Shown: piece after piece, positions 1 through 64,000 of the stretch
How the letters are laid out: each line of letters opens with the position of its first letter
Position numbering within the stretch: position 1 is the stretch's first letter
Assembly: GCA_012840395.1 (NCBI GenBank)
Contig: DULL01000046.1
Coordinates: forward strand, 1-64,000
Direction of reading: 5' to 3'
Length of the DNA stretch: 64,000 nucleotides
DNA from: Clostridiaceae bacterium
Lineage (GTDB): Bacteria > Bacillota > Clostridia > Acetivibrionales > DULL01
Notes under the pieces: model-generated
What the model saw: only the letters and a program-made list of their open reading frames with translations
Database searches by the model: none
Told to the model about the DNA's origin: nothing
Made by a program: the position numbers and the translations under genes

Positions 1-353
1 GGCCTTGCACTTCTCTTTTTTTCGTGTTATCTTACATTTAGTGGCTTCCATTTGTAGGTTTTTTTCTTTTTAGACCTACTAGAAGTCTTTCAGGTCTCAT
101 TTCTTTCATACTAAGTTAACAGAGCCGATATTTTTTGCGAAAAAAAATTAAGTCCCTCATAGATGTTGCACTGATGCAGGCACAGATGTCTCCAATGTTG
201 TAGTCAATGATGTAGTCCCGGTTGATATCACAGATGCCGTCATTGTTATGGCTTAAGCTGTAAGAAAAGAAGTGTTAATCAGTACCAGATGTTATTGTCA
301 TCCGGTACTAATACTTATATAAAATTTATATAAAACTTTGATGACATATTAAA
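1..353. other. Stretch without a supported gene
   Basis: No convincing gene is seen here. The minus strand carries an ATG-led frame of only 23 codons ending near position 40, with no clear ribosome site. On the plus strand, 160-255 reads as a Val/Asp-rich frame ending in TAA at 253-255, but it has no start codon and a stop shortly upstream. It could be the eroded 3' end of an older gene. The hairpin at 281-309 is listed separately. Confidence 0.4.
281..309 (-). terminator. Hairpin downstream of the NagB-like gene
   Basis: The arms AGTACCAGATG and CATCCGGTACT flank a 7-nt loop. Read on the minus strand, the one irregular position becomes a G-U pair, so an 11-bp stem forms about 45 nt past the stop of the NagB-like gene. 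The tract after it on the minus strand is only moderately T-rich (ends in CTTCTTTTCTT), so this is a probable rather than certain intrinsic terminator. Confidence 0.45.
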
Positions 354-1295
354 TTAATAGCCAACAGTTTCCCAACAACCAAATGGTCTTGCTATATCTT
401 CACTTACATATACTGATGTCTTAAACAATTGTATTATAGATGCGGGAACTTGCATGGTGACAGGTCCATATAATACCAACCTTGAAATCATTCTCTGGAA
501 TGTACCTACTCCTCCGAGAGTGGTTAATGAATGCATCTCAAAGCGATCCCTTGCATTAGCTACGTCACGAGGTCCAATTGTTGCAGCCTTGGGTGGTACA
601 TTTGCCACGTCTCCGCTGCATCCGAAGATACCAAACAGAGAGTTTTCAGCTATTGTAAGAGGATGCTGAGTTACAATCCTTGAACCTAAAGTAAGGAATT
701 CTTCTAGAGTATCAGCTTTAAATTCTTCTGTATCAGGATCTATAAAAGCTATATGTCCCGGCCAGCCGCTGGCACTATAGCATACGTCTGCTCCACCTTC
801 TCCAACTTCTTCGATTATTTTACTGTAATCATAAACATTTTCATTGGTGAATACATGGATTTGTTCTTCTTTTGGTCTTAATTCAGGATCCAGTTTTCCA
901 TAGAAATATTTTTTGAAAGAATATCCAAGACCTGCAGTGTATGTCAGAGGAGCTACATTACCATCCTGGTCTGCCCATTCATCCATACAAAATGTATGTA
1001 CGTTTCTACAGTTTACCCTGTAACGATTACACATTTCAGCTATATTGGCATAGGCGGACGGCCATGGATTTGGGAAAATCATTACCAGTTTCTGATCTAA
1101 ATCATCAGACATTTTAATACGGGTGAAACAATCAGCCACAAACAATGGAGTAACGTCTTGAACAATTTTAATTTTAAAGTCAGGATTAGGATGTTTTTCC
1201 ATATCCTCGCGCTTTATGTTTCTACATCTCTCAAGAACTTCTTTATCTCTAAAAGGTATCCACGGAGCCGGGTCGAAGTCAAAAACCTTACTCAT
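354..1295 (-). CDS. NagB-like sugar-phosphate isomerase/deaminase family protein
   Basis: The 313-residue protein belongs to the glucosamine-6-phosphate deaminase/6-phosphogluconolactonase fold. It keeps the FxMDEW block (residues 102-107), matching the region of the catalytic Asp of NagB, and a GHIAF block (180-184), matching GxDGHIAFNEP. Two differences stand out: the Asp two residues before the conserved His is Pro179 (GWPGH), and the FNEP Glu is Asp (FIDP). It is also about 50 residues longer than E. coli NagB, mostly at the N-terminus. Ordinary glucosamine-6-phosphate deamination is therefore doubtful, and a related sugar-phosphate reaction is possible. The ATG is preceded by AAGGAGG at 7 nt. 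It is transcribed alone, with palindromic operator-like sites about 85-110 bp upstream and a hairpin downstream. Confidence 0.8.
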   Translation of the reverse strand: MSKVFDFDPAPWIPFRDKEVLERCRNIKREDMEKHPNPDFKIKIVQDVTPLFVADCFTRIKMSDDLDQKLVMIFPNPWPSAYANIAEMCNRYRVNCRNVHTFCMDEWADQDGNVAPLTYTAGLGYSFKKYFYGKLDPELRPKEEQIHVFTNENVYDYSKIIEEVGEGGADVCYSASGWPGHIAFIDPDTEEFKADTLEEFLTLGSRIVTQHPLTIAENSLFGIFGCSGDVANVPPKAATIGPRDVANARDRFEMHSLTTLGGVGTFQRMISRLVLYGPVTMQVPASIIQLFKTSVYVSEDIARPFGCWETVGY

Positions 1296-1596
1296 ACTTC
1301 TGCCTCCTTATTGTTAATATTTTATTATAAACACCTGAATAAAAATCAGGTTGTTTTTTCTCCAGATGTTCCCTGTTTAACGTTAACGCAATTTCAACGT
1401 TAACGCACCTTAAACATAACAATATTTTCACCCGTTTAAATGTTAAAATATTTCATCTTTTTGTATAATTTGTTACATATAGATAAAATATTGCTTACAC
1501 TTTTTAGCATATTATATAATAATATTTATCAAAATATCATACAAGTGTCAAGGAGATAATAACTCCATTTTTCCAATGTAATACAGACAAGCTTCC
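1296..1596. other. Promoter/operator spacer between the NagB-like gene and gtrA-like gene
   Basis: This 301-bp AT-rich spacer holds the upstream region of the NagB-like gene and the 3' end region of the GtrA gene, which is also on the minus strand. The only distinct structure seen is the pair of TTAACGTTAA-type sites at 1377-1407. No further small gene is apparent. Confidence 0.5.
1377..1407. promoter_or_regulatory. Paired palindromic operator-like sites (LacI-type core)
   Basis: A 12-nt sequence, AACGTTAACGCA, occurs at 1379-1390 and 1396-1407, 17 bp apart. The first copy sits in a perfect palindrome TTAACGTTAA (1377-1386) with a central CG, the shape bound by many LacI-family sugar repressors. 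The second palindrome has one mismatch. The location, 80-112 bp upstream of the NagB-like start, suggests sugar-responsive control. No repressor gene lies in the window. Confidence 0.5.
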
Positions 1597-2025
1597 TTAT
1601 TCTATTCTAAATATAAAATATTTGCTCATTATATAATTCAAAATAATTACAACAATATTTGTAAGAGCCTTGCCTATAATATCATTCTGTTTAAGAATAT
1701 CAATCAGGAAAAACATCAGCAACATATCTACAAGATAGCTGCCTGCACGCATGGCAAAAAACTTTATAAGCCTGCTGAATACAGAGGCAGGATCATTCCT
1801 TTTTACCTTGAAGACTATCCTGTCATTTGCTACAAATGCAAACAGCACCGCTATGATGAAAGCAATGGTATTGGCAATAAGATAATTTAAACCAAGTCTT
1901 GTACACAGGCCATAGACAACCATATTAATTAAAGTTGTTAAAAAGCCTATTATTCCATATCGCATCAGTTCATTATTAATTAAACTTTTAAATAGCCGTT
2001 TTATGAATGTTAATAATCTTATCAT
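1597..2025 (-). CDS. GtrA family membrane protein
   Basis: This 142-residue protein has four predicted membrane helices and the GtrA/DPMS signature (RYGIIGFLTTLINMVVY near residue 22, a polar loop with VANDRIVFK near residue 64). GtrA proteins are thought to help move lipid-linked sugars across the membrane or to associate with polyprenyl-phosphate glycosyltransferases for wall or surface glycans. No glycosyltransferase is adjacent here. The ribosome site AGAGGT lies 5 nt before the ATG. The gene diverges from the small ORF and glycerophosphodiesterase gene on the plus strand. Confidence 0.85.
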   Translation of the reverse strand: MIRLLTFIKRLFKSLINNELMRYGIIGFLTTLINMVVYGLCTRLGLNYLIANTIAFIIAVLFAFVANDRIVFKVKRNDPASVFSRLIKFFAMRAGSYLVDMLLMFFLIDILKQNDIIGKALTNIVVIILNYIMSKYFIFRIE

Positions 2026-2082
2026 GGATGACCTCTTTTAAGTTTTTATAATAATCATCACAACCATATCATATCAGAAAAT

Positions 2083-2229
2083 ATGCTAAACAGAAATATT
2101 AGCCTTACCACTCTGTTAATATCCGCTATTGCCGCCTTTTATCATGTTGTGATAGAATTTATATTATTAAGTTCATTCCTGCTTATGCTCGTTTTATTAT
2201 TATTATTTTTCTGCAAAAAGGAGATGTAA
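2083..2229 (+). CDS. Possible 48-residue membrane peptide upstream of the phosphodiesterase
   Basis: An open frame of 48 codons runs from ATG 2083 to TAA 2227-2229 and ends one base before the ATG of the glycerophosphodiesterase gene. The product is almost entirely hydrophobic (about residues 7-44: Leu/Ile/Ala/Phe) and ends in CKKEM, as expected for one long or two short membrane helices with a positive tail. The SD sequence of the next gene lies inside its last codons, which suits translational coupling. Against it, there is no clear SD before its own ATG. It may be a leader or small membrane protein, or chance in a T-rich spacer. Confidence 0.4.
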   Translation: MLNRNISLTTLLISAIAAFYHVVIEFILLSSFLLMLVLLLLFFCKKEM

Positions 2230-2230
2230 A

Positions 2231-3019
2231 ATGTATTCCACAAAAAATCACACAAATCCTCCAGGAACCAGATTACTTGTTGCGCACAGAGGTTATAGCC
2301 TGGTTTGTCCTGAGAATACTCTTCCGTCTTTCGGTGCAGCCATAGCAGCCGGCGCAGATGAAATAGAATTTGATTTGTGGCCTACCTGTGACGGTGAATT
2401 GGTAGTATGCCATGATCCAACTGTAGACCGTACTTCTAACGGAAAGGGGCGTATAAGCTCTCTGACCTGGGAAGAAATCTCCCGCCTGGATGCAGGCGCT
2501 TGGAAAGGTGAAGGCTGGCGGGGTGTAAAATTTTGCAGGTTTGATGATGTGCTTGAATTATTTGCTAATCGTATTAAAATGAATATTCATGTGAAAAGTG
2601 AACTGGATATAGGGAAACCCATATCTGAGTCCACAATCCGAAAAATTGTCAATCTTATTGAAGCTTATAAGTGTAAAAACGCAGTATATATTTCAGGCGA
2701 TGTTGATGTTTTGGAGGTTGCAGGCAAAGTAGCTCCTGATATCGTACGCAACTGTCTTGGTGGATTAAATCCAATGAATATTGTCATGAATGCTATAAAA
2801 TATAAATGCAAACGCCTCCAGTTTTTTAAGCCATACTTTAATAAAGACATGATAGATGAAGCTCACGCCGCAGGAATTTTTTGCAATATTTATTTTGCTG
2901 ATGATGAAAAGGAAGCTCAAGAGTATCTTGAGTTAGGTATTGATGCTATTTTATCAAATGCAACAGGAGCCATACTTCCAATAACAAGACAATATCCTGC
3001 TGAAAGACAGGCTCCTTAA
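2231..3019 (+). CDS. ugpQ: Glycerophosphodiester phosphodiesterase
   Basis: This 262-residue GDPD-family protein hydrolyses glycerophosphodiesters to glycerol-3-phosphate and an alcohol. Family motifs are clear: AHRGY (18-22) with the catalytic His, PENT (28-31), IEFDLW with metal-binding Glu and Asp, and CHDPTVDRTSNGKG with the second catalytic His. No signal peptide is seen, so it is probably cytoplasmic. AAAGGAGATG precedes the ATG. It may be translated with the small hydrophobic ORF just upstream. It converges with the DUF3298 gene, with only 9 bp between the stops. Confidence 0.9.
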   Translation: MYSTKNHTNPPGTRLLVAHRGYSLVCPENTLPSFGAAIAAGADEIEFDLWPTCDGELVVCHDPTVDRTSNGKGRISSLTWEEISRLDAGAWKGEGWRGVKFCRFDDVLELFANRIKMNIHVKSELDIGKPISESTIRKIVNLIEAYKCKNAVYISGDVDVLEVAGKVAPDIVRNCLGGLNPMNIVMNAIKYKCKRLQFFKPYFNKDMIDEAHAAGIFCNIYFADDEKEAQEYLELGIDAILSNATGAILPITRQYPAERQAP

Positions 3020-3028
3020 GTTTGTTTA

Positions 3029-3646
3029 TCAATTGGTCGCCATTACATCAAGGATACTGTTTTCTTTTATAAGATTGCTTATTTCATATACTGATATAGG
3101 AAAGTGAGGCATTCCGTAAGCATAAGGGGACAATTCATATAGCTGGAAGTATATTACCAATGCTTTGTCGGCAATATAATAATCCTGGTCAGGCCTTATT
3201 TCCTTGAATTCTTCGATTACAGGAATGTCTCTTTCCTTTATTTGTTTCTTGATAATGTCAGATAATACCTGAATGTAATTGGAGTCTGGTTTAAAAAGTT
3301 CGTATAGTTGATAATTTTTGCCTGTAAGTACATCAAAATTTAATGATTTTGTTATTGTTAAGCCATGAGCTGCATGCTGGTGATAAGTATAATTAATTAT
3401 TGATAGACTAAGTACTCCCCTTTCATTTGACTTTAGCTCATAATATCCGGTAACACTTGTAGTATATGGTTCCTGATAATAACCCTGTTCTGCAATTAAC
3501 CTGTTAACAAGGTTAATTATTTGCTGGTTCATCCTTAGCATAGCATTTGAATTAGTTCCATAGGTAATAGAGGGATAAAACACTTCAAGCCCAGGCATAA
3601 CAATCTTTTTTGTAATTATTTGCAAAGGAAGCTGAATATTGCTCAT
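3029..3646 (-). CDS. DUF3298 domain protein (RsiV/PdaC-like fold)
   Basis: This 205-residue protein shows the DUF4163-DUF3298 arrangement: an N-terminal strand-rich part with paired Asn-rich helix (MNQQIINLVNRLI, about residues 38-50), then YTYHQHAAHGLT (about 87-98) and a C-terminal PYAYGMPHFPISVY block typical of DUF3298. This pair of domains occurs in the extracellular part of the lysozyme-binding anti-sigma factor RsiV and in some deacetylases. Here there is neither a signal peptide nor a membrane helix, and no partner sigma factor is adjacent. Function is unknown. The SD before the ATG is weak (AAAGATG). Confidence 0.7.
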   Translation of the reverse strand: MSNIQLPLQIITKKIVMPGLEVFYPSITYGTNSNAMLRMNQQIINLVNRLIAEQGYYQEPYTTSVTGYYELKSNERGVLSLSIINYTYHQHAAHGLTITKSLNFDVLTGKNYQLYELFKPDSNYIQVLSDIIKKQIKERDIPVIEEFKEIRPDQDYYIADKALVIYFQLYELSPYAYGMPHFPISVYEISNLIKENSILDVMATN

Positions 3647-3742
3647 AATAACATCTTTTCTATAAAAAAATCCTAATACTAAAATATTCAGCTTCCTTAT
3701 ATATTGTTAACACTATATATGCTTTAATTTTCTGAGATCAAA

Positions 3743-4987
3743 CTATGTTTCTGAAATCAGTCTTTTTTCTCCGGTAATATCCTGTATAGGCTTAATGTCC
3801 TGGGTAACTTCCATTATGCCTAAGAATTCGCCTTTTTGATTTCTCACAGCAAAGTATCTTATAAACACATATTTGTTGCCCATCTTAATCCAGAAATCTT
3901 CATGTTCTTTCTTGCCGGATTTTAGCTCTTCAACTATTTGGTTCACAATGCCGACACTTGCCGGTGGGTGGCAATTGGTTACATGTCTTCCCAAAACCGT
4001 CTTTGGTCTGGCAAATATTCTTTCCTTGCCCTGAGAGAAATATTTCACATGGCCATCTTTATCTACAAATGTAATATCTAAAGGCAAGGTATTAAAAATT
4101 GCATTTATTTCTTCCTGAGAAAGCACTCCTGCATCAAATTTTACTAAATTATTGTCAGAGCAGTCTTCTTCATTAAGTTTGTTTTCTTCTTGGGCTTTTT
4201 TCTCCAGGTTAGCTCTGGCAGGTTTCCACTTTTTCTCGGGTTTTACAAGGAAATACCCAATTTCTTCACTTTCTTCAGCTATCTTCAACCACTCATCCTC
4301 TGTCAAGGTTTCTAATGCCATAGGCAATAGTATTTTTTCTTCTTTATATATCATTTCATTTAGTCTTTTAACTACATTATTAACCTTTTCAACAATATTG
4401 TTTTTATCTCCGGAATAGTTTGCAATAAGTTCTTTCGCTTCCTTTATTGCATCCCTTATCTCATCATCCACACCCCACATTACTTTTGGAGGAGCTGTAA
4501 TGCCGTACTTCTCCAGGTAAGGAAACAGCAAATTTTCTTTTCTGGAATAATGTTTGTCTATTTCAGAGAGAGTTTCAAATTCTTCAAGAAGTAAATTGAC
4601 GTTTTCCTGGCTGTCCGAACTTTTAAAATTCTCCATAAGTGTTATTATTCTGTTATTTAGCAACTCTTCCAAAGCCCTGTTTTCAAGCTTGAAGGTATGG
4701 ACAGGATGGCCGGGAATCTCTTCCTGACTTTGAGGATTGTGAATTTCTTCTATAGAACCTTTAAATACTGCGGCATGTACATCGCAAAGCCTTTGTATTT
4801 CTTCAACAGGCATACCTTCCATGATAAGCGCCTGCTCCATCTCTGTTATCTCAGAAGTGGATATTCCTTTAATCAGCTTTTCAAATCTAGGTTTTACCTC
4901 ATCCACACTTTTTCCCTTATGTAATTCCCCTATGATCTCTTTTAATACTTTTTGACGATATTCACGGTTATTAATTTGTTCGCTCAT
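3743..4987 (-). CDS. DUF438-hemerythrin-PAS protein
   Basis: The 414-residue protein has three recognisable parts: an N-terminal DUF438 helical domain (about 10-85), a hemerythrin-like HHE cation-binding domain (about 95-235, with DKHYSRKENLLFPYLEKYG and further Glu/His positions for a di-iron centre), and a C-terminal PAS domain (about 285-400) containing a NCHPPASV loop typical of this family. Such proteins are common in anaerobes and are presumed to sense oxygen or nitric oxide through the di-iron site. There is no output domain, so it may act by protein contact. ATG is preceded by AGGAGGG. It is monocistronic. Confidence 0.85.
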   Translation of the reverse strand: MSEQINNREYRQKVLKEIIGELHKGKSVDEVKPRFEKLIKGISTSEITEMEQALIMEGMPVEEIQRLCDVHAAVFKGSIEEIHNPQSQEEIPGHPVHTFKLENRALEELLNNRIITLMENFKSSDSQENVNLLLEEFETLSEIDKHYSRKENLLFPYLEKYGITAPPKVMWGVDDEIRDAIKEAKELIANYSGDKNNIVEKVNNVVKRLNEMIYKEEKILLPMALETLTEDEWLKIAEESEEIGYFLVKPEKKWKPARANLEKKAQEENKLNEEDCSDNNLVKFDAGVLSQEEINAIFNTLPLDITFVDKDGHVKYFSQGKERIFARPKTVLGRHVTNCHPPASVGIVNQIVEELKSGKKEHEDFWIKMGNKYVFIRYFAVRNQKGEFLGIMEVTQDIKPIQDITGEKRLISET

Positions 4988-5296
4988 AGTAACCCTCCTA
5001 CTAACTTTAATTTAACCTTTCAAAAACGTGATCTTATTTTTCCGTAATATTTTTATGTCCATATGATCATAATAATCATCTGCGCTAATTCTTATATTAT
5101 TCTTCCCCAATTATATTTTATTTTCTTCATAATATATTGATTGCCTATTTATTTTTTATATACCTCATATTATTACCTTTAATCATAAAAAATAGAAATT
5201 ATAATTAACATAAGTTCTTTATTTGTAACTAATATCTTTCTTATTTCATAAAATAAAGTGTATATATTTAGCACATATTATCAGGGAGGTGTTAAT
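4988..5296. other. AT-rich divergent spacer
   Basis: This 309-bp spacer separates the divergent DUF438 gene and the Gly/Tyr/Pro-tail gene. It is very AT-rich and must hold both promoters. I could not assign -35/-10 pairs with confidence and see no small gene or repeat in it. Confidence 0.4.
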
Positions 5297-5776
5297 GTGT
5301 ATAATAATTATTATACCGGCAATATGCCGGTGATGGAGTCTTTCCAGTCCTGCCCCTATATGTCCATGCCCTATGATCATTTAGAAACTCAGTTAGAGGC
5401 AATGTATCCAAGGACATATAAAATCATACACCCTGTTGCCGACAGAGAATGCAATAATTTAATGGGAGTTTACGGTGAGTCATTCGTACCAACTCAAGAT
5501 CAGTTAGAATCAATGATTGACAAGGTATATACACAGGTTGAAGCAGATGTTGAAAGTGCTTGTAAACATGGACTAAATGAAAAAGAAAGACAATTTTTGG
5601 GAACCGGCAGACGTCTTTTAAGAGATTTTATCGGCGCTATAATAATAAGCAACCTGATACGTAGAAGAAGAAGGCCCTTCCCTTACAATGCAGGATTCTT
5701 TGGTTATCCAGGATTTTATGGATCTCCTGGGTTTTACGGATCTCCTGGATTTTATGGATCTCCTGGATATTACTAA
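5297..5776 (+). CDS. Uncharacterised protein with GFYGSP repeat tail
   Basis: I do not recognise a named family. The GTG at 5297 is chosen because AGGGAGGTG ends 5 nt before it; the upstream in-frame ATG at 5258 has no ribosome site. The 159-residue product has an acidic/aromatic N-terminal part with Cys (FQSCPYMSMPYDHLE), a helical middle (MIDKVYTQVEADVESACKHGLNEKERQF), a basic RRRRR patch, and a tail of three perfect GFYGSP repeats plus a partial one. The tail is encoded by 18-bp tandem units (5711-5773). Gly/Tyr/Pro-rich tails are common in spore-coat and other surface-assembly proteins of sporeformers, so a coat-associated role is a guess. A strong hairpin terminator lies at 5900-5915. 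Confidence 0.7.
   Translation: MYNNYYTGNMPVMESFQSCPYMSMPYDHLETQLEAMYPRTYKIIHPVADRECNNLMGVYGESFVPTQDQLESMIDKVYTQVEADVESACKHGLNEKERQFLGTGRRLLRDFIGAIIISNLIRRRRRPFPYNAGFFGYPGFYGSPGFYGSPGFYGSPGYY
5711..5773 (+). repeat. 18-bp in-frame tandem repeat
   Basis: Three 18-bp units (5711-5728, 5729-5746, 5747-5764) and a half unit encode GFYGSP x3 and GYY. Units one and three are identical and unit two differs by two bases, suggesting recent duplication and likely length variation between strains. Confidence 0.9.
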
Positions 5777-5899
5777 TACTAAATACCAATATTAAAATCC
5801 TGGTGCAGCAATTGCTCACCAGGCTAACCTATGAATCTATGATATTTATATGTATAAGTAATATATAATCAAAATAAATTTGCAAACTTATCCTAATCC

Positions 5900-5915
5900 G
5901 GGGGCTTTTGCCCCC
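5900..5915 (+). terminator. Intrinsic terminator of the repeat-tail gene
   Basis: A GGGGGC stem with a TTTT loop and GCCCCC is followed on the plus strand by ATATTTTTATCT. It lies 124 nt past the stop of the plus-strand gene and just before the 3' end of the convergent DUF3887 gene. A second imperfect hairpin at 5799-5823 (CCTGGTG/CACCAGG) lies between. Confidence 0.75.
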
Positions 5916-5921
5916 ATATTT

Positions 5922-6347
5922 TTATCTCAAATAGAAACCTACAACTTCCATATTTGTATTAAAAGAAATAGTATAAGTTACTTTCTTATTCTCATATTCC
6001 GTAATTAGTATGGCTATAGCGTAATCTTCCCCTGTTGATTTACTCTTCTGCCCCACAACGGAACTTTTCTGAAATTCTTTAAACTCTCCTGCCCCTTTTA
6101 AAACTACATCTGCTGCATTTTTCAATACATCTGGAGATAAATCTTTTCTCAAGTCTTCCCTTACTTTACTGGTGATAGCTTCATAATCTTCATTACTCAT
6201 AAAGCCAATAATTTCTTCAGCCGTGCTAATTACTTCATCCTTATCAAAACTCTCTGCAAGCTTTGTACCTGTGCAACCTGCTAGTAATACTGTTATTAAT
6301 GCTGTTATAAGAATAATGGCTAACAAAATGCCTGGATTCCTTCTCAT
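5922..6347 (-). CDS. DUF3887 lipoprotein
   Basis: This 141-residue protein starts with a classical lipoprotein signal (MRRN, a hydrophobic stretch and the lipobox LLAGC near residues 21-25), so it should be anchored outside the membrane. The mature part is a small alpha+beta DUF3887 domain, ending in a strand-rich TYTISFNTNMEVVGFYLR. DUF3887 domains are of unknown function, often next to membrane proteases or hydrolases. AAGGAGG precedes the ATG. It follows the YhfC gene by 29 bp and is probably in the same operon. Confidence 0.8.
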   Translation of the reverse strand: MRRNPGILLAIILITALITVLLAGCTGTKLAESFDKDEVISTAEEIIGFMSNEDYEAITSKVREDLRKDLSPDVLKNAADVVLKGAGEFKEFQKSSVVGQKSKSTGEDYAIAILITEYENKKVTYTISFNTNMEVVGFYLR

Positions 6348-6376
6348 TTTAATCCTCCTTAATTGCTTGAAATTTA

Positions 6377-7192
6377 TTATTTGATACTATCAGCTGGTAT
6401 AGTACCCTGATCATGATCAATGTATTTCTCCTTGACTTTTATTGTATAAAACATCAATACTGCCGCACAAAGTGCAAGATATATTTCCAGACCTATTTCC
6501 CCTACACCGAAAACCTGGGGCAGAATAATAATTGGAGCATCAAGCAGGGTATGCCCTAGAATTGCAATAACCAGGTACTTAAAAGAACGTTTCTTTCTTA
6601 TTCCCGTAAGTATAATCATGCTAAATCCAATATGTGCTATGATTGCTATTATGCGTTCCACACCCATAAGTGCCGCCTGCAGGGCAGTAATTCCCGTATA
6701 TTGTTGATAAATGGCAGATGCATAGGAAGGATCAAGTCCTGCAGTGAGGCTGTCAAAGGTTCCGTTGTTTATTGCAAAAAAGTAAATCAGCATGGTTATT
6801 GCGTTTATTCCTACCAGCAATATCGCCTCAATTCCTCCGTGCCCAAGGCCGAAAGCAATGCCGTCTATATATCTCCTGTTCTTCCTGCATAATACCTTTA
6901 AGAAAAAAAGTCTTGCGGCTTCTTCGAAGAGACCTGCCGTAAAACCCAAAAAGAGTCCATACAGCCAGGGATTCAATGACAACTGGTTATACCACATCAT
7001 ATATGGCAATATCAAAGTAAAAATTGGTATGCGTACCACAACCTGAGACAGGAAAAAAGTCAGTGCCCCTGCAAGAAAGGGCCTGGTTACCATCTGCTTT
7101 CTGGATTGGATTAACAGAAATCCTCCTATTGGAATTCCAAAACAGATGATTGTGCTGATGACTGTCCATATTATTACTGAAGTTTTAATCAC
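6377..7192 (-). CDS. yhfC: YhfC family intramembrane protease-like protein
   Basis: The 271-residue protein is polytopic, with seven to eight membrane helices. It carries the PrsW/YhfC-type motifs in membrane segments: FEEAARLFF (EExxR) about residue 92, GHGGIEA about residue 118, and a later HTLLDAP near residue 215. These resemble the glutamic/CAAX-type intramembrane protease superfamily, so membrane-protein processing is likely but unproven. Translation starts at GTG with AAAGGAG 8 nt upstream. The downstream DUF3887 lipoprotein is probably cotranscribed and may be a partner or substrate. Confidence 0.8.
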   Translation of the reverse strand: MIKTSVIIWTVISTIICFGIPIGGFLLIQSRKQMVTRPFLAGALTFFLSQVVVRIPIFTLILPYMMWYNQLSLNPWLYGLFLGFTAGLFEEAARLFFLKVLCRKNRRYIDGIAFGLGHGGIEAILLVGINAITMLIYFFAINNGTFDSLTAGLDPSYASAIYQQYTGITALQAALMGVERIIAIIAHIGFSMIILTGIRKKRSFKYLVIAILGHTLLDAPIIILPQVFGVGEIGLEIYLALCAAVLMFYTIKVKEKYIDHDQGTIPADSIK

Positions 7193-7675
7193 TTATATTC
7201 TCCTTTATTATTGAAATCTTCAAGGCATATATTTATTACTTTTCAATTTTCCTAAAGAAATTGTTATTAGCTCAATTTCTTTATTGTTCTTCAGTATTCA
7301 CACCTATTAGAACCCTAGATTCTATTATAACCTTCATTCCTTTGTTTTTCCACAATAAAACATAAAATAAGATGGTAAAAGTCAATAAGAGTTTTAGTTA
7401 ATAAGTTAATAAGTTAATAAGTTAATAAGTTAATTAGTTATTAAGTTAATAAGATGAAAAAATAAGGTTAAGTAAGTTCATAATAAAATATGGTGTATTT
7501 ATTAAATATTATAGAATTATTTAAAATATAATTGTATTAAAAAATATAATTGATTTTATATATTCTAACATATAAAATATTTCCATAGCTTAAAGAAATT
7601 ACTACTGAATATCATAAGGCATATGAATTATTTTAGATAATGTATATTAGTTTTTGTGAGAACAGGTGAAATACT
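7193..7675. other. AT-rich divergent spacer with tandem repeat
   Basis: This 483-bp spacer separates the divergent YhfC operon and the MBL-fold gene. It is extremely AT-rich. Apart from the 8-bp tandem repeat at 7397-7452, no gene or RNA structure is evident. Confidence 0.5.
7397..7452. repeat. 8-bp tandem repeat GTTAATAA x7
   Basis: Seven consecutive copies of GTTAATAA run from 7397 to 7452. Copies 1-4 and 7 are exact, and copies 5 and 6 each carry substitutions. Such a short AT tandem array between divergent promoters is prone to slippage and could vary in length between strains. Confidence 0.9.
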
Positions 7676-8428
7676 ATGAATAATCAGTCTGTTAAGATTC
7701 AATATATATTTCATAGCGGATTTAGCGTCCAAACAGTTAATTGCTTCCTAATATTTGATTATTATAAAGGGCATGTAGATTTAAATAAACCTGACCTGGC
7801 CAACAAGAAAATGTATGTTTTTTCTTCTCATAGCCATGGCGACCATTTCAATAATGAAATTTTCAAATGGTCAATTACCAGACCGGATATTAAATACATA
7901 CTTAGCAGTGATATAAAAGATAGCATTAAAGATATTGCTAATAATAACCAAAATACTATATTTATATCTCCTTATCAGAAAATAAAAATTGACAATTTAA
8001 ACATAAAGGCCTTCGGTTCTACTGATATAGGTATTTCTTTTTTAGTTGACATTGACGACCTGCGAATCTTTCATGCAGGTGATTTAAACTGGTGGGCATG
8101 GCCTGACGATACACCTGAGGAAGCCGCAACCATGAGAAATGCTTTTACCGGTGAAATATCTAAAATAAAGAAATATATATCTTCACAAGAAATTGATATT
8201 GCATTTTTCCCTGTTGATCCAAGATTAGAGAATAATTATTATATGGGCGGAGAATATTTTATAAAGGAAATAAGCCCGAAGCACTTATTTCCTATGCATT
8301 TTGGAGTTAGCTATGAAACCACCGGCAAGTTTGCACAATATATGTCTGACCTGAAGGCTCAAAACAAAATCCATGGCAAAACCAGGATATTTACAATAAG
8401 TAACAAGGGGCAGGAATTTTTTATATAA
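7676..8428 (+). CDS. MBL-fold metallo-hydrolase
   Basis: The 250-residue protein has the metallo-beta-lactamase fold signature SSHSHGDHFNNE (about residues 48-59, HxHxDH), a later metal-binding Asp in FHAGDLNWWAWPD (about 135-147) and a C-terminal His in LFPMHFG. It resembles the UlaG/YtnP-like clostridial group without added domains. Substrate is unknown. AGGTG lies 8 nt before the ATG. The gene converges with the dehydratase beta-subunit gene and appears monocistronic. Confidence 0.85.
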   Translation: MNNQSVKIQYIFHSGFSVQTVNCFLIFDYYKGHVDLNKPDLANKKMYVFSSHSHGDHFNNEIFKWSITRPDIKYILSSDIKDSIKDIANNNQNTIFISPYQKIKIDNLNIKAFGSTDIGISFLVDIDDLRIFHAGDLNWWAWPDDTPEEAATMRNAFTGEISKIKKYISSQEIDIAFFPVDPRLENNYYMGGEYFIKEISPKHLFPMHFGVSYETTGKFAQYMSDLKAQNKIHGKTRIFTISNKGQEFFI

Positions 8429-8503
8429 AATAAAATTTTGTTTAGATAAAACTCTTTTAATGTTATTTTTTAGTTTTGATATAGCTCTTCTGAGTACATG
8501 TTT

Positions 8504-9124
8504 CTACAATTTCGTATACTCAAAATCATCAGGTATTCCTAGTTTTTCATATACTTTTTTTCTGTTCTCTTCTACTATAGCATCCAACTTCTCAAAGTAA
8601 TTATTCCCTTCACAGTCTATATCCACAATGAAAGGTCCCAGCTTATCAAGTTCCAGTTGCCAGGAAGCCTCTATAGACCCAAGTTCATCAAACAAGTATA
8701 CATCTTTAATTTTTATTGAATCAAGCCAGAGATTGGGACTTACTGACTGCGGTGAAGCATGGATGCATTTGAATTTTTTCATGGCTTCCATTGTTTTTTT
8801 ACCCATTGTCGTTTTTCCTACAATGGCCTTAAGTTTCCAGTTTTCTATTGAAGTTGCTCCCCACTTTTCAAACCTGATGCTGGAAGTAGGCATAAATGAA
8901 ACCAGTTTCCAGTTATCTTCTTCCCTTATGACTATAGGACCTACATGTATAAGTAAGTTTTGGTTTTCTGTATTAAAAGGAAGTTCATGTTTTTCATCAA
9001 AAATATATCTCTGGAGCCGCGAGCGGCAGGTAAAAGCAGGCCCGGAAAAATATACCGTGTCTCCAATTTTTATTTTTTCTATATCTTCATCTTTTAAAGG
9101 AATATTCAAGTAATGAGTTGCCAT
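8504..9124 (-). CDS. Class I fumarase/tartrate dehydratase-type beta subunit
   Basis: The 206-residue protein matches the C-terminal, swivelling domain of class I fumarases (FumA/TtdB), with conserved SGPAFTCRSRLQRY and an HVGPIV segment near the N-terminus and KTTMGKKTMEAMKKF in the middle. With the upstream alpha subunit it forms an Fe-S hydro-lyase. The start at 9124 is favoured by GGGAGG at 7 nt; a start 18 bp upstream would overlap the alpha gene. The alpha stop codon lies within the ribosome site region, 4 nt before this start, so translation is coupled. It could use fumarate, L-tartrate or another hydroxy acid. Confidence 0.88.
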   Translation of the reverse strand: MATHYLNIPLKDEDIEKIKIGDTVYFSGPAFTCRSRLQRYIFDEKHELPFNTENQNLLIHVGPIVIREEDNWKLVSFMPTSSIRFEKWGATSIENWKLKAIVGKTTMGKKTMEAMKKFKCIHASPQSVSPNLWLDSIKIKDVYLFDELGSIEASWQLELDKLGPFIVDIDCEGNNYFEKLDAIVEENRKKVYEKLGIPDDFEYTKL

Positions 9125-9128
9125 ATTA

Positions 9129-10055
9129 TTACCTCCCATCAAACCAGTCAGGATAATCCATTATCTCAATGGTATTATCATGACAAATTTTTGTTGTTCC
9201 CCGTCTTGCCACACAGCAATTGCTGCTGGTAGCCACAGCAATACCTGCAATGTGGGTGTACGCATATTCTATATTTACACTAAATACTGAAGTACTTCCT
9301 CCTGCTCCCATTAAGCCAAAGCCTAGTTCATTTAATGCCTCTGTAAGTTCAATTTCAAGTTCCGCTATCTGAGGATCCGGATGATGAGAACCTATTTTTC
9401 TCAGGCATGCTGCTTCTTTTGCAATATTGGCAGCAATATTGGCTGTTCCGCCTATACCTACTCCCAATACCGACGGAGGACAAATTGCACCCGCCCTTGC
9501 AGATGATATAAAGGAATCCACAACGAATTTTTTGATACCTGTTAAGCCGTCAGCAAAGGCAATCATCCTGTATTGAGTGCCTCCAAAAACCTCTGAGCCT
9601 CCTCCCTTGGCGCAGTAGGTAACCTGTATATCCTTCCCGGGAACAAATTTATATGTAAGATGTGGTATGTTTTCACCAATGTTGTTTCCCGGATCATATC
9701 CTGTAAGAGGGTGTTTCATGGTTGCTCTCAAATAACCTTTATGAGTAGCCTCTTCAACACACTCTTTAGTTGCCTCTTCAAGAGCCATTAATCCTCCCTC
9801 AATCTGGGCTTCATTTCCTATCTTAAAGTAAAAAATCGGCCAGCCTGTATCGGGGCAACAGGGACTTTTTATTTCTCTTGATATTTCCAGGCTTTTCAAA
9901 GTCTTCTCAAGACAGGTTCTCGTACTCTCCTTTCCCTCAATTTTTATGGCTTCTTTAAAAGCTTTGTAAACATCATCGGATATGTATGTCGCTCCTCTTA
10001 CAATAGCTTTCATTATTCCTTCTTTAAGAGCTTCTCTTCTTATCATAGTATCCAT
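9129..10055 (-). CDS. Class I fumarase/tartrate dehydratase-type alpha subunit
   Basis: The 308-residue protein is the catalytic N-terminal half of split class I fumarases (Fum alpha/TtdA). The three Cys expected to hold the [4Fe-4S] cluster are visible in PCCPDTGWP (about residues 73-81), YCAKGGGSEVFGG (about 147-159) and AICPPSVLGVGIGG (about 190-203). The cluster has an open iron that binds substrate and is oxygen-labile, which fits an anaerobe. Whether the natural substrate is malate/fumarate or another hydroxy acid cannot be told from sequence. It follows the MlrC gene by 83 bp in the same direction. Confidence 0.9.
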   Translation of the reverse strand: MDTMIRREALKEGIMKAIVRGATYISDDVYKAFKEAIKIEGKESTRTCLEKTLKSLEISREIKSPCCPDTGWPIFYFKIGNEAQIEGGLMALEEATKECVEEATHKGYLRATMKHPLTGYDPGNNIGENIPHLTYKFVPGKDIQVTYCAKGGGSEVFGGTQYRMIAFADGLTGIKKFVVDSFISSARAGAICPPSVLGVGIGGTANIAANIAKEAACLRKIGSHHPDPQIAELEIELTEALNELGFGLMGAGGSTSVFSVNIEYAYTHIAGIAVATSSNCCVARRGTTKICHDNTIEIMDYPDWFDGR

Positions 10056-10138
10056 AATTCATTCAGCCTCCCATAGGGCAATTATTCATATAAATATATA
10101 AAGTAAAGGCATTCTTCATCAAATCACAATAAAAATAT

Positions 10139-11614
10139 CTATTCAATTTCATCAAGGGGAAATACCGGCCTCCTGACGTTTTCCAACTTTAGCAGTCTGA
10201 GATTCTGAGGGCAGGGTCCGGGCACGTCTACATCAATAATTTTCTTAGCTAAAGGGGTGTATGCAGCCCTGAAATGTACCATGGATTTAACCACCAATAC
10301 CTTTTTATCTAAAGGCTCAATACCCATCCTTCTGAAAATCTCAGGATCAAAGGGTTGAATCCTCCTGCCCGATACTATTACTTCGATACCGTCAAAGTCA
10401 ATGACAACAGTAGGACCAATATCATTCATTAATCCCCTGGACATAGGTCCTTTATTAATAAACCTACCATCTGTAATAGTTTTTACAATACCTTCGGCTT
10501 CAATTGGATCACCCAGGATTTCAGGCATGCTCTTTCCACCCAGAGAAACCTTAACACTAGAACCGACGCCAGCCTCAATAGCTTTTTCTACTGTTTCAGA
10601 ATCTGTAATTAATGCAAAAGCTGCGTTCTTCACGTTCATCTCCATCATTTTTCGCAATACATGAGTACCATCTCCGGGAGCACCGGCACCTGTGTTGTCA
10701 GATACATCAGCTATTACAACAGGCCCTTCTGGTGCTTCAACAGCCTCTCTAATGGCTTGTTCAAGAGGAGTTGTATATTTAACAAAATCTTTATGTTTCT
10801 TAATAATAGCTTCACCTATTTCCTCTGTTATTTGTGAGGCAAGTTCAGGATCATTATTGGTCTGAGCAATAACAGTCATTGTTGCATCATGTATATCTGC
10901 ATAAGGAAAACCTGATACTACAGACACACTGATAACCTGTGGATTCTTTTCCCACTCCAGGGCCATATCCAAGAATGGCTTATGGGGCGGCTTGCCGCTT
11001 TCAAGGCAAGGGTTTAGAATAGGCAGTTTTTTTATGCATATAACCGGCTTTATCTCGTTACGCAGCATACGAAATAAATTGGTTGCCGCTTCCACACCCC
11101 GTTCATACATATCCACATGGGGATAATGATCAAAAGGGAACATCCCGTTGCTGTTAAACCGCATTTTTTCTGTAATATTGGCATGAAGATCCAATGTAAC
11201 CATTATGGGCAGGTCATATCCTGTCACCTGCCTGATACTTTCAAGAAGCAGGCCTTCACCATCAGGATAACCCTCAAGAACCATGGCTCCGTGCAATGAT
11301 AGCAAAATACCGTTAATAGGCTGATTTTCTTTATAGGTTTTTATTATTGCATCTCTTACATGATTAAAAACCTTTTTTTCTACCCGTCCTCCGGGACAGG
11401 CATCCGCTGCTATAGAAGGAATGAGAGTAATACCTTCTTTTTGTGCTGTATCTATGAAACCGCCAATTTCTGTCTTTGTACCGGTAAAAAACCGAATAAT
11501 TTCATCGTTATATACCAGTCTTCTCTTTTTGTAATCCTCCATAGTTGTAGGCTGCTTGATAAAAGTGTTTGTTTCATGTTTGAAGCCTGCAACAAGAACT
11601 CTGTATGATGACAT
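10139..11614 (-). CDS. mlrC: M81 family metallopeptidase (MlrC-like)
   Basis: The 491-residue protein is a member of the MlrC/M81 family. It has the N-terminal MlrC domain with GFKHETNTF, LSLHGAM, TLDLHAN and FDHYPHVD motifs, which carry the Asp/His zinc ligands, and the C-terminal MlrC domain with ADVSDNTGAGAPGDGT. The founding member opens linearised microcystin in Sphingomonas; clostridial members probably cleave other amide bonds. The ATG at 11614 is chosen because AAAGGGGG lies 6 nt upstream. It is probably cotranscribed with the ornithine-cyclodeaminase-like gene upstream and the dehydratase pair downstream. Confidence 0.87.
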   Translation of the reverse strand: MSSYRVLVAGFKHETNTFIKQPTTMEDYKKRRLVYNDEIIRFFTGTKTEIGGFIDTAQKEGITLIPSIAADACPGGRVEKKVFNHVRDAIIKTYKENQPINGILLSLHGAMVLEGYPDGEGLLLESIRQVTGYDLPIMVTLDLHANITEKMRFNSNGMFPFDHYPHVDMYERGVEAATNLFRMLRNEIKPVICIKKLPILNPCLESGKPPHKPFLDMALEWEKNPQVISVSVVSGFPYADIHDATMTVIAQTNNDPELASQITEEIGEAIIKKHKDFVKYTTPLEQAIREAVEAPEGPVVIADVSDNTGAGAPGDGTHVLRKMMEMNVKNAAFALITDSETVEKAIEAGVGSSVKVSLGGKSMPEILGDPIEAEGIVKTITDGRFINKGPMSRGLMNDIGPTVVIDFDGIEVIVSGRRIQPFDPEIFRRMGIEPLDKKVLVVKSMVHFRAAYTPLAKKIIDVDVPGPCPQNLRLLKLENVRRPVFPLDEIE

Positions 11615-11685
11615 GTTAACCCCCTTTAACAAAAAAGTCTAAATTATTTAGGCCATTTTGTTTAGTATAATAATTCTATTGTATA

Positions 11686-12744
11686 TTATATAATAATCTT
11701 TTCAATAAGGTTTGCCTTATCAAATATCATACTATCCTGTAACCTCAAATGTGTTCCTATACCTGCATTCCTGCAGGTTTTAAACATGTTATACGCAATG
11801 GAAACGTCTACATAAGATAGTCCTACTGCGTTAAAGTATATAAACTCATCTTCAGTCTCTCTTGGCGCTTTTTTGCCCATAACTATTTCATGAAGGTTTG
11901 CGTAAATATCATTATCAGTTAACTCACCGCATTTGAACATCCGGCTCAGTGTCTGCGTGCGGTGTTTAACAGTATCCCAGTCATCACATACTATCTTTGA
12001 AGCCTTTTTGGCAACAGCAAACTCATCCTCCCAACCACCAATATGGCTGTAAAACGCGCCTTCTTTAATCCACTCTGCTTTGAGCAACGGAGCCTGGGCG
12101 CTTGTTGCAGTTACAATGATATCTGAACCGGTAATTGCATCTTTTAATATTGTTCTACAAGAAATGAATTTTATATCCGGAAGAACCGCCTGCATATCTG
12201 ATATAAATTTGTCTTCTTCTTCAGCATATTTTGATGCCACTTTACAGATTTTTAGAGAAGGACGTACAGACTTCATGGCCAATAGATGCATTTTAGCCTG
12301 TTCACCTGCGCCAATAAAGCCTATGGTCTCAGAATTTTTCCTCGCCAGAAAATCTGCTGCTATTCCACCCATAGCTGCCACTCGTATATTAGAACATAAA
12401 GTACCTTCCATAACCGCAACAGGAAATCCTGTTTCAATTTCAGATAATAATATGAGCGCCGATAAATTTTGTTTTCCATATTTTACAGGATTTAATGGAA
12501 AAACAGACACCCATTTAACTCCGCATACTTTTTCTTCCAAAAGAGTTGCAGGCAGGCAATTGATTCGCTCCTGGGTTTCTTCATTAAAGATCTGGACAAT
12601 TTTTTCCGGAAATAAAATTTTCCCGTTCTGATAATCCATAAGAGCTTGTCTGGCGCAAGCCATGGCGGCCTTAAGGTCAAAACAACCTGCAGATATTAAA
12701 TCTTCCTGGGAAAGAAAAAGACATGAGATTTTATTTTTACTCAT
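11686..12744 (-). CDS. Ornithine cyclodeaminase/mu-crystallin family protein
   Basis: The 352-residue protein has the family's NAD(P)-binding Rossmann motif IGFIGAGEQAKMHLLAM (about residues 140-156) and the upstream substrate-site region GVKWVSVFPLNP (about 74-85). Family members are ornithine cyclodeaminases, alanine dehydrogenases, ketimine reductases and enzymes of diaminopropionate synthesis, so the exact reaction cannot be assigned. AGGAGG precedes the ATG. It sits at the head of a same-strand group with MlrC and a split hydro-lyase, which suggests processing of an unusual amino acid or its amide. Confidence 0.85.
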   Translation of the reverse strand: MSKNKISCLFLSQEDLISAGCFDLKAAMACARQALMDYQNGKILFPEKIVQIFNEETQERINCLPATLLEEKVCGVKWVSVFPLNPVKYGKQNLSALILLSEIETGFPVAVMEGTLCSNIRVAAMGGIAADFLARKNSETIGFIGAGEQAKMHLLAMKSVRPSLKICKVASKYAEEEDKFISDMQAVLPDIKFISCRTILKDAITGSDIIVTATSAQAPLLKAEWIKEGAFYSHIGGWEDEFAVAKKASKIVCDDWDTVKHRTQTLSRMFKCGELTDNDIYANLHEIVMGKKAPRETEDEFIYFNAVGLSYVDVSIAYNMFKTCRNAGIGTHLRLQDSMIFDKANLIEKIII

Positions 12745-12829
12745 TATATTTCTCCTCCTTTGTTTGCATTACGTTTTCTGTTTTGTTAGTTTGCTTTATT
12801 ATATGCATTTTTTTGTTCTGTTTTATAAA

Positions 12830-14548
12830 TTATATTTTATTCTCTCCTTTATCAAACAAAATCTTGTATTTCATATCACTTTTCAGAATGTGGTTGGTAA
12901 TCCATAGGTATGTAAAGTCTAAAAGCTTGGACAATGTTTCTCTATCTGCAGGGTTTTTAACTTCTCCTGCAATCCTTTCTACAGTTTTAATAAAATATGA
13001 GTGCCCTTTCTTGTGGGTTCCTAAATGGACAAAACAATGTTTTTCCATAACTTCTTCTTCACATTTAAAATGATAATTGGCGTAATCCATTAATTCACCA
13101 AGTATCGTCGAAATCTCAACTGACAGGTCAGAAATATTGTCTGAAAAAACTAAATTTGCAATTTTATTTCCCAATTCAAATAAATATTTGTGCTGCTTGT
13201 CAACTTCAGGAATATCCATTTCATAATCCTTTTTCCACATAAACTTTATAAAGCTGCTTCTTTCAGTTTTTGTTTTTTTCGGCAGCATTTCCAGCACCTT
13301 TTCCTGGGAAACAGGCTTGCCAAACAGATATCCCTGTAAAATTTTACAATTATTTTCTAACAGATAATCCCTTTGTTCAATTGTTTCAACACCTTCAGCA
13401 ATAACTTCCTTGCCTAGTTTTTGTATAATACTTATGAGCATGCCTGTTATTACTTTTTCTCTATTCTCAGTAGTTATCATATCTATAAAAGTCTTATCTA
13501 TTTTAATAATATCTACCGGCAGATCTTTAAGTTCACTTAGTGAAGAGTATCCCTTGCCGAAATCGTCCAATGCGATTTTAATTCCTTTTTCTCTTAACAA
13601 ATTCAGTCTTTGGCTGATGATTGAATAAGATTCTCTTAGTACTGATTCTGTTATTTCCAGATGTAAACATTCCGTATTCAATCCCAGATGATAAGACAGG
13701 TCGAATATGTTATTAATAAAATCATCATCTAGCAACTGATTCACAGAAACATTTATCGACATGGTAAGATTATCATATCCCATACTATGGAGTTCTTTTA
13801 GAAAAAAACATGCATTCCTTAAGACCCATTCCCCTATAGGAATTATAAGGTAATTTTCTTCAGCAATGTTTATAATCTCCATTGGAGATATATCTCCTAA
13901 TTCAGTATTATTCCAGCGGAGTAAAGCCTCAAATCCCAGAATTTCCCCTGAATCAGCTTTTACCTGTGGTTGGTAGTGAATCTCAAATTCATAATTTTTT
14001 AATGCAGTATGAAGATGGTTTTCCAGGGTTGATTTTTTCAAAATACTATTTTGCATATGGTCTTTATAGAAAACATATTTATTCCTGCCACTATATCTGG
14101 CTTTGCTGACAGCTATACTCGAACATTTCAGCAGTTCTTCAACCCTTTGTCCATTGTTTGGGTAGATTGAAATGCCAATATTAAGATATACATTAACAAA
14201 GCATCCCTCTATTTGATTAGTCTCAAGAACACTTTGAATAATCATGATAGCAGCTTCATCAACTTCTGCTATGCTTTTCCACCCATGAAAAACAATCAGA
14301 AAACTATCACTACACAGCCTGAAAATACATGAATTATCAGCGTGAAACATTGAAAGGAGTATCTCGGCTATATAGGCAACTACTTTATTACCATAAGAAT
14401 ATCCAAAATTAGTGTTGATTTCCTTAAAATTATCTATTTCCACATATATAAATGCTGCAGTTTTATCTGGGTGGGCTAATATACATTTATTGATTTCTGA
14501 ATATACAAATGTATAATCAGGAATTTCTAAATAATTATTATTAACCAT
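12830..14548 (-). CDS. GGDEF(degenerate)-EAL-hemerythrin protein
   Basis: This 572-residue protein has three domains: GGDEF (about 20-160), EAL (about 175-425) and bacteriohemerythrin (about 440-565). The GGDEF catalytic motif is replaced by CSDSF, so diguanylate cyclase activity is unlikely. The EAL domain keeps EALLRW, DDFGKGYSSL, IKIDKTFID and AEGVET, so cyclic-di-GMP phosphodiesterase activity is likely. The hemerythrin part keeps DKQH, YHFKCEEEVMEKH, HKKGH and NHILKSD, the residues for a di-iron O2 site. It has no membrane helix. O2 binding may control c-di-GMP turnover. The ATG follows TGGAGG by 5 nt. Confidence 0.92.
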   Translation of the reverse strand: MVNNNYLEIPDYTFVYSEINKCILAHPDKTAAFIYVEIDNFKEINTNFGYSYGNKVVAYIAEILLSMFHADNSCIFRLCSDSFLIVFHGWKSIAEVDEAAIMIIQSVLETNQIEGCFVNVYLNIGISIYPNNGQRVEELLKCSSIAVSKARYSGRNKYVFYKDHMQNSILKKSTLENHLHTALKNYEFEIHYQPQVKADSGEILGFEALLRWNNTELGDISPMEIINIAEENYLIIPIGEWVLRNACFFLKELHSMGYDNLTMSINVSVNQLLDDDFINNIFDLSYHLGLNTECLHLEITESVLRESYSIISQRLNLLREKGIKIALDDFGKGYSSLSELKDLPVDIIKIDKTFIDMITTENREKVITGMLISIIQKLGKEVIAEGVETIEQRDYLLENNCKILQGYLFGKPVSQEKVLEMLPKKTKTERSSFIKFMWKKDYEMDIPEVDKQHKYLFELGNKIANLVFSDNISDLSVEISTILGELMDYANYHFKCEEEVMEKHCFVHLGTHKKGHSYFIKTVERIAGEVKNPADRETLSKLLDFTYLWITNHILKSDMKYKILFDKGENKI

Positions 14549-14677
14549 AGAGCCTCCACTGACTAATACAACTTATCTTATATGTTTTTCGGATAATTCA
14601 CAGGTTTTTTATATACTTTCCTTAGCTATAATCTTCTTTTTCTTATTGTATATTCTTTCATCAGGGCAACTTTTTTG

Positions 14678-15862
14678 TTAACTCAAAAGATAATCGCAAA
14701 CTGCCTGTACAAATACCTGAACTGAAAGGAGCAGGCAGTTTTCATCCATCTGGAAAGTTGAACTATGTAAAGGAGAATTATCAGCTTTGTCAGGAAATCC
14801 GCATCCTACAAGTAAAAATACTCCAGGAACCTTCTGGGAATAGAAGGAAAAATCTTCACAACCTGTAGATGGAGCCACATTATCCTCCAAACTATCTTCT
14901 CCTGCTATCTTCTTAATTGAGTTTCTGACCAAGGATGCCAAGACACTGTCGTTTTCCGTGACATCAACCAATTTATGAATAGCCAGGTCAATTTTTACTC
15001 CTTCAGCATCTCCAATCTTGTCCGCGGCAAATTGCATGTTTTTATGAATCTTATCCTGTACTTCCTTTTTAAAAGAACGGATGGTTCCTTTTAATTCCGC
15101 TGTGTCAGGAATTATATTATAATAAGACCCGGCATTGAAAGAGCATACTGAAATAACAGCAGCCTCTGATGGATCAATCTTTCTTATTACTGTTGTATAC
15201 AGTTCATTTAGAAGCTTGCTTCCGGCAGATATGGGATCTACGGTAAAATGGGGCTGTGAGCCGTGTCCGCTTTTCCCGGTGATTTTAATATCAAAAAAAT
15301 CTCCTGCAGATAGTACAGGTCCTGCCTTTGCTATTATTTTACCAGAAGGTATTGAAGGCCAAAGGTGCATCCCTAAACATGCATCAACTTTAGGATTATC
15401 CAATACACCTTCTTCTATCATTTTTCTGGCTCCCGTAAGTTTTTCCTCAGCTGGCTGGAACACCAGCTTGACATTGCCTTTTAGCTTATCTTTTAACCTG
15501 GAGAGAATTAAGGCAGTGCCCAGTAAAGAAGCTGTATGTCCGTCGTGTCCGCAGGCATGCATCATGCCATCTACTTTTGAGGTATATTCACACTGTACTT
15601 CTTCTCTAATGGTATTTGCATCTATATCTGCCCTGAGCATTATGGTTTTTCCATCACCGGCTTCACCTTTTATTATACCAACAACTCCCGTACCAGCAAT
15701 ACCAGTAGTGGTTTCAATTCCGGCATTCCTCAGGACACGGGCTATGTATTCAGAGGTTCTGAATTCTTTATATCCTTCTTCAGGATACATGTGGAGTTCT
15801 CTTCTCATTCTAATAATATCTTGAAAAAGTTCCTCAGCAATTTTTTTGATATCATCTGTCAT
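14678..15862 (-). CDS. M20 family amidohydrolase
   Basis: The 394-residue M20D-type peptidase resembles hippurate hydrolase, IAA-amino-acid hydrolase and N-acetyldiaminopimelate deacetylase. Metal-binding motifs are complete: MHACGHDGHTA, FQPAEE, GMHLWPS and a C-terminal LHSS. The dimerisation domain lies in the middle (GKSGHGSQPH). It should release an amino acid from an N-acyl derivative in the cytoplasm. The ATG at 15862 is chosen because GGAGG lies 8 nt upstream. It follows alr by 53 bp on the same strand and is probably cotranscribed, a link to amino-acid or cell-wall precursor metabolism. Confidence 0.88.
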   Translation of the reverse strand: MTDDIKKIAEELFQDIIRMRRELHMYPEEGYKEFRTSEYIARVLRNAGIETTTGIAGTGVVGIIKGEAGDGKTIMLRADIDANTIREEVQCEYTSKVDGMMHACGHDGHTASLLGTALILSRLKDKLKGNVKLVFQPAEEKLTGARKMIEEGVLDNPKVDACLGMHLWPSIPSGKIIAKAGPVLSAGDFFDIKITGKSGHGSQPHFTVDPISAGSKLLNELYTTVIRKIDPSEAAVISVCSFNAGSYYNIIPDTAELKGTIRSFKKEVQDKIHKNMQFAADKIGDAEGVKIDLAIHKLVDVTENDSVLASLVRNSIKKIAGEDSLEDNVAPSTGCEDFSFYSQKVPGVFLLVGCGFPDKADNSPLHSSTFQMDENCLLLSVQVFVQAVCDYLLS

Positions 15863-15915
15863 AACCGTATCCTCCGTCACAATTATTATCTAAGTATATT
15901 TCCTACGTTGTGGTA

Positions 15916-17052
15916 TTAATTCACATAAACTCTTTCTACTCTCTTTCCAATTCTGCACACAACCTCATAGCTGATTGTTCCGCAAAGGTTTCCGATCATA
16001 TCTGCTGTTATTTCCTTGCTTCCGCTTTTTCCCATGAGAATTACTTCTTGTCCTTCATATACACAATCCGATACATCTGTTAGATCAACCATAAAATAAT
16101 CCATGCATATTCTTCCTGCAATGGGTACAGTTTTTCCACCTATCAATACATGACCTTTATCTGACAGTGCTCTCCAATATCCGTCTGCATATCCTGCTGA
16201 AACTACTCCAATAATACTGTGATCCCTGCTTATTCTATAAGCTCTTCCGTAGCTGATGAAAGAATCTTTTGGGAATTGTTTTATGGAAACCAGTTTTGAT
16301 TTTAAGGTCATTACAGGTTTAAGATCAACGGAAGTATATTCTTTGGTATGCTCAGGATATATCCCGTATATTATTAATCCGGGTCTGATCATATTTAAAT
16401 GCATATCCTTATATTTTAAAGTTGCCGCACTATTTGCCGCATGACGTATCTCAAATTCAACACCTTGTTTCTTAAGATTTTCGCACATTTCCATAAAAAA
16501 TGTAAATTGAAGAAGTGTATAATCTGGTTTTTCGTCATCCGCACAAGAAAAGTGTGTCATAATCCCTTCAAGTTCTAATCTTGGAAGCCGTGCAACATCC
16601 ACTACCTGTTTTACTCCATAAGAATCGGGGAAAAAACCAAGTCTGCCCATGCCGGTGTCAACCTTAATATGTACCTTTATGTTTTTCCCGTATTTAACCG
16701 CTGCAGATGAAATAAGTTCTCCATGATTAACATTAAATATTATAGGAGTTAAATCATAATCAAAAACCTTATGAACATCCTCTTCTGTTATGGAACCAAA
16801 AACTAACACAGGAACATTTATATTATTTTCCCTCAGAGTTATTGCTTCATCTACAGTGGCCACAGCCAGCCTTTGCACGCCATTTGATACAAGAGTTTTT
16901 GATATTTCAACAGCTCCATGGCCATAGGCATCAGCCTTAACCACACCCATAATCATAACATTTTTATCTAAAATTTTTCTTATCTCTGATATATTGTGTT
17001 TTAAATTGTTCAAATTAATTTCCGCACAAACTCTTTTAGCAGCATCCAACAA
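15916..17052 (-). CDS. alr: Alanine racemase
   Basis: The 378-residue PLP enzyme interconverts L- and D-alanine for peptidoglycan. The PLP lysine lies in GVVKADAYGHGAVE (about residues 36-49), and the second catalytic Tyr in VVSAGYADGYWRAL (about 264-277). The C-terminal beta domain ends in SYEVVCRIGKRVERVY. Translation starts at TTG with AGGAG 7 nt upstream (a second TTG follows directly). It is the first gene of the alr-M20 pair. A GGGAC-type inverted repeat lies between it and the glyoxalase-like gene upstream. Confidence 0.95.
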   Translation of the reverse strand: MLDAAKRVCAEINLNNLKHNISEIRKILDKNVMIMGVVKADAYGHGAVEISKTLVSNGVQRLAVATVDEAITLRENNINVPVLVFGSITEEDVHKVFDYDLTPIIFNVNHGELISSAAVKYGKNIKVHIKVDTGMGRLGFFPDSYGVKQVVDVARLPRLELEGIMTHFSCADDEKPDYTLLQFTFFMEMCENLKKQGVEFEIRHAANSAATLKYKDMHLNMIRPGLIIYGIYPEHTKEYTSVDLKPVMTLKSKLVSIKQFPKDSFISYGRAYRISRDHSIIGVVSAGYADGYWRALSDKGHVLIGGKTVPIAGRICMDYFMVDLTDVSDCVYEGQEVILMGKSGSKEITADMIGNLCGTISYEVVCRIGKRVERVYVN

Positions 17053-17080
17053 GGGTCATCTCCTATTCACAAGCAACAGA

Positions 17081-17132
17081 ACAAAGGGACGGTTCTTTTG
17101 CTCCCAAAACATGCGACAAAACGTCCCTTTGT
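17081..17132. repeat. GGGAC-type inverted repeat (copy 1)
   Basis: Perfect 11-bp arms ACAAAGGGACG (17081-17091) and CGTCCCTTTGT (17122-17132) flank a 30-nt interior that includes the further pieces GTTCTTTTG and ACAAAA. It lies between alr and the glyoxalase-like gene. It resembles two other GGGAC-rich elements in this window (36033-36112, 57974-58066). No strong T-run follows, so it is better called a dispersed repeat than a terminator. Confidence 0.7.
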
Positions 17133-17171
17133 CAGCTTATTCAAGTTGTATTCATAGCACTAATTTTTCAT

Positions 17172-17543
17172 TTACCGTTTCGCTGGAAGGATTTCAATCC
17201 AGTATCCGTCAGGGTCATTTATAAAATATATACCCATGTCCTTATTTTCATAGCATATGCAGCCCATCTTTTTATGATGCTCATAAGCTGCCTCAAAGTC
17301 ATCCACTCTGAATGCTATGTGGAATTCATTGTCACCAAGATCGTAAGGTTCTTTTCTGTCTCTTAGCCAGGTTAGTTCGAGAGCATGCTGAGTTGAGCCA
17401 TCACCCATAAAAACCAGAATAAAATCCCCGTCTTTATGGTTACGCCTTCTGATCTCCTGTAGCCCCAGAGCTTCTTTGTAAAAAGCTATGCTCTTCTCAA
17501 GGTCGAGAACATTGATGTTGTTGTGGCAAAACGTAAACTTCAA
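17172..17543 (-). CDS. Glyoxalase I-like VOC protein
   Basis: The 123-residue protein has the two-module vicinal oxygen chelate fold of lactoylglutathione lyase. Candidate metal ligands are His in FCHNNINV near the N-terminus, Glu in ALELTWL, His in NEFHIAFRV and Glu in WIEILP. The TTG at 17543 is chosen: GGAGG ends 9 nt upstream, whereas the ATG 9 nt earlier directly abuts the SD, and the TTG version begins MKFTFCHNNINVLD as family members do. Clostridia lack glutathione, so methylglyoxal adducts of other thiols or an unrelated substrate are possible. Confidence 0.85.
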   Translation of the reverse strand: MKFTFCHNNINVLDLEKSIAFYKEALGLQEIRRRNHKDGDFILVFMGDGSTQHALELTWLRDRKEPYDLGDNEFHIAFRVDDFEAAYEHHKKMGCICYENKDMGIYFINDPDGYWIEILPAKR

Positions 17544-17693
17544 GATTATCATCCTCCATGGTTTTTATGATTTTAAGAAAGTGAATGGTCCTGTCCTCAA
17601 GAAAGTCATTTTTTGCTCATGGTTAAAGTATATCATAGTAATATAAAGAATGATATCTTTTCTTCTTTTTAGAATCTAATTTTTTTCCTACTA

Positions 17694-17740
17694 AAATAAA
17701 AGCAACAAGATTCATGTAAGGCTTCTTGTTGCTTTTATTT
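17694..17740 (-). terminator. Terminator downstream of trpB
   Basis: Perfect 17-bp arms (17694-17710 and 17724-17740, core AAAAGCAACAAG/CTTGTTGCTTTT) enclose a 13-nt loop. The stem ends in AAATAAAA/TTTTATTT, giving a T-rich 3' side in both directions. It lies about 90 nt beyond the trpB stop. Confidence 0.85.
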
Positions 17741-17831
17741 AATTAACCCGCACTGTTTTTTTATTTATTTTTATACCTGTATTATTACCATTATTACCAT
17801 GCCTGAATATGCCTTTTTTAAGAATTAGTAT

Positions 17832-19010
17832 CTAGCATCCCTCAAGGTACTCTTTTATCTGCACAACATCCTTATCTCCCCTGCCGGAAAGATTAACAAT
17901 AATTATCTCATTTTTATCAATTTCTTTCGCCAGTTTCATTGCATAGGCAACTGCATGAGAGCTTTCAATGGCAGGTATAATTCCTTCCACTTTTGAAAGG
18001 GTCATGAAAGCATCAACAGCTTCTTTATCCGTTACTGTAACATATTCTGCCCTTCCGGTTTCTTTGTAGTAACAATGTTCAGGTCCCACACCCGGATAAT
18101 CCAGACCGGCAGCAATAGAATAAACCGGCAATGGTTCATTGTTCTCATCCTGTAAGGTATAGCACTTAAATCCATGTATTATACCAATAGTTCCTTTACA
18201 TATACTTGCTGCATGTTCATTTGTATCCAATCCCTTACCTGCAGGCTCAACTCCGATAATTTTAACAGAGCTGTCATTATAGAAAGGATGGAATAGCCCT
18301 ATTGCATTGCTTCCGCCTCCAACACAAGCTACCAGGTAATCGGGCAGCTTTCCTTCAGTCTCAAGAATCTGTTTTCTTGCTTCACGTCCTATAATGCTCT
18401 GGAATTCCCTGACCATTGTTGGGTATGGATGAGGACCTACAGCAGAACCCAATAGATAGAAAGTATTCTTATAATTCTGGACATAATCTTTTAATGCCTC
18501 ATCTACTGCATCCTTTAAGGTTCTTGTACCTGTTTTTACCGGAACTACTTTTGCTCCCAGAAGCTCCATCCGGAAAACATTAAGTGCCTGTCTTTTTGTA
18601 TCGATTTCTCCCATATAAATCACACATTCAAGCCCGAATAAAGCACAGGCTGTTGCCGTAGCCACACCATGCTGTCCTGCTCCGGTTTCAGCAATTACTC
18701 TTTTCTTTCCCATTTTTTTAGCCAGCAATATCTGTCCCAGAGCATTATTTATTTTGTGGGCACCTGTATGGTTCAAGTCTTCTCTCTTAAGGTAAATCTT
18801 GCCGCCGCCCATTTCTTTGGTCAGCCTTTCAGCAAAATATAGTGGGCTTTCTCTTCCTACATAATGTTTGTAGTAATAATTCAGTTCATTTAAAAATTCT
18901 TCATCCTCAATATACTTGTAAAAATTTTCTTCCAATTCAGTCAACGGAGCTACAAGCTCATCCGGAACAAACCTTCCTCCAAATTCTCCAAAAAATCCAT
19001 TTTTCATCAT
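17832..19010 (-). CDS. trpB: Tryptophan synthase beta chain
   Basis: The 392-residue PLP enzyme condenses indole with serine. The PLP lysine is in HKINNALGQ, and [12 protein letters not shown], the phosphate-binding [10 protein letters not shown] and [10 protein letters not shown] are all present. It is the classical TrpB1 type. The ATG at 19010 is chosen: AAGGGAG lies 6-7 nt upstream; the in-frame ATG 24 bp earlier has no SD. No trpA or other trp gene is nearby. It has its own T-box leader and terminator, so it is an independent transcription unit controlled by uncharged tRNA-Trp. Confidence 0.96.
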
Positions 19011-19196
19011 TCTTATCTCCCTTCTTTTAAACAAATTTTGTTGAATTTTGCCATTTTAAATTTAATTATTTTTATTATAATTTGCATAAATTCCGATACC
19101 GCCTATAGAAGCAAGTAACTTCTTGATGCCTTGTTAGATTGCTGTTGTAACAAAGCTGTTAACAAAGCTTGAGAGCATTTGCTGTCTAGTAATATA

Positions 19197-19490
19197 AAAA
19201 ACCTCTTGTTCCCTTACTAGGGACAAGAGGTTAATTTCTCCTGCGGTGCCACCCAAATTGACATATTAATAATAATATGCCCACTCATTTCATGTACAAT
19301 AATACATGTCCTCTTGTTAACGGGCAGGAACCCCGTCGACGCCTACTTTTTATTCGGATCGCACTCATGAGCCCATTCACCATTAACATCCACGCCACAT
19401 TCGCACCATCTAGTGACTCTCTGTAATTTTCAATTAATGGTTACTATACTCAATCATCACTTTAGTATTATTCTATTTCATAATATAGTT
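19197..19490 (-). ncRNA. T-box leader, tRNA-Trp specific
   Basis: Read on the minus strand, the leader shows a stem I region starting near AGAGAGTCACTAGATGG, a specifier loop GTGAATGGGCTCATGAG aligned with the conserved GAA-codon-...TTGAGC layout, and the T-box TGGGTGGCACCGCA (19255-19242). The specifier codon is TGG at 19375-19373. The bulge UGGC would pair with GCCA, the acceptor end of a tRNA with discriminator G, as bacterial tRNA-Trp has. A terminator stem AACCTCTTGT...ACAAGAGGTT (19232-19202) with TTTTTT follows. The coordinates of the 5' end are approximate. Confidence 0.93.
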
Positions 19491-19497
19491 AATAAAG

Positions 19498-19526
19498 ATA
19501 ATAACACATCTTAAATCATATGGCAA
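19498..19526 (-). promoter_or_regulatory. Probable sigma-A promoter of the T-box/trpB unit
   Basis: On the minus strand TTGCCA (19526-19521) is separated by 17 bp from TATTAT (19503-19498). The predicted start is just upstream of T-box stem I. Confidence 0.6.
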
Positions 19527-19675
19527 GAGAAAAATTTTTTCTTTAATTAAGTTTTTTCATAATTAATTTTTTCCAGAATAATTACATAGATTTTCACCGC
19601 TTCAGAAATTTCTTCATACTATAGAATAAGGTATATATAATAAAGGCATATCAAAAAAATGTGAGGTTTTGCTTT

Positions 19676-20074
19676 ATGGATAAATACAGTGTAATGGAAA
19701 ACGTTGCCAATAGTTTACTTGCTGCCAGCAAGATCAGAAAAATGTATACCCCGGTATCAGGAGATCTTCTCCAGGCTGAGAGAGGACAGAGTGTAAGTAT
19801 TCAATCCCGTCCTCAACCTGATCAAATAATGGAAGTAATAGCGCATTATTCCCCTGAAAAATATAAAAGTTCATTAAGTAATACCGTGCGTATATGCGCT
19901 GATTATACTAATTCATACAGAAATTTAAAAAGAAATTTTACCCTGGCAAAAAACAGAGGTATCAGCTCCGATACCATAGCCAGCACTATTGCAGCAATGA
20001 GGCCAATACTGGACAACAAGAGCAAGGTACTCGTATCGAAGGTGCTGAAAATATATGAAATATTAAAATCATAA
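19676..20074 (+). CDS. Uncharacterised helical protein
   Basis: I do not recognise a family. The ATG at 19676 has GTGAGG 9 nt upstream; an in-frame GTG at 19661 overlaps that SD and is less likely. The 132-residue product is soluble, basic and probably mostly helical, with a possible repeat of long amphipathic helices in the second half (SLSNTVRICADYTNSYRNLKRN, then IASTIAAMRPILDNKSKVLVSK). It has one Cys and no signal peptide. The gene stands alone on the plus strand, divergent from the trpB unit, and its stop is only 5 bp from the convergent kamA stop. Confidence 0.7.
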   Translation: MDKYSVMENVANSLLAASKIRKMYTPVSGDLLQAERGQSVSIQSRPQPDQIMEVIAHYSPEKYKSSLSNTVRICADYTNSYRNLKRNFTLAKNRGISSDTIASTIAAMRPILDNKSKVLVSKVLKIYEILKS

Positions 20075-20079
20075 AAATG

Positions 20080-21207
20080 TTATATAGTATTCGGATATTT
20101 ATATATCTCCCCTTTATAGTTTTTCATAATAACTTGCGTTTTATCTATCGAAATCACATATTCCGGATTGACAGGGATTTTCCCTCCCCCTTCGGGTGCA
20201 TCAATTACAAAAGAGGGTATGGCATACCCTGATATATATCCTCTTAAATCCCTCATTATATTTATTCCGGTATCTACTGGTGTCCTGAAATGGCTTATGC
20301 CTATGGCCAGGTCACATTGATACATATAATATGGCCTTACTCTCATTTTAACAAGTTTAAGATATAGTTCCTTTAAAGTGGCACTGTTATCATTAACACC
20401 CCTAAGTAAAACATTCTGATTTCCCAAAGGTATTCCGGCATCAACAATCTTACCGCATGCTTTTATTGAGTGGTCCGTAATTTCATCCGGATGGTTAAAA
20501 TGAGTATTAATCCATATCGGCTGGTACTTTTTCAGCATCTTCAGCAAATCATCATTTATTCTCATTGGAAGTACCACCGGAACTCTGGTGCCAATACGAA
20601 TAATTTCCACATGAGGTATTTCACGCAATCTGGATATAACCTTTTCAAGGAAAGAATCTGACAAAATCAACGGGTCTCCGCCAGATAAAAGGACATCCCT
20701 TATGAAAGAATTATCCTTTATATATTTCAAAGCTTGATCCAGGGCCTTGCTTCCAATTGAGTAATCCTCCTCTCCCACCATACGTCTTCTTGTACAATGC
20801 CTGCAGTACATGGCACACTTATGCGTCAATAAAAACAATACTCTGTCAGGATATCTGTGAACTATATTTGCAACTGGAGAAAACATGTCCTCATTGAGAG
20901 GATCAGACATATCAAAAGGACAAAAGTCTAACTCCTTTATGCTGGGAATTGCCTGGGATCTTATAGGACAGTTGGGGTTATCCTGGTCAATTAAGGTTGC
21001 ATAATAGGGTGTAATGGCCATCCTGAATTTTTTAAGGCATTCATTAATGTCTGATATTTCTGTATCTGACAGTTTTATTATCTTACTTAATTGCTCTGTA
21101 GAAGTTATCCTGTTTCTTAGCTGCCATTTCCAATCGCTCCAATCCTCTTCGCTTACATCTTTCCATAACTCGATAGATTTATATTCTCTCACTTTTCTCG
21201 CCTTCAT
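20080..21207 (-). CDS. kamA: KamA-type radical SAM aminomutase, probably lysine 2,3-aminomutase
   Basis: The 375-residue protein has the radical SAM motif CAMYCRHC (Cys131, 135, 138), and LLSGGDPLIL for SAM binding. The PLP lysine is in DAPEGGGKIPV. The two acidic residues that bind the substrate amino group in clostridial lysine 2,3-aminomutase are both kept (QCDLA and VIDAPEGG); in glutamate 2,3-aminomutase these are Lys and Asn. Beta-lysine is thus the expected product. It is about 40 residues shorter than the C. subterminale enzyme. The start is 1 bp after the stop of the ATP-grasp gene, so the two are translationally coupled; the SD is weak and a GTG five codons in is an alternative start. 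Confidence 0.85.
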   Translation of the reverse strand: MKARKVREYKSIELWKDVSEEDWSDWKWQLRNRITSTEQLSKIIKLSDTEISDINECLKKFRMAITPYYATLIDQDNPNCPIRSQAIPSIKELDFCPFDMSDPLNEDMFSPVANIVHRYPDRVLFLLTHKCAMYCRHCTRRRMVGEEDYSIGSKALDQALKYIKDNSFIRDVLLSGGDPLILSDSFLEKVISRLREIPHVEIIRIGTRVPVVLPMRINDDLLKMLKKYQPIWINTHFNHPDEITDHSIKACGKIVDAGIPLGNQNVLLRGVNDNSATLKELYLKLVKMRVRPYYMYQCDLAIGISHFRTPVDTGINIMRDLRGYISGYAIPSFVIDAPEGGGKIPVNPEYVISIDKTQVIMKNYKGEIYKYPNTI

Positions 21208-21208
21208 C

Positions 21209-22243
21209 CTAAATTAATTGTTTTATTCCGTACCTTTTTAAAGCACTGTTTAATATCATTTTAATTGTATCTGTGTACCCCACTCCGTTGAATTGAGTAA
21301 TCATGGGATAATCACTATAACCCGGAGCTAATCCTGGCAGAGGATTTATCTCAATAAAATATATTTCTCCATCTTCTGCCATACGGAAATCTACTCTCGA
21401 AAAGTCTTTGCACTCAAGTAACCTGTATATTTTTCCGGCCATAACTTTCATCTTTTTTTCGGCAGACTTATCAAGATCCGCAGGACAGATATAATCTACA
21501 TATTCTTTATAGTTCTTTTTTACATTAAAGCTATATATATTGTACTTTTGCCCCCGATTTTTGTACTTAATCTCCATGGGAGGGAATATCAGTGTTTCAC
21601 CCCCATTCCCCACAATGGCAACTGTAAACTCCCTGCCTTGAATAAATTCCTCCACCAGCACAGACTGGCAGTAGGCAGAAATATTCTTTTCTATAAGCTG
21701 CCGCAGTTCCTCATGATTTTCAGCCACAGCAATGTCGGAAATGCCTTTGCTGGAACCTTCGGCATTGGGCTTCACAATAACGGGAAACTTCAGGTTTACT
21801 TTTGTATTTGGACATATAGAATTAAATATTTTATACCTTGGAGTTTTTATCTTATAAGTTGACAGGAATCTTTTTGAGAGGGCTTTGTCCAGTGATAAAC
21901 ATAATGTAGTTTCGTCAGAACCAACAAAAGGGATTTTGAGAAAATTTAGTATAGCAGGAACCTGTGCTTCTCTTCCTCTTCCATGAATGCCTTCAGCAAT
22001 ATTAAATACTATGTCCAACTTTGTGCTTAACAGTTTATGAAATATTCCACTGTCCGCTTCAAGAAGCTCAACCTTGCATTGCAACCGTTCAAGTGCTTCT
22101 TTTATAGCCAATATAGTTTCTATACTGTCATACTCTGCTTCAATGTCTTCAATCACTGACTCTATACCTTTTTTAAGGTTATAGGCAAGACCTACCGTCA
22201 TCAATGGGTTAGGCAGCGGGTCTGTGTTTTCATAAGTTTCCAT
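21209..22243 (-). CDS. D-alanine-D-alanine ligase-like ATP-grasp protein
   Basis: The 344-residue protein has the Ddl/ATP-grasp plan: an N-terminal domain with FNIAEGIHGRGREAQVP (compare HGxxGE of Ddl), the ATP loop KPNAEGSSKGI, VEEFIQGREFTVAIVG, and a C-terminal metal/substrate block RVDFR...IEINPLPGL...SDYP. It should join two amino acids, or an amino acid and a carboxylate, through an acyl-phosphate. The pairing with an aminomutase rather than wall genes suggests a beta-amino-acid substrate. The start at 22243 is tentative: the SD-like GGTGG lies unusually close to this ATG, and an upstream in-frame ATG at 22309 lacks a site. Confidence 0.82.
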   Translation of the reverse strand: METYENTDPLPNPLMTVGLAYNLKKGIESVIEDIEAEYDSIETILAIKEALERLQCKVELLEADSGIFHKLLSTKLDIVFNIAEGIHGRGREAQVPAILNFLKIPFVGSDETTLCLSLDKALSKRFLSTYKIKTPRYKIFNSICPNTKVNLKFPVIVKPNAEGSSKGISDIAVAENHEELRQLIEKNISAYCQSVLVEEFIQGREFTVAIVGNGGETLIFPPMEIKYKNRGQKYNIYSFNVKKNYKEYVDYICPADLDKSAEKKMKVMAGKIYRLLECKDFSRVDFRMAEDGEIYFIEINPLPGLAPGYSDYPMITQFNGVGYTDTIKMILNSALKRYGIKQLI

Positions 22244-22309
22244 TCCACCGCGCTTCTTTCGGTTATAAGTAAAAAACTGTAATTGGCAAAAGCAGCTTGC
22301 TAAATACAT

Positions 22310-22677
22310 TAATTGTAATTATAGCAGAAGCATAGATTAATTAAACACCTGGAATTACCTGTTTTGAATGATTTTATACTTGTATAGATGGTTTGAATGA
22401 TTTACTGCATTTTCTTATGGCCTGATAAAATATTATAATATATTACTTATTATAGTGATTATATAAATCTCATTTGTGATTATATTACCCTGCACATTGT
22501 CTGAATATAATCTTCAAATATAAACATGGATATAATGCCCCTTATCTGGAGAAAACTATATGTACATTATTCTATCCTGTTAATTTTAATAAATAATCAA
22601 TTTATAGATTATTAAATTTACATCAGGTTTTTGATTTACATCATTAGATTTAATATTATATCAGGAATGGTGATTTT
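22310..22677. other. Leader/promoter spacer of pflB
   Basis: This 368-bp AT-rich spacer separates the ATP-grasp gene from the divergent pflB. A TATAAT at 22506-22511 is a possible plus-strand -10, but its -35 is poor. A 10-bp sequence ATTTACATCA is repeated at 22616-22625 and 22634-22643, 18 bp apart, close to the pflB ribosome site. No small gene is seen. Confidence 0.4.
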
Positions 22678-24906
22678 ATGGATGCATGGCGTGGATTTAA
22701 AAAAGGCAACTGGAATTCAGAAATTGATGTAAGAAATTTCATACAATTAAATTATACCCCTTATGAAGGTAACGAAAGTTTTCTTCAGCCTCCCACCGAA
22801 GCAACAAAAAAGTTGTGGGAGAAAGTATCAAACCTTCTCGAACAGGAAAGAAAAAACGGCGGAGTTCTTGACATTGATACAAGCACCATATCAACAATTA
22901 CATCCCATAAGCCAGGATATATAGATAAGTCTCTGGAAAAAATTGTAGGACTTCAGACAGATTCCCCCTTAAAACGTGCCATTATACCATTTGGGGGTCT
23001 GAGGATGGTTGTTAAAGGATGTAATGCATATGGAAAAGAAGTCCCTCCAGAAATAGTAAACATTTTTACCAATTATAGAAAAACCCATAACGATGCGGTA
23101 TATGATGTTTATACTCCCGAAATGCGGCGAGCCAAAAAGGCAGGTATTATTACAGGCCTGCCTGATGCTTACGGGAGAGGCAGGATAATTGGTGATTATA
23201 GAAGAGTGCCTTTGTATGGAGTTGACAGGCTTATAGAAGAAAAAGAAAAGGAAAAAACTTTTCTGGAGTATGACTATATTGATGGAGAAACAGTAAGAGA
23301 AAGAGAAGAAATCAGTGAGCAGATAAAAGCTTTAAGAAACCTTAAGGAAATGGCTCTAAGTTATGGCTTTGATATATCAGGGCCTGCAAAAAATGCCCGG
23401 GAAGCTGTTCAATGGCTTTATTTTGCTTATCTTGGAGCAGTCAAAGAACAAAACGGCGCTGCCATGAGCTTAGGAAGAGTTTCTACCTTTCTTGACATAT
23501 ATATTGAAAGGGATTTGGATGAGAACAAAATTACCGAGCAGGAAGCACAGGAATTAATAGACCATTTTGTAATTAAGTTAAGGATAGTAAGGTTCTTAAG
23601 GACACCGGAGTATGACAAACTTTTTAGCGGAGATCCTACCTGGGTAACTGAGAGTATTGGAGGTATGGGACTTGATGGAAGAACTCTTGTAACCAAAACT
23701 TCCTTTAGAATGCTAAATACCCTGATAAATCTTGGACCTGCACCGGAGCCTAATTTAACCGTGCTATGGTCCGTACATCTTCCCGAACCTTTTAAAAAGT
23801 TCTGCTCCAAAATTTCAATCAGTACAAGTTCCATACAATATGAAAATGATGATATAATGCGGCATCACTGGGGAGATGATTATGGTATTGCCTGCTGCGT
23901 TTCAGCTATGAGACTGGGTAAACAAATGCAGTTTTTTGGTGCAAGATGCAACCTGGCAAAGGCGCTGCTTTATGCCATAAACGGAGGAAAAGATGAGATA
24001 ACCGGAAATCAGATAGCACCTGCACTGGCACCTATAGACAGCGAGTACCTTGAATATGAAGAAGTTATGGAACGTTTTAATGCTATCCTTGACTGGCTTA
24101 CAAGACTATATATGAATACTCTTAATATTATCCATTACATGCATGACCGGTACGCATATGAAAGGCTCCAAATGGCCCTTCATGACAGAGAAGTTTTCAG
24201 GACTATGGCTTGCGGTGTTGCAGGGCTTTCGGTAGTAGCTGATTCATTGAGCGCAATAAAATATGCACGGGTAAAACCCATCAGAAATGAAGATAACATT
24301 GCTATAGACTTTGAGGTGGAAGGAGATTTCCCTAAATTCGGAAATAATGATGAACGGGTAGATTCAATTGCTGTTGAAGTAATTAAAATGTTTATGAATA
24401 AATTAAGAAAACAAAGGACATACAGAAATTCCATGCCTACCCTTTCTATACTGACAATTACCTCAAATGTGGTTTACGGAGAGAAAACCGGAAATACGCC
24501 AGATGGAAGAAAAAGCGGCGAACCTCTTGCTCCGGGCGCAAATCCCATGCATGGCAGAGATATTAACGGCGCTTTGGCTGTATTAAATTCCATAGCTAAA
24601 CTTCCTTATGAATATGCCCAGGATGGAATTTCCTATACATTCTCCATTGTACCAAAAGCTCTCGGAATTCATAATGATACAAGAGTGAATAATCTTACTT
24701 CTCTGCTTGACGGTTATTTTAAACAGGGAGGGCATCACATCAATGTTAATGTTTTTGATAAGGAACTTCTGTTGGATGCAATGGAGCACCCTGAAAAATA
24801 TCCCCAGCTCACTATCAGAGTATCAGGATATGCCGTTAATTTTACTAAGCTAACAAGAAAACAACAGCTTGACGTCATAAACAGGACTATACACGGCGGC
24901 ATTTAA
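22678..24906 (+). CDS. pflB: Formate C-acetyltransferase (pyruvate formate-lyase)
   Basis: The 742-residue glycyl radical enzyme splits pyruvate with CoA to acetyl-CoA and formate. The two adjacent catalytic cysteines are Cys406-Cys407 in GIACCVSAM, as in true PFL, and the radical glycine is Gly717 in [12 protein letters not shown], 25 residues from the C-terminus. [10 protein letters not shown], also PFL-like, follows the Cys pair. Diol dehydratases and hydroxyphenylacetate decarboxylase have a single Cys here, so PFL is favoured. A GGTGAT site lies 4 nt before the ATG. pflA follows after 59 bp. Confidence 0.96.
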
Positions 24907-24965
24907 ATAATCAACCTTGATTCGCCCGGGGATTAAAGATATTTTCCTTAGGATGTGACAAATAC

Positions 24966-25694
24966 ATGATAAAAGGCAGAGTACATTCCTTTGAAACTTT
25001 TGGTACTGTAGACGGCCCTGGAATAAGATTTGTAGTTTTTATGCAGGGCTGTCCCCTAAGATGTATTTATTGCCATAACAGGGATATGTGGGATACCTGT
25101 GGTGGTAAGGAGTACACACCTGATGAGATCATAAATGAATTAAGTAAATATTTAAATTATATAAAGCCCTCAGGAGGCGGTATTACAATAACCGGAGGAG
25201 AACCGACCCTCCAGGCAGAATTTGTTTCTGAGGTGTTTAAAAAATGCCGTGAAATAAACGTGCATACGGCACTTGATACCAGCGGCCATGCCCCAATTGA
25301 GAAGGTAAAAACCTTATTGCAATATACTGACCTTATATTGTTGGATATTAAGCAGGCTTCTGAGGAAAAACACAGGCAAATTACAGGTGTAGGCAGAGAT
25401 ACTATTGTTAAATTTGCAACTTACGCATCTGAAAAAGGTATACCGATATGGATAAGATATGTTCTTATCCCGGGATATAATGATGATAAAGAAGATCTGG
25501 AGTTGGCGGCGCAATTTATTTCAACCCTCAAAACAGTGCAAAAAGTGAATGTGCTCCCTTATCACAATCTTGGGGAATATAAGTGGGAAAAACTTGGTGA
25601 AAAATATTCCTTAAAAGGATTGAAAAGCCCAGGACAGGAGCAGGCTAAGAAGGCTGAAGAAATTCTCCTTAAAGCCTTGCCTTTAGTGAACTAA
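24966..25694 (+). CDS. pflA: Pyruvate formate-lyase activating enzyme
   Basis: The 242-residue radical SAM protein installs the glycyl radical on PFL. The CxxxCxxC motif is in MQGCPLRCIYCHNRDMW (about residues 26-42) and the SAM-binding GGE is in ITITGGEPTLQ (about 76-86). It has no extra ferredoxin insert, as typical of PFL activases, and 242 residues match the family (about 240-250). It is in the pflB operon. Confidence 0.96.
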   Translation: MIKGRVHSFETFGTVDGPGIRFVVFMQGCPLRCIYCHNRDMWDTCGGKEYTPDEIINELSKYLNYIKPSGGGITITGGEPTLQAEFVSEVFKKCREINVHTALDTSGHAPIEKVKTLLQYTDLILLDIKQASEEKHRQITGVGRDTIVKFATYASEKGIPIWIRYVLIPGYNDDKEDLELAAQFISTLKTVQKVNVLPYHNLGEYKWEKLGEKYSLKGLKSPGQEQAKKAEEILLKALPLVN

Positions 25695-25792
25695 TAATTA
25701 TTCTTCTCTTTTAACTTAAATATAAGTATAATATAATTAGTACCTAATTTAATATTGCAGTTCCTTAATATTGGTATTATCCGGAGGTCATT

Positions 25793-26419
25793 ATGAAAAT
25801 AGAAAAAATTAGTGAAAACATCATCAAAGTCACTATTTCCCTGGATGACCTGGAAGAAAGAAATATTGACATTTCTTCTTTAAATTATAACTCCCCTGCT
25901 GCACAAAATTTATTCTGGGATATGGTTGAACAGGCTGAAGAACAATTAGGTCTGAATATTTCAGATTCTCAGCTATTAATAGAACCTTACCAGGATTTTA
26001 ACGATGGTTTTACAATAACTATAACTAAAATCAGTGATGATGCAGATTTTGAATCCATTCAAAAGTACATTAAAAGCAGATTTAAAAAATCGGATTTAAG
26101 AGTAAGGCGAAAAATCCGTAAGCTTTCTTCATCACTCATTATTTACGCTTTTGAGAATTTTGAAGATTTATGCATGCTATGTAAGAATATCCAACCATTA
26201 TATAACGGGAAGAGTAGTTTATATGAGCTAAATAACGTATACTATCTAACCCTGATAAAACCCTGTTTAGGTCAGTCGAATTCAGGGTTATTTGAATCAT
26301 TATTGAATGAATACGGAACAAAAATTCAAAACACCAATTTTTATGAAGGTTATTTAAATGAGTACGGAATAAAAATTATAGAAGAAAATGGGATACAGAC
26401 TATAAATAAGTATTTTTAA
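25793..26419 (+). CDS. mecA: Adaptor protein MecA
   Basis: The 208-residue protein is a MecA/NegA-family adaptor that brings substrates to the ClpC/ClpP protease. It has the N-terminal target-binding domain (MKIEKISENIIKVTISLDDLEERNI, then FWDMVEQAEEQLGL), a variable Asp-rich linker, and the C-terminal ClpC-binding domain that starts with SSSLIIYAFENFEDLCMLC (about residue 113). CggENF is replaced by AFENFED. CGGAGG precedes the ATG. The gene is probably monocistronic and ends at a bidirectional terminator shared with lon. Confidence 0.92.
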   Translation: MKIEKISENIIKVTISLDDLEERNIDISSLNYNSPAAQNLFWDMVEQAEEQLGLNISDSQLLIEPYQDFNDGFTITITKISDDADFESIQKYIKSRFKKSDLRVRRKIRKLSSSLIIYAFENFEDLCMLCKNIQPLYNGKSSLYELNNVYYLTLIKPCLGQSNSGLFESLLNEYGTKIQNTNFYEGYLNEYGIKIIEENGIQTINKYF

Positions 26420-26446
26420 AGGCAAGGGAGACCGCCCCTTGCCTTT
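26418..26446. terminator. Bidirectional terminator between mecA and lon
   Basis: Perfect 11-bp arms AAAGGCAAGGG (26418-26428) and CCCTTGCCTTT (26436-26446) enclose a 7-nt loop. The stem ends in AAA/TTT followed by AT-rich DNA on both sides. mecA (plus) and lon (minus) converge on it. Confidence 0.85.
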
Positions 26447-26485
26447 AAATTCTTGCACATTATTTTTAAACTGAACCTATTTATT

Positions 26486-28933
26486 TCACTGTTCCATTAA
26501 TGCACCACGTTCTATTTTATCTAAGGAATCTTTTTCATTGCTGATTATTATATTATTGCTTTTTTCTTCCTGTAAATTGCTGCCTGTAAAAGCCATGATT
26601 TTTTGTTTTACAAGTGCCGCGTTTAAGACAGTGTCCATATCGGCTGCAGTAATAAATTTTATTTTCTTTCTGATATTTTCGGGTATTTCTTCAATATCTT
26701 TCTTATTATCTATCGGTATTATCACTGTATCAATTCCAGCCCTGTGTGCAGCCAGCACTTTTTCCTTAAGCCCTCCAATAGGCAGCACCCTGCCTCTGAG
26801 AGTTATTTCTCCGGTCATGGCCACATTTCTTTTTACAGCCCTTAATGAAAGAGCTGATGTCATTGCTGTAGCCAGAGTAATACCCGCTGATGGTCCGTCT
26901 TTAGGAATTGCACCTTCAGGTACGTGTATATGAATATCGTATTTTGTATAAAAATCCTTGTCTATCCCCAGATGTTCAGCCTTAGAGCGAATATAGCTCA
27001 TGGCAGCCCTCGCAGATTCTTTCATGATTTCGCCTAAATGTCCTGTAAGTTCAAGTTTACCGCTTCCGCTCATAACATTTACTTCAATAGAAATAGTATC
27101 CCCACCCACAGGTGTCCAGGCTAATCCTGTAGCAATTCCTATTTCATCTTTCTCATTAACCTTTTCATACCTATACCTTTTAACACCTAAGTATTTTGTA
27201 AGGTTAGTGGATCGAATCTTAACTGACTTCTTATTGGTTGAAACAAGCTGTTTTGCAACCTTTCTGCAAATTGAGGCAATCTCTCTTTCAAGATTTCTTA
27301 CTCCTGCCTCTCTTGTGTAGTAATTTATTATATCTCTTACCGCTTGTTCATCAAAGCTGATATTTCTTTTTTTCAAGCCATGTGCTTCTATTTGCTTTGG
27401 AATCAGATACTTTATTGCAATATTCACTTTTTCCTCTTCAGTATACCCAGGTATACTTATCACTTCCATCCTGTCCAACAAAGGCCTGGGTATAGTTTCC
27501 ATATTATTGGCAGTGGTTAAAAATAATACATCTGAAAGGTCAAAAGGAACCTCAAGATAATGATCTCTAAAAGCAAAATTTTGTTCACTGTCAAGAACCT
27601 CAAGCAAAGCTGCTGCAGGATCTCCCCTGAAATCATTGCTCATTTTGTCAATTTCATCAAGCAGTAACAGAGGATTGCTGGAACCTGCCTCTTTAAGGGC
27701 AGCAATTATCCTGCCGGGCATTGAACCGATATATGTTCTTCTATGCCCTCTTATTTCAGCTTCATCCCTTACGCCTCCCAGAGACAACCTCACATACTTT
27801 CTGTTCAATGCTCTGGCAACTGATTTGGCAATAGAGGTTTTACCTACACCAGGAGGTCCTACCAGGCAAATAATCGGACCTTTCAAACTGTTTTTTAGCT
27901 TGCTTACAGCTAAGAATTCAAGTATTCTCTCTTTGACCATTTCCAGGCCGTAATGATCTTCCTCGAGTATCTTTTGAGCATTTAATATATCAAATGTATC
28001 CTCAGTCTTTTTATTCCACGGTAAATCAAATATCCAGTCCAGATATGTCCTTATAACCGTGCCTTCAGCTGAACCGGGAGCCATTTTTGATAATCTGTCC
28101 AGTTCTTTATTTACTTTTTCTTTTACTGCTTCAGGGAAATTAGCTTTCTCCATTTTTTCCCTGTATTCTTCTACTTCTCCCAAAGGATTATCTTTATCTC
28201 CCAGTTCACTCTGTATAGCTTTTAACTGTTCCCTGAGATAATAATCCTTTTGCATTTTGTCAATCTGTTTTCTGACTTTGGCATTAATGTCTCTTTCTAT
28301 CCGCAGAATTTCAATTTCCTTCAAAAGGATTTCCAAAAGTCTTTCCATTCTTATTGCAGGATCAAATTCATCCAGCAGTTCCTGTCTTTGATCGGTTCTG
28401 AGAAAAATACTGTATGTTATTGTATCAGTGAGCTGTCCTGGTTCCTCAAGGGACATTATTGACATTATCACTTCCGGTGAAATTTTACCGCTTAGTTTGA
28501 CATATTCACCAAAGGCATCCAGTATTCTCCTTCTAAGGGCTTCAATCTCCAAATTATTCTTTTCGTCAATCACATAGGTCTTTTCTGCCACTTCCGCCAT
28601 AAAAAAAGACTCAGTTTGAGTAAATTTACATATTTCAGCTCTGCTTATACCTTCCACTAGTACCCTGATAGTATCTCCTGGCAGTTTTAAAAGCTGCTTG
28701 ATTTTTGAAATAGTACCAACACTGTATATGTCATCTATATCTGGAGAGTCAACCTTAGCGTCTTTTTGAGCTACTAAAAAAATCAACTGGTCGTTAACCA
28801 TAGCTTCTTCCAGAGCTTTAATTGACTTTTCCCGGCCTACATCAAAATGCAAAATCATATACGGAAATACAGTTAGCCCTCTTAGGGGTAAAAGCGGCAA
28901 TACCTGTTTTTTTATAATCTTTTTTCTTTCCAA
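26486..28933 (-). CDS. lon: ATP-dependent protease Lon
   Basis: The 815-residue protein is a full-length LonA: N-terminal substrate-binding LON domain (about 10-205), coiled helical linker, AAA+ domain with Walker [10 protein letters not shown] (about residue 358) and Walker [11 protein letters not shown], then the C-terminal Ser-Lys protease with [10 protein letters not shown] and [14 protein letters not shown]. It degrades damaged and regulatory proteins in the cytosol. Translation starts at TTG (GAGGGG 10 nt upstream). No CIRCE or clear CtsR box is seen upstream. Confidence 0.96.
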
Positions 28934-29359
28934 AATTAATCAACCCCTCACAAAATAATCTATTCCCACCATTTATTTCATACATTTCATATAACATAAA
29001 GGTATAATATTTCCCGCTACAGAAATTTTACCCTGTATATTCTGATTAAAGTAACATAAGTTTCTCAGCGCCCGAAAACTTTAAGGTAACAGCTTTCTGT
29101 CAATCTGGGATACATCTTTTTCCCCGTTTTAACACCCAGGTTCATAAAAATTTTTCGATTTTCACCGCTCGTTATATTTTTATTTGGCTCTATACAGCTT
29201 TATTCTTGCAAGGCAAAAAAGACAACTTCATTTCAGTAGTATAAATTATAACCTTTTAATATTTTGATTTCAATTGTTTAATATGGTATTATAGGAAATG
29301 TATGTTGTGTTCAGAATCTTTTGTGAAGGCCTTTTCCGGTTATATTTACTGTGGAATAG
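28934..29359. other. AT-rich spacer upstream of lon
   Basis: This 426-bp stretch lies between lon and the chemoreceptor gene, both minus strand. I find no further gene, no tRNA and no CIRCE element. A 21-codon plus-strand frame at 29297 looks like chance. It must hold the lon promoter, but I could not assign it. Confidence 0.4.
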
Positions 29360-30817
29360 CTAGAATACCCTCTCTCCTATAGCCTCCATTTCCTTTGAAG
29401 TTTCCAGCATTTTATTAAACATTCCAACTATAGTCTCTGAATGTTTTTCGGCTTTTTTGGCCACCTGCGCTGCTTCATGGGTATTTCCATTATTCAATAA
29501 TTCAATTACTTCTTCTCCCATAATGTGCAGTTCTGAATGGTATTTTTCTACTGCTTTCCATAATGGCAGTATCTTTTCTGATTTTGGTTCTACACTGTAG
29601 TAGAAATGTCCAAAACCACACCGATGGTCATCAGTTTGCAAAGGTTGTGCATGACCTTTTGCTACCATATCCTTTAGAATTTTAACCCAGTTAATATGAG
29701 CTTGAATAGCAGATTCGATTGAAGCATTAAAATCACTGATTGATAGTCCGTTTAACCTGTCAGAAGCTATTTTGCCTCCCTGTTTGGTAAGTTCATCAAC
29801 TTCTAACTCTATATCCTTAATATCATCGGCCACATTTGAGATATCATTGCCTAACAATTCCAGATCCGTAACCAGAATGCTGACCTTTTCAGTTTCTTCA
29901 CTTATGCTGTACATACCTGCTGATACTTCTTCGAGGGAAGCATGAAGTTGTTCATTAAAAGCAGAAATTTTTTCTAAGCTTTGAGTAACATTATCTATGG
30001 ATGCTGCACTGGCTCTGAAATCTTCAATTATTGCAACCATTGAAGTACTTGCCTTGTCTATCAGCTTTATTGTCATATTTACACTCTTTTGGCTTTTTAC
30101 TGATGCAGCATTTACTTCATCGAGAAACTCATCCATAGATTTAAGAAGTGATTTCGTGGTATCTGATAGTTTTCTTATTTCATCTGCTACCACCATAAAG
30201 CCCTTCCCTGCATCCCCAGCCCTGGCTGCTTCTATTGAAGCATTAAGAGCCAGGAGATTTGTTTGGTTGGATATATTATGTATACCTTGCAATGTTTCTC
30301 GCATTTTTTCCAATGTAGTGAAAAGATAATTAATGTCCTGGCTCATACCTGTAGAATATTCTAATACTTCTCTGCTTTCATTCTCCATTGCCTTCATCAT
30401 TTCACTGCTCTTAACAGTATTTTCATTTAATATTTTTGACTCTATTGTTATTTTCTCAAGAGATGAGCTTAATTCTTCACTGCCTTCAGCTATCTGGTTT
30501 ATAGCAGCTGTAGCTTCCTGAAAGGTTGAATAGACATTACTTGAAATCCTGGAAAGTTCCTTTATTGATTCACTAATTCTTTTACTTGCATGTTTTAATT
30601 TTATATCAAAGCTGCTTATTTTTGTAGCTAGTATAAACAGCCCCTTTAACAGTGCTTTAACAGATTTGCTCTTTAATTTAAGTTCCTTGCCTAGTTCTAT
30701 GACTTTCCTTGCCAAAGCATTGCTTGTTTGAGATTCATGTTCATCAAATACATCCAGGTTTCCTTTGGTAATTGATTCTATGTAACCAATTACTTTTCCA
30801 GGGCTATTAAATAACAT
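29360..30817 (-). CDS. Soluble methyl-accepting chemoreceptor with CZB domain
   Basis: The 485-residue protein has no membrane helix. A helical N-terminal part (about 1-100) leads into the MCP signalling domain with the hairpin tip [33 protein letters not shown]-type sequence (about residues 187-218), flanked by long coiled coils. The C-terminus (about 365-470) is a chemoreceptor zinc-binding (CZB) domain: AHINWV, CGFGHFY and YHSELH supply the His/Cys/His ligands. CZB proteins bind zinc tightly and react to oxidants such as hypochlorous acid or to zinc level. GAGGGGG precedes the ATG. No che gene is in the window. Confidence 0.9.
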
Positions 30818-30918
30818 AGTAAATCCCCCTCTATTTGTAATATTATGTCTAATAATTACACTTTAGATTAAATTTTTAATAAATCAACTATCCTTTTAAT
30901 ACCCTTTTAAAAAGCATG

Positions 30919-30956
30919 AAAAACAGCGGACAATCTTATGATCATCCGCTGTTTTT
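30919..30956 (-). terminator. Terminator downstream of tuf
   Basis: Perfect 12-bp arms AAAAACAGCGGA (30919-30930) and TCCGCTGTTTTT (30945-30956) enclose a 14-nt loop. On the minus strand it lies about 70 nt after the tuf stop and ends in GTTTTTC. Confidence 0.88.
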
Positions 30957-31027
30957 ATTTAAATTTTTATATCAGAGCTCTATCCATGCATATCATGCTT
31001 ACATATGCTATAATCACAGAGCCTTTA

Positions 31028-32230
31028 TTATTCAATTATTTCACTAACTGTACCTGCTCCTACTGTTCTTCCACCCTCACGGATAGCGAACCTCAAGCCT
31101 TCTTCCATAGCTATAGGAGTAATGAGCTTGATTGTCATATTAATGTGGTCACCAGGCATACACATTTCAACACCCTGAGGTAATTCTGCTACGCCGGTAA
31201 CGTCAGTTGTTCTGAAATAGAACTGAGGTCTGTAACCATTGAAGAATGGAGTATGTCTTCCACCTTCTTCTTTAGTTAATACGTAAACCTGTCCTTTAAA
31301 ATGAGTATGAGGTTTAATTGAACCAGGTCTTGCAAGAACTTGTCCTCTTTCTACTTCATTCCTCTGGATACCTCTTAAGAGACAACCAATGTTGTCACCT
31401 GCAACAGCTTGATCCAGAAGCTTTCTGAACATTTCAACACCAGTAACAACTGTTTTTCTTGGAGCATCCATTAAACCAACTATCTCTACTTCGTCTCCAA
31501 CTTTAATTTGTCCTCTTTCTACTCTACCAGTTACAACTGTTCCACGGCCAGTGATGGAGAAAACATCCTCAATAGGCATAAGGAATGGCATATCAACTGC
31601 TCTTTCAGGAGTAGGTATATATTCGTCTACTGCATCCATTAAATCCATTATGCACTTATATTCTGGTGCATTAATATCCTGTGAAGCAGATTCGAGGGCA
31701 GCGAGGGCTGAACCTCTGATTATAGGAATATCGTCTCCTGGGAATTCATAAGCACTTAACAGTTCCCTAACTTCCATTTCAACCAATTCAATAAGTTCTT
31801 CATCATCTACCATATCACATTTGTTGAGGAAAACTACTATATAAGGTACGCCAACCTGACGAGCGAGAAGAATATGCTCTCTTGTCTGAGGCATTGGACC
31901 ATCAGCAGCTGAAACTACCAGGATAGCGCCGTCCATCTGAGCAGCACCGGTAATCATGTTCTTAACGTAGTCAGCGTGTCCCGGGCAGTCAACGTGAGCA
32001 TAATGTCTCTTATCAGTTTCGTATTCAACGTGAGCAGTTGAAATTGTGATTCCTCTTGCCTTTTCTTCTGGAGCCTTGTCAATCTGGTCATATGCTGTAA
32101 AATTAGCTTTTCCTAAGAATCCTAATACTTTTGTGATTGCTGCTGTCAATGTAGTTTTTCCATGGTCAACGTGACCAATAGTTCCAATGTTTGCATGTGG
32201 TTTGGTTCTTTCAAACTTAGCTTTTGCCAT
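31028..32230 (-). CDS. tuf: Elongation factor Tu
   Basis: The 400-residue GTPase brings aminoacyl-tRNA to the ribosome. GTP-binding motifs are GHVDHGKTT (residues 19-27), [11 protein letters not shown] and NKCD; the switch 2 is intact. Domains II and III follow ([13 protein letters not shown], then [13 protein letters not shown]). GGAAGGAGAG precedes the ATG. It has its own promoter and a terminator, and the hairpin at the end of fusA separates it partly from the str operon. Confidence 0.98.
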
Positions 32231-32299
32231 TATTAACTCTCCTTCCTTTTTCAGTATATTTTACTGAAATGCCAGTTTTTTTATTAATTATTTATGAAT

Positions 32300-32328
32300 A
32301 TTCTATACTTACATTGTAATTAAATCAA
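32300..32328 (-). promoter_or_regulatory. Probable promoter of tuf
   Basis: On the minus strand TTGATT (32328-32323) is separated by 17 bp from TAGAAT (32305-32300), about 70 nt before the tuf start, between the fusA terminator and tuf. Confidence 0.6.
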
Positions 32329-32357
32329 TACCTTCTTAGCAATACCTGATTACCAAA

Positions 32358-32393
32358 AACAGGTCTACAGAAGGTTTGTAAACCTTACCTGTT
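32358..32393 (-). terminator. Hairpin at the end of fusA
   Basis: On the minus strand AACAGGT (32393-...) overlaps the fusA stop, AAGGTTT/AAACCTT form an inner stem, and ACCTGTT followed by TTT closes it (32364-32358). A moderately stable intrinsic terminator or attenuator that separates fusA from tuf. Confidence 0.7.
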
Positions 32394-34451
32394 TAGAATG
32401 GATTCCTGTATATTTTTAGGAATTTCTTCATAGTTATTGAACTGCATCGTAAAGACTCCTCTTCCCTGAGTTTTTGAACGCAGTTCTGTAGCATATCCAA
32501 ACATCTGGGCAAGCGGGACATAAGCAGTAATTACCTGGGCGCCTGAACGGGCTTCTATTCCGGAAATTCTTCCACGCCTGGAGTTTATATCACCCATTAC
32601 GTCACCCAAATACTCTTCCGGCACCACAATATCAACCTTCATTATAGGTTCAAGCAATACCGGGTCTGCTTTACGGCAACCTTCTTTAAATGCCATGGAT
32701 GCAGCAATTTTAAATGCCATTTCGGAAGAATCTACCTCATGGTAGGATCCATCTACAAGTGTAACCTTTACATCCAGGACCTGATAGCCTCCTAATATTC
32801 CACTTTTCATGGCTTCCTGTATTCCGGCGTCAATTGCAGGGATAAACTCCTTTGGTATTGCTCCTCCAACAATTTTATTTTCAAAGATATAACCTTCCCC
32901 TTTTGGGAGAGGTTCAATTTCAATCCAGCAATGCCCATACTGTCCTCTACCACCGGATTGCCTTACAAATTTCCCTTCAGATTTAACAGGTTTGCGGATA
33001 GTTTCTTTATACGCAACCTGCGGTGAACCTACATTAGCTTCGACCTTAAACTCTCTCATCATTCTGTCAACTATGATGTCCAGGTGGAGTTCTCCCATTC
33101 CGGATATAACTGTCTGACCTGTTTCCGGATTGTTGTATACTTTAAATGTAGGATCTTCCTCTGACAGTTTTTGCAGGGCAATGTCCATCTTTTCCTGTCC
33201 GGCTTTGCTCTTTGGCTCAATGGCTATGGATATAACCGGTTCGGGAAATTCCATTGATTCGAGAACTATAGGGTGGTTTTCATCACATAATGTGTCCCCT
33301 GTTGTAGTGTCTTTCAAACCTACAGCTGCGGCAATGTCTCCTGCGTAAACAGCATCCACGTCTTCCCTGTGGTTTGCATGCACAAGCAGTAAGCGGCCAA
33401 TTCTTTCTTTTTTGTTTTTTGTTGAATTGAGCACATATGAACCTGCCTTTAGCTGTCCTGAATAGACTCTGAAGAAACACAACTTTCCTACATATGGGTC
33501 CATTATAATTTTAAAAGCTAAAGCAGAAAATGGTTCATTATCATCTGCCTTTCTCACCAATTCTTCATCATGGTCAGTTGAAAAACCATGTACTGGTGGA
33601 ATATCAATGGGAGAAGGCAGGTAATATACTACTGCATCCAGTAATTGCTGCACGCCTTTGTTTTTGTAAGATGAACCACACAATACTGGCACCATTTTTG
33701 CCCCTATAGTAGCTTTTCTTATTCCTGCACGTATTTCCTCTTCAGTCAGCTCTTCACCTTCTAGATATTTAATAGTTAATTCTTCGTCTTGTTCAGCAAC
33801 AGCTTCAATTAAAATGTCCCTGTATTTTTGTACAATATCTTTCATCTCTTCGGGAATTGGGCCTTCTTCTATAACCTGGCCAAGTTCATCCCTATAATAA
33901 TGTGCCCTCATTGTTACGAGGTCAGCAATTCCTTGAAAATTCTCTTCTTTTCCTATTGGCAGCTGGATCGGTATAGCATTTGCATGCAAACGGTCTTTCA
34001 TCATTTGAATGCAATTAAAAAAATCCGCACCTATAGTATCCATTTTATTTACATATGCAATTCGAGGTACATGATATTTATCAGCCTGTCTCCAGACAGT
34101 TTCTGATTGAGGCTCAACTCCTCCTTTTGCACAAAAAAGCGTTACTGAACCATCGAGAACGCGAAGAGATCTTTCGACTTCAACAGTGAAGTCAACGTGC
34201 CCCGGCGTATCAATAATATTTATTCTATGATCTTTCCAGTAAGCGGTAGTTGCTGCAGAACTAATGGTAATGCCTCGTTCCTGCTCCTGTTCCATGAAGT
34301 CCATAGTTGCATCGCCTTCATGAGTTTCTCCCATTCTATGAACTTTCCCTGTATAAAACAATATCCGCTCAGTAGTTGTAGTTTTACCTGCATCAATATG
34401 AGCCATTATTCCAATGTTTCTTATATTCTCCAGATTGATTTGCCTGGGCAT
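32385..34451 (-). CDS. fusA: Elongation factor G
   Basis: The 688-residue translocase GTPase has G1 [10 protein letters not shown] (residues 15-24 of the chosen start), DTPGHVDFT and NKMD, domain II, domain III-V including the conserved [11 protein letters not shown] and [16 protein letters not shown]. The ATG at 34451 is chosen because AGGAGG lies 6 nt upstream; the GTG two codons before overlaps that site. rpsG lies 42 bp upstream; tuf follows. Confidence 0.98.
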
Positions 34452-34493
34452 CTTCACCCTCCTTTCACTTTACGATAGTTCATCACGTTTACA

Positions 34494-34991
<498 letters not shown>

Positions 34992-35151
34992 CTATCATTG
35001 GTACTCGAGTTAGTTTTTAACTAACCATCGTCAAGTGCTGTGTACTATAGATAGATGATTAACTGGAAAAAACAAAAAATATATATTAACTACGTACCTG
35101 CACTTTTTAATTTCTCTTCTTACTTATCTCTGTTATTTAGCCTTATCTCTG

Positions 35152-35577
35152 TTATTTAGCTGCACTGGTTTTTGGCCTCTTTGCACCATATTTTGACCGG
35201 CCCTGCATTCTTTTTGCAACACCTGCAGTATCTAGAGTTCCTCTTATAATATGATATCTTACACCTGGTAAATCTTTAACCCTACCGCCTCTGATCAGAA
35301 CAACACTATGCTCCTGGAGATTATGACCAATTCCGGGAATATATGCTGTTACTTCAACTCCGTTTGTTAAACGTACTCTGGCTACTTTTCTCAAAGCAGA
35401 ATTTGGCTTCTTTGGAGTAGTAGTTTTAACTACTGTGCACACACCTCTTTTTTGCGGTGAGCTAATTTCTATGGGTTGTTTCTTAAGAAAGTTAAAGCCT
35501 CTTTGCAGTGCAGGTGCGTCAGATTTTTTCTTTGCTGTCTGTCTTCCTTTTCTAACCAGCTGATTAAACGTTGGCAT
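35152..35577 (-). CDS. rpsL: 30S ribosomal protein S12
   Basis: The 141-residue protein is S12, with [21 protein letters not shown] and the [28 protein letters not shown] decoding-site loops. Lys in KPNSALRK and in the RVKDLPGV loop, where streptomycin-resistance changes occur, are wild-type. The ATG at 35577 follows AAGGAGG by 6 nt. There is a 187-bp spacer (34965-35151) before rpsG with no gene, holding a small TTAGTT/AACTAA hairpin. Confidence 0.98.
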
Positions 35578-35679
35578 CCATCCACCTCCTTTCAATAATT
35601 ATTTCCTAATATAGAGTAAAACTTTTATACAAAGTTATAATCTTTTAAATAAACTATTATATAAAGCTATAATCCAAGT

Positions 35680-35922
35680 TTATTTTAATAAAGCAGCAGC
35701 AGCTGCTCCAACTTCTATTCCACAAGCTTTACCAAGCTGTTTCATGCTTTCTACATATACAATTTCAATTGATTTTAATTTACATTGTGTTATAACATTT
35801 TCTGTTACTTTTGGGTCAGCATCATTTGCAATGAAAACAACTTTAGCTTTATCAGCCGCTATTGCTTTAGCTGTTTGCTTTATTCCTACTGTTTTATTTT
35901 TCCCCTTTAAACTTTCTAACAC
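35680..35922 (-). CDS. rplGB: L7Ae-type ribosomal protein (YbxF-like)
   Basis: The 80-residue protein is the short bacterial L7Ae/L30e/S12e-type RNA-binding protein (YbxF/RplGB), with GIKQTAKAIAADKAKVVFIANDADP and the CGIEVGAAAAALLK end. It binds K-turn RNA. Translation starts at GTG with GGAGG 7 nt upstream. It is the first gene of the rplGB-rpsL-rpsG-fusA unit and has a promoter just upstream. Confidence 0.92.
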   Translation of the reverse strand: MLESLKGKNKTVGIKQTAKAIAADKAKVVFIANDADPKVTENVITQCKLKSIEIVYVESMKQLGKACGIEVGAAAAALLK

Positions 35923-35968
35923 AACCTAACCTCCAAAAAGGATTACTTACAGGTTCATGCACTGCAAT

Positions 35969-35998
35969 ATTCTATCACCCATAATATTATTTTGTCAA
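35969..35998 (-). promoter_or_regulatory. Promoter of the str operon
   Basis: On the minus strand TTGACA (35998-35993) is separated by 18 bp from TAGAAT (35974-35969). It lies about 45 nt upstream of the L7Ae GTG, after rpoC and after the GGGAC repeat, so the str operon is not only read through from rpoBC. Confidence 0.75.
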
Positions 35999-36032
35999 GA
36001 GTTAACCCTGCTCAGAGAGAGGGTTACAGAAC

Positions 36033-36112
36033 TGAGGGACATTTCTTAACGTAATTGAGGGACATTTCTTAACGCAAAAGAAAATCTTCTTGCCCGGAAA
36101 GGAATGTCCCTC
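36033..36112. repeat. GGGAC-type repeat (copy 2) between rpoC and the str operon
   Basis: Two exact 19-bp direct repeats TGAGGGACATTTCTTAACG (36033-36051 and 36056-36074) are followed by GGAATGTCCCTC (36101-36112), which is the complement of GAGGGACATT(T)C. The arms form a hairpin just past the rpoC stop. It shares GGGACa/g and its complement with elements at 17081 and 57974. Confidence 0.75.
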
Positions 36113-36117
36113 TTCCT

Positions 36118-39100
36118 TTACTCTGCTGATGTAGTTATTTGAATGTCCTTATACCTGCTCATTCCTGTACCTGCTGGGATAAGTTTTCCAATGATAACAT
36201 TTTCTTTTAATCCTACTAATGGGTCTATCTTGCCTTTTATAGCAGCCTCTGTAAGTACTCTTGTAGTTTCCTGGAAGGAAGCTGCAGACAGGAAAGAATC
36301 TGTTGCAAGGGAAGCTTTTGTTATACCCAGTAAAGCTACTTTTCCTGTTGCCGGCTTCAGGTTGTTCTTTATAGCTTCTTCATTTTCTTTTTCAAATTCA
36401 AACCTATCAACAAGTCCTCCTGGCAGGAGTCTCGTATCTCCGGCATCTTCAACCTTAATCTTTTTCATCATCTGTCTTATGATAATTTCAATATGTTTAT
36501 CATTTATATCAACGCCCTGGAACCTGTAAACTCTTTGAACTTCCTGAAGCAGGTAGCTCTGTACTGCTTTAACTCCCTTAATCTTTAATATATCATGAGG
36601 ATTAACGGAACCTTCTGTCAGCTCGTCACCGGCTTCAACTGTATCTCCATCCTGGACTTTTATCCTTGAACCATATGGAATAAGATAACTCTTGGCCTCC
36701 CCGCTGTCGGATGTAACAATTATTTCTCTCTTTTTCTTGGATTCGTTTATCTTTATGGTACCAGCAATTTCAGATATAACTGCCAATCCTTTTGGCTTTC
36801 TTGCTTCAAAAAGCTCTTCAACACGAGGAAGACCCTGTGTAATATCGTCTCCGGCAACACCACCTGTATGGAATGTTCTCATTGTGAGCTGGGTTCCGGG
36901 TTCACCGATGGACTGAGCAGCTACAATACCTACCGCTTCACCAACATTAACCATTTCTCCCGTTGCCAGGTTAGAGCCATAGCATTTTGCACAAACGCCA
37001 TACCTCGCATTACATGTCAGTATAGACCTGATCTTTACTTTTTGTATACCTGCTTTTACAATTTTTCCGGCTATATCACTGCTTATCATTGTATCTTTTT
37101 CTACTATTACTTCACCTGTCTCCGGATTAACAATATCCTCGGCAGCAAATCTTCCGGTAATTCTTTCTTCAAGATCTTCAATTACATCATTGCCATCTAA
37201 GATATCAGAAACTTCAATGTATTTGTCGGTACCACAATCAACTTCTCTTACTATTACATCCTGGCTGACATCAACAAGACGTCTGGTAAGATAACCTGAA
37301 TCCGCAGTTCTGAGTGCTGTATCTGCCAATCCTTTTCTGGCACCATGGGTTGAAATAAAGTATTCCAATACATTTAAACCTTCACGGAAATTAGCTTTTA
37401 TTGGTATTTCCAGAGTTTTTCCCTGCGTATCAGCCATTAATCCTCTCATACCTGCTAACTGTTTGATCTGGTTGATATTTCCTCTCGCACCTGAATTAGC
37501 CATCATGTATAATGGATTAAATCTATCCAGGCTCGCCATCAATGCTGAAGTTATATTTTCACTGGCCTCAGTCCATGTACTGATTACTGAGTTATATCTT
37601 TCATCTTCTGATATAAGCCCTCTTTTATATTGCTTCATGATATTCTCTATCTTTGCTTCGGCTTCTTCAATGTAGCGCTTCTTAATCTCAGGTATTATCA
37701 TATCTGATATACCAATAGTTATAGCTCCCCTGGTTGAATATTTGAAACCCAGAGCCTTTATTTTATCCAGAACAATGGCAGTTTCTGTAGTTCCGTGTGT
37801 CTTTATGCATCTGTCTATAATTTTCCCTAATGCTTTCCTGTCAACTAAGAAAGATATTTCCAGATTAAACATCTCATCAGGATTGGTTCTGTCTACAAAA
37901 CCCAGGTCCTGTGGTATAGCTTCATTGAATATTAATCTTCCTGCAGTAGTTTCAATTAGCTTGCTAACTTGCTTTCCGTCAATATTCTTTGTCATCCTCA
38001 CTTTTATTCGTGCGTGAAGTCCTATAACTTTTTCGTCATAGGCCATTAATACTTCCTCAGGACAACTAAATACCTTACCTTCTCCCTTTTCTCCCTCACG
38101 CTCAATTGTAAGATAGTAACTTCCTAAAACCATATCCTGTGTAGGTACAACAACAGGTCTGCCATCCTGTGGTTTTAACAGGTTGTTTGCGGAGAGCATA
38201 AGGAATCTTGCTTCTGCCTGTGCTTCTGCCGATAAAGGAACGTGTACCGCCATTTGGTCTCCATCAAAGTCGGCATTATATGCAGTACAAACCAGAGGAT
38301 GAAGTTTTATTGCTCTTCCTTCTACAAGAACCGGTTCAAATGCCTGTATTCCAAGTCTATGAAGCGTTGGAGCACGGTTCAACAGTACAGGATGGTCTTT
38401 GATAACCTCTTCAAGTACATCCCATACTTCGTTTCTTACCCTTTCAACCATTCTCTTGGCACTTTTTATATTATGAGCAAGGCCATCATTAACAAGTTTC
38501 TTCATTACAAATGGTTTAAACAGTTCCAGTGCCATTTCTTTAGGAAGTCCGCACTGGTATATTTTCAGCTCAGGTCCAACTACTATAACAGAACGTCCTG
38601 AATAGTCAACACGCTTACCTAGCAGGTTCTGACGAAATCTTCCCTGTTTACCTTTCAACATATCGGAAAGAGATTTGAGGGATCTGTTCCCTGGACCTGT
38701 TACCGGCCTGCCTCTTCTTCCGTTATCAATAAGAGCATCTACTGCTTCCTGAAGCATTCTTTTCTCGTTTCTTACAATAATATCAGGTGCACCTAAATCC
38801 AATAATCTTTTTAACCTGTTATTTCTGTTTATTACTCTCCTGTACAGGTCATTTAAATCGGATGTGGCAAAGCGGCCGCCGTCCAGCTGTACCATTGGAC
38901 GCAACTCAGGAGGAATAACCGGAATAACATCCAATATCATCCATTCCGGCCTGTTACCGGAATTTCTGAAAGCTTCCACAACCTCAAGCCTTTTTATAGT
39001 TCTTACTCTTTTCTGACCAGTTACATTCTCAAGTTCTGCCCTTAATTCTTTTGACAGCTGGTCCAGGTCAATTTCTTCAAGAAGTTGTTTTACAGCTTCT

Positions 39101-39615
39101 GCACCCATACCTGCCTTAAATTTGGGTCCGAATTTTTCAAGACTGTCTCTGTATTCTCTTTCTGTAAGAAGCTGTTTCTTGGAAAGAGGAGTCTGCCCGG
39201 GGTCAATTACAACATAAGCTGCAAAATAAAGTATTTTCTCCAAAGCACGTGGAGACATATCAAGTATTAAACCCATCCTGCTGGGTATACCTTTAAAATA
39301 CCATATATGAGATACCGGAGCAGCCAGCTCAATATGACCCATTCTCTCCCTTCTGACTTTTGAACGGGTTACTTCAACTCCACATCTATCACATACTATT
39401 CCTTTATACCTTATTCTTTTATATTTACCGCAATGACATTCCCAGTCTTTTTGAGGTCCGAATATTCTTTCACAAAAGAGGCCATCCCTCTCAGGTTTTA
39501 GCGTCCTGTAGTTTATGGTTTCGGGTTTTTTTACTTCTCCCCTTGACCATTCCCTGATTTTTTCAGGAGAAGCCAAACCTATTCTTATTGAATCAAAGTT
39601 GTTTAGTTCAAACAC
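36118..39615 (-). CDS. rpoC: RNA polymerase subunit beta'
   Basis: The 1165-residue subunit has the N-terminal zinc site CHCG...CDRCG (about residues 58-78), the clamp, the absolutely conserved active-site NADFDGDQ in [14 protein letters not shown], bridge and trigger helix, and the second zinc site [13 protein letters not shown] near residue 870. GTG at 39615 ([13 protein letters not shown]) is favoured because AAGGGG lies 8 nt upstream and clostridial homologues begin so; an ATG 6 bp earlier abuts the SD. It is 17 bp after rpoB and cotranscribed. Confidence 0.98.
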
Positions 39616-39632
39616 GGTCATATCCCCTTTCT

Positions 39633-42600
39633 TTAGAAGTCCTCATCGTCTAAATCGTCTTCAAAATCATCGTCACTAACAAAGAGGTCGTCTTCAAGTA
39701 TATCTTCTATTCCATCTGGAGTTGTTATATCACCAAGATCAAAGTCGTCTAAACTTAAATCATCTTCCAGATTGTCATCTTCAAGCTCATCATACTCGGG
39801 TGTTGGGGTTTCATCCTCTTTGCCTTCTATATTAACGGTCAATTCTTCAAGCTCTTCATCAACAGATTCTCTAATAGCAATTTCTTCTTTCTCTTCAGAA
39901 TATACCTTAACATCAAGAGCCAGACTCTGAAGTTCTTTTATAAGAACCTTGAAAGATTCTGGTATTCCCGGTTCAGGCACATTTTCACCTTTTACGATGG
40001 CTTCGTAAGTCTTAACTCTTCCTACAACGTCATCAGACTTAACAGTCAGAATTTCCTGCAATGTATATGCGGCACCGTATGCTTCCAGAGCCCAAACTTC
40101 CATTTCTCCAAATCTTTGGCCACCGAACTGTGCCTTACCTCCCAAAGGTTGCTGTGTGACAAGAGAATAAGGTCCTGTAGAACGGGCATGAATCTTGTCG
40201 TCAACCAGGTGGGCAAGTTTCAGCATATACATATAGCCGACAGTAACTCTGTTATCAAAAGGTTCACCGGTTCTTCCATCATAGAGGATAGATTTACCGT
40301 CTTCCGGAAGCCCTGCCAAACGCAAAGTTTCAATAATGTCTTCTTCTGATGCGCCATCAAAAACAGGTGTAGCTATTTCCCAGCCCAAAGCCCTGGCTGC
40401 ATAGCCCAGGTGAGTTTCCAGCACCTGTCCTATATTCATACGGGATGGAACTCCCAGAGGATTAAGTACAATTTCCAGAGGAGTGCCGTCAGGAAGGAAT
40501 GGCATATCCTCAACAGGCAATATGTGGGAAATAACTCCCTTATTTCCGTGTCTTCCTGCCATTTTATCTCCAACTGATATTTTTCTCTTTTGGGCTACAT
40601 ATACCCTAACCAGTTGATTTACTCCAGGAGGAAGTTCATCTCCACTCTCTCTTGTAAATACTTTAACATCAACTATGATACCGGATTCACCGTGAGGCAC
40701 TCTTAAGGAGGTATCTCTTACTTCCCTGGCCTTTTCACCGAATATAGCCCTTAAAAGCCTTTCCTCAGCAGTAAGTTCGGTTTCTCCCTTTGGAGTTACC
40801 TTACCTACCAATATATCTCCTGCTCTTACTTCAGCTCCAATTCTTATTATGCCTCTGTCATCCAGGTCTTTAAGAGACTCTTCGCTTACATTTGGAATAT
40901 CTCTGGTAATTTCCTCAGGTCCAAGTTTTGTGTCTCTTGCTTCAGCTTCATATTCTTCTATATGAATAGATGTAAACACATCTTCATTAACCAGTGTTTC
41001 GCTTATTAGTATAGCATCTTCATAATTGTATCCTTCCCAGGTCATAAATCCGATCAGGACATTTTTCCCAAGGGCAATTTCACCCTGGTCTGTTGAAGGA
41101 CCATCAGCTATAACGTCGCCTTTTTTAATAATGTCACCTTTTTTTACAATTGGCCTTTGATTTATACAAGTACCCTGGTTTGAACGCATATATTTTTGAA
41201 GTTTATACACGTCTCTTTTTCCATCATTATTCTTGATAATTATTTGGTTTGCAGCTACCTTTTCTACAACTCCGCTGTTCTTTGCAATAACTACAACTCC
41301 TGAATCCAAAGCTGCTTTATATTCAATACCTGTACCAATTATCGGAGCTTCAGGCTTAATCAAGGGAACAGCCTGACGTTGCATGTTAGATCCCATTAGT
41401 GCTCTGTTAGCGTCATCATTCTCAAGGAAAGGTATCATCGCTGTAGCTACTGAAACAAGCTGTTTTGGAGAAACATCCATATAATCAATTTTTTCAGCTT
41501 CTACTTCAAGAATTTCATCTCTGTATCTTGCGACAACCTTCTTTTCTACAAATCTGCCGTCTTCAGTTAAAGGTTCATTTGCCTGGGCAATAAAAAACTC
41601 ATCTTCTTCATCAGCGGTAAGATATTCTATCTTGTCGGTTACAACACCTTTTTCCTTATCAACAACTCTATAAGGCGCTTCAATAAATCCATACTCGTTT
41701 ACTCTTGCATAAGTACTGAGAGAACTAATCAGACCAATGTTCGGACCTTCCGGCGTCTCAATCGGGCACATACGTCCATAATGGGAATGGTGAACATCGC
41801 GAACCTCGAATCCTGCTCTTTCCCTGCTCAGTCCGCCAGGTCCGAGCGCACTTAAACGCCTCTTATGAGTAAGCTCTGCAAGAGGATTTGTCTGATCCAT
41901 AAATTGTGAAAGCTGACTGCTTCCAAAGAATTCCTTAATCGCAGCAGCTACAGGTCTTATATTTATTAATGCCTGGGGAGTGACTATATCAATATCCTGT
42001 ATAGTCATTCTCTCCCGGACAACTCTTTCCATTCTAGCCAGACCAATTCTAAACTGGTTTTGAAGCAGTTCTCCAACTGAACGCAACCTTCTGTTGCCCA
42101 GATGGTCTATATCGTCTATTGTTCCAATTCCATAACTTAAACCTACAAGATAATTAATAGAAGAAATAATATCCTCCCGGGTAATATGTTTGGGTGCTAA
42201 TTCATCTGCTCTTTCTTTTAAAGCTCTTTTTATCTCAGCCTCTGTCTTCTTTTCATTAAGAATTTCACGTAAAACATCATATCTTACAAATTCAGGAATA
42301 CCTATATCTGATATATTAAAATCAATGTATGATTTTATATTTACAGTATTATTTCCTATAACCCTTACTCTCTTTCCTTCAATATCCAGATATACCGAAT
42401 TAATACCCAGATTCTGAATCTTCGCCGCTGTTTGCCTGTTAATTACTTCACCCTCAGCAACAATAAATTCTCCGGTCTCAGGATCAACTATATTTTCAGC
42501 AGCCCTAAATCCATTAATCCTGGAAGCAATAGAAAGCTTCTTGTTAAATTTAAACCTACCAACTTTTGCCAAGTCATATCTTTTAGCATCAAAAAACAAA

Positions 42601-43367
42601 CCATGTATAAGAGAAGTTGCATTTTCAACTGCAGGTGGTTCACCGGGCCTCAATCTTTTATATATTTCCAACAGGCCTTCTTCCTCAGTTTTTGCATTAT
42701 CTTTTTGTATGGTTGCAAGAATTCTCTCATCTTCTCCCATTAAATCTGTAATACTTATATCAGTTCCATATCCCATTGCCCTTATTAAAACACTCAGGGG
42801 CAACTTCCTTGTTCTATCAATTCTTACATATAATACATCATTGGAATCGGTCTCATATTCCAGCCATGCTCCCCTATTAGGAATTACAGTTGCAGAATAT
42901 AGTTTTTTTCCTGTCTTATCTATCTTCATGGAATAGTAAATGCCCGGGGATCGTACCAACTGGCTTACTATTACCCTTTCAGCACCGTTTATGATAAAAG
43001 TTCCATTATCTGTCATTAACGGAAAATCGCCCATAAATATTTCCTGTTCTTTTACTTCACCAGTCTCTTTATTTATAAGGCGAACTTTTACTTTTAAAGG
43101 GGCAGAATATGTAGTATCCCTTTCCTTACATTCATCTACACTGTATTTGGGTTTATCATCCAGGGAATAGTCTACAAATTCAAGAATTAAATTGCCTGTG
43201 TAATCAGTAATCGGGGATACGTCCCTGAACACTTCCCTAAGACCCTCTGATAGAAACCAATTGTAGGAATTTTTCTGAACTTCTATAAGATTAGGCATTT
43301 CTAATACTTCTTTGATTCTAGAATAACTCATTCTAGTATTTCTTCCCAGTTGTACGGGATGAACCAT
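39633..43367 (-). CDS. rpoB: RNA polymerase subunit beta
   Basis: The 1244-residue subunit has all beta lobes: the rifampicin region [45 protein letters not shown]-type sequence (wild-type at the usual resistance positions S, D, H, S), the [21 protein letters not shown] catalytic block, and [23 protein letters not shown] near the C-terminus. A very acidic tail (Asp/Glu over the last 60 residues) extends past the usual end. ATGAGGTG precedes the ATG. Confidence 0.98.
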
Positions 43368-43824
43368 AAAATCACCTCATAAGATTCTACATTTTTTGCT
43401 GAACAGTATAGTAACAAACTATTTTCCTTGTATTTCTGAATAAATTTCATAAAAGTACATATAATAATTATTATTACTTTCTCATAACTATTAAATTATT
43501 ATTAACATTTATTGTTTTATTTATTCTCCTATGTTATAATAAGAGTATAGGGATGAATTTTCTTTATATAAAATATAAAAGAAAATATGACACATCACCC
43601 CAGATTATAACGCAGTTTATAATTGTAACATACCATTATTTACTTGTCAATTCTTTTTATTTTTTCATTTTTCCATGTAAAATGCAAATTTAAATGACAT
43701 TGATTTTTTGGGTAATTTTCTGATAATATATATTTTTTTGTTCAGCCGGGGATTTATTTAATAAAAGTATGTTTTTCAGTGAGAGGAGTTTTGTATTTAA
43801 TATTTCTTATTTCTAAAAACGAAT
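43368..43824. other. rplL-rpoB spacer with rpoB promoter
   Basis: This AT-rich spacer of about 460 bp contains the rpoB promoter at 43622-43650 and its long leader. It also has the terminator of rplL at its upstream border. No gene or further RNA structure is recognised. Confidence 0.6.
43622..43650 (-). promoter_or_regulatory. Promoter of rpoBC
   Basis: On the minus strand TTGACA (43650-43645) is separated by 17 bp from TACAAT (43627-43622). The leader to the rpoB start would be about 250 nt. Confidence 0.75.
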
Positions 43825-43853
43825 AAAGGGAATCCCTTACTGGAACTCCCTTT
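43825..43853 (-). terminator. Terminator after rplL
   Basis: On the minus strand AAAGGGAGTTCC (43853-43842) pairs with GGGATTCCCTTT (43836-43825) through 12 bp with two G-U pairs and a 5-nt loop, followed by ATTCGTTTTTAG. It lies 25 nt beyond the rplL stop. Confidence 0.85.
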
Positions 43854-43877
43854 GTAATTGAAACTTATGCAACCAAA

Positions 43878-44267
43878 TTATTTAATTTCTACAGTTGCGC
43901 CAACTTCCTTAAATTTAGCTTCGATCTGGGCAGCTACATCCTTTGGAACGTTTTCTTTAACTGGCTTTGGAGCTGATTCAACCAGATCTTTTGCTTCTTT
44001 AAGCCCTAATCCGGTTACTTCTCTAACAACCTTGATAACCTTAATCTTTTCTGGTCCAACATCCTTTAATATTACGTCAAATTCTGTCTTTTCTTCTACT
44101 GCTGCGGGAGCTGCTGCGCCACCTGCTGCAGGAGCTGCTGCTACTGCAACTGGAGCTGCTGCTGATACTCCGAATTCTTCTTCCAAAGCTTTAACTAATT
44201 CTGATAATTCTAATACTGTCAATGCCTTTACATCTTCAATTAACTTTGTAACTTTTTCACTAGCCAT
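43878..44267 (-). CDS. rplL: 50S ribosomal protein L7/L12
   Basis: The 129-residue stalk protein has an N-terminal dimerisation helix ([26 protein letters not shown]), an Ala-rich hinge with [11 protein letters not shown], and the C-terminal factor-binding domain with [29 protein letters not shown]. The ATG at 44267 has GGAGG 8 nt upstream. It is the second gene of the rplJ-rplL unit. Confidence 0.98.
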
Positions 44268-44333
44268 TTTACTTACCTCCAAATCATTAATCCGAATTTT
44301 TTATTATCTTCAACATACAATTAAATTATTTAA

Positions 44334-44870
44334 TCAAGAAGCTTCTGCTTTTTTTTCAGCAATTGCATTTAATGCAACAACCAAACCTCTGATATTAGCA
44401 TTTAATACATTTACTAATCCTGCTATTGGCGCATTGAAGCCTCCAAGTACTTTTGCCAGCAATACTTCCTTGGGCGGAAGTTCTGCCAGTTCTTTAATTC
44501 CCTTTACATCAACTAATTTACCGTTAACAATGCCTGCTTTTAGTTCGAGATTATTATACTTATTAGCATACTCATACAGCACTTTCGCCGGAGCAACAGG
44601 GTCACTGTCACTGATAGCCAGAGCGGTAGGACCGACCAGGAACGGGTTAAGTTCTTCTAAACCACTTTCTTTAGCAGCAAATTTAATAAGAGTATTCTTG
44701 ATGACTCTATATTCAACACCTGCTTTTCTAAGTGCACTCCTCAGCTCTGTATCCTGTTCAACAGTAAGTCCCCTATAATCTGCTAAAATTATACTTTCAG
44801 ATGCTTTAAGCTTTTCTGTTAACTGTGATACAACTTCCTTCTTCTGGTTTAAAACTTTTTCACTTGGCAT
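44334..44870 (-). CDS. rplJ: 50S ribosomal protein L10
   Basis: The 178-residue protein is L10, with LKASESIILADYRGLTVEQDTELR near the N-terminus, YRVIKNTLIKFAAK and a C-terminal L7/L12-binding helix. L10 with L7/L12 binds its own leader RNA to repress the unit. AGGAGGTG precedes the ATG. It follows the leader with attenuator. Confidence 0.97.
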   Translation of the reverse strand: MPSEKVLNQKKEVVSQLTEKLKASESIILADYRGLTVEQDTELRSALRKAGVEYRVIKNTLIKFAAKESGLEELNPFLVGPTALAISDSDPVAPAKVLYEYANKYNNLELKAGIVNGKLVDVKGIKELAELPPKEVLLAKVLGGFNAPIAGLVNVLNANIRGLVVALNAIAEKKAEAS

Positions 44871-44917
44871 ATATATCTTTCACCTCCTGTGGCAAGCCAG
44901 GTAATGAAAATAATAAA

Positions 44918-45050
44918 CCCTTGCATGCATAGACACATACAAGGGGTAACAACTCTTCAATATATCTCAAGTTTGTCGCCGCCTCGGTAGGAAGACATCT
45001 GTCTATTACGCCTTTCGGCCCCTACTGTCTATGGCAGTCAAGATAGCTTA
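44918..45050 (-). ncRNA. L10 leader with attenuator
   Basis: On the minus strand the leader reads CCATAGACAGTAGGGGCCGAAAGGCG (in pieces, 45035-45005) and then CCTACCGAGGCGGCG (about 44990-44975), matching the L10 leader pattern in which an internal hairpin and CUACCGAGG are conserved. Downstream, CCCTTGTATG (44945-44936) and CATGCAAGGG (44927-44918) form a 10-bp stem with one G-U, followed by TTTATTATTTT, an attenuator. L10(L12)4 binding is the known control in this family. Confidence 0.85.
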
Positions 45051-45067
45051 TTAAATTTTCACACATT

Positions 45068-45096
45068 ATATTACAACATAATATTGATTTTGTAAA
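45068..45096 (-). promoter_or_regulatory. Promoter of rplJ-rplL
   Basis: On the minus strand TTTACA (45096-45091) is separated by 17 bp from TAATAT (45073-45068), with TATAAT overlapping it a few bases downstream. It lies between the rplA stop and the L10 leader. Confidence 0.6.
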
Positions 45097-45102
45097 GTGT
45101 TA

Positions 45103-45798
45103 TTATTCCATAACTTTTTGAGTATTAATCTTAATGCCAGGTCCCATGGTTGATGAAATTACTACACTTTTCAAATATTGTCCTTTTGCTGCTGCTGGTT
45201 TTGCTTTAATTATAGCTTCTAAAAGAGTGCGGAAGTTTTCGTATAATTTATCGGTACCAAAAGATACTTTTCCGATAGGGCAGTGAATAATATTAGTTTT
45301 ATCTAGCCTGTACTCAATTTTACCGGCTTTAATATCCTTAACGGCCCTGGCGATATCCATAGTAACCGTACCAGCCTTAGGATTAGGCATTAATCCTTTG
45401 GGTCCGAGTATTTTCCCTAATCTTCCAACTATACCCATCATATCTGGTGTAGCAACTACTACGTCGAACTCAAACCAGCTTTCTCCCTGAATCTTGGCTA
45501 CCAGATCTTCTGCACCAACGTATTCTGCCCCTGCTTGTTCAGCTTCCTTAGCCTTATCTCCCTTAGCAAAAACCAACACTCTTACTTTCTTACCAGTACC
45601 ATGCGGAAGAACTACAGCGCCTCTAACCTGCTGATCAGCATGTCTTGAGTCAACGCCTAATCTAACATGTGCTTCTACAGTTTCATCAAACTTTGCTTTA
45701 GCAGTCTTTTGTACTAAATCCAATGCTTCTCTAGGTTCATACAATTTAAGTCTGTCAACTAACTTTAAGCTTTCTTTATATTTTTTTCCTCTCTTCAT
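45103..45798 (-). CDS. rplA: 50S ribosomal protein L1
   Basis: The 231-residue protein is L1, with [16 protein letters not shown] at the start, [22 protein letters not shown] and the [24 protein letters not shown] end. The ATG at 45798 is favoured by AAGGAG 9 nt upstream; the upstream ATG abuts that site. It follows rplK by 51 bp. Confidence 0.97.
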
Positions 45799-45849
45799 CA
45801 ATTCCATCTCCTTCGTGGTAAATTTTTTCGGAAACTATATTTCCTCCCA

Positions 45850-46275
45850 CTACTCAGCTACAACTATGCCCATGCTTCTTGCTGTGCCTTCGATCATTTT
45901 CATAGCTGCTTCAACACTGCCGGCATTTAAATCAGGCATTTTTAATTCAGCAATTTTTCTTATTTCTTCCTTTGAAATAGTTGCAACCTTTTCCCTATTT
46001 GGTTTTCCCGAACCACTTTCAATTTTACATGCCTTCTTTAATAACACAGAAGCTGGGGGAGTTTTAGTAATAAATGAAAAAGTTCTGTCTGCATAGATAG
46101 TAATTACAACTGGAATTACCAATCCTGCATCTTTTGCAGTCCTTTCATTAAACTCCTTACAAAATCCCATTATGTTAACTCCATGCTGTCCAAGTGCTGG
46201 TCCAACCGGTGGAGCGGGTGTTGCTTTTCCCGCAGGAATCTGTAGTTTTACATAACCGGTGATTTTTTTAGCCAT
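45850..46275 (-). CDS. rplK: 50S ribosomal protein L11
   Basis: The 141-residue protein is L11, with the thiostrepton-binding [35 protein letters not shown] and the RNA-binding C-terminal domain ending in [10 protein letters not shown]. The ATG at 46275 is set by GGGAGG 7 nt upstream; a longer frame reading back into nusG is not used. It follows nusG by 49 bp. Confidence 0.97.
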
Positions 46276-46324
46276 AAATCCACCTCCCAAAAATATCAGC
46301 GCTTTAAGCGCCACTTGTTTTAGA

Positions 46325-46858
46325 TTACAGTTTTTGTATTTGTGAAAGTTCCATTTCGACAGGAGTCTCTCTGCCAAACATGGATACTAATACCCTTACC
46401 TTTTTCTTTTCAAAGCTGATCTCTTCAACTACACCGATAAAGTTTTCAAGAGGACCTGAAATTACTCTTACACTATCACCAACTTCATAATCAACGATAG
46501 GAGCAAACTCCTCCACTCCCATAGCCTTTACCTCTTCATCAGTTAAAGGCACAGGTTTGGATCCCGGCCCTACAAAGCCCGTAACTCCTCTGGTATTTCT
46601 TACAACGTACCAGGATTCGTCAGTCATTATCATTTTTATCAGAACATAACCTGGGAAGACTTTCCTTAAAGTTGCCTTCTTTTTTCCCTCTTTGATTTCT
46701 ATCTGCTCTTCCATAGGTACAACAATATCCAGAACATAATCCTGCATATTACGGTTTTCAATTATCTTTTCCAGGTTAGCTTTTACTTTATTTTCATAAC
46801 CGGAGTAGGTATGAACTACATACCACTTGGCTTCTTCTGGGGCATCATTAACAAGCAT
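46325..46858 (-). CDS. nusG: Transcription termination/antitermination factor NusG
   Basis: The 177-residue protein has the NGN domain ([50 protein letters not shown]) and the C-terminal KOW domain ([24 protein letters not shown]). It binds RNA polymerase and influences pausing. The ATG at 46858 is preceded by AGGAGG at 12 nt; a CTG directly before it would be at 9 nt and cannot be ruled out. It follows secE by 19 bp. Confidence 0.96.
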
Positions 46859-46877
46859 CAGCTTAAATGTCCTCCTT

Positions 46878-47102
46878 TTACATTTCAAGTAGCAATCCAA
46901 GTACAAAGGAAAGCAATACATCAGATATCCAAATGATTATACCTACACCTAAGCAAACTAACAGTACTGTAATGGTACTTTTGGTCAACTGTTCTCTTGT
47001 GGGCCATATAACTTTTTTTAATTCAGCTTTTATTTCCTTAAAGAACTTAACAATCCTTTTTCTTATATCGGTAAGTTTTGAAGTTTTTGCATTTTCAGCC
47101 AT
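46878..47102 (-). CDS. secE: Protein translocase subunit SecE
   Basis: The 74-residue protein is the short, single-helix SecE of Gram-positives: KFFKEIKAELKKVIWPTREQL (amphipathic helix) and a C-terminal membrane helix (STITVLLVCLGVGIIIWISDVLLSFVLGLLL-like). It stabilises SecY. The ATG at 47102 is 10 nt after GAGG; an ATG 6 bp earlier is the alternative. It sits between rpmG and nusG as is usual. Confidence 0.95.
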   Translation of the reverse strand: MAENAKTSKLTDIRKRIVKFFKEIKAELKKVIWPTREQLTKSTITVLLVCLGVGIIIWISDVLLSFVLGLLLEM

Positions 47103-47142
47103 ATGCATACATCCTCATTTTATTATTTTTTATAATTAACAA

Positions 47143-47292
47143 TTATTTTGTTTCTCTGTGTAAGGTATGCTTTCTGCAAAATCTGCAATATTTCCTGGCT
47201 TCCAGCCTGTCAGGATCATTCTTTTTGTTCTTCATGCTGTCATAATTCCTTTGTTTACATTCAGTACATGCTAAAGTTATCTTAACTCTCAT
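47143..47292 (-). CDS. rpmG: 50S ribosomal protein L33
   Basis: A 49-residue protein, too short for most ORF searches. It reads [19 protein letters not shown], then [22 protein letters not shown], with two CxxC pairs (CTEC, CRFC), so it is the zinc-binding form of L33. The ATG at 47292 has TGGAGGTG about 8 nt upstream. secE follows after 40 bp; this order (rpmG-secE-nusG) is common in Firmicutes. Confidence 0.95.
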
Positions 47293-47482
47293 TGTGTGCA
47301 CCTCCAGCCCCAAGTTTATCTATAGAATACATATAATGTATTATTGACATTATTGGCAATTTACTTGCATTTTTAGCATAAAAAAAAAGACCTACAAAGA
47401 GAGCATAAGTAATGTACCACATTTTTTAAGTAAAGTCAAGTTTTATTTTCCGCTTTTTTGAAAACTATAGATAAAAACTATA

Positions 47483-47514
47483 TTCATTGGAGGGTTACAG
47501 GTCCCTCCAATGAA
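47483..47514 (-). terminator. Terminator after ilvB
   Basis: Perfect 12-bp arms TTCATTGGAGGG (47483-47494) and CCCTCCAATGAA (47503-47514) enclose an 8-nt loop. On the minus strand it starts 11 nt past the ilvB stop and is followed by TATAGTTTTTATC. Confidence 0.88.
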
Positions 47515-47524
47515 TTACTGAATG

Positions 47525-49207
47525 CTATTCGAGTATCAAATCACTTATTGCCGCTCCAGGAGGCACTATCGGAAATACTTTCTCATCTTTATCAATTTCA
47601 AAGTTGATTAATACAGGCCTGTCATTTGAGGAAAGAGCTCTTAATAATGCGCTGTCCACTTCCTCAGGTCTGGTAACGTTTATACCTATTGCTCCAAAAG
47701 CCTCTGCCAATTTTACGAAATCAGTTCCTCTGTCTATGGTGGTATATGAGTATCTTTTATTATAGAATAAATCCTGCCATTGTCTGACCATTCCCAGTAC
47801 TCTGTTGTTAAGCAATGCAATTACTATTGGTAGTTTATATTCCACTGCCGTTGCAAGTTCTGTACAGTTCATCCTGAAACTTCCGTCTCCGGCTATATTG
47901 ATAACCTTTTTATCTGGTTTTCCGATTTGCGCTCCTATGCTCGCGCCTAAGCCAAATCCCATGGTGCCCAGTCCTCCGGAAGAAATAAACTGTCTGGGAC
48001 TGGTATATTTATAAAATTGAGCCGCCCATAGTTGATTCTGTCCTACTTCAGTTGTAATAATAGCTTCACCTTTTGTAAGTTCGTATATTCTCTCTACAAT
48101 GTATTGGGGCTTTAAGGTGCCATTTTTCTGATATTTTAAACAATATTGGTTTTTCCATTCTTCAATCTTTTTATTCCATTCTGAGTCCTCTTTTTTCATA
48201 ATTTTTGCATTTATTCTCTGAAGAATTCTTTTTATATTTCCAGTTAAAGGATAGTGAACATTAATATTTTTCCCAATCTCAGCAGGATCTATATCCAAAT
48301 GCATTATTTTTGCATTGGGGGCAAATGCCTTTACATTACTGATTACCCTATCACTGAACCTGGCACCAACAGCAATGAACAAGTCTGCTTCTGAAACCGC
48401 AATATTTGATGATTTATTTCCATGCATGCCTAAAAGTCCCATGTAAAGCGGATGAGTCCCAGGGAAAGCACCAAGCCCCATTAAAGTAGATGCTACAGGT
48501 ATCCTTGCCTTTTCCGCAAGAGTAATAACTTCCTCTGATGCATCTCCAATGGAAACTCCTCCTCCGGTAAGCATGAAAGGTTTTTGGGCGTTATTAATTA
48601 TATTGGCGGCAGCCTCTATTTCTTCATCAGTAGCATCCAGGTAATGTTTGTTAGATTTATAATAGACATTTTTAGGGTTTTTTCTTTCATACCAGGTTGT
48701 AGCAGCTGTCACATCTTTACATATATCTATAAGAACAGGCCCCGGCCTTCCTTCTTTTGCAATTTCGAACGCCAATCTTATAGTATCCGCCAGTTTTTCA
48801 ACATCTTTAACTATAAAGTTATGTTTTGTAATAGGCATTGTTATGCCAGTTATATCTACTTCCTGGAATGAATCTTTTCCTAACAGTGTAGTTGCAACCT
48901 GGCCTGTTATGGCAACTATGGGAATTGAGTCCATATATGCTGTTGCAATTCCTGTTACAAGGTTTGTTGCTCCAGGTCCTGAAGTTGCAATACATACTCC
49001 TGTCTTCCCGGTAGCTCTCGCATATCCGTCTGCTGCATGTGATGCTCCCTGTTCATGGGAAGTAAGAATATGTCTGATCTCATTTTGTGCGTCATATAAA
49101 GCATCATAAATATTTAGAACGGCACCTCCAGGGAAGCCGAAAATAGTATCTACACCCTGCTCCTTTAAACACTCAACAATAATTTGCGCGCCTGTAAGTT
49201 TCATCAT
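47525..49207 (-). CDS. ilvB: Acetolactate synthase, large subunit
   Basis: The 560-residue ThDP enzyme makes acetolactate or acetohydroxybutyrate for Val/Leu/Ile. Seen: FGFPGGAVLNIYDAL, SHEQGASHAADGYARATGKTG with the cofactor Glu, GKDSFQEVDITGITMPITKHN of the biosynthetic FAD-type family, and the ThDP motif GDGSFRMNCTELATAVEYKLP. The VLGMVRQWQDLFYNKRYSYT block is typical of IlvB rather than catabolic AlsS. Two adjacent ATG codons precede KLTGAQI; the SD GGAGGG is a little far (12 nt). It follows ilvD by 18 bp. No small subunit (ilvN) or ilvC is in the window. Confidence 0.95.
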   Translation of the reverse strand: MMKLTGAQIIVECLKEQGVDTIFGFPGGAVLNIYDALYDAQNEIRHILTSHEQGASHAADGYARATGKTGVCIATSGPGATNLVTGIATAYMDSIPIVAITGQVATTLLGKDSFQEVDITGITMPITKHNFIVKDVEKLADTIRLAFEIAKEGRPGPVLIDICKDVTAATTWYERKNPKNVYYKSNKHYLDATDEEIEAAANIINNAQKPFMLTGGGVSIGDASEEVITLAEKARIPVASTLMGLGAFPGTHPLYMGLLGMHGNKSSNIAVSEADLFIAVGARFSDRVISNVKAFAPNAKIMHLDIDPAEIGKNINVHYPLTGNIKRILQRINAKIMKKEDSEWNKKIEEWKNQYCLKYQKNGTLKPQYIVERIYELTKGEAIITTEVGQNQLWAAQFYKYTSPRQFISSGGLGTMGFGLGASIGAQIGKPDKKVINIAGDGSFRMNCTELATAVEYKLPIVIALLNNRVLGMVRQWQDLFYNKRYSYTTIDRGTDFVKLAEAFGAIGINVTRPEEVDSALLRALSSNDRPVLINFEIDKDEKVFPIVPPGAAISDLILE

Positions 49208-49225
49208 TACACAATTAACCCTCCT

Positions 49226-50884
49226 TTACTTGAGCACAGCGCCAGTACTGGCTGATGTAACAAGTCTGGAATATCTTCCAAGATAACCGCTGGTAATCTT
49301 TGGGGCAGGAGCTTTCCAGTTTTCAAGTCTTTTCTTTAGTTCTTTCTCCGGTACTTCCACATTCAACTTTCCATTAGGTATATCTATACTTATTATCTCG
49401 CCTTCTCTCACAACTGCTATTGGTCCCCCTTCCATTGCTTCCGGGGAAACGTGTCCTATAGATGCCCCTCTACTTGCTCCTGAAAAACGTCCGTCGGTAA
49501 TAAGTGCTACATCTTTATCCAATCCCATTCCCGCTATTGCTGAAGTAGGACTAAGCATTTCTCTCATACCGGGTCCGCCCTTTGGACCTTCGTATCTTAT
49601 AATTACAACATCTCCCTTATTAATTCTGCCATTGTAGATAGCTTCAATAGCACTATCCTCCGAATCAAATACTCTGGCAGGCCCCCTGTGGCACAACATT
49701 TCTTCAGCAACCGCAGACCGCTTCACAACTGCACCATGAGGAGCAATATTACCCTTCAGAACAGCCAGTCCTCCAGTTTCACTATAAGGATTTTCCATAC
49801 TCCTGATTACATTGCCATCCAATATTTCTGCCTTACTGATATTCTCTCCCACTGTTTTTCCGGTAACTGTTATCAAATCTAAATGAAGCAGATTTTTCCT
49901 GGACAGTTCCTTCATAACAGCCTGAACTCCTCCTGCCGCATATAAATCCTGTACATGATGTTCGCCCGCAGGTGCCAGCTTGCAGAGATTCGGCACCTTG
50001 CTGCTCATGCGGTTTACAATATCAAGATCAATTGTAATACCAACTTCATGAGCTATTGCCGGCAGATGAAGAACAGAATTTGTGGAGCATCCTAATGCCA
50101 TATCCACTGCAAGGGCATTTTCAAAGGCCTCGTAAACCAATATATCCGAAGGCTTTATATCTTTCTCAACAAGCTCCATGATCTTCATTCCTGCTTTCTT
50201 GGCAAGCCTTATTCTTTCTGCATAAACTGCAGGAATGGTGCCGTTGCCCGGAAGTCCCATACCAAGAGCTTCAGTAAGGCAATTCATGGAATTGGCTGTA
50301 AACATGCCGGAACAGGAACCACATCCGGGACAGGCATTATCTTCATAGAAAAGCATTTCTTCTTCATCTATCTTGCCTGCCTTATATGCCCCTACAGCTT
50401 CAAAGACGCTGTTTAAGTCAAGATATTTTCCTTTCTTATTAAGTGACAGCATAGGGCCACCGCTTATTACTATTGAAGGAACATTTATCCTGGCTGCAGC
50501 CATAAGCATGCCGGGAACTATCTTGTCGCAGTTGGGGATAAATACCATTCCGTCAAAGCTGTGAGCTATTGCCATGGCCTCACAGGAATCAGCAATAAGT
50601 TCTCTTGTGGCTAAGGAATATTTCATACCTGTATGTCCCATTGCAATTCCGTCGCATACACCTATTGCACCAAACTCAACGGGAGTTCCGCCTGCCATTC
50701 TTATTCCTGCTTTTACTGCTTCAGTTATTTTATCCAGTCCAATATGTCCGGGTATAATATCGTTTTTTGAATTGACCACTCCTATTAAAGGGCGGTTTAA
50801 TTCTTCATCTGTATATCCCATGGCCTTGAATAAAGATCTGTGAGGTGCTCTCTCGATACCCTTTTTTACTATATCACTCCTCAT
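49226..50884 (-). CDS. ilvD: Dihydroxy-acid dehydratase
   Basis: The 552-residue IlvD/Edd-family Fe-S enzyme dehydrates dihydroxy acids in Val/Ile synthesis. Cluster cysteines are in [13 protein letters not shown] (about residues 116-128) and [20 protein letters not shown] (about 185-204). C-terminal [23 protein letters not shown] is intact. AAGGAAGG precedes the ATG. It is the first gene of the ilvD-ilvB unit. Confidence 0.96.
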
Positions 50885-50990
50885 ATGATTATCCTTCCTT
50901 TATTTACTAAATTTTTAAAACCCGATTGCATTACTATATATGATCTATTTGTATTTTTCGTGGAAATTTAACAATTGTTCTTGTATGTGA

Positions 50991-51015
50991 TAATAGCCGG
51001 GAATCCCGGCTATTA
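50991..51015. terminator. GC-rich hairpin between cvpA and ilvD
   Basis: TAATAGCCGGG and CCCGGCTATTA are perfect 11-bp arms around a 3-nt loop. On the minus strand it lies 117 nt past the cvpA stop and about 107 nt before ilvD. No T-run follows on the minus strand; on the plus strand TTAGTTAGT follows. A weak terminator of the ABC operon, or a leader structure of ilvD. Confidence 0.5.
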
Positions 51016-51131
51016 GTTAGTAAAGTTATTTTACTATTTTACAATATTGATGTAAAGTTGTATTTTAGAAAAAATATAATACGTGAAAATTTTATAGAAT
51101 ATGTACTGTTTTCATTAATCTTAGACAAGCC

Positions 51132-51827
51132 TCAGTGAAACATCCAATTCATTATAAAGTTATTACTATAAAAGAATTTTGCTATCAGAGACTGGTCGAT
51201 CGCTCCAAATGTTGCTTCATACTGAGGCCATGCATTGAAAAATACTATTACGGAAAATATTATGTAAACCATAAGGAGTCCTTCTACAGCTCCCAATACC
51301 AGACCTCCTGCTTTATCCAACTGCTTTAACACCGGCAAATTTGCTATTCCTTTCAATAAAACTCTTGCTATTAGCAGGCAAACCCTTATTATAATAAATA
51401 GTGCTACAAGAGCCGCAATACTAACAGCTACATTGGACAGTTCAGCGCTAACAATGTCAAGTACGCCATTAATGCCTATAATATCCTGCGAATTGGGTAT
51501 TTGCTCAATCATGCTGTTCTTCATAATTCCCGGAACAGGAAGGTCGTTGACAAAGGAACTTACAGAAACAGAAAGATCTGATGAACCCATTTTGGATACC
51601 ATAATATCTTTTTGCGTCAGCAGCCCTTTATAAATGGTTGTTTGAAAATAGGACCGAACTCCAATGCCGTTCAAAAACTCAGCCACCTTAGGATAAAGCT
51701 TAATGGAAAGTACGGCTGATATAAAAAAGGACGCAATATCAAAAATAGAAATTATAAAACCTTTTTTTAAGCCTATAAAAGTAAACAAAACTATAATTGC
51801 CAATACCAGGAAATCACTCCAGTTCAT
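51132..51827 (-). CDS. CvpA family membrane protein
   Basis: The 231-residue protein has four membrane helices and the CvpA/colicin V production pattern at the N-terminus (NWSDFLVLAIIVLFTFIGLKKGFI) with a long extracytoplasmic loop (about 60-120). The C-terminal helix begins with ALVALFIIIRVCLLIARVLLKG. CvpA proteins are linked to purine-regulon or surface processes in other bacteria; the exact role is unknown. GAGGGGG precedes the ATG. It starts 3 bp after the DUF5711-like gene ends. Confidence 0.85.
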   Translation of the reverse strand: MNWSDFLVLAIIVLFTFIGLKKGFIISIFDIASFFISAVLSIKLYPKVAEFLNGIGVRSYFQTTIYKGLLTQKDIMVSKMGSSDLSVSVSSFVNDLPVPGIMKNSMIEQIPNSQDIIGINGVLDIVSAELSNVAVSIAALVALFIIIRVCLLIARVLLKGIANLPVLKQLDKAGGLVLGAVEGLLMVYIIFSVIVFFNAWPQYEATFGAIDQSLIAKFFYSNNFIMNWMFH

Positions 51828-51830
51828 AAA

Positions 51831-53033
51831 CTAATCCCCCTCAATATTAATGATTATCAATTTGTTTTTAGAAACTACAAGTATTTCATTTTTATTAAAA
51901 AAACAGAGGTCAGAGATGTCTGACTTTGAACTATATTTATCAAGAATCTTCCCTTTTGAATTAACAAAATATATTTCCCGTGTGGTATTAACTGCAATTA
52001 CATCATCACAGGTTTGTATATTAAATATCTTGCCATCAATCTTACAACTTGCAATTTCATTTCCTTTTCCATCATATATTATTATTACAGAATCAACGTT
52101 TCCATATCGGGTTTTATTCTCATTCTCTGCCCCCACCACAAGGTATTTGCCAAGTAATATATTTGAACTGTAAATCTTCTTAAAGTTTTTGCTCCATTTT
52201 TCTTCTCTATCTTTATCAAGATATATTGCCATATTGCTGTTAAGCGCCAAAATGGAATTATCGTTCATATACCATACAGAAGGAAAAACTTCATTTTCTC
52301 TCAATATCCTGGCAGAGAAAGGCTCCCCTTTCATATCTGTTATCTCAATACTTGATGATGATGCTATACCTGATAAATCAATACCTGATATAAGCAATTG
52401 CTTGGATGAAGGTGATACTTTTGCACTTAAAATAAATCTTTCCGCGATGCTTCTGTTGAACATTTCTATTCCCAGAGGATCATATACTCTAACTCTGCCC
52501 CTAAAACCTTTTGCTTCTTCAATGACGGTCACAAACCCTTCTTTGCTGATGTCAGCATTAACTATCTTACCTTCTGACCTAGCTTCCCATTTAACACCTT
52601 TTGCCTGCAGAACATAAATATCCATTCCTCCAACATCAGCAACAACAGCTTCCGAGCCATTGGTCTTTACTATAGGCTTATCCATTTGAATACTTCTTGT
52701 CCATACCTGGTTTCCATCCTTGTCAAGCATAATAATATGCTCTCTGGTGCATTTGATTATATATTGTTTAAGAACACTAAAACTCGGACGTTCCCTTCCG
52801 TCATAATCAAGCTCCCTTATACGTTGTTCCTGACCTTCAGAATCATTCTTATTACTAGGAAATAAACCGGAAATATATTCTTCGAGTCTTACGTTTTTAA
52901 TGTCAACTCCCTGGCTTTTAATATAAATAACAAAGGCTAACCCTGCAATTAATATGATAAGCATGAAAAACAATACTATGTTGAATTTGCTATTAGCCTT
53001 GCCGGTAGCTGGTTTCTCCTCAGATCTTATCAT
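51831..53033 (-). CDS. DUF5711-like membrane-anchored beta-propeller protein
   Basis: The 400-residue protein has a Lys-rich cytosolic N-terminus, one membrane helix (about residues 19-42), and a long outside part of repeated four-stranded units such as IIMLDKDGNQVWTRS, RVRVYDPLGIEMFNRS and EIYFVNSKGKILDKY, i.e. a PQQ/WD-type beta-propeller. It matches the DUF5711 group of clostridia, of unknown function. GGGGTG precedes the ATG. It stands 194 bp after the DUF4340 gene and 3 bp before cvpA, so it is probably in the operon or with a promoter in the gap. Confidence 0.75.
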   Translation of the reverse strand: MIRSEEKPATGKANSKFNIVLFFMLIILIAGLAFVIYIKSQGVDIKNVRLEEYISGLFPSNKNDSEGQEQRIRELDYDGRERPSFSVLKQYIIKCTREHIIMLDKDGNQVWTRSIQMDKPIVKTNGSEAVVADVGGMDIYVLQAKGVKWEARSEGKIVNADISKEGFVTVIEEAKGFRGRVRVYDPLGIEMFNRSIAERFILSAKVSPSSKQLLISGIDLSGIASSSSIEITDMKGEPFSARILRENEVFPSVWYMNDNSILALNSNMAIYLDKDREEKWSKNFKKIYSSNILLGKYLVVGAENENKTRYGNVDSVIIIYDGKGNEIASCKIDGKIFNIQTCDDVIAVNTTREIYFVNSKGKILDKYSSKSDISDLCFFNKNEILVVSKNKLIIINIEGD

Positions 53034-53227
53034 TTGTGCACCCCGGGTTTTTACGTATGTATGTTGGTTTGTACCTTTATCAGTAAAATTAATTCAAGAT
53101 TTTTATTTATTTTATCATACAATTACCAGAAATAAAATAATATGGGTTGCTTAACAGAAAAGAAATCCTCCAGACAATATTATATATTATCCGGAGGATT
53201 ACATAGTTCTAAGGCTAATTTTAATTA

Positions 53228-54655
53228 TTAATCGTTACTTTGGTCATTACCTTGATTTTCTATAGCCTCCATGAGTTTCCTGTAACTATCCCTTACCCCA
53301 TCTGGCTCATCAAATTTCTTTTTGTTAACCAAAATTCCAGAGTATTCACCATTTCTAACCACGTAATAGTAAATGTCATCTTTAGGTATAAATTCGACTT
53401 TCATTATTCCTGGGTCTTTCTTCAGGTGATAGGTAAAGGTTATTTCTGCTTCCTTGCCTGAAGGATCGCCTTCGGGGTCCACCTCGCTTAATGTGACTCC
53501 TATGAGTGCCTGGTAATATTTCCTGAATACCTGTCTTCCGCTACTATCTTCCATGCTGGCATCTTTACCGTTGACATAGAATTTATCTTTACTTCTGTCT
53601 TCTTCATTGGTTTCCAGCACGGATGTTGTAACCTGGCCATCCATTTCTACTTCTATCTTGTTTACATCATTAATATTGACTATATATGCAAACACCTCAA
53701 CTATTTCTTTTAAAGGTTTATCTATAAACCCAAAAGAATCCATTGATATTGTATATACTTCATTATTATTTTCAAGTTTTGCATATATTTCCTTGCCTTT
53801 GACTTTTTCATTACCCAGCAACAATCTTGTTGTTCCTTTAGAACTTTGATATTCAAATACGTACCTTGGATTATCCAGACCATATTTACTAAAATCTGAT
53901 GGATTTTCTTCTACAAAGTCAATAACACTTGTATTAATAACTGCATCCACCATAGTAACTACTGTTTCATAATAAGTATTTCCTTTAATAGGATAAGTCA
54001 TAACCCAGGTATCCTCTTCTGTCTTTGAGCTTGAAAAAACTTGCTGTCCATTTCTCTCTAAACTAAAGTATTTAATATCATCTTTTTCTTCCTTGAAAAG
54101 CTGTTTCTCCCTTATATCTTTTTTACTTACTTTTATTTTCCCACCTGTATATGAACTTATAGTATATACTTTATTACTATCCTTTTCCTTTGCATAATAA
54201 CCGCTTCCGGTAGGAGTTTCATCTCCTATTTGTATTGAATATACAGATCCATCATCCATCTTTATGGTTACTGTTACCGGGTTATCCAGTCCATATATTG
54301 ATAGATCCTGAGCTTCCTCTTCTACAATTTTGTTTGCTACAAGAGACGAAAAGTTAATTGCAATGCTGTTTAAGGTATCCCTGCTAACCCTTAAATTATC
54401 AGGAGAAACCAGCTTCCAGTACTTGGTTTCCTTATCATCAACCTTTTCAGTAGCCCTTTCAAAAACAAATGTCCCATCATAATTCTCAATGGTCATTTCC
54501 ACCATGTTGTCCGTATATAGATCAAAGATTCTTATGATTTCATTACTACCGCCTGTTCCTTCTTTGGGCCTTTTATTATTATTAACAAAAAGATATGCTC
54601 CCGTTAACAGCCCTAATATCACTATAAGGATAATTGCATTCTTGTATAATTTCAT
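53228..54655 (-). CDS. DUF4340 domain protein
   Basis: The 475-residue protein has an N-terminal membrane anchor (about 8-24) and repeated DUF4340 modules (VDDKETKYWKLVSP; LSIYGLDNPVTVTIKMDDGS; FSKYGLDNPRYVFEYQSS), each with a YGLDNP motif that is the sign of this family. DUF4340 proteins are encoded with gliding-type ABC exporters and are expected to sit outside the membrane. The start overlaps the GldG stop by 4 bp (ATGA), i.e. translational coupling. Confidence 0.88.
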   Translation of the reverse strand: MKLYKNAIILIVILGLLTGAYLFVNNNKRPKEGTGGSNEIIRIFDLYTDNMVEMTIENYDGTFVFERATEKVDDKETKYWKLVSPDNLRVSRDTLNSIAINFSSLVANKIVEEEAQDLSIYGLDNPVTVTIKMDDGSVYSIQIGDETPTGSGYYAKEKDSNKVYTISSYTGGKIKVSKKDIREKQLFKEEKDDIKYFSLERNGQQVFSSSKTEEDTWVMTYPIKGNTYYETVVTMVDAVINTSVIDFVEENPSDFSKYGLDNPRYVFEYQSSKGTTRLLLGNEKVKGKEIYAKLENNNEVYTISMDSFGFIDKPLKEIVEVFAYIVNINDVNKIEVEMDGQVTTSVLETNEEDRSKDKFYVNGKDASMEDSSGRQVFRKYYQALIGVTLSEVDPEGDPSGKEAEITFTYHLKKDPGIMKVEFIPKDDIYYYVVRNGEYSGILVNKKKFDEPDGVRDSYRKLMEAIENQGNDQSND

Positions 54656-56112
54656 AGATGCCGCCTCCTTAAGAATACAACAAATCCTGTAATCAAAATA
54701 ATCAAGGGCAGACCTACTACTACTGCAATACCGGTTATGGTCGATTGAAGAGCAGTAATTTGCAATCTGGGCATTTCATATGATTTAGGAGCGATGAATA
54801 AATCATCAGATTTATCCTGCATCCACATTAAGGAATTCAGGAAGAAATACATCCCGTTCAGCGAGTAATTCTGATACCGGCTTATGGCAGTATCACTCAT
54901 AAAACTACCATTTCCCATAACGAGTATTTTAGAAGGATTAAGACCGCCAACGTATTCCACTGCTACAGCCAAATCCAAAGGTCCTTCAATATCTGCGCCT
55001 TTATTCTTGTCTATCTGCTCTCCCACAGCACTATCACTAGTCTTTAACAGAGGAGTTATAGTAATATAATCCTTTTGATTCTTTAGTATATTTATACTTC
55101 TTGATACAGGCATGATCATTACAAAACTGTCAGGATTCAAAGATGAATTTATGGAATTTGACTGTAAAATCGGTACCAGATTATAACTATTGTTGGGAAT
55201 GTGTCTGGTGCTGTCATTTTCTTTTACTCTGTCATAGTTTATGGAAATATTAATTTCTGCCAGAAGTTTCTGGAATTCCGGAAAATCAGGGTTTGTTTCC
55301 AATGGATCAAACATAAATATAGCTTCTCCGCCATTTTTAATATAATCAAGGATTTTATTACGTTCACTAGTCGTTATATCCTTTTTGGGAGATACCACTA
55401 CTAAAATTGCTGCATCATCTGGAACCTTTTCTTCTGAATAGAGATTCAAAGATTTAACATCATAATTATTCCTCTCAAGATATTCCTTAAGAGTGGTATA
55501 ATCAGTATCTATCTTGGTTTCCTCATGTCCCTCCAGGAAATACACCGTTGGAGTGACTTCAGCAGTTACATATTTAATAGCCCCGGTAAATCCCTGTTCA
55601 GCATTTGTTCCTGTTAGCTCATAACTGAAAGTCATCTGGTTAAACCGAGTATTAAAAAGATCGTAATATTCTAATTTTTTCATTTTGCCATTATGCATTA
55701 CAACAAAATCGCTATAAGATAGATCTTTTAGGTTATCGGGATCCAATTCCTTTATGATACCGGGGTTTTTATCGGGATCAATATACTCTACAGTAACACG
55801 AGGATATTTGGCGTAGTTTTCCAAAAGCTCTATGACATCTTTATATCTGTCATCTGAAGTTATTGTTGTTTCATCAAATAAACCTATTATTCTTACATCT
55901 TTATCCAGAGAACTTAAAAGTTCCTTTGTAACATCACCAATAGAATATAGCTTATTAGGTGTTAAATCCCATTTTATTCCAAGGAGGTCTACCAACATAT
56001 TGAGAACAACTGCAATTGCAATAACAACTGCTATTAATATTACAGAATTGCTTCCATATTTTAGTTTTTTGCTAGTAAGAATTTTTTTAATTTTTTCCGT
56101 TATATTATTCAT
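54652..56112 (-). CDS. GldG family protein of ABC exporter
   Basis: The 486-residue protein has an N-terminal helix (about 20-43), an external domain with VRIIGLFDETTI and TVYFLEGHEETKIDTDYTTLKEYLERNNYDVKSLNLYSEEKVPDDAAILVVVSPKKD-like sequences typical of the ABC_transp_aux/GldG group, and a C-terminal membrane helix (about 455-478). It should act with the ATPase and permease; substrate is unknown. It starts 6 bp after the permease stop. Confidence 0.88.
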   Translation of the reverse strand: MNNITEKIKKILTSKKLKYGSNSVILIAVVIAIAVVLNMLVDLLGIKWDLTPNKLYSIGDVTKELLSSLDKDVRIIGLFDETTITSDDRYKDVIELLENYAKYPRVTVEYIDPDKNPGIIKELDPDNLKDLSYSDFVVMHNGKMKKLEYYDLFNTRFNQMTFSYELTGTNAEQGFTGAIKYVTAEVTPTVYFLEGHEETKIDTDYTTLKEYLERNNYDVKSLNLYSEEKVPDDAAILVVVSPKKDITTSERNKILDYIKNGGEAIFMFDPLETNPDFPEFQKLLAEINISINYDRVKENDSTRHIPNNSYNLVPILQSNSINSSLNPDSFVMIMPVSRSINILKNQKDYITITPLLKTSDSAVGEQIDKNKGADIEGPLDLAVAVEYVGGLNPSKILVMGNGSFMSDTAISRYQNYSLNGMYFFLNSLMWMQDKSDDLFIAPKSYEMPRLQITALQSTITGIAVVVGLPLIILITGFVVFLRRRHL

Positions 56113-56118
56113 ATTTTA

Positions 56119-56823
56119 TCACCCCTGACTCCAGCGTCTCCTTTCTATTACTCTTATGGTAATGAACAGGAAAACTCCCACAAAGCTTATATAGTATACT
56201 ATGGGGCTTAATCCCAGAATACCTACATTAAAATCCTCATACCTTGATATCAGAGAAAACCAGCTTAATATTTTAGATGTTATTCCTCCCGCAATATTTC
56301 CTATGCTGTCGGCAAGCCACATTATCAACAAACTTACAAAAGCAATTACAACTGCGACAACCTGGTTTTCAGTAAGAGAAGAAGCAAACACACCTACTGA
56401 TAAAAAGGCAGCGCCTAACAAGATAAAACCTATATAACCACCTACAAGCTGTACAGTAAGCTGTCCTCCATATGCAATCAAAATAATAGGGTAAATGAAA
56501 GTAATAGCTGTCATTACAAGAAAAACAACCAGGGTTGCAAGATATTTTCCTATAACAATGTCTGCAATACTGCAAGGTGAAGTTATGAGCAGCACCTCTG
56601 TTCCGTTTTTTCTGTCTTCTGCAAGGATTCTCATCGTCAATACAGGTATTATAAATATAAGTATAAAACCCATTGTATTTAATACACCGTTAAAATCCGC
56701 ATATTGATAAACAAGATTGGGCCAGAAAAATATAGATGTTAACAATATGAAGAATCCTATTAAAATATAAGCTATGGGTGAATAAAAATAAGATTTTACT
56801 TCTTTTTTGAATATTGCAAACAT
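56119..56823 (-). CDS. ABC-2 type permease, GldF-like
   Basis: The 234-residue permease has six membrane helices and the start MFAIFKKEVKSYFYSPIAYI as in GldF/NosY-like ABC-2 permeases, then MRILAEDRKNGTEVLLITSP. It is the membrane partner of the ATPase; the two genes abut directly (stop and start adjacent at 56823/56824). Confidence 0.9.
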   Translation of the reverse strand: MFAIFKKEVKSYFYSPIAYILIGFFILLTSIFFWPNLVYQYADFNGVLNTMGFILIFIIPVLTMRILAEDRKNGTEVLLITSPCSIADIVIGKYLATLVVFLVMTAITFIYPIILIAYGGQLTVQLVGGYIGFILLGAAFLSVGVFASSLTENQVVAVVIAFVSLLIMWLADSIGNIAGGITSKILSWFSLISRYEDFNVGILGLSPIVYYISFVGVFLFITIRVIERRRWSQG

Positions 56824-57774
56824 TTAACCCACCTCCTTATTTTCGCTTGTAACAACTTGAAGGAATATCTCTTCAAGGGACATACTTAATGATTTAAGCT
56901 CCAATATAGGATATCCTGCTTTTGCCATTGCGAAAAACAAGGGACGTCTTATATCTATATCCTTGTCCGATTCTACAACGTAGCTAATAACGTCCTTTTC
57001 TTTTTCAACACTAGGCTCAACATATTTTACACCATAAATTTCCCTAATATAATTTAATACGGAATTTTTGGGACCAGCAATTGTAACTGAAATCTTTGAT
57101 ATGGTACCTAGACCTTTAGAAAGGTTATCAGGTGTATCAATAGCTGCAATTTCCCCTTTATTTATTATTACTACCCTTTCGCACACAGCACTTACTTCAG
57201 GCAATATATGGGAACTTAATATAATAGTATGTTCCTTTCCCAAAGCTTTAATCAGTCTTCTTATTTCTATAATCTGTTTTGGATCAAGACCTACTGTAGG
57301 CTCATCAAGTATAAGAACTTCAGGGTTTCCAATCAGGGCTTGGGCTAGTCCTACTCTCTGCCTGTAACCCTTTGACAGATTTTTGATCAATCTGTTTCTG
57401 TGGTCGCCAATCTTTACAAGTTCCATAATATCGTTGATTTGGCTCCACTTCTTAGCCTTATCCACTTGCTTTAAATCACTTACAAAACTTAGATAATCTT
57501 TTACTGTCATATCCAAGTAGACCGGAGGTTGCTCTGGTAAGAACCCTATCCTCTTTTTTACTTCCTTTGGTTCTTCTAAAATATCATAACCACATACCTT
57601 GACAGTACCTTCACTGGCAGGTATATACCCTGTTATGATATTCATTGTAGTAGATTTCCCTGCTCCGTTAGGGCCAAGGAATCCGAGAATCTCGCCTTTT
57701 TCTACTCTGAAACTGATGTTGTTAACAGCTTTTATTTGACCATATCTCTTGGTCAAATTACTTATTTCTATCAT
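56824..57774 (-). CDS. ABC transporter ATP-binding protein, GldA-like
   Basis: The 316-residue ATPase has Walker A GPNGAGKST (about residues 35-43), LSKGYRQRVGLAQAL signature, Walker B VLILDEPTVGLDP and H-loop ILSSH, followed by the C-terminal extension of ABC-2 exporters (SKISVTIAG... SLEEIFLQV). AGGAGG lies before the ATG. It is the first gene of a co-directional operon ATPase-permease-GldG-DUF4340-(DUF5711-CvpA). Confidence 0.93.
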   Translation of the reverse strand: MIEISNLTKRYGQIKAVNNISFRVEKGEILGFLGPNGAGKSTTMNIITGYIPASEGTVKVCGYDILEEPKEVKKRIGFLPEQPPVYLDMTVKDYLSFVSDLKQVDKAKKWSQINDIMELVKIGDHRNRLIKNLSKGYRQRVGLAQALIGNPEVLILDEPTVGLDPKQIIEIRRLIKALGKEHTIILSSHILPEVSAVCERVVIINKGEIAAIDTPDNLSKGLGTISKISVTIAGPKNSVLNYIREIYGVKYVEPSVEKEKDVISYVVESDKDIDIRRPLFFAMAKAGYPILELKSLSMSLEEIFLQVVTSENKEVG

Positions 57775-57973
57775 GCAATTCCTCCTTTACACAGTTCCCA
57801 GTTGGACTCCTTCTTTCTGTTCACTGTAGTATAATGCATTTTTAATAATGGCAAATACATTTTACGAAATTATGAACAATTTGTAACAAAAAGTTCATAC
57901 TCTCCGAACTCTCCAGTCCAATACATAAAGTATATAGTTTATTTGCAGGCATTTCAATATGGGAAGATAAAAA

Positions 57974-58066
57974 GGGGACAGTCCTGCCTTTTTTAATGTA
58001 AAAAAGGCAGGACTGTCCCTCTGTCTTTCAGGGCTGTCCCTCTGACTCGGGCTGTCTCTCTGTCCT
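57974..58066. repeat. GGGAC-type repeat (copy 3) downstream of the Ca2+-ATPase
   Basis: A perfect 20-bp inverted repeat, GGGACAGTCCTGCCTTTTTT (57975-57994) and its complement (58000-58019), has a 5-nt loop. Two shorter relatives, GGGCTGTCCCTCTG and GGGCTGTCTCTCTG, follow directly to 58066, adjacent to the ATPase stop at 58069. It shares GGGAC-type ends with the elements at 17081 and 36033. The stem has a T-run on one side, so it may also serve as a terminator. Confidence 0.8.
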
Positions 58067-58068
58067 CC

Positions 58069-60759
58069 TTATCTCTGCCTAAATCTTATAAAGCTTGACA
58101 CTACAGGACCTAGAAATGTAAATCCCCCAACAATAAGCCACTCGTTTACCGACAGGGCTGTTGTCTTGAATAATACCTGTAAAGGTGGAATATATACTAC
58201 AACAAGCATCATTATAAGAGAACACATAACTGCCAGAACAAGATATATATTGTTAAACCATGGTATTTCAAATATTGTTTTCCTTTCTGATTTGCATTCA
58301 AACACATGGGTCAGCTGAGTCAGTACCAGTGTCATAAATGCGCTTGTTCTGGCCAGAACAATATCCCGTGTTAAATATATTATACTTACAAACACGGCCA
58401 AAGTACTTAACCCCAGCAGAATACCCCTTAAAATAATCAAAAATACCAGTCCATCAGAAAATATACTGCTTTTTGAACTTCTCGGTGACCTCATCATTAT
58501 ATCTTTTTCTGCTGGCTCTAAACCTAAAGCCATTGCCGGAAGCCCGTCTGTTACAAGATTAACCCACAAAACCTGGATTGGCATGAGAGGAATTGGCAAA
58601 CCCAAAAGCATTCCTAGGAACATGGTGAGTACTTCTCCAATGTTACATGCCAGAAGATATCTTATGAATTTTCTTATATTGCTGTATATTACTCTTCCTT
58701 CTTCAATTGCAGCTACTATAGTGGCAAAATTATCGTCCATCAATATCATTGATGATGCCTCTTTTGTCACATCAGTGCCGGTAAGCCCCATGGAAATTCC
58801 AATATCCGACTCTTTTATTGCAGGAGCATCGTTAACACCATCACCGGTCATGGCTACAATAAGACCCTTCCTCTTCAATGCCCTGACTATCATAAGTTTA
58901 TGGGCAGGAGTAACCCTTGCGTATACACTCACATTTTCTACAATTTTTTGGAGTTTGATATCATCCATATCGTCCAGTTCTGATCCTGTAAGCACAAGGT
59001 CTCCTTTTTTGTAAATTCCCAATTCCTGCGCAATAGTCGTAGCAGTAGTTTTATGATCTCCTGTAATCATTACCGTTTTTATCCCGGCTGTCTTGCACTT
59101 CATTACAGCTTCCGCCGCTTCCTTCCGCGGTGGATCTATCATGCCTATTAACCCCACAAATATCAGGTTGTTTTCAACTTCTTCCTGCTTATTTCCTCTA
59201 GAATTATATTTTTTGTATGCAACTCCAAGTACCCTTAGAGCCTCTCTTGCCATCTCTTCATTTTGGTTAAGTATACGTTTTTTAAATTCACTTGTAAGTG
59301 GAATAATACCTCCAGCCATATATATACTGGTGCATTTATTTATAATAATGTCAGGAGCTCCTTTGGTAAATACAAAAGATTCTCCGTTGTTGTTCCTGCA
59401 TATTACCGACATGCATTTTCTTTCAGAATCAAAAGGTATTTCTCCAATCCTCATATATTTTTCCTTGAGACCTGATTCTGTTATTCCATACTTAGATGCT
59501 GCAACAAGAAGTGCTATTTCCGTTGGGTCTCCTGAAATATCAGCAGCACTAAAGTTTATATTCTTCTTTTTTGTAAACTTTTTGATAATACCGTTTCTTT
59601 CCATGCTGCTGGATATACTTGAATTATTACAAAGAGCACCTATTTCGAGTGCTGTTTTTAATAAATCCTCCGTTCTTGATAAGTTTGTCATTTTTGAAAA
59701 TGCTTTTGAATCATTTATCTGAAAAATAGTTCCACCGGTATATACTTTTCTGACCGTCATTTTATTTTCTGTGAGAGTACCGGTTTTGTCGGAACATATA
59801 ACATTGGCACATCCTAATGTTTCCACTGCGGGAAGTTTTCTTACCAGAGCATTTCTTTTCATCATACGCTGAACACCTAGGGCAAGGGAAATTGTTACTA
59901 TTGCAGGAAGCCCTTCAGGGACGGCAGCTACAGCAAGGCTTATTCCGGACAGCAACATAGTAAACAGGTTTTCTCCTCTGAGGATTCCTGTAACTGAAAC
60001 AATTGCACAAATTGTAAGGCATGCGTAAACAATTAGCTTTCCTAGATGATCAAGTTTCTTTTGGAGAGGAGTTTGCTCATCCTCAATACTGTGAATCATG
60101 TGGGCTATTTTCCCCATTTCAGTATTCATTCCCGTTGCATAAACAATAGCTGAAGCCCTACCCATTGTAACCACAGTACCCATATAAACAGAATGTTTTT
60201 TTTCAGGCAAAGAACTACCTCTCCTGATATCAGATCCTGCATACTTTTCTACAGGAACAGATTCACCGGTGAGCAGGGATTCATCTACCTGCAAATTTAC
60301 AGCTTCAAGCAGTACCGAGTCTGCAGGAACCCTATCTCCTGCTTCCAGCAAGATTAGATCTCCTGGTACAATTTCTTCCGCCGGTATAGTCAAATGCTTA
60401 TTATCCCTTATTACTTTTGCTGTTGGTGCGGTAAGTTCCTTTAACGCCTCAAGAGTCTTTTCTGTTCTGTATTCCTGGATAAATCCCATTATGGCATTTA
60501 TAATGACTATGGCTATTATGGTGAAAGCTTCGGTCATTTCACCCATAAATGCAGATATGGCCGTTGAAACCAAAAGTACAATGACCATAAAATCACTGAA
60601 TTGATCCAGCAGTATCTTAAAAGCTGAAATATTTCTTTTTCCTATTATAATATTTGGCCCGTATTCATTTATTCTCCTTTTAGCTTCTTTCTCACTAATA
60701 CCAGAAGCAAGTTCTTTACCATAACCTGTATTTTTTTCTAAAGATTTTATCAAATGCAA
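58069..60759 (-). CDS. Calcium-transporting P-type ATPase
   Basis: The 896-residue pump is P2A-type (SERCA-like). Seen: TGES in the A domain, the Ca2+-site helix AAVPEGLPAIVTISLALG, the phosphorylated Asp in CSDKTGTLTEN, KGAPD for nucleotide, TGDHKTTA, TGDGVNDAP and a C-terminal six-helix cation ATPase domain. It should export Ca2+ (or Mn2+). Translation starts at TTG with GAGAGGTGA 7 nt upstream, and this SD lies in the 3' arm of an 11-bp hairpin (60766-60810). The downstream 58-kb repeat follows the stop. Confidence 0.94.
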   Translation of the reverse strand: MHLIKSLEKNTGYGKELASGISEKEAKRRINEYGPNIIIGKRNISAFKILLDQFSDFMVIVLLVSTAISAFMGEMTEAFTIIAIVIINAIMGFIQEYRTEKTLEALKELTAPTAKVIRDNKHLTIPAEEIVPGDLILLEAGDRVPADSVLLEAVNLQVDESLLTGESVPVEKYAGSDIRRGSSLPEKKHSVYMGTVVTMGRASAIVYATGMNTEMGKIAHMIHSIEDEQTPLQKKLDHLGKLIVYACLTICAIVSVTGILRGENLFTMLLSGISLAVAAVPEGLPAIVTISLALGVQRMMKRNALVRKLPAVETLGCANVICSDKTGTLTENKMTVRKVYTGGTIFQINDSKAFSKMTNLSRTEDLLKTALEIGALCNNSSISSSMERNGIIKKFTKKKNINFSAADISGDPTEIALLVAASKYGITESGLKEKYMRIGEIPFDSERKCMSVICRNNNGESFVFTKGAPDIIINKCTSIYMAGGIIPLTSEFKKRILNQNEEMAREALRVLGVAYKKYNSRGNKQEEVENNLIFVGLIGMIDPPRKEAAEAVMKCKTAGIKTVMITGDHKTTATTIAQELGIYKKGDLVLTGSELDDMDDIKLQKIVENVSVYARVTPAHKLMIVRALKRKGLIVAMTGDGVNDAPAIKESDIGISMGLTGTDVTKEASSMILMDDNFATIVAAIEEGRVIYSNIRKFIRYLLACNIGEVLTMFLGMLLGLPIPLMPIQVLWVNLVTDGLPAMALGLEPAEKDIMMRSPRSSKSSIFSDGLVFLIILRGILLGLSTLAVFVSIIYLTRDIVLARTSAFMTLVLTQLTHVFECKSERKTIFEIPWFNNIYLVLAVMCSLIMMLVVVYIPPLQVLFKTTALSVNEWLIVGGFTFLGPVVSSFIRFRQR

Positions 60760-60765
60760 TAAAAG

Positions 60766-60810
60766 TCACCTCTCTTTTCTTCATGTCCTATTTTTATTCA
60801 AGAGAGGTGA
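60766..60810 (-). promoter_or_regulatory. Hairpin that encloses the ribosome site of the Ca2+-ATPase
   Basis: On the minus strand TCACCTCTCTT (60810-60800) and AAGAGAGGTGA (60776-60766) are perfectly complementary 11-bp arms with a 23-nt loop. The 3' arm is the Shine-Dalgarno sequence, 7 nt before the TTG start at 60759. In the paired state the ribosome site is hidden, which suits translational control by an ion, protein or temperature. Confidence 0.7.
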
Positions 60811-60847
60811 AAATTAGACCTAAAACAAATATCAAAGCTTTATGGTA

Positions 60848-60909
60848 AAACTGGATATAACCTGAAACTGGATATTACCTGATATTATTAGCCCCTGCTA
60901 TTATTAGCC
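60848..60909. repeat. Tandem repeats upstream of the Ca2+-ATPase
   Basis: AAACTGGATATNACCTG is repeated back to back (60848-60864 and 60865-60881, one mismatch), followed by TATTATTAGCC at 60883-60893 and 60899-60909. They fill the gap between the aminotransferase stop (60911) and the ATPase leader. Confidence 0.85.
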
Positions 60910-60910
60910 A

Positions 60911-61762
60911 TTAAGTAGTACGAGACTTGTATTCTTTAATATATTCCTCTATAAGGCTGTCAAAGCCTTTTCGCGCTGCCAGAATTACCGGGTGGTTGCT
61001 GGAATTGAACCTATGACCATTAATAGATGCCACAGGCAGTACTTTAATTGACGTGCCTGATAGAAATAGTCCTTCCATTTCATATAAAGAATCAACACTT
61101 ATTAATGTTTCAATAATTTCAATATCCTGCCTCCTGCATACATCAATTATGTACTTTCTTGTAACTCCTTTTAAAATGTACTCGTCAGGAGCAGTGTAAA
61201 TTTTTGATTTCTTAACAAAAAATACATTGGATTTACTTCCTTCGGTTATTTTTCCATTAGCATTGACAAGAAGTGTTTCAAAAATATTTTCTTCTTCTAA
61301 CTTCTTTTTAACAGCTTCGTTATACGTCAGGTTTTGAACCTTTATGTTGGGATTTTTTCTATCCCATTTAAGCAAACCTACCCTGACACCGTTTTCGAAC
61401 TCTTCATTTGTAGGGTAATAACTTTTACTTATATACAAAATAACATTTTGGCCATTAGTATCATGATACACAGTTACTTTAACATTACAATTCTGTTTGC
61501 CGTTGGCATCTATAACGTTCTTTATACGGTTCCCCAATTCCTGTTCTGAAATATGTAATTTATTTCCCAGCAGCTCTATTGAATTTTTCATTCTTAAATA
61601 ATGGTCTTCAAAAAATAAAGGGACACCATCTATTATTCTTATAACTTCATAAACAACCTTTTCCTTATCATTTGCTTCCTTATCATTTGCTTTTTGATCC
61701 ATATTCTCAGATTTTACTATATTACCGTTAATACTTGAATACTCTCCAATGTTATCTATCAT
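60911..61762 (-). CDS. Class IV PLP aminotransferase
   Basis: The 283-residue fold-type IV enzyme is related to branched-chain/D-amino-acid aminotransferases and aminodeoxychorismate lyase. The PLP Lys is in IKVQNLTYNEAV (about residue 142), then LVNANGKITEGSKSNVFFVK and LKGVTRKYIIDV, the PLP-phosphate region. FLSGTSIKVLPV is like DAAT/ADCL enzymes. The ATG at 61762 has GAGG 9 nt upstream. The N-terminus carries an in-frame duplicated NDKEA/NDKEK (15-bp tandem repeat at 61663-61692). Substrate cannot be assigned. No pabA/B or ilv genes adjoin it. Confidence 0.85.
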   Translation of the reverse strand: MIDNIGEYSSINGNIVKSENMDQKANDKEANDKEKVVYEVIRIIDGVPLFFEDHYLRMKNSIELLGNKLHISEQELGNRIKNVIDANGKQNCNVKVTVYHDTNGQNVILYISKSYYPTNEEFENGVRVGLLKWDRKNPNIKVQNLTYNEAVKKKLEEENIFETLLVNANGKITEGSKSNVFFVKKSKIYTAPDEYILKGVTRKYIIDVCRRQDIEIIETLISVDSLYEMEGLFLSGTSIKVLPVASINGHRFNSSNHPVILAARKGFDSLIEEYIKEYKSRTT

Positions 61763-61828
61763 ATATCTCTTCCTCACTTTATATAAATTCTCACTTTATA
61801 TATTTCTAATTTGCTTGTCTAATTTAAA

Positions 61829-61929
61829 TTGCGCATGTGAGTTTCGCAAAATAGCGAAAAATTGCATGCGCAATAATTGTTTAACCTATAGCTGCCATAG
61901 GTTAAACCGCATATTTATATATGCGGTTT
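61829..61929. repeat. Cluster of three hairpins upstream of the aminotransferase gene
   Basis: Three inverted repeats follow each other. TTGCGCATG (61829-61837) with CATGCGCAA (61865-61873), enclosing TTTCGC/GCGAAA; GTTTAACCTAT (61879-61889) with ATAGGTTAAAC (61897-61907); AAACCGCATAT (61904-61914) with ATATGCGGTTT (61919-61929). The second and third share AAAC and compete. No T-run follows any of them. They lie between the mgtC stop and the aminotransferase start on the minus strand. Confidence 0.8.
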
Positions 61930-62009
61930 ATTAAATAAATAAAAAATATATGACTTGAATTATTATAGCAAATGTTTTCATCTTTGTCAGCAAATAAGAA
62001 GTTATGCTT

Positions 62010-62681
62010 TTAGTTAACTGCTGTAACTTCATAAACTCCTTTTATGGTCCGCAGTTCATCTAAATAATTTCCCGTTTTATTAGCTGGTAATTTCACTGTA
62101 AATTTAAATTGGGCAATACTGCTTTCCTCATCACTCATAAAATCTATATTACTGATTTTTATCCCATATTTATAAAGTATATTGCTTATAACGCCAATTT
62201 GTCCGGGTAAATTACTTGATCTTATAAGTATTTCCCTGTATCTGTTCTTTCTTGCCAAATGATCCTCAAATTTCTTTAGTAGAATAAGAGTAATATAGAT
62301 AAGAGCAGCTGCAGTAATAGCTCCAGTATAAAATCCACCTCCAGTGGCAAGCCCTACACATGATACTGCCCACAGGCTTGCAGCTGTAGTAAGTCCCCTT
62401 ACATTGTAACCTTCACGGATTATTGTTCCGGCTCCTAAAAATCCTATCCCGCTTATAACCTGTGCACCAAGCCTTGTAGGATCAAAGTTAGTTTTTCCGG
62501 CATATACACTAAACATATATTCTGCAGTGCACATTATTAATGCAGAACCAACACATACAAGTATATGAGTTCTGAATCCTGCTGGCCTGTTTGTCTTTTC
62601 TCTTTCGTAACCAATTACACCACCTAATACACAAGAAAGAACTAGTCTGAAAATAAAGGTAAAATATAATTGGAAATCCAT
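62010..62681 (-). CDS. mgtC: MgtC/SapB family membrane protein
   Basis: The 223-residue protein has five N-terminal membrane helices with the family signature LGGVIGYEREKTNRPAGFRTHILVCVGSALIMC (about residues 19-51 in pieces), QVISGIGFLGAGTIIREGYNVRGLTTAASLW, and a C-terminal cytosolic ACT-like domain (about 150-223). MgtC proteins act in Mg2+ or membrane-potential homeostasis. AGGAGG precedes the ATG. It starts 10 bp after the GH18 gene stop, so the two may be cotranscribed. Confidence 0.93.
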   Translation of the reverse strand: MDFQLYFTFIFRLVLSCVLGGVIGYEREKTNRPAGFRTHILVCVGSALIMCTAEYMFSVYAGKTNFDPTRLGAQVISGIGFLGAGTIIREGYNVRGLTTAASLWAVSCVGLATGGGFYTGAITAAALIYITLILLKKFEDHLARKNRYREILIRSSNLPGQIGVISNILYKYGIKISNIDFMSDEESSIAQFKFTVKLPANKTGNYLDELRTIKGVYEVTAVN

Positions 62682-62691
62682 ATGTTACCTC

Positions 62692-64000
62692 CTAATCACT
62701 TGATGCATATTGTATATGACTATTCTCAGCCTTCCATTCCTGAAAACTACCAGTAACTTTCAAGTTTTTATTCAATACGTTCCATACTTCAGATGTCACA
62801 AAACCTCTCTGCCAGGATGCAACTCCTGCCAGCTTATACTTATGAACAAGAGAGGATTTTAAATTAACAGAAACTGGGTCTTCAAGCCATATTTTATATA
62901 CACAATTATCTTTTGAAAATTCAGCATAGTACTGGCCACTTTTTTCATCCCAAACCAATTCAGCGTTATTTTCCTGCACATATTTCTTTGCGGCATCCAT
63001 AGAAAAAACTTTTGGGCTTGAAACCTTAACAACTCCTTTCTCATCTACTTCTTCTTTCCATAGCCTTGTATAAAAAGGAATGCCCAAAAGAAGTTTTTCC
63101 CTGGGAACCTCTTTTAGTAACTTTTTTACATTTTCTTCTACCCATGTAATTTCCGCAACTGATCCCGCCTTTGGGCTCGTAGCCCAATGCTGGTCATATG
63201 TCATTAGAGCAACATAATCCACCACTTCACCAAGAGCCTTTCTGTCATAGCAGAGAGACCAGGTATCACTTCCGTCAGGTACTGATACATCAATGGACAC
63301 TACTAACCCCTGTTCTTTAAGAAGTGGTGTTATTTCTCTTACAAATTGTGTTAAAGCGTCTTTATCTTTTTTATAAATATTTTCAAAATCAATATTTATA
63401 CCATCTAATTTATATAGAGCTGCATATGCCAGTATTTCCCTGATCGCATTCTCTCTGTAATCTGTATTATTCAAAAATTTTTCAGTCATCTCAATATCAT
63501 TGAAATCATTACTAAAAAGAGCCCATACTTTATAACCATTCCTATGAGCCCATTCAACATATACCGGATCTGCCCTGTTAATTAATTTCCCCTCTGCATT
63601 AGCCAGTTGAAACCAAGTAGGTGAAATTACATCTAGTCCTTCAATTTTTCCTATACTTGATAGGTCAGGTCTTCCACTGTACATCATATCCCATACAAGA
63701 TTTATCTTGCCGTTTTCAGGTTTCCAAGGCCCATCATCTTTTTCTAATTCTGGTAAACTATTAACAAGAATCTTCCTCAATACAACGTATTTTTTTTCAA
63801 TAAAACCTATTTCTCCTGCCGCAGTTCTGATCTTGTACCAGTCTTTATACTCCTCGAATACCCTTAATTTAAGGTCCTCTGGTTTATCCTTCTCCAAATC
63901 AAACTTTCTTATTATAGGGTACTTTCTTGATCGTCCCTTCCTCACTACTGCATTGGCATCAATAGGTTCAGCTATCTGAATTATTGTATTGATATGGTCA
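62692..64000 (-). CDS. Glycoside hydrolase family 18 protein with SH3-like domain, cut by the window end
   Basis: The visible C-terminal 435 residues form an SH3b-like segment (about the first 70: LKLRVFEEYKDWYKIRTAAGEIGFIEKKYV), then a GH18 TIM barrel with the catalytic DGINIDFE (DxxDxDxE type) and later YDQHWATSPKAG, PFYTRLW and SWQRGFV. Such proteins hydrolyse chitin/peptidoglycan-related beta-1,4 links and are common in spore and wall proteins. The frame is open through the window edge (no stop from 63945 to 64000), so the GTG at 63945 is not a true start and the N-terminus, probably with signal and more SH3 repeats, is missing. Confidence 0.9.
   Translation of the reverse strand, partial: DHINTIIQIAEPIDANAVVRKGRSRKYPIIRKFDLEKDKPEDLKLRVFEEYKDWYKIRTAAGEIGFIEKKYVVLRKILVNSLPELEKDDGPWKPENGKINLVWDMMYSGRPDLSSIGKIEGLDVISPTWFQLANAEGKLINRADPVYVEWAHRNGYKVWALFSNDFNDIEMTEKFLNNTDYRENAIREILAYAALYKLDGINIDFENIYKKDKDALTQFVREITPLLKEQGLVVSIDVSVPDGSDTWSLCYDRKALGEVVDYVALMTYDQHWATSPKAGSVAEITWVEENVKKLLKEVPREKLLLGIPFYTRLWKEEVDEKGVVKVSSPKVFSMDAAKKYVQENNAELVWDEKSGQYYAEFSKDNCVYKIWLEDPVSVNLKSSLVHKYKLAGVASWQRGFVTSEVWNVLNKNLKVTGSFQEWKAENSHIQYASSD

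Follow-up and report, generated by a model that had tools for sequence, protein, structure and literature searches.

A GGDEF-EAL-hemerythrin protein of a Clostridiaceae bacterium as a candidate redox-gated c-di-GMP phosphodiesterase with split counterparts in the phylum

A 572 aa protein encoded by a Clostridiaceae bacterium carries a decayed GGDEF domain, an EAL domain with all catalytic residues and, at its C-terminus, a bacteriohemerythrin domain with a full set of di-iron ligands. Judged from its residues and relatives, it is quite likely a redox-gated c-di-GMP phosphodiesterase, in which the state of the di-iron site would be sensed and passed via a linker to the EAL domain while the GGDEF domain would serve as a dead scaffold. 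Other genomes of the phylum keep this module as two adjacent genes, of which the 572 aa protein is the one-chain form. The EAL-type variant of hemerythrin-coupled c-di-GMP enzymes is new here; the pattern of split and fused forms is the more interesting point.

Gene and Domain Architecture

The window, i.e. the whole stretch of DNA analysed, comprises positions 1–64,000 of contig DULL01000046.1 (assembly GCA_012840395.1, Clostridiaceae bacterium; Acetivibrionales; DULL01). The gene is located on the minus strand (12830..14548) and preceded by the ribosome-binding site GGAGG (14553..14557, minus strand) 4 bases upstream of the ATG. All parts of the protein are accordingly encoded on the minus strand: the degenerate GGDEF domain (residues 25–157, 14078..14476), the EAL domain (residues 177–412, 13313..14020), a linker to which the N-terminal loop of the hemerythrin, with W438, belongs (residues 422–445, 13214..13285, from alignment and model) and the bacteriohemerythrin domain (residues 446–561, 12866..13213). 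In Pfam, these domains score 72 bits (GGDEF, cut-off 23.8), 223 bits (EAL, cut-off 31.3) and 40.6 bits (hemerythrin, PF01814, cut-off 25.3). With all three above their curated cut-offs, the C-terminal fusion of a hemerythrin to GGDEF-EAL, which an earlier note on this DNA had described, is borne out. The NCBIfam models agree: bacteriohemerythrin NF033749 reaches 92.3 bits for the whole protein and 96.3 for the domain (cut-off 84), and TIGR02481 reaches 99 and 103.1 (cut-off 51.75). Pfam found neither an N-terminal nor any other sensor domain besides hemerythrin, and a simple hydropathy scan found no transmembrane-like stretch. Hemerythrin is probably the only recognisable sensor of this predicted soluble phosphodiesterase.

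In an AF2 monomer model (mean pLDDT 82.5, pTM 0.68), a GGDEF-EAL core is followed by a four-helix bundle at the C-terminus; the input comprised 42 aligned rows, of which three, the window protein included, contain a hemerythrin. The linker is poorly placed, with pLDDT below 50 at residues 426–431, and the model gives no clear domain contacts.

The gene is flanked by M20 amidohydrolase and ornithine cyclodeaminase-family genes. On the same strand lie genes for an alanine racemase, an MlrC-like protein (below its cut-off) and Fe-S fumarase/tartrate dehydratase-type subunits. Rfam at gathering thresholds detected no RNA element near the gene; its only matches in the 64-kb window are a T-box (19216–19466) and an L10 leader (44903–45052). 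The T-box leader is encoded on the minus strand and precedes a TrpB-family gene. A promoter and terminator scan of the window yielded counts like those of shuffled sequences (44 vs. 43.5 and 6 vs. 7.1).

An Intact EAL Domain Behind a Decayed GGDEF Domain

Nine residues, E207, N266, E298, E301, D328, D329, K349, E385 and Q405, are those to which we assign the catalytic and metal-binding roles of the EAL domain, and all nine are present, so that the EAL motifs are complete as previously claimed. Seven of these sites are identical in 42/42 aligned rows, D329 is conserved in 37 and E385 in 38. The model reproduces the EAL fold (BifA EAL 8arv_B, Z 34.5, rmsd 1.8 over 253 residues, 42% identity), and the best solved match of the GGDEF-EAL core is PA0575 (RmcA, 5m3c). 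Of the earlier designation as an O2/redox-controlled phosphodiesterase, the enzyme and its input domain stand as predictions from residues and relatives. A c-di-GMP receptor or interaction hub that binds via GGDEF or EAL and performs no meaningful hydrolysis would have parallels in LapD and PopA, described in PMC5052742 as degenerate GGDEF/EAL proteins working in this way. This role is very improbable for a protein that retained every EAL catalytic residue whereas its GGDEF half decayed.

This decay starts at the motif: instead of the GG(D/E)EF signature of diguanylate cyclases, residues 79–83 (14300..14314, minus strand) read CSDSF, as had been noticed before. Further substitutions in the domain are Glu37, Asn54 and Arg151 (D37E, D54N, K151R). 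By comparison with PleD, we take residue 37 to be the Mg-site Asp, residue 54 the guanine-site Asp and residue 151 the phosphate Lys. Asn54 is shared by six other rows of the 42-row alignment, and the guanine-site residue N45 is retained. An I-site RxxD is absent; if its position is set by PleD offsets counted back from the motif, as we assumed, A70 and S73 stand in its place. Since many cyclases also lack the RxxD, this weighs little. The ratio of the mean identity to the other proteins in GGDEF to that in EAL was calculated for the first 22 alignment rows: with 0.58, the 572 aa protein has the lowest value (0.71–0.87 in the 21 others), which argues that its GGDEF half lost constraint. By its residues, the domain is decayed beyond the motif and the cyclase looks dead; the predicted loss of cyclase activity is supported by CSDSF, the additional substitutions and the relatives. 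A bifunctional cyclase/phosphodiesterase was discarded on the basis of CSDSF together with E37, N54 and R151.

PdeA and RmcA are precedents for GTP-activated GGDEF-EAL phosphodiesterases. GTP bound to the degenerate domain might likewise be the main allosteric activator of the 572 aa protein, and GTP had been suggested as an allosteric ligand. The best full-length structural match, the PA0575 (RmcA) GGDEF-EAL structure 5m3c, contains bound GTP, and both the retained N45 and the occurrence of Asn54 in other rows would fit. Because the domain is decayed beyond its motif, with D37E, D54N, GG to CS, E to S and K151R all together, we consider GTP allostery unlikely, and GTP as the main activator highly so.

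The Hemerythrin Domain as Putative Redox Sensor

The di-iron ligands are H453, H493, E497, H512, H516, H553 and D558. All seven are present, as the earlier note had stated, and follow the pattern H, HxxxE, HxxxH, HxxxxD. Six of them are invariant among 17 aligned hemerythrins, the exception being H512, the first His of HxxxH. By profile, the best solved relative is the DcrH hemerythrin domain (2avk/2awc, E 1e-25). Folded alone and without alignment, the hemerythrin part yielded a low-confidence model (pLDDT 58), whose fold matches, with DcrH on top (E 0.014) and none below 0.001, are supportive at most. The protein displays two features of hemerythrin sensors named in a recent review (Kitanishi, 2022; PMC9388753), conserved ligands and fusion to a functional domain. 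As further features, the review lists a large substrate tunnel, rapid autooxidation and redox-dependent output.

Two hemerythrin-controlled c-di-GMP enzymes are described there. Bhr-HD-GYP from Ferrovum sp. PN-J185, like the 572 aa protein, combines a bacteriohemerythrin with all iron ligands and a c-di-GMP phosphodiesterase, but its hemerythrin is N-terminal and its output domain is HD-GYP, whereas ours has an N-terminal degenerate GGDEF domain, EAL and a C-terminal hemerythrin. In VcBhr-DGC from Vibrio cholerae, a bacteriohemerythrin also controls a c-di-GMP enzyme, in this case an N-terminal hemerythrin and an active cyclase instead of an EAL output next to an apparently dead one. Both are active in the diferrous form (PMC9388753). 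DcrH from Desulfovibrio vulgaris shares the C-terminal position of the hemerythrin, but has a chemoreceptor as output; according to the same review, the N-terminal loop of its hemerythrin is ordered in the oxidised state and becomes disordered upon reduction.

Given the ligand set and these two enzymes, the di-iron site would be set diferrous or diferric by O2 or the cellular redox state. The change might be relayed to the EAL domain or the dimer through the 24-residue linker with the hemerythrin N-terminal loop. The GGDEF domain, by its residues, would act as a catalytically dead scaffold. The behaviour of the DcrH loop and the diferrous-active Bhr-HD-GYP and Bhr-DGC favour 'reduced on, oxidised off'. 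By this analogy, we lean towards a diferrous form that is active at low O2 and a diferric form that is off in air, a direction taken over from enzymes whose output domains differ and whose hemerythrins are N-terminal. The same low-O2-on logic is found in a Kosakonia heme-PAS phosphodiesterase, whose activity is higher at low O2, motility being the result (PMC13141831).

With the same sensing, linker and dead-GGDEF steps, the sign or the signal might be opposite, and oxidation, NO, peroxide or iron loading might turn the phosphodiesterase on, so that O2 exposure would make cells swim away. The phosphodiesterases PdeO (DosP) and RbdA are marked O2 (+) in Table 3 of PMC8846402, and in this genome a YcgR-type protein is encoded within a run of flagellar/chemotaxis genes. 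We nevertheless regard this direction as rather unlikely, since both characterised hemerythrin c-di-GMP enzymes are diferrous-active and lose activity in air (PMC9388753).

The GGDEF-EAL core is common to the 572 aa protein and DosP, RmcA and MorA; among these phosphodiesterases, DosP is an O2 sensor. The sensors of all three are of other kinds and N-terminal. The open-access literature yielded no characterised hemerythrin-EAL enzyme, with subscription papers mostly outside the scope of the search, and according to the Kitanishi review a hemerythrin phosphodiesterase of the EAL type had yet to be discovered (PMC9388753). As such, the GGDEF-EAL-hemerythrin combination is not new, since Bailly et al. 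(2008; PMC2556348) counted 84 chimeric hemerythrins, one of which combined GGDEF and EAL; Firmicutes had none.

c-di-GMP in the Source Genome

The source assembly (2.84 Mb, 119 contigs) is listed as 99.99% complete with 1.39% contamination. The 572 aa protein is its only EAL match. It is also one of eight GGDEF matches, and the other seven all keep GG(D/E)EF. Five HD_5 (HD-GYP-type) matches, identified by domain match alone, could make the 572 aa enzyme dispensable. The sole PilZ protein is of the YcgR type (PilZNR-PilZ), i.e. the flagellar brake type. Its gene belongs to a run with FlhA-, SRP54/FlhF- and ParA-like, CheA, CheC and sigma factor genes; we therefore infer that c-di-GMP most likely acts on swimming. 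The genome contains one c-di-GMP-I riboswitch match (L244:3556-3642), located ahead of genes for a LytTR-like response regulator and a sensor kinase, as read by eye from the translations. Lower c-di-GMP would relieve the YcgR-type brake and be read by the riboswitch. By this effector census, the output could be swimming under reducing conditions and slowing or settling after O2 exposure.

Fused and Split Relatives

The taxonomic family of the source is represented by the source genome alone, and comparisons start outside it. A search with the whole protein found matches of E 1e-50 or better in 51 of the 58 genomes of the order, its own included; those other than self are at most 45% identical, and none extends past residue 454. 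The hemerythrin part was searched in 58 order, 391 class, 22 one-family and 398 phylum genomes, sets that overlap. The resulting census of 187 distinct ORFs includes an Aeromonas plasmid protein and loci from the EAL search and leaves out 8 weak places of the order search and 27 of the phylum search. At least 600 nt of flank were available upstream of 180 and downstream of 181 of these ORFs.

Four of the 187 ORFs are GGDEF-EAL-hemerythrin fusions: the window protein, two class-level relatives with a PAS domain in front (G337, 897 aa, GGDEF intact; G207, 723 aa, SGAEF) and WP_244776904.1 from Aeromonas veronii. The latter has the same domain order with 178/562 identical columns (32%), but differs by HAMP and PAS in front, an intact GGDEF and its location on a plasmid; we know of no characterisation. 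The hydropathy scan found no transmembrane-like stretch in the three non-plasmid fusions. At least 5000 plasmid records match the whole 572 aa protein, 32 of which cover at least 80% of it in one place; of the two inspected, Aeromonas has the fusion and Rhizobium does not. The hemerythrin part matched 34 plasmid and 3 phage records, one of them annotated GGDEF. Among five loci from one scan of named-species genomes, none was a hemerythrin fusion.

The 183 unfused hemerythrins include nine with a GGDEF-EAL gene and eight with a GGDEF-only gene on the same strand within 150 nt. In 17/17 same-strand pairs the enzyme gene lies upstream, in none downstream, and the gene order of the split pairs equals the domain order of the fusions. 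One further GGDEF neighbour lies 351 nt away on the opposite strand. Nine genomes from seven taxonomic families contribute one GGDEF-EAL pair each, and G337 carries both a fusion and a split pair. Seven of these pairs have a Met at the hemerythrin domain start, 16–99 nt after the enzyme stop; in the other two, our script found no such Met. The eight GGDEF-only pairs belong to two families, seven of them to one genus (L060, L061, L062, L065, L067, L068, L070); in L050, from another family, the GGDEF-only gene also lies directly upstream of the stand-alone hemerythrin gene. In G034, two tandem hemerythrin genes (L100:3548-4461) follow the GGDEF-EAL gene. Among the nine split enzymes, six contain one or more transmembrane-like stretches; of the other three, L117 and L180 are truncated at the locus edge.

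Among the 12 non-plasmid hemerythrin-paired GGDEF-EAL proteins, six have GGDEF or SGDEF, the others CSDSF, SGAEF, GEDAF, GQDEF, SGDSF and QGEEF. The catalytic residues of the EAL motif are kept in 12/12 (G541 reads ESL). Judged by these motifs, the phosphodiesterase output has been conserved better than the cyclase.

The pairing also bears on a non-regulatory role of the hemerythrin, O2 scavenging or iron storage, with the fusion as a mere tether. A 2016 survey (PMC4919030) reports 91.6% single-domain hemerythrins for a group that combines deep-branching bacteria and Clostridia and suggests that these clostridial proteins help to prevent O2 damage, and 166/183 unfused ORFs lack a same-strand GGDEF/EAL gene within 150 nt. 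Scavenging predicts no particular partner; the recurrent oriented pairing and the fusions to the same enzymes therefore count against it, and we regard a non-regulatory role as improbable.

In the EAL tree, in which 4 of 46 rows are fused, 9 split and the rest without hemerythrin part or partner (the split G034 enzyme entered unlabelled), the window protein, G337, G207, the split G051 enzyme and L013 group at 89/92; L013 lacks a hemerythrin. In the hemerythrin tree (186 rows), which has few columns, an unsettled bootstrap, a very long L189 branch and a long window branch, the three fusions, the G051 hemerythrin and L189 group at 96/85. A wider group adds three f57 split hemerythrins and L138 at 89/93; the remaining split hemerythrins fall elsewhere. 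Label shuffles gave a weak signal in both trees: as few changes as observed occurred for the EAL tree in 36/500 (fused) and 33/500 (split) cases and for the hemerythrin tree in 110/500 (fused) and 22/500 (split); for 'GGDEF-only' the count was 0/500. EAL and hemerythrin distances correlate with r 0.73 in 12 pairs and 0.40 in the 10 pairs left without two near copies, kinship being ignored. A mixed alignment of EAL-only and hemerythrin-only sequences was dropped, as it had conserved columns across unrelated domains and looked misaligned. Together, the trees are suggestive of a co-inherited enzyme-hemerythrin module around the fusions, besides which we read several independent pairings.

Since relatives carry both parts as neighbouring genes, a class of stand-alone bacteriohemerythrins in Firmicutes-like bacteria might be detachable sensor subunits that bind and redox-gate the GGDEF-EAL or GGDEF enzyme of the gene directly upstream rather than O2 scavengers, with the window protein as a natural fusion. 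We consider this a real possibility, somewhat short of even chances. No proposal of trans-acting hemerythrin subunits for GGDEF-EAL proteins was found in the open-access literature, subscription papers being mostly outside the search. For some of the numerous single-domain hemerythrins in Clostridia, the split form thereby suggests a function that can be tested. If the idea holds, the window protein, being a fusion of such a pair, would provide in one chain a ready model for a redox/c-di-GMP switch made of two proteins.

No conserved neighbourhood was found for the three non-plasmid fusions, which are surrounded by M20/amino-acid genes (window), ethanolamine microcompartment genes (G337) and diaminopropionate lyase and YgeY genes (G207). 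The G337 fusion gene (L098:2971-5943) lies just before ethanolamine-utilisation-type genes encoding BMC, EutP, an ANTAR regulator and a PdtaS-like kinase. The hemerythrin genes L175:2206-2700 and L224:2315-2740 each immediately follow a chemoreceptor-like gene of the same strand, gene pairs that are a possible split counterpart of DcrH.

Other Putative Sensors in the Window

The earlier note had also proposed that several oxidant sensors share this region. Its CZB chemoreceptor at 29.4–30.8 kb is real (PF13682, 46.6 bits vs. 29.4). Its second hemerythrin protein (3743–4987) does contain the domain, in the Pfam arrangement DUF438-Hr-PAS_10, but reading the translation by eye revealed neither the canonical HxxxH nor HxxxxD, and a regular expression for the ligand pattern matched solely the 572 aa ORF in the window. 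With canonical ligands missing from the 3743–4987 protein and the three genes far apart, the case for several sensors is weak, and a sensor cluster at 3.7–30.8 kb is unsupported, as other genes intervene between the three. The domain content of the 3743–4987 protein resembles that of P. gingivalis PG_0686 (hemerythrin, PAS10, DUF1858), which is reported to be a diguanylate cyclase without GGDEF (PMC10101095).
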